Positions 1 to 37,810 of a stretch of DNA of 37,810 bases are shown in pieces. The DNA is taken from positions 1 to 37,810 of the IMG/VR virus record IMGVR_UViG_3300020215_000047; one strand, 5' to 3'. This stretch comes from a virus. Below the pieces are notes generated by a model that saw nothing but the letters and a program-made list of their open reading frames with translations, had not been told where the DNA came from and did no database searches. A program made the position numbers and the translations under genes. Every line of letters begins with the position of its first letter. The first letter of the stretch is position 1.

Positions 1-127
1 CTAGTATCAAATCTTGAAAGGTAGCAAATGGAAGAATTGACGATAGTGAGAGTGGAAAAGCAGTTAGTGAAAAAGATCAAAGTAGCAGCGGCAAAGTCTG
101 AAAAAACAATGCAGGAATGGGTTAAGC
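1..127. repeat. Left copy of the 127-bp terminal redundancy
   Basis: These 127 bases are identical to the last 127 bases of the window (37684-37810). The length equals a common maximum assembler k-mer, so the simplest reading is a circular molecule whose contig ends overlap by one k-mer. A genuine short terminal repeat on a linear virion genome is the alternative. The repeat lies inside a small gene and its promoter, which supports circularity. Confidence 0.93.
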
Positions 128-165
128 AAGCGTTAACTCAAGCGTTAAAAAATAACTTGAAGTAG
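28..165 (+). CDS. Small ribbon-helix-helix (Arc/MetJ-type) DNA-binding protein
   Basis: This 45-residue protein starts at ATG 28 after GAAAGG (16-21) and stops at TAG 163. It shows one short beta strand (LTIVRVEKQL), then two amphipathic helices rich in Lys and Ala with a TMQEW turn, the layout of the ribbon-helix-helix fold that acts as a dimer on palindromic operators. It lies just downstream of the integrase gene on the circle, with the tRNA-derived site beyond it. Its promoter carries a GATAC-n4-GTATC inverted repeat over the -10 box, which suggests autoregulation. A role as lysogeny regulator or excisionase is inference. The first 100 bases of the gene are repeated at 37711-37810 because of circularity. 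Confidence 0.7.
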   Translation: MEELTIVRVEKQLVKKIKVAAAKSEKTMQEWVKQALTQALKNNLK

Positions 166-259
166 TTTCAAATTTGGAGATAATTAGGTACTAAATCATG
201 GTCAAACTCGTTGCATTACCGAAATCTGAAGAACAGTCCGAAACCTTATTTCATTCCAC

Positions 260-328
260 GGGTACGGAGTTACTTCCTAGTTCTTCAGACACGATAACGA
301 GTCGTGACCATAGCTCCGTACCCTTTTT
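260..328 (+). terminator. Large branched hairpin with T-run, possible terminator or small RNA
   Basis: GGGTACGGAGTTA (260-272) pairs with TAGCTCCGTACCC (311-323), 13 pairs including one G-T wobble, followed by CTTTTTAT. The loop contains a second hairpin, CACGA (290-294) with TCGTG (302-306). The stem plus T-run is consistent with intrinsic termination of the ribbon-helix-helix transcript. The 38-nt structured loop is larger than in ordinary terminators, so an independent RNA is possible. The stretch 166-434 otherwise holds only the tRNA-derived sequence; I see no credible gene in it. Confidence 0.55.
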
Positions 329-391
329 ATCTCCTATGGGGTTCTTTCAGTTTAAAAATTTTGGTTCTTACTCCTTAGAAGAAGCTTCCTC

Positions 392-416
392 CTAGGTTCA
401 AATCCTAGCAGGCCCA
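392..416 (+). other. tRNA 3'-end fragment, probable attP core
   Basis: CTAGG, loop TTCAAAT and CCTAG form a perfect 5-bp T arm, followed by CAGGCCC and discriminator A, the 3' half of a tRNA whose 5' end would read GGGCCUG. No such 5' half exists upstream and no CCA follows. Phage tyrosine integrases commonly use tRNA genes, and attP then carries only the tRNA 3' end. The position one small gene from the integrase fits. The homology with the host may extend left through about 365-391, where the arm-like TTCTT/AAGAA lies. Confidence 0.65.
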
Positions 417-434
417 AAATTTAAAATCTGATTG

Positions 435-478
435 AACCCCAAAATGGTTAGAAATAACCGTTCTGGGGTTTTTGTTTT
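435..478 (+). terminator. Rho-independent terminator
   Basis: AACCCCA (435-441) pairs with TGGGGTT (464-470). Inside it AATGGTTA pairs with TAACCGTT around a GAAA loop, and the stem runs into TTTTGTTTT. It separates the integration region from the endolysin operon. If the attP homology extends this far it could be the terminator of the host tRNA gene. Confidence 0.85.
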
Positions 479-526
479 CCCGCCTCAGTCGGTTCTTTCT
501 AGCCCCAAATTAAGGGGGATAGATAA

Positions 527-1078
527 ATGAAATGGAAAGAACCGATGCAAGAAGTTGTAAAGACTACGAAAATCTCGATAAAGAAACCTCAATCAGAAAC
601 GAATACGTCTACTTCCTTATGCAAGGAATTAGGCGTCACGACCTCGAAGCGACAAGCCAATATCTTCAAAATCTTGTTCGAAATAGCACCTATGCTAGTG
701 ATGATTTTTTCGATATTGAATTGTTTCTCACCCAATACGCTTCATGCCGAGATTACAACCGATCAGGCCATTCAAGCAATTATTGGCGAAGCCGCCGGAG
801 AAAGCTTCAAGGGCAAGATAGCTTTAGCGGAAGCACTCCGAAACCGGGCCTCACTTTCGGGGGTATATGGCTACCAGAGAAAGCATTTCATCCAGAAGCA
901 GATGCCGTTTGTGGGTGAGGAAGCGCGCAAAGCGTGGCAAGCCTCGAAATATACCAACCTCGTTAAAGGTGCAGACCATTGGGAATCCATCGATTTTAAA
1001 ACTCCCGATTGGGCCAAGGACATGAAAGAAACCGCGCGAATTGGAAAGCACCGGTTTTTTAAGAAGGTGCAAGCATGA
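527..1078 (+). CDS. SleB-like cell-wall hydrolase (endolysin) with N-terminal membrane segment
   Basis: The protein has 183 residues. Residues from about 80 onward match the SleB/Hydrolase_2 pattern: IIGEAAGES with a likely catalytic Glu, then ALAEALRNRA, and near the C terminus GADHWES followed by IGKHRFF. The family cleaves peptidoglycan (a transglycosylase fold). Residues about 45-70 form one hydrophobic segment ending in LHA, which could be a signal peptide with a long basic n-region or a signal-anchor-release domain, so export by Sec without a holin is possible. The start ATG 527 follows AGGGGG (513-518). It is the first gene after the terminator and overlaps the next gene by ATGA. Confidence 0.75.
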   Translation: MKWKEPMQEVVKTTKISIKKPQSETNTSTSLCKELGVTTSKRQANIFKILFEIAPMLVMIFSILNCFSPNTLHAEITTDQAIQAIIGEAAGESFKGKIALAEALRNRASLSGVYGYQRKHFIQKQMPFVGEEARKAWQASKYTNLVKGADHWESIDFKTPDWAKDMKETARIGKHRFFKKVQA

Positions 1079-1338
1079 ATCCTCAAATCGGCCAAAAGGT
1101 AAAAGCATCTTTCGTGATTGAAATTGATTCTGTCAGAAAATGCTCGATGAAAGACGGTGAAATTGAGGTTACTGGATGGATTAAAGACGAAAAGGGAACT
1201 TGTCTTAGTTTGGTTTCTCTCCCGTTTTCGGTCTGCGAAATTCAGCCTCAACCATTCCCAGTACTTCAAGATGATTGCAACCATGTAAAGCCTTGCTCGA
1301 TTTGCGAAGCCTTAGAGCGTGATCGGCGGTCAAAATGA
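1075..1338 (+). CDS. Hypothetical small protein with C-terminal Cys/His cluster
   Basis: This 87-residue product is translationally coupled to the endolysin (ATGA at 1075). The first 60 residues look like beta strands. The tail carries C-N-H and C-S-I-C, which may bind one zinc ion. I do not recognise the family. It begins the run of small coupled genes that fills the left third of the genome. Confidence 0.6.
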   Translation: MNPQIGQKVKASFVIEIDSVRKCSMKDGEIEVTGWIKDEKGTCLSLVSLPFSVCEIQPQPFPVLQDDCNHVKPCSICEALERDRRSK

Positions 1339-1610
1339 ATAACCGTCCCGACATTGGCGACCGAGTGCGCGTGATTGAAGAAGGCCGTTTATTCGGTATG
1401 GTAGGTCGTGTCGAAGGCTCAACGAATACCGGACTCTGGAACATTCGACTAGACGGCTATTACATGCCGCTGCCCATGCACCATTCCGAGTTTGAAATCA
1501 TTCAAACGGTTAAAGACAGAATTAAATCTTTAATGCCTGTAGACGGCTTGACGCCTCAACAAATTTTAGACGCCTACGACTACCACAAATGGAGAGGGCA
1601 AATCGCATGA
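1335..1610 (+). CDS. Small SH3/KOW-like protein
   Basis: The 91-residue product begins IGDRVRVIEEG and continues with alternating strands and a GMVGRVEG turn, a pattern seen in SH3-like barrels of the KOW type. The C-terminal third is helical. It overlaps both neighbours by four bases. A nucleic-acid or protein interaction role is only suggested by the fold guess. Confidence 0.55.
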   Translation: MNNRPDIGDRVRVIEEGRLFGMVGRVEGSTNTGLWNIRLDGYYMPLPMHHSEFEIIQTVKDRIKSLMPVDGLTPQQILDAYDYHKWRGQIA

Positions 1611-1744
1611 GAGGATTAATTTGTCAGAACTGCCACATTGAGGTTTCAACGGTTCGTTTTGAAGAAAAGTTAGACGGAGAAATTATCGGCTTATGTTTCG
1701 AATGTTGGAAAGGGTGTCAGCATGTTTTACGAGTGGATGAATAA
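1607..1744 (+). CDS. 45-aa zinc-ribbon protein
   Basis: The frame opens with ATGA overlapping the preceding stop. Residues 6-9 are C-Q-N-C and residues 30-33 are C-F-E-C, spaced as in a small zinc ribbon, with a further C-Q-H at 37-39. It belongs to the set of mini zinc-ribbon genes in the early region. Its function is unknown. Confidence 0.55.
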   Translation: MRGLICQNCHIEVSTVRFEEKLDGEIIGLCFECWKGCQHVLRVDE

Positions 1745-1844
1745 AGCGGACATGTTTTTTGATGAACATTCGCCGGCGATTTTCTTACTCCTAACCTTTT
1801 TTTTGATGCTTCTTCTAATAAAGGTGGTTTGCAATGAACGATGA
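1722..1844 (+). CDS. 40-aa single-TM protein
   Basis: The frame overlaps the 3' end of the zinc-ribbon gene by 23 bases and the next gene by 11. Residues about 18-37 are almost entirely Ile, Leu, Phe, Met and Val, giving one membrane helix after a short acidic N terminus (DEHSP). A holin or lysis regulator working with the endolysin 650 bases upstream is possible, but such a short peptide could do other things. Confidence 0.4.
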   Translation: MFYEWMNKADMFFDEHSPAIFLLLTFFLMLLLIKVVCNER

Positions 1845-2031
1845 CGAAAAGCTTGAGGCTATTACTAATGAGGTAATGCGGTTGCTTATAAAGCATTCTT
1901 TCAGCGACGTTTCCATGTACGCTGACCTTGCTAAAAGAATCGCTACCTTAATTGATGCAGAAATTAAATTTGCCACGAAGAACGAATTAAACAGAGAGCT
2001 TATGCAGTTTTGGGGCGCGGGGCTTAACTGA
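1834..2031 (+). CDS. Hypothetical 65-aa helical protein
   Basis: This is an acidic, probably all-helical product with no motif I recognise. ATG 1834 follows AAAGGTGG (1820-1827) at a suitable distance, and the stop overlaps the next ATG by one base (TGATG). Confidence 0.55.
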   Translation: MNDDEKLEAITNEVMRLLIKHSFSDVSMYADLAKRIATLIDAEIKFATKNELNRELMQFWGAGLN

Positions 2032-2135
2032 TGGGCCGCTGCATTTATTGTTGTGCCAAAACCGAAAAACAGATTTGTGATGAATGCGAACAGGTTTTTG
2101 GAAGTGAAAAGGAGGAATATTTTTATGACAAATGA
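2031..2135 (+). CDS. 34-aa zinc-ribbon peptide
   Basis: The peptide contains C-I-Y-C near its start and C-D-E-C sixteen residues on, a complete four-Cys metal site in a very small chain. The gene overlaps the following coiled-coil gene by 11 bases and contains that gene's Shine-Dalgarno sequence, so the two are probably coupled. Confidence 0.5.
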   Translation: MGRCIYCCAKTEKQICDECEQVFGSEKEEYFYDK

Positions 2136-2661
2136 AGTGATTTTAACACCTGAGATTGAAAATAAATTGTCGCAAGAAGAAAAAAGCCTTCTAAGGTCGG
2201 AAGGTTTTCAAATTACCCGAGAAATTGAAAATTTAAAGGTAAAGAACCGAGAGCAATACGAGAAGGCGTGTGAAATTGGAATCGCAAACTGCAACGCTCT
2301 TAAAAAACTAGAAGAGTTATACAAGGCACTTGTTAAGCCTTTAGACCTTGAAAAGAAGCGTTTAAAAACCGTTTTCGACAAAGCAAAAGAAATCTTTGAA
2401 GCTAACGACGAAAAGATCAGAAAAGCTTTAGAAGGCTATCAACACAAAGTCGAAACGGACAATATTAAGACCATCCATACCGATCTTGGTCGTGCCACGA
2501 TTCAAGAAAGAAAAGACTGGGAAATAGAAGATATCAATTTAATTCCAAAAGAATATTTCAAGTTGGATGAAGCAAGGATAGGCCAAATCATTCGCGCCGG
2601 TGGAACTGTACCCGGTGTGAAAGTGAAGACGGTGTTCAGCACCGCCTTTGTAGCTGCATAG
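2125..2661 (+). CDS. Gp157/Gam-like coiled-coil phage protein
   Basis: The 178-residue product starts at ATG 2125, set by AAGGAGG at 2109-2115; an in-frame ATG at 2053 lacks a ribosome site. Residues about 30-115 are strongly heptad-like. The C terminus has IPKEYFKLDEARI and then GGTVPGVKVK, the arrangement seen at the end of Siphovirus Gp157 and Gam-type recombination accessory proteins. Those families are associated with nuclease inhibition or phage resistance. It precedes another recombination-type gene. The assignment rests on layout and the C-terminal motif only. Confidence 0.55.
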   Translation: MTNEVILTPEIENKLSQEEKSLLRSEGFQITREIENLKVKNREQYEKACEIGIANCNALKKLEELYKALVKPLDLEKKRLKTVFDKAKEIFEANDEKIRKALEGYQHKVETDNIKTIHTDLGRATIQERKDWEIEDINLIPKEYFKLDEARIGQIIRAGGTVPGVKVKTVFSTAFVAA

Positions 2662-2666
2662 ATTTT

Positions 2667-2744
2667 ACCGAGGAGTCCACGAACACCTTTTTCGGCGGGG
2701 CGTGGTAGGGGCAAACGTCGATTAATCTAGTCCCGACCTCGGTA
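2667..2744 (+). ncRNA. Candidate three-way-junction RNA in a 5' leader
   Basis: The only sizeable gap in this part of the operon folds into three stems. P1 is TACCGAGG (2667-2674) with CCTCGGTA (2737-2744), P2 is CCACG (2677-2681) with CGTGG (2701-2705), and P3 is GGGGC (2708-2712 region) with GTCCC (2730-2734). The junction strands are 2-3 nt. The element ends 18 bases before the start of the next gene, so it could act as a riboswitch-like leader or processing site. No known riboswitch or ribozyme signature was recognised. Confidence 0.45.
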
Positions 2745-2762
2745 TTTAAAAAGGGGGAAGTG

Positions 2763-3563
2763 ATGGAAAACGCAATTCAGAAACAGGAACCAGAAACAGA
2801 AATACAGGTTATCGATCAAACAATAACGCAAATCAGAAAACCCGAAGAAATTCTTTCGGATGCAAAAGAAGCAGCAAAGGCTTTGCAGCGTGTCATTAGT
2901 GGTAAGAGAAAACCCGTCGTTTTTAACGGGGAACAATACCTTGAATTTGAGGATTGGCAAACCGTAGGACGTTTTTACGGCTTAGCTGCCAAAGTTACAA
3001 ACTCAAGGTTTATTGAATTCGGAGATGTTAAGGGGTGGGAGTCTCATGCGGTTGTGATTAATACCAATACCGGATTAGAAATTTCCGCAGCGGACGCAAT
3101 GTGTCTTTCGGATGAACCGAATTGGAGTCGCAAGCCTCTTTTTCAGTTGCGGTCAATGGCTCAAACAAGGGCGTGTGCCAAGTCTTTAAGAAACGTCTTG
3201 GCTTGGGTTGTGGTCTTGGCTGGTTACAAGCCGACCCCTGCCGAAGAAATGCAAGGCGTTTTAGAGGCTCCTAAATCGGTTTACGAAAAGATGAAATCAG
3301 AAGAAATGACCGTTGAACCCGTCCCTCAAGCCAAGCCAAAAGGAGAGACGAAACCGCAAAATATTTCGGCAGAAAAACTCGGTGAATACGTGATGCCTAC
3401 CGGAAAGTATCAAGGCATTCGCTTAAAAGACATTCTCCAAAAAGAAACGGCTACAGGAAAAAAACAGGGCCTTGAATATTTGATTTGGGTTTCTGAAAAC
3501 TTCAATAGTCCTGAAATTAAATCAACCGTTTCAAGATATTTAGAAGTAATGGAGTTAGCTTGA
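2763..3563 (+). CDS. Phage recombination-associated protein (uncharacterised family)
   Basis: The product has 266 residues. The core, about residues 50-165, has YLEFEDWQTVGRFYGL, then AADAMCLSDE and RSMAQTRACAKSLRNVL ending in PAEEM. I associate this pattern with an uncharacterised phage/plasmid family found near DNA-annealing and replication genes. The last 60 residues contain a GKYQGIRLKDIL and YLIWV pattern like the small C-terminal domain of exonuclease-X-type proteins. ATG 2763 is preferred over GTG 2760 because the AGGGGG site (2752-2757) would be too close to GTG. A role in recombination or ssDNA handling is inferred from context. Confidence 0.5.
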   Translation: MENAIQKQEPETEIQVIDQTITQIRKPEEILSDAKEAAKALQRVISGKRKPVVFNGEQYLEFEDWQTVGRFYGLAAKVTNSRFIEFGDVKGWESHAVVINTNTGLEISAADAMCLSDEPNWSRKPLFQLRSMAQTRACAKSLRNVLAWVVVLAGYKPTPAEEMQGVLEAPKSVYEKMKSEEMTVEPVPQAKPKGETKPQNISAEKLGEYVMPTGKYQGIRLKDILQKETATGKKQGLEYLIWVSENFNSPEIKSTVSRYLEVMELA

Positions 3564-3874
3564 GTCCGCAAGACAAGATTTTAGAGCTAGTCGAGTGTGC
3601 CGCTGGTGGAGAGATTGACTACCAGCGACACGCTACGGCAATCGTCGATTTTGCTAGAAGGCTCGATTTTAATGCGCCCGATGAAGTGCCTTTTTCCGAA
3701 TGGGAATTAGTCTTTATTGATTTTTTATTTAAAAAATATTGTGACGGCGAAGAGTTTCTTTCTTGGGAAGATTTTTTAGAAGAGCAGGACATATACGACG
3801 ATTGGCAAAAACACAAAGAGTCAATGGTTGCCTTTAATGAGAAATACGGCCTTAATTCTTTTAACGACGAATAG
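3560..3874 (+). CDS. Hypothetical acidic protein, TTG start
   Basis: The 104-residue product is rich in Asp, Glu, Phe and Trp. It starts on TTG, which overlaps the preceding TGA (TTGA). The middle contains FSEWELVFIDFLF, probably helical. The family is not recognised. Confidence 0.55.
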   Translation: MSPQDKILELVECAAGGEIDYQRHATAIVDFARRLDFNAPDEVPFSEWELVFIDFLFKKYCDGEEFLSWEDFLEEQDIYDDWQKHKESMVAFNEKYGLNSFNDE

Positions 3875-3926
3875 GAAAGTTTTTTTCTAAAAAACATGTC
3901 CGAGACAAACAAGGAAAGGGCGGTTA

Positions 3927-4703
3927 ATGAGTGAAGCTGGATTTGTTAAGCTTTGGCGAAAACTGGCCCTATCCTCTGTATTTCAAGACCCCGCAGCCTT
4001 TCATATTTTTATTTACTTCCTACTTAAAGCTCAATGGGACTCCGAAACTGGAAAGAAAATTTTTATCAACGGAAAAGAACACATTATGAAAGCCGGTCAG
4101 CTTACAACCGGACGGTATCAAATATCAGAAGCGACTAGCTGGCCTGGTTCTACAGTTAGAAACGCTTTGGAGCGACTGAGAAGTAAATATCAAATTTTGG
4201 ACATCGAAGCGGACAACAAAAAAAGCCTCATAACTATATTAAACTGGGATAGTTACCAAGGATCAGAAACGTCAACAGGACAGCTTGCAGGACAACGGGA
4301 GGACATCAACAGGACAACAAGTGGACACTATATAAAGAATTTAAGAATTAAAGAATTAAAGAATAATAAAAATATTATTACTACCGAAACAAAAAAAGAA
4401 TTTTTAGAAGAGCTTAAAAAAACCGGAGTTTATAACGGCTTAAACCTCGAACAAGAGGTAAATCGTGCAGAGATTTGGCTGAAAGTTAATAAGCCAACAC
4501 GCCACGTTACAAAGCGTTATTTAATCTACTGGCTTAACAAGAGCCTCGAAAAACTCCAAGAAATCAAAGCTCTACCTCAAGCGCGGAAACCCGATCAAGG
4601 CCCTACACAAAACGACGTCGAAAACTGGAAAAAAAATGCTGCGCCTCCACCCGCTGAACTAGGCCAGCTAATCAGCAAACTTGCAGAAGGGAAATCCCTA
4701 TGA
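3927..4703 (+). CDS. Phage replication organiser / initiator-like protein
   Basis: The product has 258 residues. The N-terminal 110 begin FVKLWRKL-SSVFQDP and continue through a helix-rich block to KAGQLTTGRYQIS and ITILNWDSYQG. This is the winged-helix pattern of the N-terminal domain of phage replisome organisers (DnaD-related N-terminal domain), which bind the phage origin. The segment after about residue 140 is helical and basic and may contact the helicase loader or helicase. An A/T-rich stretch inside the gene (4330-4395) could serve as an origin, since phage initiator genes often contain one. It is followed by zinc-ribbon and HNH genes. Confidence 0.65.
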   Translation: MSEAGFVKLWRKLALSSVFQDPAAFHIFIYFLLKAQWDSETGKKIFINGKEHIMKAGQLTTGRYQISEATSWPGSTVRNALERLRSKYQILDIEADNKKSLITILNWDSYQGSETSTGQLAGQREDINRTTSGHYIKNLRIKELKNNKNIITTETKKEFLEELKKTGVYNGLNLEQEVNRAEIWLKVNKPTRHVTKRYLIYWLNKSLEKLQEIKALPQARKPDQGPTQNDVENWKKNAAPPPAELGQLISKLAEGKSL

Positions 4704-4834
4704 CTCACCAATGCGCTGAATGCGGAAGAAGTAAGTTTGACCGAGAGGGCCGCTGCGAATACTGCGGAACCTTGGATTTAGACCTTAACGACGCCTACAA
4801 CGACGCAGAGCGAAAGAGGATTTTTGGCAAATGA
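4700..4834 (+). CDS. 44-aa zinc-ribbon protein
   Basis: It is coupled by ATGA to the replication organiser. Two knuckles, C-A-E-C-G and C-E-Y-C-G, stand eleven residues apart in a rubredoxin-like arrangement, followed by an acidic helical tail. It could be a metal-binding partner of the replication or nuclease proteins on either side; that is inference. Confidence 0.6.
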   Translation: MTHQCAECGRSKFDREGRCEYCGTLDLDLNDAYNDAERKRIFGK

Positions 4835-5247
4835 TTAAACGCAAAAAACGGAAGAAAAAATCTCTTTTGAAGCAGTACAAAACAACCGCAGAAAACCTCT
4901 GGAAAGAGGTGTGTAAATTACGAGACAGAAACAAATGCGTGATTTGCACCTCAACCAGTGTTTTGCAAGTCGATCACTGTTTCAGCCGCAAAACCTCAGA
5001 ACTCTTTTTTGACGTTCGCAACGGCACGACTTTATGCCGGGAGTGTCACTGTAAGAAAAGCTTTAAGACTTCTGGTTATGATCGCTTAGTCGACCGGATT
5101 GTAAAACAACGTGAAGGCGCGGAATGGTTTTTAGCAGCCGAAGAAGTCTGTTTAAAACTAGAGCCTTTCGTTTGGGATGTAGTCACTTTAGAGCAAATTA
5201 TTATTAAGTTAAAAGAGCAACGCGCAGCTTATTTAGGTGCAAATTGA
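4831..5247 (+). CDS. HNH nuclease, NinG/Rap-like
   Basis: The 138-residue product has a strongly basic N terminus (KRKKRKKK), then C-V-I-C, VDHCFSRK, an FDVRNG segment and LCRECHCKK. These give the two zinc knuckles and the first His, Asn and final His of an HNH site. Lambda NinG and related phage proteins use this arrangement to resolve branched recombination intermediates. The neighbourhood of replication and recombination genes fits. It overlaps its neighbours by ATGA and TTGA. Confidence 0.7.
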   Translation: MIKRKKRKKKSLLKQYKTTAENLWKEVCKLRDRNKCVICTSTSVLQVDHCFSRKTSELFFDVRNGTTLCRECHCKKSFKTSGYDRLVDRIVKQREGAEWFLAAEEVCLKLEPFVWDVVTLEQIIIKLKEQRAAYLGAN

Positions 5248-5396
5248 GAAAGTTTGATTATTACGTGAAAACGGTTTCTTTTTTCTACGAATTAGATTCT
5301 GTTTTAAGAGACATACAAGACGAAATCGGTAACGAAGTTTTAGGTATTGATCGATTCAATGATGTTTATTTAGTGATTTACCGGAGAAGCCGTTGA
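5244..5396 (+). CDS. 50-aa hypothetical protein, TTG start
   Basis: The frame starts at TTG 5244 inside the HNH stop codon (TTGA) and ends with another TTGA overlap. The product is short, aromatic-rich (FDYY, FFYE) and ends in RRSR. No motif is recognised. The chained TTGA overlaps on both sides support coding. Confidence 0.45.
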   Translation: MRKFDYYVKTVSFFYELDSVLRDIQDEIGNEVLGIDRFNDVYLVIYRRSR

Positions 5397-5557
5397 AATT
5401 CGACCAATCTAAAAAATCGTTAGGAAATCCCGAGATACAAAAACCAGAATCTTGTGTCTTTGGACACATTTTAAACCGTACCGGCTGGCATGTCGCGGAT
5501 AACAAATTATTTTGTAATCTTTGTCACCAAGTAGTTATTGAGTTGATCGGAAGATGA
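5393..5557 (+). CDS. 54-aa zinc-finger-like protein, TTG start
   Basis: The start TTG 5393 overlaps the preceding stop, and the stop overlaps the next ATG. The chain has Cys-21, His-25, then CNLCH at residues 41-45, which could form a C-H-C-C site. The function is unknown. Confidence 0.45.
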   Translation: MKFDQSKKSLGNPEIQKPESCVFGHILNRTGWHVADNKLFCNLCHQVVIELIGR

Positions 5558-5994
5558 TTCCCGAATCTTGCGAAATTCCTTTTGGTAATACTGCTCTAGC
5601 AAAACGAATTTTAATAGCACTTTTATTTTCCAAAAAAGGTCAGGCAGTTAGATATCGGATAGACCATGCGCCAAGCCCTCACAATCTGCGAATGAGGATT
5701 ATCGAAAATGCAAAGCGCGTCGGAATGCGAGTAGAAACAAAAACAAAGGGGGATGGATTTATTTATGTTTTTTACAAAGGAGAATTTAATAAAAGAATCT
5801 TTGAAACACTTAGCGTTGATATTGATCGTTTTAATAAGTCTGCAAGGATGCGCCGAAGTGCCAATGCAAGAAAGGCTGCTTTACTCTCAGCCCGAAGGAT
5901 CGAACGAAAGCCCCGAAGAACTCCGTTAAATAAAGATTTTGGGTCAATTATCAGAGGCAGGAAGCTTTTAAACCAGTTTAAAAAAATTGCATGA
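5554..5994 (+). CDS. Hypothetical basic protein
   Basis: The product has 146 residues. The first half is mixed alpha/beta, with PSPHNLRMRIIENAKRVG and then GFIYVFYKGEF. The second half is very rich in Arg and Lys (RMRRSANARKAALLSARRIE), suggesting nucleic-acid contact. I do not recognise the family. It is coupled by ATGA on both sides. Confidence 0.55.
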   Translation: MIPESCEIPFGNTALAKRILIALLFSKKGQAVRYRIDHAPSPHNLRMRIIENAKRVGMRVETKTKGDGFIYVFYKGEFNKRIFETLSVDIDRFNKSARMRRSANARKAALLSARRIERKPRRTPLNKDFGSIIRGRKLLNQFKKIA

Positions 5995-6191
5995 TTTATA
6001 AATTTAAAAAAATATTTACCTCTATAAAAATTAATAAGAGCGTAGCGTCTGGAATGATTAATTTAATTAATAAAAAAACATACGAAGCAAATCAATGTCT
6101 GAATCATGTGTTGAATTATGCGATGCAAGAAAGTTACAGAAGATACAGAAGAGGAAAGAACCGCTGTCTTAGATGCGGATTAAAGTTGTAA
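5991..6191 (+). CDS. 66-aa basic protein with C-terminal CxxC
   Basis: The product is a Lys- and Asn-rich chain ending C-L-R-C-G-L-K-L, half of a zinc knuckle. It is the last gene before the 360-base noncoding stretch and its stop abuts the proposed RNA element. Codon content is A/T-rich like the surrounding genes, unlike the G/C-richer element that follows. Confidence 0.45.
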   Translation: MIYKFKKIFTSIKINKSVASGMINLINKKTYEANQCLNHVLNYAMQESYRRYRRGKNRCLRCGLKL

Positions 6192-6543
6192 TCCCTCTCG
6201 GCGTGGCGGGTCGCGGAGGAAACCACTAACTGCGAGTCTGAATCTTTGAAGGTGGAGTGGATTCCTCAAAGATAAGCGCCGAAATGACCATCGGGTGGCT
6301 AGGGGTAAGAGCGCGAATAAGACGTATTCTAATTCGATGTCTTGACCGAGACTTAACCTGCCGCCGAGTTGGGATTGCGAAGAGGAAAATGGCTGGAGTA
6401 AAAATGGCACTCCGCGTAAGTCCAAATTGTTTCTAAGTAGTCGGCCCGGGTGCAACAAGAAGTGCCTACGTATGCCGGGAAGCGTTGGCCCCGATGAAAT
6501 CAAACTTGAGGCGGCGGCTCCAGCCACCAATAACCCCAGGGAT
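6191..6543 (+). ncRNA. Candidate structured RNA with RNase P RNA-like core blocks
   Basis: No + strand frame of useful length crosses this stretch, which is visibly G/C-richer than its neighbours. Blocks resembling bacterial RNase P RNA occur in the right order: GGAGGAAA (6215-6222), GGGTG-n3-AGG then GGTAAGAGCGC (6293-6314), GGCTGG..TAA..TGGCAC (6391-6410), GTAAGTCCAAAT (6416-6427), CGGCCCGGGT (6442-6451), and AGCG..GGCC..GATGAAAT (6481-6500). Stems seen: CTCGGC-GT-GGCGGG (6197-6210) with CCTGCCGCCGAG (6357-6368), ATCTTTGA with TCAAAGAT, AAGAC with GTCTT, and TGGCTGGAG (6390-6398) with CTCCAGCCA (6518-6526). ATCCC (6191-6195) and GGGAT (6539-6543) could close the whole. The 3' strand of helix P4 (ACAGAA-type block) was not found, so it may be a divergent, degenerate or unrelated RNA. 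Confidence 0.4.
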
Positions 6544-6556
6544 GGGAGGAGAGAGC

Positions 6557-6739
6557 GTGAAGAAGAAAAAGAAGCTGATAAATATTCCGATTGATATGAG
6601 CAACGAAACTCTTATCGCATTAAGAAATGCGGGACTCATTGAAATCAATATTCGCTTTCGTCCTAAACCTGAGAAGCTTCTTTGGAACATTATGAAAATG
6701 ATGCAGTACGTTATGCCTGAAGGAAAGAAAATATGCTAA
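6557..6739 (+). CDS. 60-aa Lys-rich protein
   Basis: The best start is GTG 6557 after GGAGGAGAG (6546-6554). The product opens KKKKKLINIPIDMS and ends with a short helical segment. A basic N terminus immediately downstream of a structured RNA suggests RNA binding, but no known family (including RnpA) was recognised. Its ribosome site lies at the 3' edge of the RNA element, so the RNA fold could affect its translation. Confidence 0.5.
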   Translation: MKKKKKLINIPIDMSNETLIALRNAGLIEINIRFRPKPEKLLWNIMKMMQYVMPEGKKIC

Positions 6740-6996
6740 GGGCGCCTTTCTCATTTTCCGGTAGGATTAAATATCAGTCTTATGAGGGACAAATATACAT
6801 CCTTCCTTCCGATACCATGCGCCAAGAATTAGTACAGGTTTCGGGCTGGGGGGATTACGATCCACCGCAGTCACCTCCTTTTGGACGTAAGAACCATCCA
6901 GCGTCAAGAATGGGGTGCGTCCATGGAGCGAAGAGAGAGAAGGCGCCCTTAAGCGCGTTAAATCATATGATTCAAAAAAAGAGGTGTCAAGCATGA
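6733..6996 (+). CDS. Possible 87-aa protein over a long inverted repeat
   Basis: The frame overlaps the previous gene by seven bases and the next by ATGA, which is how genuine genes are arranged here. Its first 50 residues (GRIKYQSYEGQIYILPSDT) look protein-like. Against it, the frame spans two arms of a 12-bp perfect inverted repeat plus a nested hairpin, and the last 30 residues look like translated noncoding sequence. It may be coding, structured RNA, or both. Confidence 0.4.
   Translation: MLRAPFSFSGRIKYQSYEGQIYILPSDTMRQELVQVSGWGDYDPPQSPPFGRKNHPASRMGCVHGAKREKAPLSALNHMIQKKRCQA
6737..6951. repeat. Long inverted repeat bounding ~180 bp
   Basis: TAAGGGCGCCTT (6737-6748) is the exact reverse complement of AAGGCGCCCTTA (6940-6951). 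The match continues inward as TCTC/GAGA past one bulged base and outward as GCT/AGC. Inside, TGGACG pairs with CGTCCA and encloses CCAT/ATGG (about 6880-6925). It could be the stem of a second structured RNA or the terminal repeats of a tiny mobile element. No target-site duplication is evident. Confidence 0.55.
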
Positions 6997-7163
6997 AGGA
7001 AAAAGAAGCGATCAAAATATTTTTAGCGAAGAGCCAACACGGGAAAAAAACGATCGAGAAGCTGAAGAAGTGGGACAAGAATAAAAATCTAACTGAAAAT
7101 GCAGAACTGATTGGCGCAACGGTTCAGTATGCTTACAGATTAGCGCGGAAGTTTGAGCTATGA
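6993..7163 (+). CDS. 56-aa helix-turn-helix-like protein
   Basis: ATG 6993 is set by GAGGTG (6981-6986). The C-terminal half, LTENAELIGATVQYAYRLAR, has the spacing of a helix-turn-helix with the Gly-containing turn before the recognition helix. The N-terminal half is basic and helical. It may be a small regulator of the early genes. It is coupled by ATGA to the next gene. Confidence 0.5.
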   Translation: MKEKEAIKIFLAKSQHGKKTIEKLKKWDKNKNLTENAELIGATVQYAYRLARKFEL

Positions 7164-7336
7164 AATCCCCCTGCCCCCGTTGCGGTCACGGTGCGCCGCT
7201 GAAGGAAATAAAGAAAGAGGAAGCGATCAGGCAAGAGCTTGAAAGAAAAGTTTCTAATCTTGTGTACTGTTTCCTCCAAGATGTGCAGGGTCTTGTAAAA
7301 GAGGCATATGAAAAAGGCAAAGCAAAGTGCAAATAA
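7160..7336 (+). CDS. 58-aa zinc-knuckle protein
   Basis: The chain begins C-P-R-C-G-H-G, followed by a charged helix and two later Cys residues (YCF and AKCK). One CxxC knuckle plus the C-terminal Cys could bind zinc. It is coupled to the upstream helix-turn-helix gene. The function is unknown. Confidence 0.5.
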   Translation: MKSPCPRCGHGAPLKEIKKEEAIRQELERKVSNLVYCFLQDVQGLVKEAYEKGKAKCK

Positions 7337-7387
7337 TGCACGCACTGAGTTATCCGGCAAAACCGGAGAGCTGAAAGGGAGAGCGAG

Positions 7388-7552
7388 ATGAGCGAGGCCG
7401 ACAAGATGATTGAAGTTTTCATTAAGCGCTACAAAGGCAAAACTGTTTATCGCGTCCTCAATGATGTTGTGAATCACCAATGCTCATTAGCTTTAGCGGA
7501 AAGAATTATTTATTACTACTTCCGAAAACAAAGACGCAGGAGAGCAAAATGA
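7388..7552 (+). CDS. 54-aa helical, Arg-rich tail protein
   Basis: ATG 7388 follows AAGGGAGAG (7375-7383). The product is helical with YYYFRKQRRRRAK at the C terminus. The 51-base gap before it contains TCCGG-CAAAA-CCGGA, a small hairpin without a T-run. The stop overlaps the next ATG. The family is not recognised. Confidence 0.5.
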   Translation: MSEADKMIEVFIKRYKGKTVYRVLNDVVNHQCSLALAERIIYYYFRKQRRRRAK

Positions 7553-8118
7553 GAGAGAAGATGCATGAAAGAAAAGACTGTTATCACACTTCAAAATATC
7601 CGCCTATTCACAATGTTTGTTTCTGCGATGTTTGCGGCGAATCCTTTATTGTTGGCTGGCAAGCAAAGGATGCTCCGAATGAAGAGAAGAAGCCAATGCA
7701 TTGTTTTTGTAGCGAGAAAGTTTTTTGCTCCATTCATATGCCGCACCCGCAATCTCTAAGAAATAAGCCCCAGGAAGCGAAGGAGGAAGGCGTGAGGGAA
7801 TGGCCTTGTGAGCATATTTCTTTTGATCCTGATTTTGTTGGAAAATTCCATTATGTAAAAAAAGTTCATGGCGGCATTGGATATGTTCCGCTTGAAGTAA
7901 ATTATTGTGAGAAGTGTGGCGCAAAGCGTCCGGCTGAGAAGCGGAAGAGGTTGGCGACGATCTTAAAGAATAGCAAAACTCATTGTCAGTATTTAAACGA
8001 TGAAACATGTGAAGAGATTGCCTCTGTCGCAATCGAAGAAGTCTGCCGGGTGATCGATGCTTGCATGGGGGCTTCGATGGATGCGGATTATCTTAAAGAA
8101 CGGCTTCGATCTCTATGA
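7549..8118 (+). CDS. Hypothetical multi-Cys protein
   Basis: The 189-residue product starts at the ATGA overlap at 7549; an upstream in-frame start at 7480 would run through the preceding gene. It has C-F-C-D-V-C near residue 24, HCFC and FCSIHMPH in the middle, a C-EHISF segment and C-E-K-C-G near residue 119, giving at least two likely zinc sites before a helical C terminus. The middle resembles modules in which a CxxC pair follows an EHISFDPDFVGKFHYV stretch. The function is unknown. Confidence 0.55.
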   Translation: MREKMHERKDCYHTSKYPPIHNVCFCDVCGESFIVGWQAKDAPNEEKKPMHCFCSEKVFCSIHMPHPQSLRNKPQEAKEEGVREWPCEHISFDPDFVGKFHYVKKVHGGIGYVPLEVNYCEKCGAKRPAEKRKRLATILKNSKTHCQYLNDETCEEIASVAIEEVCRVIDACMGASMDADYLKERLRSL

Positions 8119-8306
8119 CCGAGAAGGTTTACTGTAAGGATTGTAAGTGGAAGCTAGACGACGATTTCGAATGGTGTGATTACCGAAACGAATTCACAGG
8201 AACCGCTTATTTTTGGCGCGATAGAAAGACTGCTAAAAACGGCAACGGTGATTGCCAAGACTTTGAACGCCGTCCTCCCTCCTGGCTCAAGCGGGTGTTT
8301 GGATGA
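8115..8306 (+). CDS. 63-aa Cys-rich protein
   Basis: The sequence runs VYCKDCKWK then WCDY and DCQDFERR: four Cys with small-protein zinc-site spacing seen in several phage hypothetical proteins that begin KDCKW. It is coupled by ATGA on both sides. The role is unknown. Confidence 0.55.
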   Translation: MTEKVYCKDCKWKLDDDFEWCDYRNEFTGTAYFWRDRKTAKNGNGDCQDFERRPPSWLKRVFG

Positions 8307-8494
8307 AAGCGATTCTGATTGATCGGAAAGAGTTTACAAAAACAATCGAGATTAAAGAACTTCGGGAAAGGATTCTTTGGGCGGTGTTTCAGCCGATTGT
8401 CAGTAACGATTACGACCTTAAGCCAACTGAGCCGTTGGAATTTATTTACGGCGGAAAAAACGGAAAAGGAATACCCCTTTACTATGAAGTTTAA
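8303..8494 (+). CDS. 63-aa hypothetical protein
   Basis: The product is a small alpha/beta chain without Cys, containing EFIYGGKNGKGIPLYYEV at the C terminus. It starts on the ATGA overlap at 8303. The family is not recognised. Confidence 0.5.
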   Translation: MKAILIDRKEFTKTIEIKELRERILWAVFQPIVSNDYDLKPTEPLEFIYGGKNGKGIPLYYEV

Positions 8495-8512
8495 CGGCAC
8501 AAAAGGAGAGAA

Positions 8513-8749
8513 ATGAGCAGAGTTGATGATTATCCAGAAGATTGCGTCAGAATAAAAAGGTTAGCCGAAAAAATGGGGCTGAATATTACGCTAGAAAAAG
8601 CCTCAGATATTTGGAGTGATCATTCAAACGACTATTGTGCTGGCTGGATGATTCTTCCTAAAAATGATGAAGAGATTAAAGCTATCATTGCAGAGAAAAC
8701 AACAATCGAAGATTTAAATTGTCCTCATTGCGGAAAGAAAATTTCATGA
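8513..8749 (+). CDS. 78-aa protein with C-terminal CxxC
   Basis: ATG 8513 follows AAAGGAGAG (8502-8510). The N-terminal 60 residues are acidic and helical, with YCAGWMILPKNDEE. The tail ends C-P-H-C-G-K-K-I-S, half of a zinc ribbon. The stop is overlapped by the next gene. Confidence 0.5.
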   Translation: MSRVDDYPEDCVRIKRLAEKMGLNITLEKASDIWSDHSNDYCAGWMILPKNDEEIKAIIAEKTTIEDLNCPHCGKKIS

Positions 8750-9015
8750 CCGCGCCGAAGTTTGAGCCACAAAAAGAAGCAATTGTGATTCAACATCATT
8801 TACGCAAGGCTTTGAATGATTACGGATACGAAATCGAAGATGATTATTGTTTAAATGAAATAATTGCTGGTCTAGAAAAAGCCTACGCCCAAGGAAAAGA
8901 AGATGCCGCGAAGATTGCAGAGAAAAGCTTGGAGCATTACAGCGAAGACAAAGATGGAAATAAATATTGGGTGTATTGTTCAGATGTGTCCGCCGCAATC
9001 AGAGGCGCAAAATGA
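8746..9015 (+). CDS. 89-aa hypothetical protein
   Basis: ATG 8746 lies in the ATGA overlap; an earlier in-frame start at 8719 lies wholly inside the preceding gene. The pattern of an N-terminal helical part, then AYAQGKEDAAKIAE and a short strand-like YWVYC, recurs in small early phage proteins of unknown role. Confidence 0.5.
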   Translation: MTAPKFEPQKEAIVIQHHLRKALNDYGYEIEDDYCLNEIIAGLEKAYAQGKEDAAKIAEKSLEHYSEDKDGNKYWVYCSDVSAAIRGAK

Positions 9016-9146
9016 CCTGTCATAATCACCCTGTTTATAATCCAAAATGTGACCTGTGTGTTAGCGAAAGAAGATACTGCAACTGTAAAGATCAATCATC
9101 TGGCCAAGATTGTTCGGAACATGATCAGAGAGGCGCAAATGGCTAA
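9012..9146 (+). CDS. 44-aa Cys-rich protein
   Basis: The chain has C-H-N-H, C-D-L-C and C-N-C within its first 25 residues and one further Cys-His region, consistent with a compact metal-binding module. It is coupled to the upstream gene by ATGA and overlaps the next start by eight bases. Confidence 0.45.
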   Translation: MTCHNHPVYNPKCDLCVSERRYCNCKDQSSGQDCSEHDQRGANG

Positions 9147-9369
9147 GAGGGTGACGAAATGGCCTTATTGTGCCTTTTGTAAATTCTTCGGACACGAAAC
9201 TAACAGACACCATGAATTTTCCAGCGTTCCTTCTATGATTGTGCATATGAGTTCAAAAGAATTTCTTATTGATTATATTCAGGGTCTGCATGAAACGATT
9301 CGGTTTTATCAGAATAAGTTAGACAAGTTGAAGGCCGCCGCGAAGGAGAAAGGCCGAGGAGAGAAATAG
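9139..9369 (+). CDS. 76-aa zinc-binding helical protein
   Basis: The start ATG 9139 is preferred, with AGAGAGG just upstream; the frame is open further left but there it overlaps another gene. C-A-F-C and the H-x6-H-H cluster could bind zinc. A helix (DYIQGLHETIRFYQNKLDKL) completes the chain. The stop abuts the next start. Confidence 0.5.
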   Translation: MAKRVTKWPYCAFCKFFGHETNRHHEFSSVPSMIVHMSSKEFLIDYIQGLHETIRFYQNKLDKLKAAAKEKGRGEK

Positions 9370-9711
9370 ATGAGTGAGAATGAGAGGATTGTGCGCTCTA
9401 TTGTTCAAACTAAGTGTGAAACTTCTGTTCATAAATTAGAGCAACACTATACTTGTAAATATTGTCTTTTCGCAATAGATGCTGCAATGGTATCTGCCCT
9501 CGACACCAAAGACGCAGAGATTCGCCGCCTGATGGATGAACTTGCTGATTTCAAACAAGGCGCACAAGTAGAAGCTGACGAAGCAGACAGATTGAGGAAA
9601 GAAAATGCCGCGCTGAAAGAAGCGTTGGAGCAGATAAACCGACAGCTTTATACGACAGCGAAAGATAAATTGAGATCAATAATTAAAGCCGCGCTCGAAG
9701 GTGGGAAGTGA
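9370..9711 (+). CDS. Coiled-coil protein with CxxC
   Basis: The 113-residue product has one C-K-Y-C knuckle near residue 33 and then a long heptad stretch (about 55-100) with RRLMDELADF and RLRKENAALKEALEQI. It is probably a dimer. The GGAGAG site lies directly upstream of ATG 9370. The function is unknown. Confidence 0.5.
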   Translation: MSENERIVRSIVQTKCETSVHKLEQHYTCKYCLFAIDAAMVSALDTKDAEIRRLMDELADFKQGAQVEADEADRLRKENAALKEALEQINRQLYTTAKDKLRSIIKAALEGGK

Positions 9712-9732
9712 AAAATTGCAAATTGAGGGGTA

Positions 9733-10167
9733 ATGTCTGAGCCTGAGTCCAAAGCTGAAGGAAACGTAAAAGACGGATATTTAGTTGTTAATAATTTATA
9801 TGCCGACCCATATCAAAACATTGTAGCGGCTATGGTTTATAACGCCGTTTTGGAGGCCAGATTAAAGTACGAATATTGTTATCACAAAAAAAAGGCTGTA
9901 AGAGTTAAAAAAGACGCTTTAGAATTTATTTTCTCTTGGGAGTTTGAATATTGGGTCGAACTCGCCAAAATCAACATTAGCCCCGAAACTATCCGCCAAT
10001 CTCTCCGAAAAGAACTTTCAAAATATCCAGAAATGAAAGAAATATTGACAGACCCAAAATATAACTCACCGAATAGACTAGCGAGGATTCGGAAAAATGA
10101 TAAAATATGCCTAAATTTATCCGGGACAGACCCGGAAAAAACGTCTGATATGGGGGTATCAGGCTAA
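9733..10167 (+). CDS. Phage protein of a terminase-proximal family (unknown role)
   Basis: The 144-residue product has a central block, DALEFIFSWEFEYWVELAKINISPETIRQSLRK split over two helices, in the style of small phage proteins that often precede packaging genes and are sometimes annotated as late regulators. It is the last gene before a strong terminator, so it ends the early transcription unit. Start ATG 9733 follows GAGGGG (9725-9730). A regulatory role is inference. Confidence 0.45.
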   Translation: MSEPESKAEGNVKDGYLVVNNLYADPYQNIVAAMVYNAVLEARLKYEYCYHKKKAVRVKKDALEFIFSWEFEYWVELAKINISPETIRQSLRKELSKYPEMKEILTDPKYNSPNRLARIRKNDKICLNLSGTDPEKTSDMGVSG

Positions 10168-10220
10168 CAGCGGAGAACAATTTATTCTTTCACTATCCCC
10201 CAATAGTGGAAAACAACGCA

Positions 10221-10267
10221 AAGCCAGTTTAAAGGGCGTCTGCTCTTTAACTGGCTTTTTCTTTTTA
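10221..10267 (+). terminator. Rho-independent terminator ending the early block
   Basis: AAGCCAGTT-T-AAAG (10221-10234) pairs with CTTTAACTGGCTT (10245-10257), with one bulged T, then TTTTTCTTTTT. It is one of the strongest hairpins in the window and separates the early genes from the packaging block. Confidence 0.9.
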
Positions 10268-10307
10268 TGAGCGATCCGTCTAAAAGCCCGTTATTAAAGG
10301 ACTTACG

Positions 10308-10550
10308 ATGCCTAAGAAGAAAGGCAAGGCTAAAGCTAAAAAAGCTCCTAAAACTAGAGCATCTAAGCGAAAACCACAAAGCACTAGGCATTATCAATTT
10401 GTTGGGAAAGTTTTTCTAATGAACAACACCAAAACAAACAACAAAGCCTTTTGTGTGAAGTGCGAAAAGGAAATGCGGAAAATAGCCTGGATGATAAAAA
10501 ACGTCTTTTATTGCCATGAACACTATAACGAGGAACTTAAAAATGAATGA
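10308..10550 (+). CDS. 80-aa protein with Lys-rich tail and CxxC
   Basis: The N terminus, MPKKKGKAKAKKAPK, is highly basic, and the C-terminal half has FCVKCEKEM and YCHEHY, a C-C-C-H zinc site. It could bind nucleic acid. Start ATG 10308 follows AAAGGA. It begins the unit after the terminator. Confidence 0.5.
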   Translation: MPKKKGKAKAKKAPKTRASKRKPQSTRHYQFVGKVFLMNNTKTNNKAFCVKCEKEMRKIAWMIKNVFYCHEHYNEELKNE

Positions 10551-10827
10551 AATCTTTGATGCTGTCCGGGAAGAGGCAAAAGAATTTAAAAGGTGGAGTG
10601 ACCCGAAACGCTTTCTATTCGAGGATTTGGTCGTGTATTTATGTCTTTTTGGTCTTGCTTTGCTTTTCGATCCTCTTGTTATCCTTTTATCTAAAGCCAA
10701 TATTGTTTTATTTCCGCATGAAGTGGGAGTCCATCCGCTTGAAATAGGGAAGGGGCAATTTCTAGTTTTAGTTTTTTCAGCGGTTCAGTTTTTTAGGAAG
10801 TTTCTGGATTGGAGATATCACCGATGA
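10543..10827 (+). CDS. 94-aa membrane protein
   Basis: The start ATG 10543 overlaps the previous stop by eight bases. Residues about 25-48 (LVVYLCLFGLALLFDPLVIL) form one membrane segment, and about 70-83 a second, weaker one. The termini are charged. A lysis or superinfection role alongside the next lipoprotein is possible but unproved. Confidence 0.5.
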   Translation: MNEIFDAVREEAKEFKRWSDPKRFLFEDLVVYLCLFGLALLFDPLVILLSKANIVLFPHEVGVHPLEIGKGQFLVLVFSAVQFFRKFLDWRYHR

Positions 10828-10934
10828 GAATCGTTGTTTTAATCGCCTTTATCTTTTTAGCTGGTTGCGCCACAAAGCAAAAGTGTGACCGAATCAGTCC
10901 TAAAGGCGATTGTTTAGTCTTTTACGCGATCTAA
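10824..10934 (+). CDS. 36-aa lipoprotein
   Basis: The signal MRIVVLIAFIFLAGC ends in a canonical lipobox (L-A-G-C), leaving a 22-residue mature peptide with two further Cys. The size resembles Rz1-type outer-membrane spanins, although a second, better candidate sits in the lysis cluster. It implies a host with lipoprotein processing, most simply a diderm. Confidence 0.55.
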   Translation: MRIVVLIAFIFLAGCATKQKCDRISPKGDCLVFYAI

Positions 10935-10949
10935 CTAGAATTATATAAA
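10921..10949 (+). promoter_or_regulatory. Candidate promoter for the packaging operon
   Basis: TTTACG (10921-10926) and TATAAA (10944-10949) are 17 bases apart, a sigma-70-like pair 34 bases upstream of the putative small terminase. It overlaps the end of the lipoprotein gene. The -35 is a 4/6 match and the -10 a 5/6 match. Confidence 0.4.
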
Positions 10950-10982
10950 TATTTACGAATCAACAATTTAAGGAATTGAGCT

Positions 10983-11207
10983 ATGGGAAGCAATCTTTCG
11001 AGTGCCGAGAAGCAGGGGAAAAGGAAAATCCTCGAATGGGCCTATAAGCATTTCAACACTTTAAAAGAGTCAACGAAGGTTAGGATTTGGGAAAAGATTT
11101 ATGACAAGTCCGAGCCTGATGTTATGGAGTTGAGAGGGAATGTCGAGCATCCGGTCAGAGTTATCTTTAGAGCTGCCCCCGATTTACCTGAACAAAAAGC
11201 AAGATGA
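10983..11207 (+). CDS. Putative terminase small subunit (short)
   Basis: The product has 74 residues and lies directly upstream of, and overlaps by 68 bases, the large terminase. The helical N terminus and the tail MELRGNVEHPVRVIF resemble the C-terminal part of small terminase subunits, which recognise the packaging site. At 74 residues it is about half the usual length and has no clear helix-turn-helix. Start ATG 10983 follows AAGGAA. Confidence 0.4.
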   Translation: MGSNLSSAEKQGKRKILEWAYKHFNTLKESTKVRIWEKIYDKSEPDVMELRGNVEHPVRVIFRAAPDLPEQKAR

Positions 11208-12450
11208 ATATATTTTCGCCACTGAAGAGTTTGTCTGTATCAAGGGAACCTTTGGTTGCGGGAAAAGTATCGCGGCTCTTTTATCAGCGAATAAAGAATG
11301 TGAAGAACATCCTGGGAATTTGTACTTGATTCTAAGAAAAGAATACATCGATTTAAAGAATTCGACTCTTAGAGACTGGAACGACTGGATAGGCCGCCCG
11401 GTAATTGGAAACGAAGTTAGATACGAAAACGGTTCGATTTTGCTCTTTGGTCATGGGGACGACATAAACGCTTTGAAGAACGCAAATTTAGGTGGGGCCT
11501 TGATGGTTCAGGCCGAAGAAATGTCGGAACAGGATTTTTGGTTTGTTAAAGGACGGTTGAGAAGAAAGCAAGGCACAAGACAGTTAAGGCTTGAGTGTAA
11601 CTATGACGGAAAAAACTGGATTTATAAATTATTCAATAAAGAGGACAGCCCGATTAAAGCTGCAAGACGTTTGATCCTTACCAATACTTTTGATAATGAG
11701 AAGAACCTTCCTCCGGATTACATCCCGGGACTCATGATGTATCCCCAAAAACTTCAAGAGCGTTATTTATACGGAAGTGACGCGGACATGGAAGGGGCTA
11801 TCTTTGATGAATTTAAAGAGTCCGTCCATTTCATCAACCCCTTTGACATCCCCGAAGGCTGGAACCGCATAGTATCTTTGGATCATGGTTACACGAATCC
11901 GACGGCCGTTTTGTGGGGAGCCGTTGACCATGACGGAAATATTTATATATACGATGAACATTATGAAGCTGGTCAGCTTGTGTCTTATCACGCCTCAGAA
12001 ATCAACAAACGGAATAATTCCAATGTCTCTGATTGGCTGATAGACCCAAGCTGCAAGAACAAAACAAACCAGAAAAACGGAACTATCTTTTCGGTCATTG
12101 ATGAATATCAAGATTATGGCATTAGCTTCAGACCCGCGAATAACTCCGTTTTAGCAGGGCTTAACCGCGTTAACGAATATTTTAAAGCGAAGAAACTATT
12201 CATTTTTAAGACCTGTCAAAAAGCAAAAGAAGAAATTGACGGCTATAAATGGAAGCAGTTAAAGCCGGGCCAACAGAGAAACAATCCTGAAGAACCCATT
12301 AAGAAAAATGACCACGCTTGTGACGCGCTTAGATATTTAGTTATGTCGAGGCCGTCTTTGACGGAAGTCTTACCGCCGCCTATTAAACGCTTTTCAGTTA
12401 GAGACTTTGAACTCATGGAAGAACGCCAATCCATGCAAGAGGACGAATGA
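11140..12450 (+). CDS. terL: Terminase large subunit (packaging ATPase/nuclease)
   Basis: The product has 436 residues. Walker A GTFGCGKS lies at residues 36-43, and a Walker B-type strand ending in Glu-Glu (GALMVQAEEMS) near 119-129. The RNase H-like nuclease opens with VSLDHGYTNPTAVLW at about residue 247, and the C-terminal acidic motif is DHACDALRYL near 395. This is the PBSX/Terminase_3-6 type architecture that pumps and cuts DNA at the portal. ATG 11140 is chosen for lack of a better start, although GAGAGGG is only one base away. The stop overlaps the portal start by ATGA. Confidence 0.9.
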   Translation: MSSIRSELSLELPPIYLNKKQDEYIFATEEFVCIKGTFGCGKSIAALLSANKECEEHPGNLYLILRKEYIDLKNSTLRDWNDWIGRPVIGNEVRYENGSILLFGHGDDINALKNANLGGALMVQAEEMSEQDFWFVKGRLRRKQGTRQLRLECNYDGKNWIYKLFNKEDSPIKAARRLILTNTFDNEKNLPPDYIPGLMMYPQKLQERYLYGSDADMEGAIFDEFKESVHFINPFDIPEGWNRIVSLDHGYTNPTAVLWGAVDHDGNIYIYDEHYEAGQLVSYHASEINKRNNSNVSDWLIDPSCKNKTNQKNGTIFSVIDEYQDYGISFRPANNSVLAGLNRVNEYFKAKKLFIFKTCQKAKEEIDGYKWKQLKPGQQRNNPEEPIKKNDHACDALRYLVMSRPSLTEVLPPPIKRFSVRDFELMEERQSMQEDE

Positions 12451-14237
12451 ACGAAACACCCGAAGCACCCGAGCAAAAATTAGATATCGATAAGTGGTTT
12501 ACGCGCATTAAGTCCGCCGAGCAGTACATGAAAGACGAATTTAAACCGCGCTACGATTTAGCCCGTAAAAGGCTACGATCGGAATTAAGTATTGTGACCG
12601 CAAAAGGCGGCAGACCTTCTCATGAGTCGGTCAATCTTCTCTATGCAATCGGGAATTCTTATGTGAACTCGGTTATCTTTAAAAACCCGGATGTAAATTT
12701 AACCGCAAGAAATGATGAAGAGCGCGAAGCGGTAGAAAATACCGAAGTAAAAATAAACGAATTCCTAAAAGACAAAAGAGTTAAGAAAGTTGTGAAACGC
12801 GTTATTTGGGACGCTTTTTTAGGAGGCTTTGGGGCAAGATACGTCGATTACGAATACGAAGATTACGAGACACAGGAACCGTTACTTGATGATATGGGCC
12901 AGCCCATGCTCAAGCCGGACGGAACACCGATTCTAAAAAGAGTCGCTACGAAGAATAAGCCATGTGTGAAGCGTGTAAGGCCCGATCTAGTCCGCATTCC
13001 AAGAGGTTTTGATTTTGATGAATATGAAGAATCGCCTTTTATTGCGTTTGATCTTTTAATCCCGGCTGAAGATGTGAGAAATGATAATTCTTTCGATCAA
13101 GTTTTGAGGATGCAGATTAAGGGAAAACCCTATCAGTCTGTATCCGATCAAGAAAAAAGAGTCGCTAAAAAGTCCCAAGAAGCAGACGTTTTATACGCAA
13201 GGCTCCACTACATTTTTACCAAGCCGGAATTTTCAGGGGATACATATAAACTCTTAGTTCTTAGTGAAGAAGTAAAAGACGGGCCTTTGAAGCATGAAGA
13301 ATTTGAAAAAGGGCAAGAAGGCTATCCGATCAAGTTCCTTCATCACAACCCGTTAGATGATGATATTTCGTATCCTTGTGGGGATGCGTGGCTTTCTGAA
13401 TCTCAGTTTAGAGCGATTGATGATTACTGGGTCAGGCTTTGCCGACACGTAAAAAAATCCAATCCGAAATGGATTGTTGATACAAATCACGTAACGACAC
13501 AAGACGTCCAAAAATTAAAATCAAATGATGACCTTGAATATGTCGGCATTAAGCCTAAAACAGCTGGTGTTCCTTTAGCAAACATCATTCAGCCCTTAGA
13601 GCATCCGACCATTAACCCGAACAATCAAGAGTTTTTAACTTACTCCGAGAATATTTTAAATCGTATTGCCCCACGTTCTGCGGTCTTTTTGGGAGATGCC
13701 AGCCAAAAGAAAACGGCTACTGAAGCTTCGATCATTCAGGGCGGGGAAAACATTGATATTGATTCAAGAATCGATGATATTCGGGAATTTTTCATTGATT
13801 TAGTCCGTGATTTAGCCGGTCTTTATGTTCAAAATTTAGTCGGAACCACGATTGTAAAAGGTAAAGACGCAAACGGAAAAGAATTTTCAAGGCCCGCCGA
13901 CAAGACAAAATTTTCCACGAACTTTGAAGTAAATATTGACGTCATGTCCATGCAAGCGCCGAACCGTGAAGTTCACCGTAAGCAGTTTATGGACATGATG
14001 GGTCTATTACAAGTCTTTGAGCCTTCTCTAAACCGAATCGGAAAGACAGTCGACCCTCTTTTCTTCCTTCCGAAAGTTTTAGACACGTTTGGAGTAAAAA
14101 ATGGGGAACAGGCAATTGTCGATTTACCTATTGGAGCCATGATGCCTATCCCTGGCGAACCAGTCCCGACTCCTGAAACGATAACTGGGGCCGAACCTCC
14201 CGCCGCTGCGGAGTTTGCGAGGGCCAATCAAGTATGA
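12447..14237 (+). CDS. Portal protein
   Basis: The product has 596 residues, within the size range of portals of short-tailed phages. It begins with an acidic helical segment, has a long alpha/beta clip-stem region (for example RIPRGFDFDEYEESPFIAFDLL), a helical segment with QFRAIDDYWVRLCRHVKKSNPKWI split around 320, and ends in a Pro- and Ala-rich tail. It follows terL directly. The order TerL, portal, scaffold, capsid supports the call. It would form the dodecameric DNA channel at one vertex. Confidence 0.85.
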   Translation: MNETPEAPEQKLDIDKWFTRIKSAEQYMKDEFKPRYDLARKRLRSELSIVTAKGGRPSHESVNLLYAIGNSYVNSVIFKNPDVNLTARNDEEREAVENTEVKINEFLKDKRVKKVVKRVIWDAFLGGFGARYVDYEYEDYETQEPLLDDMGQPMLKPDGTPILKRVATKNKPCVKRVRPDLVRIPRGFDFDEYEESPFIAFDLLIPAEDVRNDNSFDQVLRMQIKGKPYQSVSDQEKRVAKKSQEADVLYARLHYIFTKPEFSGDTYKLLVLSEEVKDGPLKHEEFEKGQEGYPIKFLHHNPLDDDISYPCGDAWLSESQFRAIDDYWVRLCRHVKKSNPKWIVDTNHVTTQDVQKLKSNDDLEYVGIKPKTAGVPLANIIQPLEHPTINPNNQEFLTYSENILNRIAPRSAVFLGDASQKKTATEASIIQGGENIDIDSRIDDIREFFIDLVRDLAGLYVQNLVGTTIVKGKDANGKEFSRPADKTKFSTNFEVNIDVMSMQAPNREVHRKQFMDMMGLLQVFEPSLNRIGKTVDPLFFLPKVLDTFGVKNGEQAIVDLPIGAMMPIPGEPVPTPETITGAEPPAAAEFARANQV

Positions 14238-14578
14238 TTCCCGCAGAAGAAATTATTCAAAAAGTAGGAAAAAAAGAGTTTCAGAAGATGGCGACCAATC
14301 AACAGCGCGGACAAAGAATGGTAGATATTAAAAACCTCAGACGATGGGGAAAGGGTGATGTTTGGTTTCGCATTTGCGAACACGGAAACGTCACCATAAG
14401 AAAAGGCGAACCGACCAAAGATTGCAAACCATGTTTAAAGTCTACAGGGGTGACGAAACTAAGAGACTTTGAAGAGCATTTTAATTTAGGCATTGGCGGT
14501 TATGTGACCAGTAAACGGGATATGAAAGAATCAGCAAAAAAATTAGGACTTGTGCCTATCGGATCGGACGGAATATGA
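14234..14578 (+). CDS. Zinc-ribbon-like phage protein
   Basis: The 114-residue product is coupled to the portal by ATGA. The middle has an RICEHG segment and CKPCLKS, giving C-H-C-C ligands. The C terminus has FNLGIGGYVTSKRDMKESAKKLGL, split in phage homologues as a short helical motif that often ends small proteins next to portals. Its role in the head is unknown. Confidence 0.5.
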   Translation: MIPAEEIIQKVGKKEFQKMATNQQRGQRMVDIKNLRRWGKGDVWFRICEHGNVTIRKGEPTKDCKPCLKSTGVTKLRDFEEHFNLGIGGYVTSKRDMKESAKKLGLVPIGSDGI

Positions 14579-14748
14579 AATTTAAAATTGCAGTTACCGT
14601 TTTTTTACAAGAAGACGGGAATATAGGCATTCAAACAACGTCTAAAAACCAGATTACCACTTTGGGACTTTTGGAAGCTGGAAAAGCGGTTTTGTTAACG
14701 CAGCTTCAACCGTCTGAAGAGTCCAGAATCGTAGTGCCTGAATTATGA
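14575..14748 (+). CDS. 57-aa hypothetical protein
   Basis: The start overlaps the previous stop and the stop overlaps the next ATG, both as ATGA. The product is mixed alpha/beta (FKIAVTVFLQEDG then LGLLEAGKAVLL). No motif is recognised; similar short chains occur in head operons. Confidence 0.5.
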   Translation: MKFKIAVTVFLQEDGNIGIQTTSKNQITTLGLLEAGKAVLLTQLQPSEESRIVVPEL

Positions 14749-14954
14749 AAGACGACGAATTAATTCAATATGAATATCGTCTAGTGATTTTTGATCGGAT
14801 TATCGAAGAAAAGATTAAACAAAATCCCGATGCTTACGGTGGCAAAGGAAAAGAATATGCCCTTGTTGATGCTTTAAACGACTTAGGAAAAGAAGGGTGG
14901 GATGTTTACGCAATTAACGGCGATTGTTTTGCAAAAAGGCCGCTAAATGCGTGA
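14745..14954 (+). CDS. DUF4177-like small protein
   Basis: The 69-residue chain starts YEYRLVIF and ends ALNDLGKEGWDVYAI then CFAKRPL. The LGxEGW motif followed by a strand and a basic Arg-Pro-Leu tail is the signature of the DUF4177 family, whose function is not established. It is coupled on both sides. Confidence 0.6.
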   Translation: MKDDELIQYEYRLVIFDRIIEEKIKQNPDAYGGKGKEYALVDALNDLGKEGWDVYAINGDCFAKRPLNA

Positions 14955-15051
14955 AGCTTTAACCCATGTCTTAGGCATTATAAAAACTTTTGAGAAATAT
15001 TTTCCAGGTTTTGAAAAGAGAGTTTTAGAAACACTTTTAAAAAATAAGTAA
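14947..15051 (+). CDS. 34-aa hypothetical peptide
   Basis: ATG 14947 overlaps the preceding stop by eight bases. The product is amphipathic and basic (GIIKTFEKYFPGFEKRVLETLL). It is the last frame before a hairpin and terminator. Coding is supported only by spacing and composition. Confidence 0.35.
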   Translation: MREALTHVLGIIKTFEKYFPGFEKRVLETLLKNK

Positions 15052-15064
15052 TACAGACTCATTC

Positions 15065-15109
15065 AGCGTCTTTCGGCCACGCTAGCTTTAATAAGTTGTG
15101 GTAGACGCT
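15065..15109 (+). other. Structured hairpin preceding a terminator
   Basis: AGCGTCT (15065-15071) pairs with AGACGCT (15103-15109). Within it CCAC (15077-15080) pairs with GTGG (15098-15101), and AGCTT/AAGTT may close the top. With the adjoining terminator it forms a compact two-hairpin 3' end that could be a stable small RNA or protect the mRNA end. Confidence 0.5.
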
Positions 15110-15114
15110 CAATC

Positions 15115-15152
15115 AGCCCAGTTAAGACTAATAATCTTGACTGGGCTTTTTT
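15115..15152 (+). terminator. Rho-independent terminator
   Basis: AGCCCAGT-TAAGA (15115-15127) pairs with TCTT-G-ACTGGGCT (15135-15147), followed by TTTTTTATT. It lies between the portal block and the scaffold gene. Capsid genes after it need either readthrough or their own promoter; I did not find a convincing one. Confidence 0.88.
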
Positions 15153-15206
15153 ATTAAACAGACCAAGCCGTGAATGAACGGCAGTCCACCAAGAAAAGGA
15201 AACGAA

Positions 15207-16100
15207 ATGTCAGAGGACATAGAACCAGAAACAGGAACACCAGAGACTACGACGGTAGAAGCTGATTCCGGTTATGGGGACATACTCAAGGGCGAAGGTG
15301 TCACGCCTCAAGATGATTCCAGTGTGCAGCCCGAAGTCCAAGAACCCGAAACCGATCAGCAATTAGAGACGACAGACCCCGAGATAGTTTTGCGTGAAGG
15401 TCTTAAAGCGAAGTTGTCCGAAATTGAAGAATGGCAAAAAGGTTATTTGCGACAGAAGGATTACACACAAAAGACTCAGGAAATAGCACAGCAAAGAAAA
15501 TCTTTTGAGCAAGCTTTTGGAAAACTGCCACAGTCTCAGGAACTAGCTAATCTTGGGAAACTTTATCAGCAGTATTTTAAAAGCCCCGACGTTAAGGCAG
15601 CAATCGATGCGGTTTTAGCCGGAAAGAACCTGAGAGAAATCTTTGCGGGTGATAACCAGACTCCAAAACAGCCCCAGGACGTTTATGTTCAAACCCTCGA
15701 AGCGAAGATTCAAGAGCTTGAGTCTAAGCTTGACCATTTCTCCACCTCTTTTGAAGAGAGAGAACAGGAAAGAGGCGTTAGTGAGGCCCAAAAAGTTTTC
15801 GAGTCATGGAAGGCCGACAAAAAATCGAAGGCCAATGTAGACGTAACCGAGGAAATAGATGCTGAGATGGCTTATTTCATCCCGAGCATCAAACAAAAGC
15901 ACCCGGACTGGGATGCAAATAAAATCCTTGATGAAGCCTACCGCCACGCAACGATTGACCAGCAGGGACAACGGATAGCATCTCAAGTTGTTCAAAACGC
16001 CGAGACTTTAAAAACGAAACCGGCTCCGAAGATCAATTCAAAGGCTCCCCTAATTCCTGAAGATAAAAAAGGGTATGCAGAAATTTTTCTAAATAGATAA
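15207..16100 (+). CDS. Head scaffolding protein
   Basis: The 297-residue product is strongly acidic at the N terminus (many Glu, Asp, Thr and Pro up to residue 60), helical and Gln-rich in the middle, with a coiled coil around residues 160-190, and ends with a basic segment (PAPKINSKAP). That composition and the position directly before the major capsid gene are typical of scaffolds, which organise coat subunits and then leave the prohead. ATG 15207 with AAAGGAAA upstream is preferred to ATG 15174. Confidence 0.75.
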   Translation: MSEDIEPETGTPETTTVEADSGYGDILKGEGVTPQDDSSVQPEVQEPETDQQLETTDPEIVLREGLKAKLSEIEEWQKGYLRQKDYTQKTQEIAQQRKSFEQAFGKLPQSQELANLGKLYQQYFKSPDVKAAIDAVLAGKNLREIFAGDNQTPKQPQDVYVQTLEAKIQELESKLDHFSTSFEEREQERGVSEAQKVFESWKADKKSKANVDVTEEIDAEMAYFIPSIKQKHPDWDANKILDEAYRHATIDQQGQRIASQVVQNAETLKTKPAPKINSKAPLIPEDKKGYAEIFLNR

Positions 16101-16110
16101 GGGTTAAATC

Positions 16111-17142
16111 ATGTTTCTTTTCAACCTATTAGTTAAATCAGTGCTTCGCATGTGCGTCATGACAGCATTTGATTTGACAGCGGTCAATGCTTCAACCCGC
16201 GCGAGAATCGAAAAGAAATGGCAAGACAACCTGAGTGTAAAAACCCCTCTGATGATGCGTTTCAAAGAAGAAGGTGGAATGCAGTTGATCGGCGGCGGTA
16301 CTGAACTCAGTTTTCCTGTTATTTCTGATGATGGCAACGCGGGAAGCTACCAGGGCGATGATATTTTGAATATCTCCCGTCCGGGTGGTTTGATTAAATT
16401 AACGTATAACTGGAAACAGTTCTATTCAACCGTCCGAATCGATGGCCTTGAAGAAATTCAAAACGCCGGAGAAGAGGAAGCGGCTTCCGTTTATGAAGGT
16501 CGTTTTGCGCAAGCTGAAACAACGACTATTAATAAATTCGAAGAAATGCTTTTCGGTGATGCGACTGGTAACCAGTCTAAGGATTGGAACGGTTTACGTG
16601 CTCTTGTGGCTGATGATCCGTCCACCGGCACTATTGGTGGTCAGTCTCGCGCTACAAACACGCAGCTTCGTAACCAAGCGAATACAACCGCCGTTACAGC
16701 TTTCAACACCTCGCAGAATGGACGCAGCGTACTCACCAATTTATACGCCTCTTGCGTTCAAGGAATTCGCAAACCGAATTTCATTTCCACGACACAGGCC
16801 ATTTGGGTTCTTTATAACCTTTCATTGACGTCTAATGAACGGTTTATTCCGGAGAATTCAAAGAAGCTTGCAAACGCTGGATTTGATGTTGTCGCGTTTA
16901 TGAATGCTCCTGTCACCATGTCGGCAAAATGCCCGGCCTCTCACTTGTACATGCTCCGCATTGCGAAGCCTAAGAGTGACGGCGGTATTTTCCTTCTTAT
17001 TTCTAAAGATCGTAACTTCAAACTAGGTAAGTTCATCGAACCGGCAGACCAAGATTTTATTGTTGCGAAGGTTTTGACGGCTGGCGAACTTGCCACCGAT
17101 GCCCCGTATTTACAGGGCGTCGCAACGAACATCACAGGTTAA
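16111..17142 (+). CDS. Major capsid protein (HK97-fold)
   Basis: The 343-residue product follows the pattern of coat proteins of this size class: an N-terminal segment, then GGTELSFPVISDD, RPGGLIKLTYNWKQFYS before residue 100, an E-loop-like NAGEEEA region, LFGDATGN and GLRALV, and a C-terminal strand-rich half ending near PYLQGVATNITG. Position after the scaffold and before a decoration-type gene agrees. Start ATG 16111 has AAGGG upstream, but internal ATG 16150 and 16159 would remove an unusual hydrophobic N terminus (MFLFNLLVKSVL). Confidence 0.8.
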   Translation: MFLFNLLVKSVLRMCVMTAFDLTAVNASTRARIEKKWQDNLSVKTPLMMRFKEEGGMQLIGGGTELSFPVISDDGNAGSYQGDDILNISRPGGLIKLTYNWKQFYSTVRIDGLEEIQNAGEEEAASVYEGRFAQAETTTINKFEEMLFGDATGNQSKDWNGLRALVADDPSTGTIGGQSRATNTQLRNQANTTAVTAFNTSQNGRSVLTNLYASCVQGIRKPNFISTTQAIWVLYNLSLTSNERFIPENSKKLANAGFDVVAFMNAPVTMSAKCPASHLYMLRIAKPKSDGGIFLLISKDRNFKLGKFIEPADQDFIVAKVLTAGELATDAPYLQGVATNITG

Positions 17143-17152
17143 GGAGAAAACC

Positions 17153-17662
17153 ATGAAAAAGATTATTTTTAGTCTTTTTGTTGTGTTCGCACTCCTTAGC
17201 GTTGCCAATCCTGCCCATGCTTTGCTTTGCAAATCCGGTCAGGCGGGTAACAGTGATGAGTGCTGGACTGAAGTAAAAGTATCTTCGGCAGAAACGAACG
17301 TCGTATCCGCTGGTGCGGTTCTTATGTACGACATTACGACTGATTCCGCAGATACGAATGCGTATCAGGTTGTTCTTACAACGGCTTCCCTTGATGCTCA
17401 CAGAGTTGCCGGTGTTGCCCAAAGCATAATTGCTACAGGCGATACAGGTTTAATTCTTGTGAAAGGAAAAGGAAAGTTGAACGTGCATGGAGTTACAGCG
17501 ACCGGCGACCGCGTCTTTACTAGCGCGAGCGAAGGACACGCGGGAACCACAATTCCTGCTATGGGCGCAACAAATACATCCTCGGGTGATCCGATTGGTT
17601 TTGCTTTGCAAAACTCAACGGCTGCTCGGGCGACGATTGATGCGTATATCAACGTAATCTAA
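17153..17662 (+). CDS. Capsid-decoration-like protein with signal peptide
   Basis: The product has 169 residues. Residues 1-23 form a textbook Sec signal (basic MKK, hydrophobic FSLFVVFALLSV, then PAHA with cleavage after Ala). The mature part is strand-rich: VSAGAVLMYD, RVAGVAQSI, TGDTGLILVKGKGKL, then repeated Gly/Thr/Ser turns. This resembles head-decoration proteins of the DUF2190 kind, which follow capsid genes. ATG 17153 follows AAGGAG. A terminator directly after it makes a scaffold-capsid-decoration unit. Export of a virion protein would be unusual. Confidence 0.6.
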   Translation: MKKIIFSLFVVFALLSVANPAHALLCKSGQAGNSDECWTEVKVSSAETNVVSAGAVLMYDITTDSADTNAYQVVLTTASLDAHRVAGVAQSIIATGDTGLILVKGKGKLNVHGVTATGDRVFTSASEGHAGTTIPAMGATNTSSGDPIGFALQNSTAARATIDAYINVI

Positions 17663-17668
17663 TTAAAG

Positions 17669-17699
17669 GGCGGGGGCCTAAAAATCCCCGCCTTTTTTT
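17669..17699 (+). terminator. Rho-independent terminator after capsid genes
   Basis: GGCGGGG (17669-17675) pairs with CCCCGCC (17686-17692), and a run of seven T follows. It should set the 3' end of the abundant capsid mRNA. The next gene starts ten bases later with its own AAAGGA site. Confidence 0.92.
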
Positions 17700-17708
17700 A
17701 AAGGAACC

Positions 17709-18902
17709 ATGAATATAGGAAACATAGTCACAAAAGGTTTAGAGAGAGCAAAGCTTCCGGTCGGTGATTTTGCCATGCGCGAAATGGCCGTTCAAATGCT
17801 CGATGAAATTATTCAAGAGCATTATGAATCAAAAAAATGGTCTTTTAGAAAAGGTGTTTTTATTCTTCCGGTAGGGTCAGGCATTGAAGAATACGCTTTA
17901 AGTAAATACGTTGCAAGCTGGAAAGACATTGTACCTCACACGATGCGCGGGTCAAATCCGGCGAGAAAATTACATTTTAAACCCTCACACGAATTCTATA
18001 AATCCCATGCTTACGACTTAGAAAGCGGAACTCCTTATCAATTCAGAGACGGAGAGTTAAGAGGCTTTCAAACACAAGTTTCCGCTGCTTCAACCATTTC
18101 TTTCGTGTCTTCTTTAACGAACTACACAACCGGAACTGTCTCTGTCATTTACGGTTCAATGAGAGTAGCGATTACAACCGGCTCGGTCACTTTAGACATG
18201 TTGGGACGTTGGTTCAGAGTGGGAACCGATGCGAAGCGTTACAAAATTACACAGATTGAATCATCGTCTGTTTTTTATATTCATGCACCCTATGAAGGCA
18301 CAACCAACGCAACGGCTTCTTTTGCGATTGGGGACGTACAACAAAAGGCATTAGTCTCTGGATTTTTAACGACAGGCGCTTTCCACGAAGAAGAAGTCCA
18401 ATTAAACGGCGCAACCTCTGTTTCTACGACGCTCACTTTTGCAACGATTACGAGAATTTCAAAGTCAGATAAAACGTATGGTTCAGTGACTGCTACTTCT
18501 AACGGTGGAATTATTACGAATGTTATTTTAGACCCAGGTGAAACAGAAGCGGATTTTTTTACCGTGAAAATGTATCCGATTCCCTCGGCAGCAGAAAATT
18601 TAGAATACGAAGCCTTAATCAGACACCCTTATTTATACCGGAATACCGATTCTCCTCTTTTTCCGAGTCAGTGGCATCCGTTTTTAGCTTTAGAACTTTA
18701 TATAAAACTAATGACCGAATGGCATGAGAAAGAAGTTTCTTTAGAAGTCATTCGACGCCGGGATAACTGGAAGAATGATTTATACGCCAATGACAATAAT
18801 TTTGATAACTGGGAAGTTTCCCAAGAAACAGAGTCTATTTCTTTGAGACAAAAAAGTAACAATCTTCCAAATATGTTTGATGTGTCTGATGACGACTTCT
18901 AA
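17709..18902 (+). CDS. Head-tail adaptor / neck protein
   Basis: The product has 397 residues. The N-terminal 40 residues (NIVTKGLERAKLP, then MLDEIIQEHYESKKWSF) follow the helical start of podovirus adaptor or tail-tube A proteins, which dock under the portal. A strand-rich insert of Thr/Ser/Gly repeats spans about 125-290, and the C terminus returns to helices (WHPFLALELYIKLMTEWHEKE). Position after the capsid genes agrees. It overlaps the next gene by 14 bases. Confidence 0.6.
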   Translation: MNIGNIVTKGLERAKLPVGDFAMREMAVQMLDEIIQEHYESKKWSFRKGVFILPVGSGIEEYALSKYVASWKDIVPHTMRGSNPARKLHFKPSHEFYKSHAYDLESGTPYQFRDGELRGFQTQVSAASTISFVSSLTNYTTGTVSVIYGSMRVAITTGSVTLDMLGRWFRVGTDAKRYKITQIESSSVFYIHAPYEGTTNATASFAIGDVQQKALVSGFLTTGAFHEEEVQLNGATSVSTTLTFATITRISKSDKTYGSVTATSNGGIITNVILDPGETEADFFTVKMYPIPSAAENLEYEALIRHPYLYRNTDSPLFPSQWHPFLALELYIKLMTEWHEKEVSLEVIRRRDNWKNDLYANDNNFDNWEVSQETESISLRQKSNNLPNMFDVSDDDF

Positions 18903-20055
18903 AGACATTTTTCATTATTTATTAGGGGCATTTTTGGCAGTGTCTACTTTCTTTTATCTTCCGAACCCTCCGAATATGTCCGTCCCGCAAGCGATGGAAA
19001 ATTTCTATAACATCCAAGAGCTTTTTATTCGGTACGGCATCATGGCTTTATTTGGAGTTTCTTTATTTATGAAGCCTGAACGGACGGCGACTTTAAAGAC
19101 TTTTGCCGGATTCTTTTTATACGTCTTAGGCATTAGCTCTTTTATCTCTTTTGACCTTCAGCAAAGACGCGCGATCTTAAATATTTTCTTAGGACTGGTT
19201 TTTTACAAAATGATTGTTGAACATTTTGACCGACGCTATTTAAAAGTCGTTTCCTTGGCGATCTTGGCCGTGATTGCGGGAAATATTTTATTTTCGATAG
19301 GCCAAATTTTTAATGTTGACCCCTTGTTCCGTCATACCTCGGATACGGTCGTCGGATTCCCTCGGCCTGTAGGGTTAATGAGGCTTGAAGCTCATTTAGG
19401 CACACTGGCGGCAATTACAGGCCCTCTTTTGATGATGATTCATCCGGTTTTAATCGTCACCGTACTCCCTTTATTATTTTGGGGAAGTGCCTCCGCTGCG
19501 GTCTTAGCCTTTGTCGTTTCGATGGGTTTTTTACTTTATCACCAATTAAATAAAAAAGTATTTTTCGTCCTCTTTGCTCTTTTAGCGGCAGCCGGTCTTT
19601 TCTATATCGTCAATTACGACATGCCGGGCGGCACGTTTGATTATCGTTTGAAGATTTGGTTTAAGTCTTTGCAAGCCGTCCTTCCTAGAAGTCCTTTTTA
19701 TGGGCTAGGGATTGGAAGCTTTGCCCGATGGAGTCCGCAATCGGCGCAAGCGACTAATGATTCGCCCTTAGTCTGGATTTGGGCGCATAACGAATATATT
19801 CAGTTACTTTTTGAGCTTGGAATTGTCGGAGTTTTCTTTTTTTGGAGATGGTTTAAAGAGCGTTTCCAAGATTTAAGGCGTTGCGTCAAAGACGTTCAAT
19901 TCCGATACGCCTTTGCCTCTTTTTTGGGTCTTTCAATCGTTTCCTTTTTCCATTTCCCATTTCATCTTGGCCGCTTGGCGGGTATCTCTCTTTTTTCAAT
20001 CGCCTTAGTCCATGCGCTTGCGTTAGATAACGAAAGGACAGTATGCGAATCTTAA
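18889..20055 (+). CDS. O-antigen ligase/polymerase-like membrane protein (Wzy_C type)
   Basis: The 388-residue polytopic protein has about ten to eleven membrane segments. Between the later segments is a long periplasmic-type loop with DYRLKIWFKSLQAVLPRSP, FYGLGIGSF and then AHNEYIQLLFELGIVG, the hallmark of WaaL/Wzy_C enzymes, which attach or polymerise O-antigen on lipid carriers. Start choices are TTG 18877, ATG 18880 or ATG 18889; none has a clear ribosome site. It sits within the tail operon, so it is probably made late. A role in changing host surface polysaccharide is inferred from the family. Confidence 0.75.
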   Translation: MTTSKDIFHYLLGAFLAVSTFFYLPNPPNMSVPQAMENFYNIQELFIRYGIMALFGVSLFMKPERTATLKTFAGFFLYVLGISSFISFDLQQRRAILNIFLGLVFYKMIVEHFDRRYLKVVSLAILAVIAGNILFSIGQIFNVDPLFRHTSDTVVGFPRPVGLMRLEAHLGTLAAITGPLLMMIHPVLIVTVLPLLFWGSASAAVLAFVVSMGFLLYHQLNKKVFFVLFALLAAAGLFYIVNYDMPGGTFDYRLKIWFKSLQAVLPRSPFYGLGIGSFARWSPQSAQATNDSPLVWIWAHNEYIQLLFELGIVGVFFFWRWFKERFQDLRRCVKDVQFRYAFASFLGLSIVSFFHFPFHLGRLAGISLFSIALVHALALDNERTVCES

Positions 20056-20342
20056 TTGCTCTTATTTTATTTTACTCTTTTGTAGCCTCCGTTTTTGCAT
20101 GGCCTGTCCCTGCTCCTAGTTCCAAATTTATAGCCTCTCAGGACATTATTGCGACCTCTTCCGATAGTCACGCAATAGGTTCTAGTTCTGTTTTTTGGAG
20201 AAGCACATTCTCAAGAAATCTTTATTTACCGGAACGGGCAGAAGCCCCTTCTGTAATCGCAAGTTTTGGCGTGGTATGGGCCTCAACAGATAACCACGTT
20301 TATTTTAGAAACGATGCAGGAACCACTACGAGACTCAGCTAA
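20043..20342 (+). CDS. Small fibre-like protein with signal peptide
   Basis: This 99-residue protein begins with a Sec-type signal (MRILIALILFYSFVASVFA) and ends with VWASTDNHVYFRNDAGTTT, a motif common at the C-terminal ends of phage tail fibre modules. AAAGGA precedes ATG 20043. It overlaps the ligase-like gene by 13 bases and its stop touches the next ATG. It is probably a tail-associated structural protein. Confidence 0.55.
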   Translation: MRILIALILFYSFVASVFAWPVPAPSSKFIASQDIIATSSDSHAIGSSSVFWRSTFSRNLYLPERAEAPSVIASFGVVWASTDNHVYFRNDAGTTTRLS

Positions 20343-21886
20343 TGAAAGAAATCTATACCCCTGTAGGCGGGATTAATTTAAGGCTTCCCCCCTGGCATAA
20401 AGACATGATGACCAGAAAGCAATGTGTGTCTTTACGGAATTTAAGGGTGAACGATGAAGTGATCGAATCTATCTTAGGGACTAAGAAATTTCAAAGCACC
20501 TCTTTAGGCTCAGACCCTATAACAGCCTTGATGCCTTATTACAATGATCAGACGGATGATTATGCTTTACTCATTGCTTCTGGAAAAACGATTTATAAAA
20601 AGAATGAACAAACAAATGAATTCGATATTTTAAGGTCTGGTTTAAGTTCTAACAGTATTTTTTCGTCGGCAATTCGTCACGGCATTTTGTACATAGCTTC
20701 GACTAAAGACGGATTAAAAAAATATTCTGGCGGAGCGATTATTGAAGATGTTGGCGCAAACGATACCGCAGCCGGTTCTTTTAGACAGATTTTATATGTG
20801 AAAGAAGTCGATCGATTATTCGGAATTTCAGAAGATGCGATTTTTGGCCAAATTTCATGGTGTGACGCTTCCGAGCCTGAAATATGGGACGCTCTTAACG
20901 TTGACCGACTTAAATTAAAAGACGGTGAAAAGGTCGAAGGCGCTGAAGTCCTCTATGGAAAGATCGTCATTTTCTGCACGTACTCTGTTTGGATTTATTA
21001 CATCCAAGGAAATGAAGAAAACTGGAAATTAGAAGAAGCCCCCACCACCATCGGATGTGTAGCGCCGAACACTATTAAAAAAGTGGGAAGTGAAATCTGG
21101 TACTTTGGAGAGTCCCCGAAACATCAATTAGGAATTTATGCTTTTAATGGGTCAACGTCCCGCCTCCTTACGGATGACATTAGCCCACTTTTTGACCGAG
21201 CGAATAAAAATAAGCTCCGAAACGCTTGTGCGGAACTTCATTCCGATCTTTATACAATTTCCTGGGCCGATGGCTTCTCGGAATTAAATGATATCTCGGT
21301 CGACCTAGACACTTTATCTAATAAAGAAGATGGAACGCCGGCGATTTACGGGCCGCATGACATAGCCTTTTATTCTTCCGCTGTCTTAAACAACCGTCAG
21401 TACAGTAAACAATTTTTAATGGGCGACCAATCCGACGGATTTGTCTACATGGAAGGTGGGTCTACTTTAAAAAGTATTAACGGAATTGACGGCTCTTTAT
21501 TACAGGCTCAGTTTAAGTCGATGGTTCACAATGAAGGAAGCTTTGATATCACGAAATTATACGAATCGATTCATATTTATTTTAGACCGCGCTCCTTTTT
21601 TCAACCGCGTTTAAGACTTTATTTTTCTTACGGAAACTACGCCGAAAATCTTGCACTCGATACGACCGTTTTAACTCAAGGGGACTATAACGTTTATGAA
21701 AATAGAGTTTTAGGCTCACCAGAACTTTATCATCATATCGAGTTTCCTGGCATGAGAGGGCAAGGCACTTCTCTACAAATCGAAATCATTAATGACGTAT
21801 TAGCTCAAAGACTCGCCATTGAAGGCTACAACTACAAATCAAAGGACTTACATGTCAACCATAAAGCACAAATTTACGCGAATTAG
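20342..21886 (+). CDS. Tail/stabilisation protein, beta-propeller-like
   Basis: The product has 514 residues. It starts PVGGINLRLPPWH and CVSLRNLRV, then shows repeated four-strand blocks (ALLIASGKTIYKK, GILYIASTKDGLKKYSG, EIWYFGESPKHQLGIYAF). This layout is found in short-tail proteins such as the packaged-DNA stabilisation or tube B proteins that close the tail below the adaptor. No signal peptide is present, unlike its neighbours. The 3' end overlaps the next gene by 35 bases. Confidence 0.6.
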   Translation: MKEIYTPVGGINLRLPPWHKDMMTRKQCVSLRNLRVNDEVIESILGTKKFQSTSLGSDPITALMPYYNDQTDDYALLIASGKTIYKKNEQTNEFDILRSGLSSNSIFSSAIRHGILYIASTKDGLKKYSGGAIIEDVGANDTAAGSFRQILYVKEVDRLFGISEDAIFGQISWCDASEPEIWDALNVDRLKLKDGEKVEGAEVLYGKIVIFCTYSVWIYYIQGNEENWKLEEAPTTIGCVAPNTIKKVGSEIWYFGESPKHQLGIYAFNGSTSRLLTDDISPLFDRANKNKLRNACAELHSDLYTISWADGFSELNDISVDLDTLSNKEDGTPAIYGPHDIAFYSSAVLNNRQYSKQFLMGDQSDGFVYMEGGSTLKSINGIDGSLLQAQFKSMVHNEGSFDITKLYESIHIYFRPRSFFQPRLRLYFSYGNYAENLALDTTVLTQGDYNVYENRVLGSPELYHHIEFPGMRGQGTSLQIEIINDVLAQRLAIEGYNYKSKDLHVNHKAQIYAN

Positions 21887-23243
21887 TCTATTCATTACTA
21901 TCCTTATCATGTCATTGATAGTCAAAAACTATCATTTATTTGCGGCGGTTACGTCTTACGATAATACGTTTGTCGCCAATGACCAATATTCGAGCGATTT
22001 TCATACCAGACTAAACGCGAATTTTTCCAAGTCTTTAACGGGCGGTATCAATAGCATTTCGAGTGCAAATATTGTCGATGGCACTTTAGCTTCCGGCGAT
22101 TTTTCAACCGCAGTCAGTCCGATCACAAGAACCGCCGAGGGCGCGGCTTGCGAGTATGTTTATACAGGTCTTATTCCAGCGACTTCCGCGAGCCTTACCA
22201 GTAACATTTCAGCTGGGACAGCGTATCCGAAAGGCTACCGTTGCGAAAAGACCTCTGCCACTTCTAAAACCTATACAGCCTCCCGCTGGACTTATGTAGA
22301 CATTGACCAAAATTGTGACTTTCAATATTCAGCGGTCACGATTGGCGCGGCGACTCCTTCGGTTGCGTCTAATGCAATCCGAATTGCGAGAGTTTCAACA
22401 GATGCCACAACGATTAATACTGTTTCAGATTTAAGAACCACTTCATGTGCTGATGGGCCATTTTCAAATATTAAAGATGACTCGACCGGGGCAACCTTAG
22501 ATGATCTTTTAAAATACGGTCGTCAGAACAGGCCTTATTCCTTGGCGGGAAATAATCCCGTTGGTTATGTCTCAGGCTTAACCGTTTCTTGGGACACTCA
22601 TACGACTTTTAAAGTCTTGTCTGGTGCTGCTTATATTGGTGGAGAATACAGAAGAGTTTCTACGGATATTACCGTAACCACTGGAAACGACAACCCGGCC
22701 GACGGGACTTCTGGACTTGATACGTCCTCAATCGCGGCAAATACAAATTATCACGTCTACGCCGTAGCCGATCAAGCAGACGTAGCCACTTATTCTATTA
22801 GCTATTCCACAACAAACGGCACACCGACCGGAGTAACCACAGCGAGAAAAATAGGCTCGATACGAACGGATGCCAACTCTCTTTTTACTTCAACGGATAT
22901 CGTTTCAACCCATGCAATCAGACAAGAAGAGTTAATTTCTGGAATGGTGCGTTTTGATGGTTCAGCGTCCGCGATTAATAACTCCATTACTGGAAGATAT
23001 AACGTCTCGCTTCTCACAGATAATGGGACAGGAGATTACACCGTTGGCTGGAATAATGACTTTCAGACCACAAATTACGCAGTAAGTATCGAATGCGACC
23101 AGGGCGGCGGGAGTGGTGGAAATGCTAGAACCTTTACTTCAGGCGTCGGAACTCTTCAATTTATTACAACTGCTAATAATGCAGACTCCGCAGCGGATTG
23201 TGCAAACATCCACGTTTTAGCGGTCGGAAATAGGACGGAATAA
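21852..23243 (+). CDS. Tail fibre/collar-like protein with signal sequence
   Basis: The 463-residue product starts at ATG 21852 after AAAGGA (21841-21846). Residues about 10-31 are a hydrophobic signal (ISLFITILIMSLIV) ending LFA before AVTSYDN. The mature chain is Ser/Thr/Ala-rich with repeated strands: YTASRWTYVDIDQNCDF, then RIARVSTD and NTVSDLRT, patterns frequent in phage fibre and baseplate-periphery proteins. The C terminus is GWNNDFQTTNYAVSIECD, again fibre-like. Likely role: tail appendage or receptor binding. Confidence 0.6.
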   Translation: MSTIKHKFTRISLFITILIMSLIVKNYHLFAAVTSYDNTFVANDQYSSDFHTRLNANFSKSLTGGINSISSANIVDGTLASGDFSTAVSPITRTAEGAACEYVYTGLIPATSASLTSNISAGTAYPKGYRCEKTSATSKTYTASRWTYVDIDQNCDFQYSAVTIGAATPSVASNAIRIARVSTDATTINTVSDLRTTSCADGPFSNIKDDSTGATLDDLLKYGRQNRPYSLAGNNPVGYVSGLTVSWDTHTTFKVLSGAAYIGGEYRRVSTDITVTTGNDNPADGTSGLDTSSIAANTNYHVYAVADQADVATYSISYSTTNGTPTGVTTARKIGSIRTDANSLFTSTDIVSTHAIRQEELISGMVRFDGSASAINNSITGRYNVSLLTDNGTGDYTVGWNNDFQTTNYAVSIECDQGGGSGGNARTFTSGVGTLQFITTANNADSAADCANIHVLAVGNRTE

Positions 23244-23244
23244 T

Positions 23245-23646
23245 ATGAATAAAACCCTTATTTTAATCGTTGCAATTTATTTAGTCATTCTTAGTTTTGT
23301 TTTCCCTTCTTTCGCGGATGAAATCTTTGCCGTCGAAAAGCCGGATGGGAGCTTAGCGATTCATTATTACTTAGGCGGCGGGAAGTCTTTAGAAAAGACA
23401 TTAGAGCAGGTCGGCTTTAGCGGTTATCCCATTCACAGGATCACCGAAAGAGACTTACCGGCTTCAAGAGCCGACCGAAAATATTGGAAATGGTCAAATG
23501 GACGAATTGAAATCGATACCGTTAAAAAAGCCGTAGATATTCAAAAAGAAAATGAAAAGATTCAAAAAAAAGAAGCGGTTCTAACTAAATTAAAAATTGA
23601 TGATGAAGAATTAAAATCTTTGAAATACGCCTTGGACAAAATATGA
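23245..23646 (+). CDS. Tail-associated protein with signal peptide
   Basis: The 133-residue product begins with a Sec signal ending FPSFA before DEIFA. The middle has RITERDLPASRADRKYWKW, the DLPxxRxxRxxW motif seen in small phage proteins encoded after fibre genes. The last 40 residues are a charged helix. It overlaps the next gene by ATGA. Confidence 0.55.
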   Translation: MNKTLILIVAIYLVILSFVFPSFADEIFAVEKPDGSLAIHYYLGGGKSLEKTLEQVGFSGYPIHRITERDLPASRADRKYWKWSNGRIEIDTVKKAVDIQKENEKIQKKEAVLTKLKIDDEELKSLKYALDKI

Positions 23647-23819
23647 CCTTTAGATTCAGACCCGGAATTAACCCTGAAGAACAGTTAAAAGAAATTGAAA
23701 AATCTTTCGGGCTTCAAAATTTAAATGACGTTGAAATTGTCGAAGAGTCGGGAACTCATTATTTATATTTATTTACAGACACTAAAAAATTCAAAGTAGC
23801 ACTTACACAGGTTTCATAA
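23643..23819 (+). CDS. 58-aa hypothetical protein
   Basis: The frame starts on the ATGA overlap with the preceding gene. The product is acidic alpha/beta (FRFRPGINPEEQLKEIEKSF, then HYLYLFTDTKKF). The next gene follows nine bases on with AAGGAGAG. It is not recognised. Confidence 0.5.
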   Translation: MTFRFRPGINPEEQLKEIEKSFGLQNLNDVEIVEESGTHYLYLFTDTKKFKVALTQVS

Positions 23820-23828
23820 GGAGAGAAT

Positions 23829-24674
23829 ATGGCGCGTCAATTTACCCCAAATCCGCTAAAAGGAGCAAAAGACCCGCTATGGTGGGTCACCGGAACCGTT
23901 AAAAAGAAAAAAAATAACGCTTCCGCAGATGCGCTTGGCGGTTTCCAGTTTCAGCCTTATGGTGGTGTAAGACCTCCGCAGCCTGAATTTCTCCGACCGA
24001 CAGAAAAACAGCTATACGAAATCCTGTCAAACCGTTCCAAAGGCATTGACGTAGGTTTTGATCCTCAGAGACGGCAATTATTAACAGAGCTTGCCACAAG
24101 TCAGAACATGCAAAGGCGTAATGACGATGTTAGAAGCGCAGCCGGTTCACTTGCAGCGGCGGGCTTAAGTGGTAACGCAAGGGCTATCGAAGCCTCAAAA
24201 GGAAGAGTCGAAAGAGATTCAGCGAGATCGTTGCAAGACTCTATCACGCAAATTGCGATTGAAGATTTAACAAGAGCCAATGACGAGCGCGACATCAACA
24301 CTCAGCGTTTTCAAAACTTCAATAATTTTAATTTTGGTCAGGCGAACAAAGTAGCGGACTTTGATTTAGACGTTTATAACGCAGAGCAAGGAAACCAAAG
24401 ATTTGCCAGTTCTGATGATTTAGCAAGACAGCAATTCGCGACGCAACAATCGCAGTTTAATCAATCACGATCAGACGATCAATTTAACGATATGTCAGGC
24501 CTCGCTCTTGCTGGCGCAGACCTTTTCTTAGCTTCAAAAGGCGTCCCACCGGGTACGGCTTCCGCAGCGGCGCAAGCCCTTGCGGGAAAAGGCATTGCCC
24601 CTGAATCTAAATTGCAGACACCTTCTTTTTATAATCAACCGCTTCGATCAAGACGGCAAATAGGAGTCAGATAA
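23829..24674 (+). CDS. Internal virion / ejection protein 1 (putative)
   Basis: The 281-residue protein is rich in Gln, Asn, Ala and Arg, with repeated QRF, QQF and NNFNF segments from about 150 to 220 and a Gly/Ala-rich weakly hydrophobic stretch at 225-255. Such low-complexity helical proteins, in series downstream of tail genes, are typical of podovirus ejection proteins that enter the cell with the DNA. No sequence family is recognised; the call rests on composition and position. Confidence 0.45.
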   Translation: MARQFTPNPLKGAKDPLWWVTGTVKKKKNNASADALGGFQFQPYGGVRPPQPEFLRPTEKQLYEILSNRSKGIDVGFDPQRRQLLTELATSQNMQRRNDDVRSAAGSLAAAGLSGNARAIEASKGRVERDSARSLQDSITQIAIEDLTRANDERDINTQRFQNFNNFNFGQANKVADFDLDVYNAEQGNQRFASSDDLARQQFATQQSQFNQSRSDDQFNDMSGLALAGADLFLASKGVPPGTASAAAQALAGKGIAPESKLQTPSFYNQPLRSRRQIGVR

Positions 24675-24675
24675 A

Positions 24676-25656
24676 ATGGCCTCGCGTTTTTCAGCAGCTA
24701 GAGAATTTGTCCAAAATAAAGCGAATCAAAAAAGAGAAATGAATAGTGTTGACGCTTTAGTCAAAGAAGCGCAACTAGCAGAACTCGGTTTCGGTGTTCA
24801 AAGAAAACCTGAAGTTATGGGCGGTCTTTTCGGTGGCGGGTATCAGGGTATTACGCGCGATCCGAATTTCATTTCAACGAAAGAACTTGAACGGCAGAAG
24901 CTGCAAGGTGATATCGACGACATAAATTTCAAGCGTCAATTAAGAGATCAATATACACAAGGCGGCGGCTTTGGAATGGCAAATGATACCAATAGTCCCA
25001 CAGTGTTTGACCCCCTGAGCGGAAAAATGACCCCTAATAAAGCATACGTTACTCCATACCAAAAATGGAAGATGGGGCAAAGCGACGGCCTTACGCCTGG
25101 GCAGAGAACAGCAAAAGACAAACAGACGGATGAAATTTTCGGACTTGTGGAAACAAACAAAGTTCAGCGGGAAGGTGTTAAAAAGGCGAAAGAATCTTTG
25201 CAAAATATTCCGACTGGTTTAAGTGGAAAAATAAAGATCGGTTTAATGAAAGCCTTCAATCCTGAAAACGCTACTTTGCAAGATTGGCAAAACGTCAAAT
25301 CAGCATTAACTGAAGCGCAGCTACGCTACACGCAAAAAACAAAGGGTGCTATTTCTGATAAAGAAATGGGAATGTTTGCTCAAGCGGTTGCAAATGATGA
25401 TTTAGCAAGCGTTGCGAGAATGGCCCCGCAGCTAGACAAACTTCTAAACTTTATGGACGCAGAAGAAAACGCGCAGTTTGGCTCTTATCAAAAGAAATAT
25501 GGCGAAGATGCTAGAACGTGGTTCGGAGAAGGCTCAGAGGGTGAAACAAATACCGTTCCGGAATGGGCTGTCGGTAATGAAGATTTTTATAATGAAGCAA
25601 AAAAATTTAATTATACAGATGAAGAAATTATGAAGAAGCTAGGGGTTTCGGCCTAG
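24676..25656 (+). CDS. Internal virion / ejection protein 2 (putative)
   Basis: The 326-residue product is mostly helical and Lys/Gln-rich, with a glycine-rich stretch (VMGGLFGGGYQGI) near residue 50 and a helical C-terminal part (GAISDKEMGMFAQAVAN). It follows the previous gene by one base. Its last 29 bases are overlapped by a convergent minus-strand gene. It is probably delivered with DNA or a tail-core component; that is inference from order. Confidence 0.45.
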   Translation: MASRFSAAREFVQNKANQKREMNSVDALVKEAQLAELGFGVQRKPEVMGGLFGGGYQGITRDPNFISTKELERQKLQGDIDDINFKRQLRDQYTQGGGFGMANDTNSPTVFDPLSGKMTPNKAYVTPYQKWKMGQSDGLTPGQRTAKDKQTDEIFGLVETNKVQREGVKKAKESLQNIPTGLSGKIKIGLMKAFNPENATLQDWQNVKSALTEAQLRYTQKTKGAISDKEMGMFAQAVANDDLASVARMAPQLDKLLNFMDAEENAQFGSYQKKYGEDARTWFGEGSEGETNTVPEWAVGNEDFYNEAKKFNYTDEEIMKKLGVSA

Positions 25657-25792
25657 TTCTTTCGTAAATCTCATCAAGTGACGGACGATTTATTTCGTGT
25701 TTGTGTTCTTTTGGAATCGAAACAATAACGATGCTATTTAAAACAGAAATAACAAAGGCAAGTAGAGCTAAAACTTTGAAAAAATTATTCAT
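25628..25792 (-). CDS. 54-aa single-TM protein, inverted cassette
   Basis: Read on the minus strand from ATG 25792, the chain has residues 4-26 as one hydrophobic segment (FFKVLALLAFVISVLNSIVI) and then a charged tail ending KPLASS. It overlaps the 105-aa gene by eight bases in the same strand, so the two are probably coupled. Confidence 0.5.
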   Translation of the reverse strand: MNNFFKVLALLAFVISVLNSIVIVSIPKEHKHEINRPSLDEIYERTRPKPLASS

Positions 25793-26102
25793 GGTATTCA
25801 CCGAATTGTTTTTCTATGGAATCGTATTTGCAACCGCAGGAATCCAATCTGCCAGCAAGATAATTGTTTCTTTCAAGAAGAAAATCAATTTCTTTCTCAG
25901 ATTCGGCGTATGCTGTCTGAAATTGTTGAATGGTTTGTTGCTGTTGCGTGACAACATTTTGAAGTTCGTAACACATCATCATTTTCTCTTCATGTTTCCT
26001 TTCAGTCATTCGCTGAGCATAATCACGAGCCCCAGAATATCTGGAAGCTTCAGCGTAAATACAAAAAGAAAACATGAAGAAAACAAAGAAAATGATTTTC
26101 AT
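25785..26102 (-). CDS. Exported coiled-coil protein, inverted cassette
   Basis: The 105-residue minus-strand product has a signal peptide (MKIIFFVFFMFSFCIYAEA) and then a Gln/Glu-rich coiled coil (NVVTQQQQTIQQF, then EIDFLLERNNYLAGRL) with a CGC motif near the end. It is flanked on the same strand by a second exported protein and a TM protein. The larger + strand frame here (25701-26234) has the composition of a shadow. The cassette looks like a moron insertion; its function is unknown. Confidence 0.6.
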   Translation of the reverse strand: MKIIFFVFFMFSFCIYAEASRYSGARDYAQRMTERKHEEKMMMCYELQNVVTQQQQTIQQFQTAYAESEKEIDFLLERNNYLAGRLDSCGCKYDSIEKQFGEYHE

Positions 26103-26106
26103 TTAT

Positions 26107-26277
26107 TTAGTCGTTTAGACCTAAATAATTTGCGTTGTTATACGGGTTTCCATCGTTTGATGTATCGCGCCAGTAACCAGTGCCGTTTTTATTTGTTTGG
26201 TACTTATAACCAGCGAATGCAGTTTGCGAAATGAAGAGACACAGAACCCCAAAAATAATGATTGTTGCTAGTTTCAT
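26107..26277 (-). CDS. 56-aa exported protein, inverted cassette
   Basis: Read from ATG 26277 on the minus strand, it follows GGGGGTG. It has a clear signal peptide (ATIIIFGVLCLFISQTAFA) and a 34-residue mature part, GYKYQTNKNGTGYWRDTSND and then NANYLGLND, a tidy Tyr/Asn/Gly-rich motif. This is the promoter-proximal gene of the cassette. Confidence 0.6.
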   Translation of the reverse strand: MKLATIIIFGVLCLFISQTAFAGYKYQTNKNGTGYWRDTSNDGNPYNNANYLGLND

Positions 26278-26388
26278 AACACCCCCTATTTATGGGGAGG
26301 ATATTACAACGAAATTTTTAGTTTGTGCGCGTTATTTTTCATCTGTTAGGAATGTGAGTTTTAGTCCTATAACAAGGAGCGAATCTTA

Positions 26389-28377
26389 ATGGCAGCGGAA
26401 AGACCGAGTTTAGACGATCTGTTTTTAGCTTCAAGAAAAGGCGTGGTCAATCAACCCCTAGCGGAAAGACCGTCTCTTGATGATTTATTTATGAAAACTA
26501 AAACACCTGCGGCTACTATCCAAAAGGAAAGAACGCCAATTCTTCCAGTGGCTGAAGATATACCCGGAATAGCAGCTTCTGGTGTTCACGGCTTAACATT
26601 CGGTCTTTCCGACTTCGGCAGGAAACCAGTTTCAAACATTCTTTCCGGCACACCTGGGGAAATGGTCGAACGCGGAGCGCAGCTATTAAAGAATCCTAAA
26701 GAATCTTTAAAGAGGTTTGCAATTTCACCGGCAAATACAGTTCAAGACGTAATGTCGGCTGATTTAGCAACGCCTCATAGCGAAGTGGGTTTTCCTGTAT
26801 TGCCTCAACCGAAGTCAGTAACTGGAAAAATTCTCGGTTTAGGTGCTGAAATTGGTACTTCTTCTTTATCAGGAAAGGCAGGAGAAACGGCCCTTAGAGC
26901 CGCCTCTCCCGCCTTACGCGCTAGCGCGGTTAGAACGGCACAAAATATTTTAAAGCCTACTGGACGCTTTGCGAAAAGAAGCGAATCGATAGCGGAAGCG
27001 GCATTAGAGCAGGGTGTTTTAAAATCAAGCGCGAAAGGCACAAAAGAAGCGGCTTTATCCAAAGTAAATAATTTAATGGATGAAGTAGACAATATCGCCC
27101 AGTCGGTAAAAGATAAAACCGTTACGGCTGAAGATGCTTTCAGACGTATGGACGCTTTATCTAAATGGTATCAAAAACGCGGTGACTCTTCCTCCGCTGC
27201 AAGAATTCAAGCGATTAAAAATGACATAATTCAAGGCGAAAAACTCACGGAGCCTGTTTTCGGTGAAGTCGAAACGGGCCAGTTCGTTATGGGGCCAGCT
27301 TCTAAGCAAGTCACCCCTCAAAAAACGATTGCTGAAAAAGTACCGAATAAGGGTTTTCATAAACCAACACCCGAAAGAACTACAATTCAAAACGAATTAA
27401 GAAACGTTATAGAAAATGAAGCCGACGTTCTTCAAGATATGTCTGGAAATTTCAAGGGCGGTCAAATTATCAGACCGGAAGAAAGCCAAAGCGGATACCG
27501 AACGTCTCTGCCTGATTTTATGAAGCATCCGGGTACAGGAAACAAGCCTTTAAACAAAAAAGAATTTTTAGATTTGGCCAAGAATAACTTAGAAAGCGGA
27601 ACCTCGGCTATTGGCGGTAATGAAGATTTTTCAGAACTAAATACGGCTTTGAATTCCTTAAATATAAAAACCCCGAATGCTCCAAGCTGGAAATTTGCCG
27701 AATCGGAAACTAAAAATAGGATTATTACGCCAAAAAAATATTTAGAAAATCCGGATGATATTGTCGCTTTAAATATTCCAGAGACACCGACAAAGCCTCA
27801 AAAAATTGTCTCTTTTACTCCAAAAGAAAAATATTCCTTGCGTGGAGAAACTTTCGGCCCCTCAAAAAAAGAAATTGTAAAAATCGGCGAAAAACCTAGA
27901 GAAATGTCGATCGAAACAGCCTTAGAAAAAAGAAGAGGACAAGACACCCTTTTAAAGACTAAGAAAGTCGGCGGCGGTTACTATTCAGACACTTCCTCAC
28001 CGGAAGTATTAGGACGGCAAGAATTCGCAGGAGCTTTAAGAAAAGCGATTACAAAAGAAGTACCTGAAATCGGAGAAAAGAACCGAGTTATTTCTAAACT
28101 AATCGACGTTGCGAACGTCGCCAAGGGGCGGGAATCCGTTTCCAGCCGAAATGATTTATTCGGTTTAGTAGATAATGTAATGACCGCCGGTGGCGTTTTG
28201 AATCCGAAAATATGGGCCTTGTTAGCTGCCAAGAAACTTTATCAAGGCGGCAAGGCTGGACTGGCTAAAAGTTCTTATGCCTTATCGAAAGCAGGAAATA
28301 GCAATAATTTAAAAAGACTTCCACGGAATGCAGCCATAGCGCAGTTTGGAAACAGGCTGCTTGAATACCAATCTTAA
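26389..28377 (+). CDS. Internal virion / ejection protein 3 (putative)
   Basis: The product has 662 residues. AERPSLDDLF occurs twice near the N terminus (residues 3-12 and 25-34). Residues 50-170 have Gly/Ala-rich helical stretches, the centre is charged and helical, and the C terminus is basic. A large helical protein at the end of an ejection-protein series matches podovirus internal proteins; a phage head-morphogenesis or toxin-like virion protein is the alternative. Start ATG 26389 has AAGGAG 10 bases upstream. Confidence 0.45.
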   Translation: MAAERPSLDDLFLASRKGVVNQPLAERPSLDDLFMKTKTPAATIQKERTPILPVAEDIPGIAASGVHGLTFGLSDFGRKPVSNILSGTPGEMVERGAQLLKNPKESLKRFAISPANTVQDVMSADLATPHSEVGFPVLPQPKSVTGKILGLGAEIGTSSLSGKAGETALRAASPALRASAVRTAQNILKPTGRFAKRSESIAEAALEQGVLKSSAKGTKEAALSKVNNLMDEVDNIAQSVKDKTVTAEDAFRRMDALSKWYQKRGDSSSAARIQAIKNDIIQGEKLTEPVFGEVETGQFVMGPASKQVTPQKTIAEKVPNKGFHKPTPERTTIQNELRNVIENEADVLQDMSGNFKGGQIIRPEESQSGYRTSLPDFMKHPGTGNKPLNKKEFLDLAKNNLESGTSAIGGNEDFSELNTALNSLNIKTPNAPSWKFAESETKNRIITPKKYLENPDDIVALNIPETPTKPQKIVSFTPKEKYSLRGETFGPSKKEIVKIGEKPREMSIETALEKRRGQDTLLKTKKVGGGYYSDTSSPEVLGRQEFAGALRKAITKEVPEIGEKNRVISKLIDVANVAKGRESVSSRNDLFGLVDNVMTAGGVLNPKIWALLAAKKLYQGGKAGLAKSSYALSKAGNSNNLKRLPRNAAIAQFGNRLLEYQS

Positions 28378-28387
28378 AGGAGAAATC

Positions 28388-29185
28388 ATGTTTTATACAG
28401 AAGAACAAAAACAGGCTTTAAATCTAAAATCCGAAATTGAAAGACTTGAAAAACAGTCAAAGCAGCTTCAAGAATCCATTAACGACATGGCGAAAGAGAC
28501 AGAAAACGCCTATTTGAAGCGTCGTGCAGCGGTACAGGAATTAGAAGCGGCAAAATTAGAAGGCGAAGCGATTAGAAAAGACCTTCTAAAATTAAAAGAA
28601 GAACTGAACCAGAAACAGGCCGACTTAAACCGTGAAGAAAATAGAATTATCACATTAAGGGAAAAACTTAATGAAGATAAAGACGTTTTCGCAAAAGAAC
28701 GCGCCGTTTTCCGTCAAAGAGAAGAAGATTTAGACAAAAAAGAAAAGGCTCTTTTAATTAAAGAAGAGGAGCTTGATAAAAATGAACAATCACTTCAAGA
28801 AACGGTTGACGAATTAAACCTGTCCATAAAAAATAATCAAAAAGAAGCGATTGAATACAACAATATCAGCAAGGCTTTAGAAATTAAACTGAATGACCTT
28901 ACAAGTAAAGAATCGGAAATTAATTCCGCTTTAGAGGACATTGAAAAACAAAAGGTTGAACTAAATCACGAACGCGAACTTTTAAAGAAAGAGTTTGAAA
29001 TCCGAGAAGAAGATTTTATTAAAAACCGCGACGAAGAACTTAGTAAGATCGAAGCGGAAAAGGAATCTTTAAGAAAAAGAGAATTGGCCTTAATTGATAA
29101 GGAAGAAGAAATTGAACGCTCTTTATCTGAAGTCAAAGCAAAAAAGGAAGATTTGAAGATTAAGACTTCGCGCAAAAAACAATAA
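28388..29185 (+). CDS. Long coiled-coil protein
   Basis: The 265-residue protein is nearly all heptad repeats of Glu, Lys and Leu from residue 10 to 255, with no globular domain, signal or Cys. ATG 28388 follows AAAGGAG (28376-28382). Its length would give a rod of about 38 nm if fully helical. It could be a fibre shaft, an internal rod or a spacer. A terminator follows, so it ends the ejection-protein unit. Confidence 0.55.
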   Translation: MFYTEEQKQALNLKSEIERLEKQSKQLQESINDMAKETENAYLKRRAAVQELEAAKLEGEAIRKDLLKLKEELNQKQADLNREENRIITLREKLNEDKDVFAKERAVFRQREEDLDKKEKALLIKEEELDKNEQSLQETVDELNLSIKNNQKEAIEYNNISKALEIKLNDLTSKESEINSALEDIEKQKVELNHERELLKKEFEIREEDFIKNRDEELSKIEAEKESLRKRELALIDKEEEIERSLSEVKAKKEDLKIKTSRKKQ

Positions 29186-29214
29186 TTTACTAGCCCATTC
29201 GGTAACACCCAATC

Positions 29215-29248
29215 GGCCCATTCCCTAAAAGGAGTGGGCCTTTTTTTT
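29215..29248 (+). terminator. Rho-independent terminator with possible alternative stem
   Basis: GGCCCATTCC (29215-29224) pairs with GGAGTGGGCC (29231-29240), and eight T follow. An extra copy of GCCCATTC at 29193-29200 could pair with the same 3' arm, giving an alternative fold of the type used in attenuation. Confidence 0.9.
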
Positions 29249-29258
29249 AGGAGAAAAC

Positions 29259-29552
29259 ATGAGCATAGAACAAGCAATGAAGAAAGTTAGGGAGGGACGG
29301 GGAACCGATAACGATCATTTCGTATCTGTCTTTTCTACCGATCTTCTTTTGACTCAGGCAATCGCCTATGACGCCCAAGGCAGAACCGAATATATCGGTT
29401 ACGCGCAACCCGGAACGGCGCAAGCTGCGGCGGGGTGGTGCATTAAAAAATTAAGTTACGATGTAAACGGAGTCACCGACATTCAATTTGCTAACGGAGA
29501 AGCTAAATTTATAAACATTTGGGACGACAGAGCAGGACTTTCATACTCATAA
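29259..29552 (+). CDS. Fibre-associated structural protein
   Basis: This 97-residue product has a pattern common in phage tail regions: NDHFVSVFSTDLLLTQ, AYDAQGRTEYIGYAQPGT and then FANGEAKFINIWDDRAGL. It probably attaches to or precedes the fibre encoded next. AGGAGAA precedes ATG 29259. TAATG joins it to the following gene. Confidence 0.6.
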   Translation: MSIEQAMKKVREGRGTDNDHFVSVFSTDLLLTQAIAYDAQGRTEYIGYAQPGTAQAAAGWCIKKLSYDVNGVTDIQFANGEAKFINIWDDRAGLSYS

Positions 29553-32020
29553 TGAAAAAACTATCTATCTTTTTACTCGCGCTTTTTCTTTCGACGAATG
29601 CTTTTGCAGCATACCGAGAAGTTTTTAATCCTCACACTGGAAAACTGGACAAAGTCGGCGTCAGTGAAGTGTCAAAAGACGTTACGACAACCGATTGCTC
29701 AAACGGGCAGATTTTAAAATATAACGGGGCCATTTGGGCGTGTGCTTCCGATCAGACCGGGGCAGCAGGTTCGACTTTCACAGTAAAAGAGGACGATGCG
29801 AGTAAAGATACATCCACTTCTGTTTTAGATTTTGGGACTGGTATGGATGCAACTTCAAATCCGGCCGGAGAAATTAACGTTTCCCTTGACGCTTCAGAAT
29901 TAACGTCGGACGCCCAGGTATTTTATAACAATGGCGGCGCTTTTGGCGGGGATGCTCAATTTACCTTTGACGATGTTAATGACGTTGTCTCGATAGGCCA
30001 CGCAACAACCGCCAATACAAATACCCCTCTGGTCGTGTCTCGGCGTGGCGGTTCTAATAACATGATTTACGCTATGAACATGCGCAGAGATGTTACTGAT
30101 ATTACAGACGGCGGTGGTATTGGAATTCTAGGATCGTCTCAGACGTTTAATTTGGGGGCGATTCAATTTGGAAGCACAAATGTTGCCGGGCAAGATGGGA
30201 GAGTTAGAATTTTACCGACGAATAACGGCGGTTTGGTAAGTGGCCTTTTTTCCATTGATGAAAACGGTGTTCAAATCATGGGGAATGGCGACCCAAGCGC
30301 ACCTCTTGAATTAGGGCATAGTGCGGGATTAACACCGATTGTTATAGAGGGAACCGCAGATGACGGCTTTGAAACAACACTTGCTTTCGGTGAACCCGCT
30401 GTATCCGATAAACAAATTACGTTTTTTAATGCTACCGACACGGTTTTAGGAAGAGACACGACAGACACACTTACAAATAAAACTCTTTCTGCTTCAAACA
30501 ATGTCATAGAAGCCGATTCCTTAAAAGATGCAGATCACGGCGAGTTTACTTGCGCGAGTGCTTCCTGCACGATTGACAATGATGTCGTTTCAAATGACGA
30601 AGTAGCACCCCAGGCAGTTTCTACAGATCAAATCCAGGCTTCAAACAAACCTACGGACGGAATGCTTTTGACTTACAACGGCGCTTCCTTAAAAGCTCAG
30701 TGGAAAACTTGTACTGAAGTCACTGGCGCAGCGGGTTTATGCGACGGCAATGATGCTTCCGGCGGCGGTGGTGGAACTCAAGTTATCGAAGATTACTTAA
30801 TAGATGTTACAGCAAACGGCGGTGTTTCTTTTGACTCCACAGAAGTTTCTAAAGATACAACTTGGAGCAATGGAACTTTAGGAGCGTATAAGAATATTTA
30901 TCATTTAGGCGGTGGGGCGCAAGCTATGACCGTCCGAGGAACCGGATTCGATTTTTCTGGAAGTGTCACGGTTTCTTCCGATTTAACCATTACCGGCGAC
31001 AACATAGAAGCGACCACAGAAACAGACCGCTTTGTCTTTATGGCAAATGGAAGTACTTATGCTCCTGAAGCAATCGATTTAGGAACAGATACGGCTGGAA
31101 ATTACGCGGCCTCTAATTCAGAAGGTGGAGATGCAACGGGTATCGCCGCAAATACAGTCGTGGCGGCTGATATTGCTAATGGAGATCACGGAGATTTTAC
31201 CTATTCTTCAAACGTGGCGGCTTTAGATGCTAACGTAGTCTCTGCCGATGAAATCGCAGTTCAATCCGTAACGCCGTCCGATTTAGAAGCTTCGGATACT
31301 TTAGCGAATCTTGAAATCCCAACTTACAATTCCACTTCTGGAAAGTTTCAGTGGAAAACATGTGCAGAAATTACAGGCGCAGCGGGATTGTGTGACGGTT
31401 CAGATGACGGCGGGGCTGGAGGCGGGGACAATATAACCGTTAATGGCGCAGCGGCTACCGATGCAAACTTTGCAGAGGGTTCTGGAATTGATATCAATTT
31501 AAACACAGGAGCTACGCCGGACGACGTAACGATTACGCAAAAGTTTGTTTGGCGTCCCGAAGTTCAATCAGCAAAGCTTCCTCTTTTAAATCCTGCACAA
31601 ATTGATGCTGGAGAATCTAATTTTAGACTTCTTTTTGATGCTTCGACGCCGGAAAGAGTCTCTTTAGATACAGTTATCGCGCCTTATCAGGGCGGCCCCT
31701 TGGCGATTGACTTCTTTTATTCAATGGCATCCGCTACGACTAACCGAATTGCTTTTGCGGCTTTTGTCGAATGTATTACATCCGGCGATTCGGTAGACAC
31801 AAATGCGGGAAGTTACGACGGTATCAATTCTGCGTGGCAAGCCGTCCCAGGGACAGCGGGACACATGAATAAATTAACGATGACTTTAGGGCCTTCCACG
31901 ATCGATTCATGCGCTGAAAATGATCGTTTTAGATTGATGGTTTCAAGAGACACAGCAAGCGCAGATGATACCGCAACCGGAGATTTAGAACTTTTAGAAA
32001 TGAGAGTTTATGAAGTTTAA
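29552..32020 (+). CDS. Large tail fibre protein with signal peptide
   Basis: The 822-residue product starts at ATG 29552, sharing one base with the previous stop. Residues 1-19 form a Sec signal (MKKLSIFLLALFLSTNAFA), followed by YREVFNPHTGKLDKVG, a fibre N-terminal motif. The body has strand-rich repeats and phrases such as FNATDTVLGRDTTDTLTNKTL, typical of phage fibres. A module of about 85 residues is duplicated: DHGEFT...WKTCTEVTGAAGLCDG and DHGDFT...WKTCAEITGAAGLCDG, each followed by a Gly-rich linker. The C-terminal 150 residues may be the receptor-binding head. Confidence 0.7.
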   Translation: MKKLSIFLLALFLSTNAFAAYREVFNPHTGKLDKVGVSEVSKDVTTTDCSNGQILKYNGAIWACASDQTGAAGSTFTVKEDDASKDTSTSVLDFGTGMDATSNPAGEINVSLDASELTSDAQVFYNNGGAFGGDAQFTFDDVNDVVSIGHATTANTNTPLVVSRRGGSNNMIYAMNMRRDVTDITDGGGIGILGSSQTFNLGAIQFGSTNVAGQDGRVRILPTNNGGLVSGLFSIDENGVQIMGNGDPSAPLELGHSAGLTPIVIEGTADDGFETTLAFGEPAVSDKQITFFNATDTVLGRDTTDTLTNKTLSASNNVIEADSLKDADHGEFTCASASCTIDNDVVSNDEVAPQAVSTDQIQASNKPTDGMLLTYNGASLKAQWKTCTEVTGAAGLCDGNDASGGGGGTQVIEDYLIDVTANGGVSFDSTEVSKDTTWSNGTLGAYKNIYHLGGGAQAMTVRGTGFDFSGSVTVSSDLTITGDNIEATTETDRFVFMANGSTYAPEAIDLGTDTAGNYAASNSEGGDATGIAANTVVAADIANGDHGDFTYSSNVAALDANVVSADEIAVQSVTPSDLEASDTLANLEIPTYNSTSGKFQWKTCAEITGAAGLCDGSDDGGAGGGDNITVNGAAATDANFAEGSGIDINLNTGATPDDVTITQKFVWRPEVQSAKLPLLNPAQIDAGESNFRLLFDASTPERVSLDTVIAPYQGGPLAIDFFYSMASATTNRIAFAAFVECITSGDSVDTNAGSYDGINSAWQAVPGTAGHMNKLTMTLGPSTIDSCAENDRFRLMVSRDTASADDTATGDLELLEMRVYEV

Positions 32021-32786
32021 GGCGCTTTTACTTTCAATTCTATTATTGGCGAGTCCCGCGAATGCAGGAGTTTTATTTGACGGGACAAATGATTGCCTTT
32101 CGTCTGCGTCTACTATTGCTTTCGGAACAAACATCGTTACTGTTTCATTCTGGATGTATTGGGATTCCTTTGCTAATGATGACGATTTAGCAATGGAATT
32201 GAGTGCTAATTATAATACGAACTTTCCCGGATTACTCATTGATCCAAATGCGTCTGCCCCTGTGTCAGGTAGGTTTAACGCTGGAATAAGTGCAACAGGC
32301 CCTACATACAGAACAGAATCTATTACCCGTCCTTCAGCCGCTGTTTGGCATCATTACTCTATCGTTTTTGATAACTCTACTGCGGCGGGAGATATTAAAT
32401 TCTATGTCGATGGTGTAAGTACATCTACCACTGTAGATGCCAACAGTAAAACCACAACCGGAAATATCAGAACAGACACACTCTATTTTATGTCCCGCGC
32501 CTGTACGAGTTTATATGCGGACGGAAGATTAGATGAAGTTTACATTCATTCAGGGGAATTAAGCGCCGACGAAATATCGCTTCTGTACAACTCTAGAATG
32601 AGAAAAATTGGTCAACAAATCGACAACACACTTATTTCTTACTGGCCTTTGGATGAATGTCCAGACGGGACAGCATGTGCAACCGCTTCGATGTTTAGAG
32701 ATAATTATGATACCGATCCAGATCATCTTTCGCCAAGCAACTCACCAACAGGCAGAGCAGGAGAAATTTTATCTTATGCACCTTAA
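32010..32786 (+). CDS. LamG/lectin-like protein with signal peptide
   Basis: The 258-residue product has a Sec signal ending PANA before GVLFDGTNDC. The mature part is a concanavalin-like (LamG) jelly-roll: TVSFWMYW, AAVWHHYSIVFD, IKFYVDGVS and ADGRLDEVYIHSGELSADEI. Such domains bind glycans. It overlaps the fibre gene by 11 bases, so it is probably a host-recognition partner or receptor-binding tip. The next gene begins 11 bases before its end. Confidence 0.7.
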   Translation: MKFKALLLSILLLASPANAGVLFDGTNDCLSSASTIAFGTNIVTVSFWMYWDSFANDDDLAMELSANYNTNFPGLLIDPNASAPVSGRFNAGISATGPTYRTESITRPSAAVWHHYSIVFDNSTAAGDIKFYVDGVSTSTTVDANSKTTTGNIRTDTLYFMSRACTSLYADGRLDEVYIHSGELSADEISLLYNSRMRKIGQQIDNTLISYWPLDECPDGTACATASMFRDNYDTDPDHLSPSNSPTGRAGEILSYAP

Positions 32787-33315
32787 ACTTTTAATCCTAT
32801 TTTTACTCATTTCTTCGACTTCTTACGCAGAAGATTTTGTTTGTCCCGATTCCTCATATCTAAAATCGGCGTCTCAATCTAATTGTTCCGCAGTTCCGGA
32901 TAATTTAGTTCCTTCTCAAAGAGACATAGCAGACAAAGTTCCTCAGAAGTACCGAAAAGTAGTCAGTAACCTTTTAGAAGAAATGACGCAAGCGGAAAAA
33001 GATGCGGTAGACGCGCAAGAAATTTCAACCGCAGCGGCCGTTCTATTAAGCACCTCAAGAGCCGGGGCAAAAGATAGCGTCGATCAATTATCGTCAGAGG
33101 GTGTAAGGCTTCGCGCGGCACTTCTTGTGATACTGGATCGTTTCAATTTAGTAACGGAACGAATTGACGCGATTGAGAATTGTATCGAAGCAAACTCGAC
33201 GGTTGCAAACATTAGGACATGTGTTTCAAATTTAGCACCCGTTTTGGGACAGGCAACAGCAACACAAATGAAAAACGCTATCAAAACAAAGATTGACGGT
33301 GGATTAGCTGATTAA
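32776..33315 (+). CDS. Exported helical protein
   Basis: The 179-residue product starts at ATG 32776 and carries a signal peptide (LKLLILFLLISSTSYA) before EDFVCPDSS. The mature chain is helical and Ala-rich, with the Cys pair region ENCIEAN and IRTCVSNL near residues 130-150. No family is recognised. It ends the fibre operon, before a branched hairpin region. Confidence 0.5.
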   Translation: MHLKLLILFLLISSTSYAEDFVCPDSSYLKSASQSNCSAVPDNLVPSQRDIADKVPQKYRKVVSNLLEEMTQAEKDAVDAQEISTAAAVLLSTSRAGAKDSVDQLSSEGVRLRAALLVILDRFNLVTERIDAIENCIEANSTVANIRTCVSNLAPVLGQATATQMKNAIKTKIDGGLAD

Positions 33316-33324
33316 GTAACAAAA

Positions 33325-33432
33325 CCCTCCGGCCCCTAGAACCGGAGGGCAAACCAACAAAGTAAGACCTAATCGATTAGGCGTAGTGATGCAAGAAATA
33401 TTCCTCTTGTGTCCTACGCCTTTTTTGTTGGT
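33325..33432 (+). terminator. Nested hairpins and terminator
   Basis: The region has a GC-rich hairpin CCCTCCGG (33325-33332) with CCGGAGGG (33342-33349); an outer stem ACCAACAAA (33353-33361) with TTTGTTGGT (33424-33432); a perfect 14-base palindrome CCTAATCGATTAGG (33368-33381); and a stem GGCGTAG (33380-33386) with CTACGCC (33414-33420), which leads into six T. GCAAGA/TCTTGT closes its top. The last stem acts as an intrinsic terminator; the rest suggests a processed RNA 3' end or a protein-binding site. Confidence 0.75.
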
Positions 33433-33452
33433 CTGAATAACCGGAGAATAAT

Positions 33453-33704
33453 ATGAAAAAAATAGCATTCTTAATCGCCCTATTGCTAATTGCAGGAAAC
33501 GCTTACGCCGGAGGAAAACAGCCTACACCTTTCGCCAAAGATTTGAAAAAAGGTGACGACGCTTGCCATAAGCAATACGGAAAAGTCGCTGATGGCGAGA
33601 AGCAAGCTGATGATCTTCGTATTTGCAAAGAAAAAGCCTATGACAATGCCTACTTGAAACATTTCGGCAAATATCCAGACAACGTTACAAGAGACTGGCG
33701 CTAA
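33453..33704 (+). CDS. Small exported protein
   Basis: The 83-residue chain has a signal peptide (MKKIAFLIALLLIAGNAYA) and a charged mature part with two Cys (DDACHKQ, LRICKEK) that may form a disulphide. CGGAGAA precedes ATG 33453. It opens the lysis-region operon. The function is unknown. Confidence 0.55.
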   Translation: MKKIAFLIALLLIAGNAYAGGKQPTPFAKDLKKGDDACHKQYGKVADGEKQADDLRICKEKAYDNAYLKHFGKYPDNVTRDWR

Positions 33705-33707
33705 GAA

Positions 33708-33998
33708 ATGAAAGAAGTTTTTGATCTTTGGCTAGACCGAGGCATGAAGCTAATCGGTATTCTCGGTTTCTTCGGTACTGTTTTCATAATTGTAAACGGT
33801 GTGCTTTACATTCCTACAAGACTTAAAAACTTGGAGGCCTCAAGCGTAGAAACAAACGCGAAATTTCAGGCTTACGAGAAACAAGTCACGGAGAATCATA
33901 CCCGTTTTGCGAATATCGAAAAGGATATCGATTACATTAAAAAAAGCCAGGATGAAATGAAGAATGATATTAAGCAACTCTTGAGGAATACACGTTGA
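33708..33998 (+). CDS. TM plus coiled-coil protein (holin/XhlA-like)
   Basis: The 96-residue product has one membrane segment (LIGILGFFGTVFIIVNGVLY, residues 16-35), then a coiled coil to the C terminus. This layout occurs in XhlA-type holin partners and in inner-membrane spanins. The coupling to the next gene by TTGA and the position in a lysis cluster support a lysis role. Confidence 0.55.
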   Translation: MKEVFDLWLDRGMKLIGILGFFGTVFIIVNGVLYIPTRLKNLEASSVETNAKFQAYEKQVTENHTRFANIEKDIDYIKKSQDEMKNDIKQLLRNTR

Positions 33999-34189
33999 CC
34001 GAAAACGAAAAACTCCATGAACTCCTGCGTTCTGCCATTTACTACTTAGGCAGAGCGCGGGAAGTTCTAATCAATGAAAACATCAATCATCTAGGCAATA
34101 TTCACGACAAGATTAGAAGAGATGTTTTGATAGAAGAACTAGATTTATTTGATACAGAACTTTACGAGTCTTTAAGACCGGAGGATTAA
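33995..34189 (+). CDS. 64-aa acidic helical protein, TTG start
   Basis: TTG 33995 overlaps the previous stop (TTGA) and is served by GAGGA at 33982-33986. The product is all-helical and acidic, with a LFDTELYESL tail. It is not recognised. Confidence 0.5.
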   Translation: MTENEKLHELLRSAIYYLGRAREVLINENINHLGNIHDKIRRDVLIEELDLFDTELYESLRPED

Positions 34190-34191
34190 AA

Positions 34192-34368
34192 ATGGAAGCA
34201 ATTCAAAGCATCATAGCTTTAGTCAAAGCACACTGGATTGACATTCTCGCAATTTTGGGCGCGGTGGATATTGTTCTAGGAATCGTCAGCAAGTGGACGC
34301 CAACAAAAATCGACGACAACATATACGCGATTATTCATAAAGCGATTGCGAAACTGGTAAAAAAATAA
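34192..34368 (+). CDS. Holin-like 58-aa protein
   Basis: The chain has an N-terminal amphipathic helix, a membrane segment (IDILAILGAVDIVLGIV), then WTPTKIDDNIYAIIHKAI, a motif common in small single-TM holin-like proteins of tailed phages. GGAGG precedes ATG 34192 and the next gene follows without a gap. It would control membrane permeabilisation at lysis. Confidence 0.6.
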   Translation: MEAIQSIIALVKAHWIDILAILGAVDIVLGIVSKWTPTKIDDNIYAIIHKAIAKLVKK

Positions 34369-34602
34369 ATGGGCTGGTTAGCTTTGTTATTAAATTTAAT
34401 AACATTGATTTTCAAGATATGGGACGCCATAAAGGAAAGAAACGATGAAATCAAAAAGAAGAAAACCGAAGCCCTGCAAAGCGGCCTTCGAGGGATTGTC
34501 GATGGTGATGCTTCTCGCGTTACTGCCAGCTTTAACACTCTCAACCGGCTGCGCTCCGAAAAAGATAGTGCTTCATCCGATTCAAGGGACGGACATAGTT
34601 AG
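34369..34602 (+). CDS. Inner-membrane spanin-like protein (Rz-like, putative)
   Basis: The 77-residue product starts with a membrane segment (LALLLNLITLIFKIW) and continues as a charged helix. A second gene, encoding a lipoprotein, starts inside it in another frame and runs past its end. That is the arrangement of Rz/Rz1-type spanins. The protein is shorter than typical i-spanins and its coiled coil is weak, so the call is tentative. Confidence 0.45.
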   Translation: MGWLALLLNLITLIFKIWDAIKERNDEIKKKKTEALQSGLRGIVDGDASRVTASFNTLNRLRSEKDSASSDSRDGHS

Positions 34603-34696
34603 AGTCGAGAAAGAATCAGATTTTAAAGCTCCGACAAAAGGATATTTCATTTCTGATTTTTACTTAGCTGAGGTGATGAAAGCGAAAGTGGAATGA
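34445..34696 (+). CDS. Lipoprotein, outer-membrane spanin-like (Rz1-like, putative)
   Basis: The 83-residue product has a basic n-region, a hydrophobic segment (VMLLALLPALTL) and the lipobox L-S-T-G-C at residues 32-36, leaving a mature lipoprotein of 48 residues. It starts in a different frame within the preceding gene (overlap 158 bases). In spanin systems such a partner spans the periplasm with the inner-membrane protein and fuses the membranes at the last step of lysis. Confidence 0.6.
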   Translation: MKSKRRKPKPCKAAFEGLSMVMLLALLPALTLSTGCAPKKIVLHPIQGTDIVRVEKESDFKAPTKGYFISDFYLAEVMKAKVE

Positions 34697-34697
34697 T

Positions 34698-35003
34698 ATG
34701 GGCGAGGTAATTTTTATCATTAGCTTAATCGGTGGATTAATTGCGCCATTTGCCTTCCTGAATGGATGGGGGCGAATTTTCTGGTTAATTACTATGTCAA
34801 CAATAGGTCTTGTGGTCGTTACTGCTGAAGTTTGCGGAACGATGTTTCTCGGTAAAACAATTTCGCGCATGTATTGGGAATGGTCTTTAGCACACGAAAC
34901 CACCTCTTGGATTGTGGCGACGGTTCTAGTTTTAGGCTGGACGTTTGGGCTTATTCTTCATCTTCAATGGAAAGTAATTAAGAGACGTATCGAAAAAAAA
35001 TGA
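34698..35003 (+). CDS. 101-aa membrane protein
   Basis: Three membrane segments are visible (about residues 4-20, 29-50 and 72-92), separated by short loops, with a basic C terminus (KRRIEKK). It is coupled to the next gene by ATGA. Holin or superinfection roles are possible; the family is not recognised. Confidence 0.55.
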   Translation: MGEVIFIISLIGGLIAPFAFLNGWGRIFWLITMSTIGLVVVTAEVCGTMFLGKTISRMYWEWSLAHETTSWIVATVLVLGWTFGLILHLQWKVIKRRIEKK

Positions 35004-35482
35004 CCGAGTTAGAGCAGGGTGTCTTAGGAACAATCGCTTTACTCATAAGCGTTGTTTTTTCGACTCTTGCTTGGTTCGGTGGAAGAAGTGAAGCCTATTT
35101 TAGCTTGAGGGCGAGACTATGGAAGCGGCTGATAGCTCCTTTATTTTTTACGGCGTCCGTTATTCTCTTATCCCTTTATGTTGGCAGTTTTACCTATTTT
35201 TATCTTCTGAGCATCCCTTTATTTTTCATCAGTTCGATCTTTGGTTATGGCGGAAACGATATATGGACAAAAATGAAGAGGCGTTTTCTTTGGTATTTAC
35301 TCAGGATCATCGGATTAAGCGCATTTGCAATCGATGTGGAAGCGGCGTTGTTCATTTCTCAGATCGTAACGGGTTTTATTGTTACGATTGCGATTGGTTT
35401 AAAAAATCCAGTAAAAGCACCGTTAGAAGAAGGCATCATAAATTTTAGCACCGTCTTTTTAGTTCCTTTTTACGTTCTCTAA
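35000..35482 (+). CDS. 160-aa multi-TM protein
   Basis: Four to five hydrophobic segments are seen, with RARLWKRLIAPLFF and FGYGGNDIWTKMKRRF between them; a GYGG element before a basic KxxRR stretch is familiar from phage membrane proteins of unknown role. The 3' half (from about 35263) overlaps a zinc-ribbon frame that also looks genuine, so the true C terminus is uncertain. Confidence 0.5.
   Translation: MTELEQGVLGTIALLISVVFSTLAWFGGRSEAYFSLRARLWKRLIAPLFFTASVILLSLYVGSFTYFYLLSIPLFFISSIFGYGGNDIWTKMKRRFLWYLLRIIGLSAFAIDVEAALFISQIVTGFIVTIAIGLKNPVKAPLEEGIINFSTVFLVPFYVL
35263..35448 (+). CDS. 61-aa zinc-ribbon protein in an overlapping frame
   Basis: From ATG 35263, after GGCGGA, the frame encodes ICNRCGSGVVHFS and YCYDCDWF, a complete CxxC-n14-CxxC zinc ribbon with a basic tail (TVRRRHHKF). 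It lies inside the 3' part of the multi-TM gene in another frame. It ends at TAG 35446, in the same frame as the SANT-phosphoesterase that begins 45 bases on. The four regularly spaced Cys make chance unlikely. Confidence 0.5.
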   Translation: MDKNEEAFSLVFTQDHRIKRICNRCGSGVVHFSDRNGFYCYDCDWFKKSSKSTVRRRHHKF

Positions 35483-35493
35483 CGAGGTGCGCT

Positions 35494-36495
35494 ATAAACT
35501 GGACTCAGGACGAAGATAAGGTTCTTCTCGTCTATTACGAGACGATAGGTAATAGACACAAAAAATTATCTGAACTTATGGCGAAGTCGGGGTATTTAAG
35601 AACCTCAGACGCCATTAGAAATCGTTTAAAAATTCTCGGTGTTTTCCGAGTCGATCATAAACCGCATGTTACGATTCAAGCCCCAGAAATATCAAAAGAG
35701 CCGGTAAAGCAAAAAGGCTCTTTCGATTTAGAATATACAAAATCTGATATAATTCGCGTTCTAGCTCTTTTCGACTCTCACTTTCCAGAAACGATCAGAA
35801 TCAACCCTCTTTTAAAATTCGCCTCTAAATTCCAGCCGGATATTTTTATTCTTGGAGGTGATAACTTTTCAATGGACTGTATCAGTCATTGGAACGAAAA
35901 AGAATTTAGAAACAAAGGCTATAACAACGTCATCGACGAATTTAACGAACAATGCGAAAGATTCATCGAGCAGATTACTAAGTTCATGGACGCCGCGCCG
36001 GAGGCAAAGTTTGTTTATCTTTGTGGTAATCACGAAGTTTGGCTAGACGATTTTACGTCCACTTATCCGCAGCTTCAAAAAGTCACGCTGCAAACCATTC
36101 TTCAAAAAGCCAAAAGGCCGATTGAGTTAATTCAAAGAGGCGGCTTTTATACCGTAGGTAAATTGGTCTTTGCTCATGGAGATCAATTCGGGACTGCGAA
36201 CCCTGCAAAACAAGCGGTGGAGCGATGCGGAAAAACAGTCGTTTTCGGGCATCACCATACGGCGAAGATTTGGCCTAATTTTTCGATGGTCGATGAAGAG
36301 GAAAAGCATCTAGGGATTCAAGTGCCTTGCTATACGACTTTAAGCCCTGAATATGGAAAGGGAAGGCCGAACGCCTGGCTTAATGGGTTTTTTACGGCTT
36401 GCGTCAAAAGGGACTCAGGAAAGTTTTCGTCCTTTATACAATTTGTCTCTCCAAGAGGAAGCTTTATCAGTCAAGATGGAACTATCTACGAATAA
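35494..36495 (+). CDS. SANT/Myb-like plus calcineurin-like metallophosphoesterase, AUA start proposed
   Basis: The phosphoesterase core has FDSHFP, GGDNFSMD, CGNHEVW, FAHGD and FGHHHT, all five metal-binding motifs of the calcineurin-like superfamily. An N-terminal Myb/SANT-like helical segment reads NWTQDEDKVLLVYYE, then LRTSDAIRNRL. No ATG, GTG or TTG exists between the upstream TAG (35446) and ATG 35578, which would delete most of the SANT segment and has no ribosome site. GAGGTG (35484-35489) stands four bases before ATA 35494, so initiation on AUA, giving 333 residues, fits best. A DNA-linked phosphodiesterase or nuclease function is inferred. Confidence 0.7.
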   Translation: MNWTQDEDKVLLVYYETIGNRHKKLSELMAKSGYLRTSDAIRNRLKILGVFRVDHKPHVTIQAPEISKEPVKQKGSFDLEYTKSDIIRVLALFDSHFPETIRINPLLKFASKFQPDIFILGGDNFSMDCISHWNEKEFRNKGYNNVIDEFNEQCERFIEQITKFMDAAPEAKFVYLCGNHEVWLDDFTSTYPQLQKVTLQTILQKAKRPIELIQRGGFYTVGKLVFAHGDQFGTANPAKQAVERCGKTVVFGHHHTAKIWPNFSMVDEEEKHLGIQVPCYTTLSPEYGKGRPNAWLNGFFTACVKRDSGKFSSFIQFVSPRGSFISQDGTIYE

Positions 36496-36701
36496 TTCAA
36501 AAATCTTCTATTCTTAGTCTCTTATCTAATATACTCTGTACTTTCCTATATCAAACCTCGTCCCCACAAAAATAAGGTTTACCTTTTCTAGGGTGTGAAA
36601 TAGAATCACGCGCCGTTTTTAGCCTAGGGAGCGAAAAAAACGATGAATTAACGGGCACAAAAAACTTTTTTAATGTTTAAATTTGTGTCGTGGAGACACC
36701 T
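36496..36701 (+). other. Intergenic region upstream of integrase
   Basis: This A/T-rich gap of about 200 bases holds no gene. It contains CGTTTTT (36617-36623 region) facing AAAAACG across a short loop with CCTAGG, and several TATA-like stretches. It may carry the integrase promoter or arm-type binding sites; I could not fix a promoter or a repeated arm sequence. Confidence 0.4.
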
Positions 36702-37604
36702 TTGATTAGTAAGGATCTGGAACCAATTTTTGAGAAATTCGCTCACTTTCTCATATATCAACGTAATTTGAAGCCGACGTCGGCAACCTCATATCTTAGA
36801 GAAATTGAAAAACTGCAAGACTTTATAAAAGTCGATGTAAGGCAAATAAAAAACTACGCAGAATTTTCTGAGCTTCTTATTAAGTATAGGGTAGAGCAAG
36901 AGCTTTCAGACCGATCGATATACAAAGTAGCATCGATGGTGAAAGTCTATTTCGATTTTCTGGCCATGCACGAATATGTCAACTCACCTCATTTCCTTTC
37001 TATGGGGCATGGCTTTAAAAAGGGGAAAGGCGAAGAACCGCAGTTTTTTGACAGGGACGAAGATAAATCGGTTATCGATAAAATTCTTTGGAATCCTTAT
37101 ATAACCCTGCGCGACCGCTGTATCTTGTTTCTTCTTTACTCAACAGGCCTTCGACGTTCGGAGCTTTGCGGCCTCAACCTCAGTGACATTGATACAGAAA
37201 AGAGGTGGGTACACGTTAGAAAGACGGTCGGCAAGGGTGACAAATGGCGCTATGTGCCCTATGACGAAATAACGTCCATGTGGCTTTCATTATATATAAC
37301 AAGTCTCCATAAATTTAACCAGATAGGCAAAAGCGACCATCCATTATTTTTGACCGTTAAAGGCGACAGGATGACGCCTCAAGGCGTCTGGAAGCTCCTG
37401 AACAATATGGGCCGCTCCTTGGGCGTCAAAATGAACCCGCACAAATGGAGGCATTCTTTAGCCTCTTTTTTGACCCAAAAGGAGGACATATCCTATGCCG
37501 CCGAGGTTATGGGGCATGACGATATCCAGACTACTAAGCAATACGTCCATTTTAAGCCTGCCACAGTAAAAAAAATCTACGATAGACTAACCGCATCAAG
37601 CTAG
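36702..37604 (+). CDS. int: Tyrosine recombinase (phage integrase)
   Basis: The 300-residue protein has an N-terminal SAM-like core-binding domain (LIYQRNLKPTSATSYLREIE) and a catalytic domain with TGLRRSELCGL (first Arg), KGDKWRYVPY (Lys), PHKWRHSLAS (His-x-x-Arg) and MGHDDIQTTKQYVHF (His and nucleophilic Tyr). This complete R-K-H-R-H-Y set suggests an active XerC/D-sized enzyme. TTG 36702 with GGAG six bases upstream is favoured; GTG 36690 is an alternative without a ribosome site. The tRNA-derived site lies about 470 bases downstream on the circle. Confidence 0.9.
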   Translation: MISKDLEPIFEKFAHFLIYQRNLKPTSATSYLREIEKLQDFIKVDVRQIKNYAEFSELLIKYRVEQELSDRSIYKVASMVKVYFDFLAMHEYVNSPHFLSMGHGFKKGKGEEPQFFDRDEDKSVIDKILWNPYITLRDRCILFLLYSTGLRRSELCGLNLSDIDTEKRWVHVRKTVGKGDKWRYVPYDEITSMWLSLYITSLHKFNQIGKSDHPLFLTVKGDRMTPQGVWKLLNNMGRSLGVKMNPHKWRHSLASFLTQKEDISYAAEVMGHDDIQTTKQYVHFKPATVKKIYDRLTASS

Positions 37605-37657
37605 AACGCCCGTCAAATAAGGAAAAATAGGCCCCTAAAAAAAGTTAAAGAAAGGGG

Positions 37658-37691
37658 TTGCATATTCCGATACAGATGATACACTAGTATC
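37658..37691 (+). promoter_or_regulatory. Promoter with operator-like inverted repeat for the ribbon-helix-helix gene
   Basis: TTGCAT (37658-37663) and TACACT (37680-37685) are 16 bases apart. GATAC (37678-37682) and GTATC (37687-37691) form an inverted repeat with a 4-base spacer over the -10, and another GATAC lies at 37669-37673. The gene begins 20 bases on. The layout fits autorepression by the dimeric product. Confidence 0.55.
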
Positions 37692-37810
37692 AAATCTTGA
37701 AAGGTAGCAAATGGAAGAATTGACGATAGTGAGAGTGGAAAAGCAGTTAGTGAAAAAGATCAAAGTAGCAGCGGCAAAGTCTGAAAAAACAATGCAGGAA
37801 TGGGTTAAGC
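37684..37810. repeat. Right copy of the 127-bp terminal redundancy
   Basis: This is an exact repeat of bases 1-127. It contains the promoter -10 box and the first 100 bases (37711-37810) of the ribbon-helix-helix gene, which appears complete only at the left end. It should be removed when the genome is circularised. Confidence 0.93.

What the first reader, a model, noticed from the sequence alone, without database searches (positions are those of the whole stretch)
18889..20055. O-antigen-ligase-like gene inside the tail operon
A WaaL/Wzy_C-type membrane protein with the HNEYIQLLFELGIVG signature lies between neck and tail genes, same strand, no promoter of its own. Phage serotype-conversion genes usually sit by the integrase and act in lysogens; a late-expressed one points to surface change during lytic growth, or to a role in preventing released virions from sticking to debris.
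Basis: partly seen in the sequence, partly recalled or inferred. Interest (0 to 1): 0.65.

Follow-up and report, generated by a model that had tools for sequence, protein, structure and literature searches.

The report
Late phage sugar-ligase with exported proteins
An uncultivated group of tailed phages carries, as a fixed part of its particle-building operon, an apparently intact enzyme that transfers sugar chains outside the inner membrane, next to capsid-coat and fibre genes that unexpectedly carry export signals, so these phages may sugar-coat their own exported particle proteins or the dying host's surface.

Summary
ORF 18889-20055 encodes a 388-aa membrane protein with Pfam Wzy_C (E=1.9e-12), intact catalytic-type Arg253 and His300, overlapping both neighbours in the late operon. 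It is a core gene, not a recent insertion: all 8 distinct related phage contigs covering the region carry it (plus one partial), beside capsid and neck genes. Reference phages with related capsids lack it, and 50,697 phage records hold only one short weak match.

The unexpected part is its company. In this lineage late structural proteins carry textbook Sec signal peptides (30 of 210 genes, against 0 of 242 in reference phages). They include the protein right after the capsid gene, whose predicted fold matches capsid decoration proteins (phi29 gp8.5, HFTV1, Pam3, TW1, T1). Cysteines in the exported set are mostly even-numbered, as expected for disulfide-bonded proteins.

Best mechanism: a periplasmic glycan ligase that O-glycosylates exported decoration and fibre proteins (about 0.4). 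Main rivals: late LPS modification (about 0.32) and an O-antigen polymerase (about 0.1). Sequence cannot settle the acceptor: PglL_A is absent, and WaaL and PglL are not separable by simple similarity. Host unknown; signal peptides were called with a home-made rule, not SignalP.

The parts
18889..20055 (+). Wzy_C (WaaL/O-OTase superfamily) membrane glycan ligase, 388 aa
   Evidence: Pfam E=1.9e-12; PDB profile hit 7TPG/7TPJ WaaL E=2.2e-5; about 12 helices in the AF2 model
19645..19647 (+). codon of invariant Arg253 (R-x-K-I/V-W segment)
   Evidence: alignment of 7 homologs; aligns with the Arg of WaaL
19786..19830 (+). His300 motif HNEYIQLLFELGIVG
16111..17142 (+). major capsid protein
   Evidence: phrog_9953 E=5e-48
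17153..17662 (+). capsid decoration-fold protein with Sec signal peptide (MKKIIFSLFVVFALLSVANPAHA) and a Cys pair
   Evidence: signal peptide, Shine-Dalgarno before the leader ATG, Cys pair in 10 of 11 homologs, first 23 PDB fold matches are phage capsid decoration or head-fibre proteins, two at E<=1e-3 (model pLDDT 68.6)
17709..18902 (+). neck-type protein
   Evidence: position and conservation in relatives; only weak PHROG matches
20043..20342 (+). 99-aa fibre-like protein with signal peptide
   Evidence: longer signal-peptide protein at the same place in L008, L010, L012
20342..21886 (+). head-closure/stabilisation-type protein
   Evidence: phrog_3287 E=7.7e-11, phrog_578 Hc3 E=3.6e-5
21852..23243 (+). 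fibre-like protein with signal peptide and Mtd-like domain
   Evidence: PF21916 E=7e-5, just under its cut-off; signal peptide
23245..23646 (+). 133-aa protein with signal peptide
29552..32020 (+). large fibre-like protein with signal peptide
   Evidence: local match to a Pelagibacter phage baseplate protein
32010..32786 (+). LamG-domain protein with signal peptide
   Evidence: PF13385 E=1.7e-17
32776..33315 (+). protein with apparent signal peptide (MHLKLLILFLLISSTSYA)
   Evidence: read directly from the ORF
33453..33704 (+). 83-aa protein with signal peptide

Best explanation
SHOWN: an apparently intact inner-membrane glycan ligase of the WaaL/O-OTase superfamily is a fixed member of the late structural operon in an uncultivated tailed-phage lineage, in which a capsid decoration-fold protein and several fibre-like proteins carry predicted Sec signal peptides. 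INFERRED: late in infection the phage sends these proteins through the host Sec system into the periplasm. There the co-expressed ligase transfers a host undecaprenyl-pyrophosphate-linked glycan onto them, acting as a protein O-oligosaccharyltransferase. The processed, disulfide-bonded, glycosylated proteins join the capsids when the membranes break at lysis, where the glycans could mask or stabilise the virion or keep it off debris.
For: Wzy_C in all 7 full-length homologs tested with invariant Arg253, Trp257, His300. Present in 8 of 8 covering relatives plus a partial, overlapping at least one structural gene in all seven measured. Signal peptides in 30 of 210 lineage genes against 0 of 242 reference genes, with Shine-Dalgarno sites before the decoration leader in 11 of 11. 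Decoration fold of the exported protein after the capsid gene. Even cysteine numbers 21:2 against 29:27. Protein O-OTases often sit beside their exported acceptor, 21 of 31 in PMC3643930.
Against: No PglL_A motif. Reported phage Wzy_C enzymes are seroconversion polymerases (PMC4815439). Ligase-like genes in YPHTV-1 and in an Oligoflexales MAG contig occur without signal-peptide structural proteins nearby. Ser/Thr content is not diagnostic. Capsids are filled in the cytoplasm, so a periplasmic decoration protein can meet them only at lysis. Host unknown.
Confidence: 0.4

Rival explanations
1. Late LPS ligase: the enzyme joins an O-antigen or other lipid-linked glycan to lipid A-core (or diverts it) during lytic growth, so that progeny do not re-adsorb to the cell or its debris and superinfecting phages are shut out. 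Exported fibre proteins could help by masking receptors.
For: The only solved relative is WaaL. In YPHTV-1 an annotated O-antigen ligase sits beside an O-acetyltransferase gene in the tail region. A relative sits between a lipoprotein and an endolysin-like gene in a MAG contig. Late-operon position.
Against: Does not by itself explain why capsid decoration-fold proteins are exported in the same operon. No other LPS or glycan gene was recognised in the window.
Confidence: 0.32
2. O-antigen polymerase: a Wzy-type enzyme that changes the linkage or length of the host O-antigen, as in the D3 and epsilon15 seroconversion units.
For: The epsilon15 Wzy-beta is reported to carry a Wzy_C domain (PMC4815439).
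Against: No companion polymerase inhibitor was recognised; the gene is embedded in the structural operon rather than in a conversion unit; the only PDB relative is a ligase.
Confidence: 0.1
3. Lysogenic conversion gene acting in the prophage state that happens to lie in the late operon.
For: The window carries a tyrosine recombinase at 36690-37604. The ligase diverges faster than the capsid protein (window to L010 37% against 66%).
Against: Overlaps late genes and has no own promoter-like site; universal in the lineage; 16 kb from the integrase.
Confidence: 0.05

Closest known systems
WaaL O-antigen ligases (Cupriavidus metallidurans 7TPG/7TPJ; E. coli WaaL)
   Same: Wzy_C domain, Arg and His segments aligned, about 12 helices with a large loop between helices 9 and 10
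   Different: Encoded in a phage structural operon, not an LPS locus; acceptor unknown; very low overall similarity
PglL/PilO-type protein O-oligosaccharyltransferases
   Same: Same PF04932 superfamily; gene lies among genes for exported proteins of the same operon, the arrangement reported for many O-OTases (PMC3643930)
   Different: No PglL_A motif; no acceptor shown
Phage Wzy-beta of D3 and epsilon15 seroconversion units
   Same: Phage-encoded membrane enzyme acting on lipid-linked glycan; epsilon15 protein reported to carry Wzy_C (PMC4815439)
   Different: Those act in lysogenic conversion with an inhibitor of the host polymerase; this gene is in the late structural operon
Halomonas phage YPHTV-1 'O-antigen ligase'
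   Same: Annotated O-antigen ligase in a phage tail region; short match 32.5% over 80 aa
   Different: Different phage type, next to an O-acetyltransferase gene, no strong signal peptides
Myxococcus phage Mx8 / Stenotrophomonas phage BUCT555
   Same: Related capsid protein (about 31-33% identity) and similar gene order
   Different: No ligase and no strong signal-peptide structural proteins found

Membership tests
PF04932 Wzy_C superfamily | Curated domain match above cut-off | tested here: met
   47.6 bits against 31.7 for the window protein; all 7 members match
PF04932 Wzy_C superfamily | Conserved Arg and His in the large periplasmic loop | tested here: met
   Arg253 and His300 invariant in 7 homologs; loop between helices 9 and 10
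WaaL O-antigen ligase | Overall fold like 7TPG | tested here: inconclusive
   Profile match E=2.2e-5, but Foldseek found no significant match
WaaL O-antigen ligase | Gene in an LPS biosynthesis locus | tested here: not met
   Phage structural operon
WaaL O-antigen ligase | Transfers O-antigen to lipid A-core | not testable with these tools
   Needs biochemistry
PglL protein O-OTase | PglL_A motif (PF15864) | tested here: not met
   No match in 7 homologs nor in the phage records
PglL protein O-OTase | Often adjacent to a gene for an exported acceptor protein | tested here: met
   Signal-peptide decoration and fibre-like genes flank it; that they are acceptors is not shown
Phage seroconversion cassette | Conversion unit with companion genes, expressed in the lysogen | tested here: not met
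   Embedded in and overlapping the structural operon, 16 kb from the integrase gene; expression itself not testable
Phage capsid decoration protein (for 17153-17662) | Decoration/cement fold, gene right after the capsid gene | tested here: met
   phi29 gp8.5 E=1.1e-4, then HFTV1, Pam3, TW1, T1 capsid proteins; position. Model confidence moderate

The most novel reading that the evidence does not exclude
A tailed-phage lineage exports its capsid decoration and receptor-binding fibre proteins through Sec into the periplasm, where a phage-encoded O-oligosaccharyltransferase decorates them with host lipid-linked glycan; virions are completed, disulfide-bonded and glycosylated only when lysis mixes the compartments.
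Probability: 0.3. Interest if true: 0.93.

Novelty: new variant of a known kind. Interest (0 to 1): 0.7.

Why it matters
Tailed phages are thought to build their particles in the cytoplasm. A lineage whose decoration and fibre proteins carry conserved export signals, with a co-conserved periplasmic glycan ligase in the same operon, either challenges that picture or points to a new receptor-masking strategy. Both readings are testable with a few cloned genes in laboratory E. coli. It also shows that phage genes annotated 'O-antigen ligase' need not be lysogenic conversion genes.

Tried and rejected
Foldseek of the ligase model gave no significant PDB or viral match, so superfamily membership rests on profiles. 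Ser/Thr enrichment of the exported proteins was dropped as evidence because fibre proteins of control phages are equally rich. Host search: the single GTDB scan found only a 29%-identical capsid gene in an Oligoflexales MAG, whose fetched stretch lacks the signal peptides and the ligase, so no host is claimed; no tRNA in the window. A translation start downstream of the signal peptide was rejected for the decoration gene: Shine-Dalgarno sites precede the leader ATG in all 11. Recent insertion was rejected: 8 of 8 covering relatives plus one partial. A swap of the L003 ligase was considered because its position differs; the tree test does not reject the capsid grouping (AU p=0.40). Inverted ends of L015 and L016 look like assembly artefacts; L006, L009 and L016 end too early to tell. 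One decoration alignment was too diverse to scan with; a narrower one gave no new contig. Paper searches found no report of signal peptides on tailed-phage decoration proteins or of a phage-encoded OTase; subscription journals and preprints are not covered. NCBIfam and PHROGs gave no match to the ligase.

Full report
WHAT IS THERE. The window is an IMG/VR virus record of 37,810 bases. The ORF with ATG at 18889 encodes 388 aa. Pfam assigns Wzy_C (PF04932, 'O-Antigen ligase') at E=1.9e-12, above the curated cut-off; PHROGs and NCBIfam have no match. The His motif HNEYIQLLFELGIVG is at 19786-19830 and its pattern occurs in no other ORF of the window. A profile of seven phage homologs finds one relative among all solved structures, the Cupriavidus WaaL (7TPG/7TPJ, E=2.2e-5), with the R-x-K-I-W and H-N-D/E segments aligned. 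The same two segments align with E. coli WaaL, weakly. An AlphaFold2 model (pTM 0.81, pLDDT 75) is consistent with about 12 membrane helices and a large loop between helices 9 and 10 that holds Arg253 and His300. Charge distribution puts that loop on the periplasmic side (my reading). Foldseek did not reach significance, so the assignment rests on profiles, not on structure comparison.

IT IS A CORE GENE. IMG/VR scans with the capsid protein and the ligase brought in relatives whose capsid proteins are 28-66% identical to the window's. Every distinct contig that covers the region carries the ligase: window (=L002), L003, L008, L010, L011, L012, L032 and the outlier L013 (=L014, 99.9% identical), plus a partial copy on the inverted end of L015. 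All seven full-length homologs tested match Wzy_C; Arg253, Trp257 and His300 are invariant. In all seven phages measured the ligase gene overlaps at least one neighbouring gene, and no plus-strand promoter-like site lies near it. The order is MCP - decoration - neck - ligase - signal-peptide protein in window, L008, L010, L011, L012 and L032, and MCP - decoration - ligase - neck in L003 and L013. Ligase trees agree with capsid and portal trees at the supported forks and do not reject the capsid grouping (AU p=0.40). The ligase diverges faster than the capsid protein (window to L010: 37% against 66%). Among 50,697 phage records the window protein finds only a short weak match in Halomonas phage YPHTV-1, and the L012 homolog finds none. 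Capsid relatives such as Mx8 and BUCT555 have a similar gene order without it.

THE COMPANY IT KEEPS. Reading the neighbours showed leaders such as MKKIIFSLFVVFALLSVANPAHA at the start of structural proteins. A uniform rule (charged n-region, hydrophobic core, A-x-A-type site) found strong signal peptides in 30 of 210 genes of the lineage and in 0 of 242 genes of nine reference stretches. The rule is home-made, not SignalP, and the reference set is small, but the leaders are textbook, and the decoration genes have Shine-Dalgarno sites before the leader ATG in all 11 members. Two further checks support export. The decoration protein has a Cys pair in 10 of 11 members. Cysteine numbers of the predicted mature proteins are even 21 times and odd twice, against 29:27 for other proteins (p=8e-4; 12:2, p=0.03 without the decoration family). 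Homologs are not independent observations, so these p-values are guides only. The protein after the capsid gene, modelled without its leader, has as its first 23 PDB matches phage capsid decoration, stabilising or head-fibre proteins (phi29 gp8.5 E=1.1e-4, then HFTV1, Pam3, TW1, T1, lambda D; only two matches reach E<=0.001). The model is of moderate confidence (pLDDT 68.6). Another signal-peptide protein (21852-23243) resembles the second domain of the Mtd receptor-binding protein (E=7e-5, just under the cut-off), and another has a LamG domain.

HOW IT MOST LIKELY WORKS. The active site is predicted on the periplasmic side, where lipid-linked glycans are displayed and where the phage appears to send its own late proteins. 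Schulz et al. (PMC3643930) report that protein O-OTases cannot be told from WaaL by simple sequence comparison and that 21 of 31 candidates sit beside or near genes for their presumed exported acceptor. By that logic, glycosylation of the exported decoration and fibre proteins is my leading mechanism (about 0.4). Shown: enzyme family, intact residues, conservation, gene overlap, leaders, decoration-like fold. Inferred: late expression, export, glycan transfer, and joining of the exported proteins to capsids at lysis. The last step is the weakest, since capsids are filled in the cytoplasm.

RIVALS. Late LPS modification (about 0.32) fits the WaaL resemblance, the YPHTV-1 ligase beside an O-acetyltransferase gene, and a relative that lies between a lipoprotein and an endolysin-like gene on a short contig of an Oligoflexales MAG (E=3.9e-20). 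Exported receptor-binding-like proteins could serve the same end by masking receptors. An O-antigen polymerase is possible because the epsilon15 Wzy-beta is reported to carry Wzy_C (PMC4815439). PglL membership is not claimed, because PglL_A is absent. WaaL membership is not claimed either, because the gene is not in an LPS locus and the acceptor is unknown.

VERDICT. The gene is a new variant of a known kind: a phage-encoded Wzy_C ligase fixed in a late structural operon. The apparently exported decoration and fibre proteins are the more surprising discovery. I found no published precedent in the library searched, a search with clear gaps.

Noticed in passing
window:17153-33704 and L003, L008, L010-L013, L032: Late structural proteins of this lineage, including a capsid decoration-fold protein and fibres, begin with textbook Sec signal peptides; reference phages with related capsids have none. 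Perhaps the more important finding.
   Followed up: yes
L013:11624-13453: In the distant relative even the head-closure/stabilisation-type protein has a signal peptide, which the window homolog (20342-21886) lacks.
   Followed up: partly
L045/L049 (G001:C216): Another phage-like contig, binned in an Oligoflexales MAG, has a Wzy_C-like gene overlapping a lipoprotein gene and an endolysin-like gene, suggesting phage ligases in lysis cassettes too.
   Followed up: partly
L004:19239-21567 (Halomonas phage YPHTV-1): An annotated O-antigen ligase followed by an OatA-type acyltransferase gene in the tail region of a cultured phage.
   Followed up: partly
window:34369-34696: Two overlapping small genes, the second a predicted lipoprotein (LSTGC), look like a spanin pair and suggest a diderm host.
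   Followed up: no
window:36690-37604: Tyrosine recombinase of the XerC/D or integrase type at the end of the window.
   Followed up: no
L015:3067-3675 and L016:5062-5475: Short IMG/VR contigs with part of the same operon inverted at one end, probably assembly artefacts.
   Followed up: no
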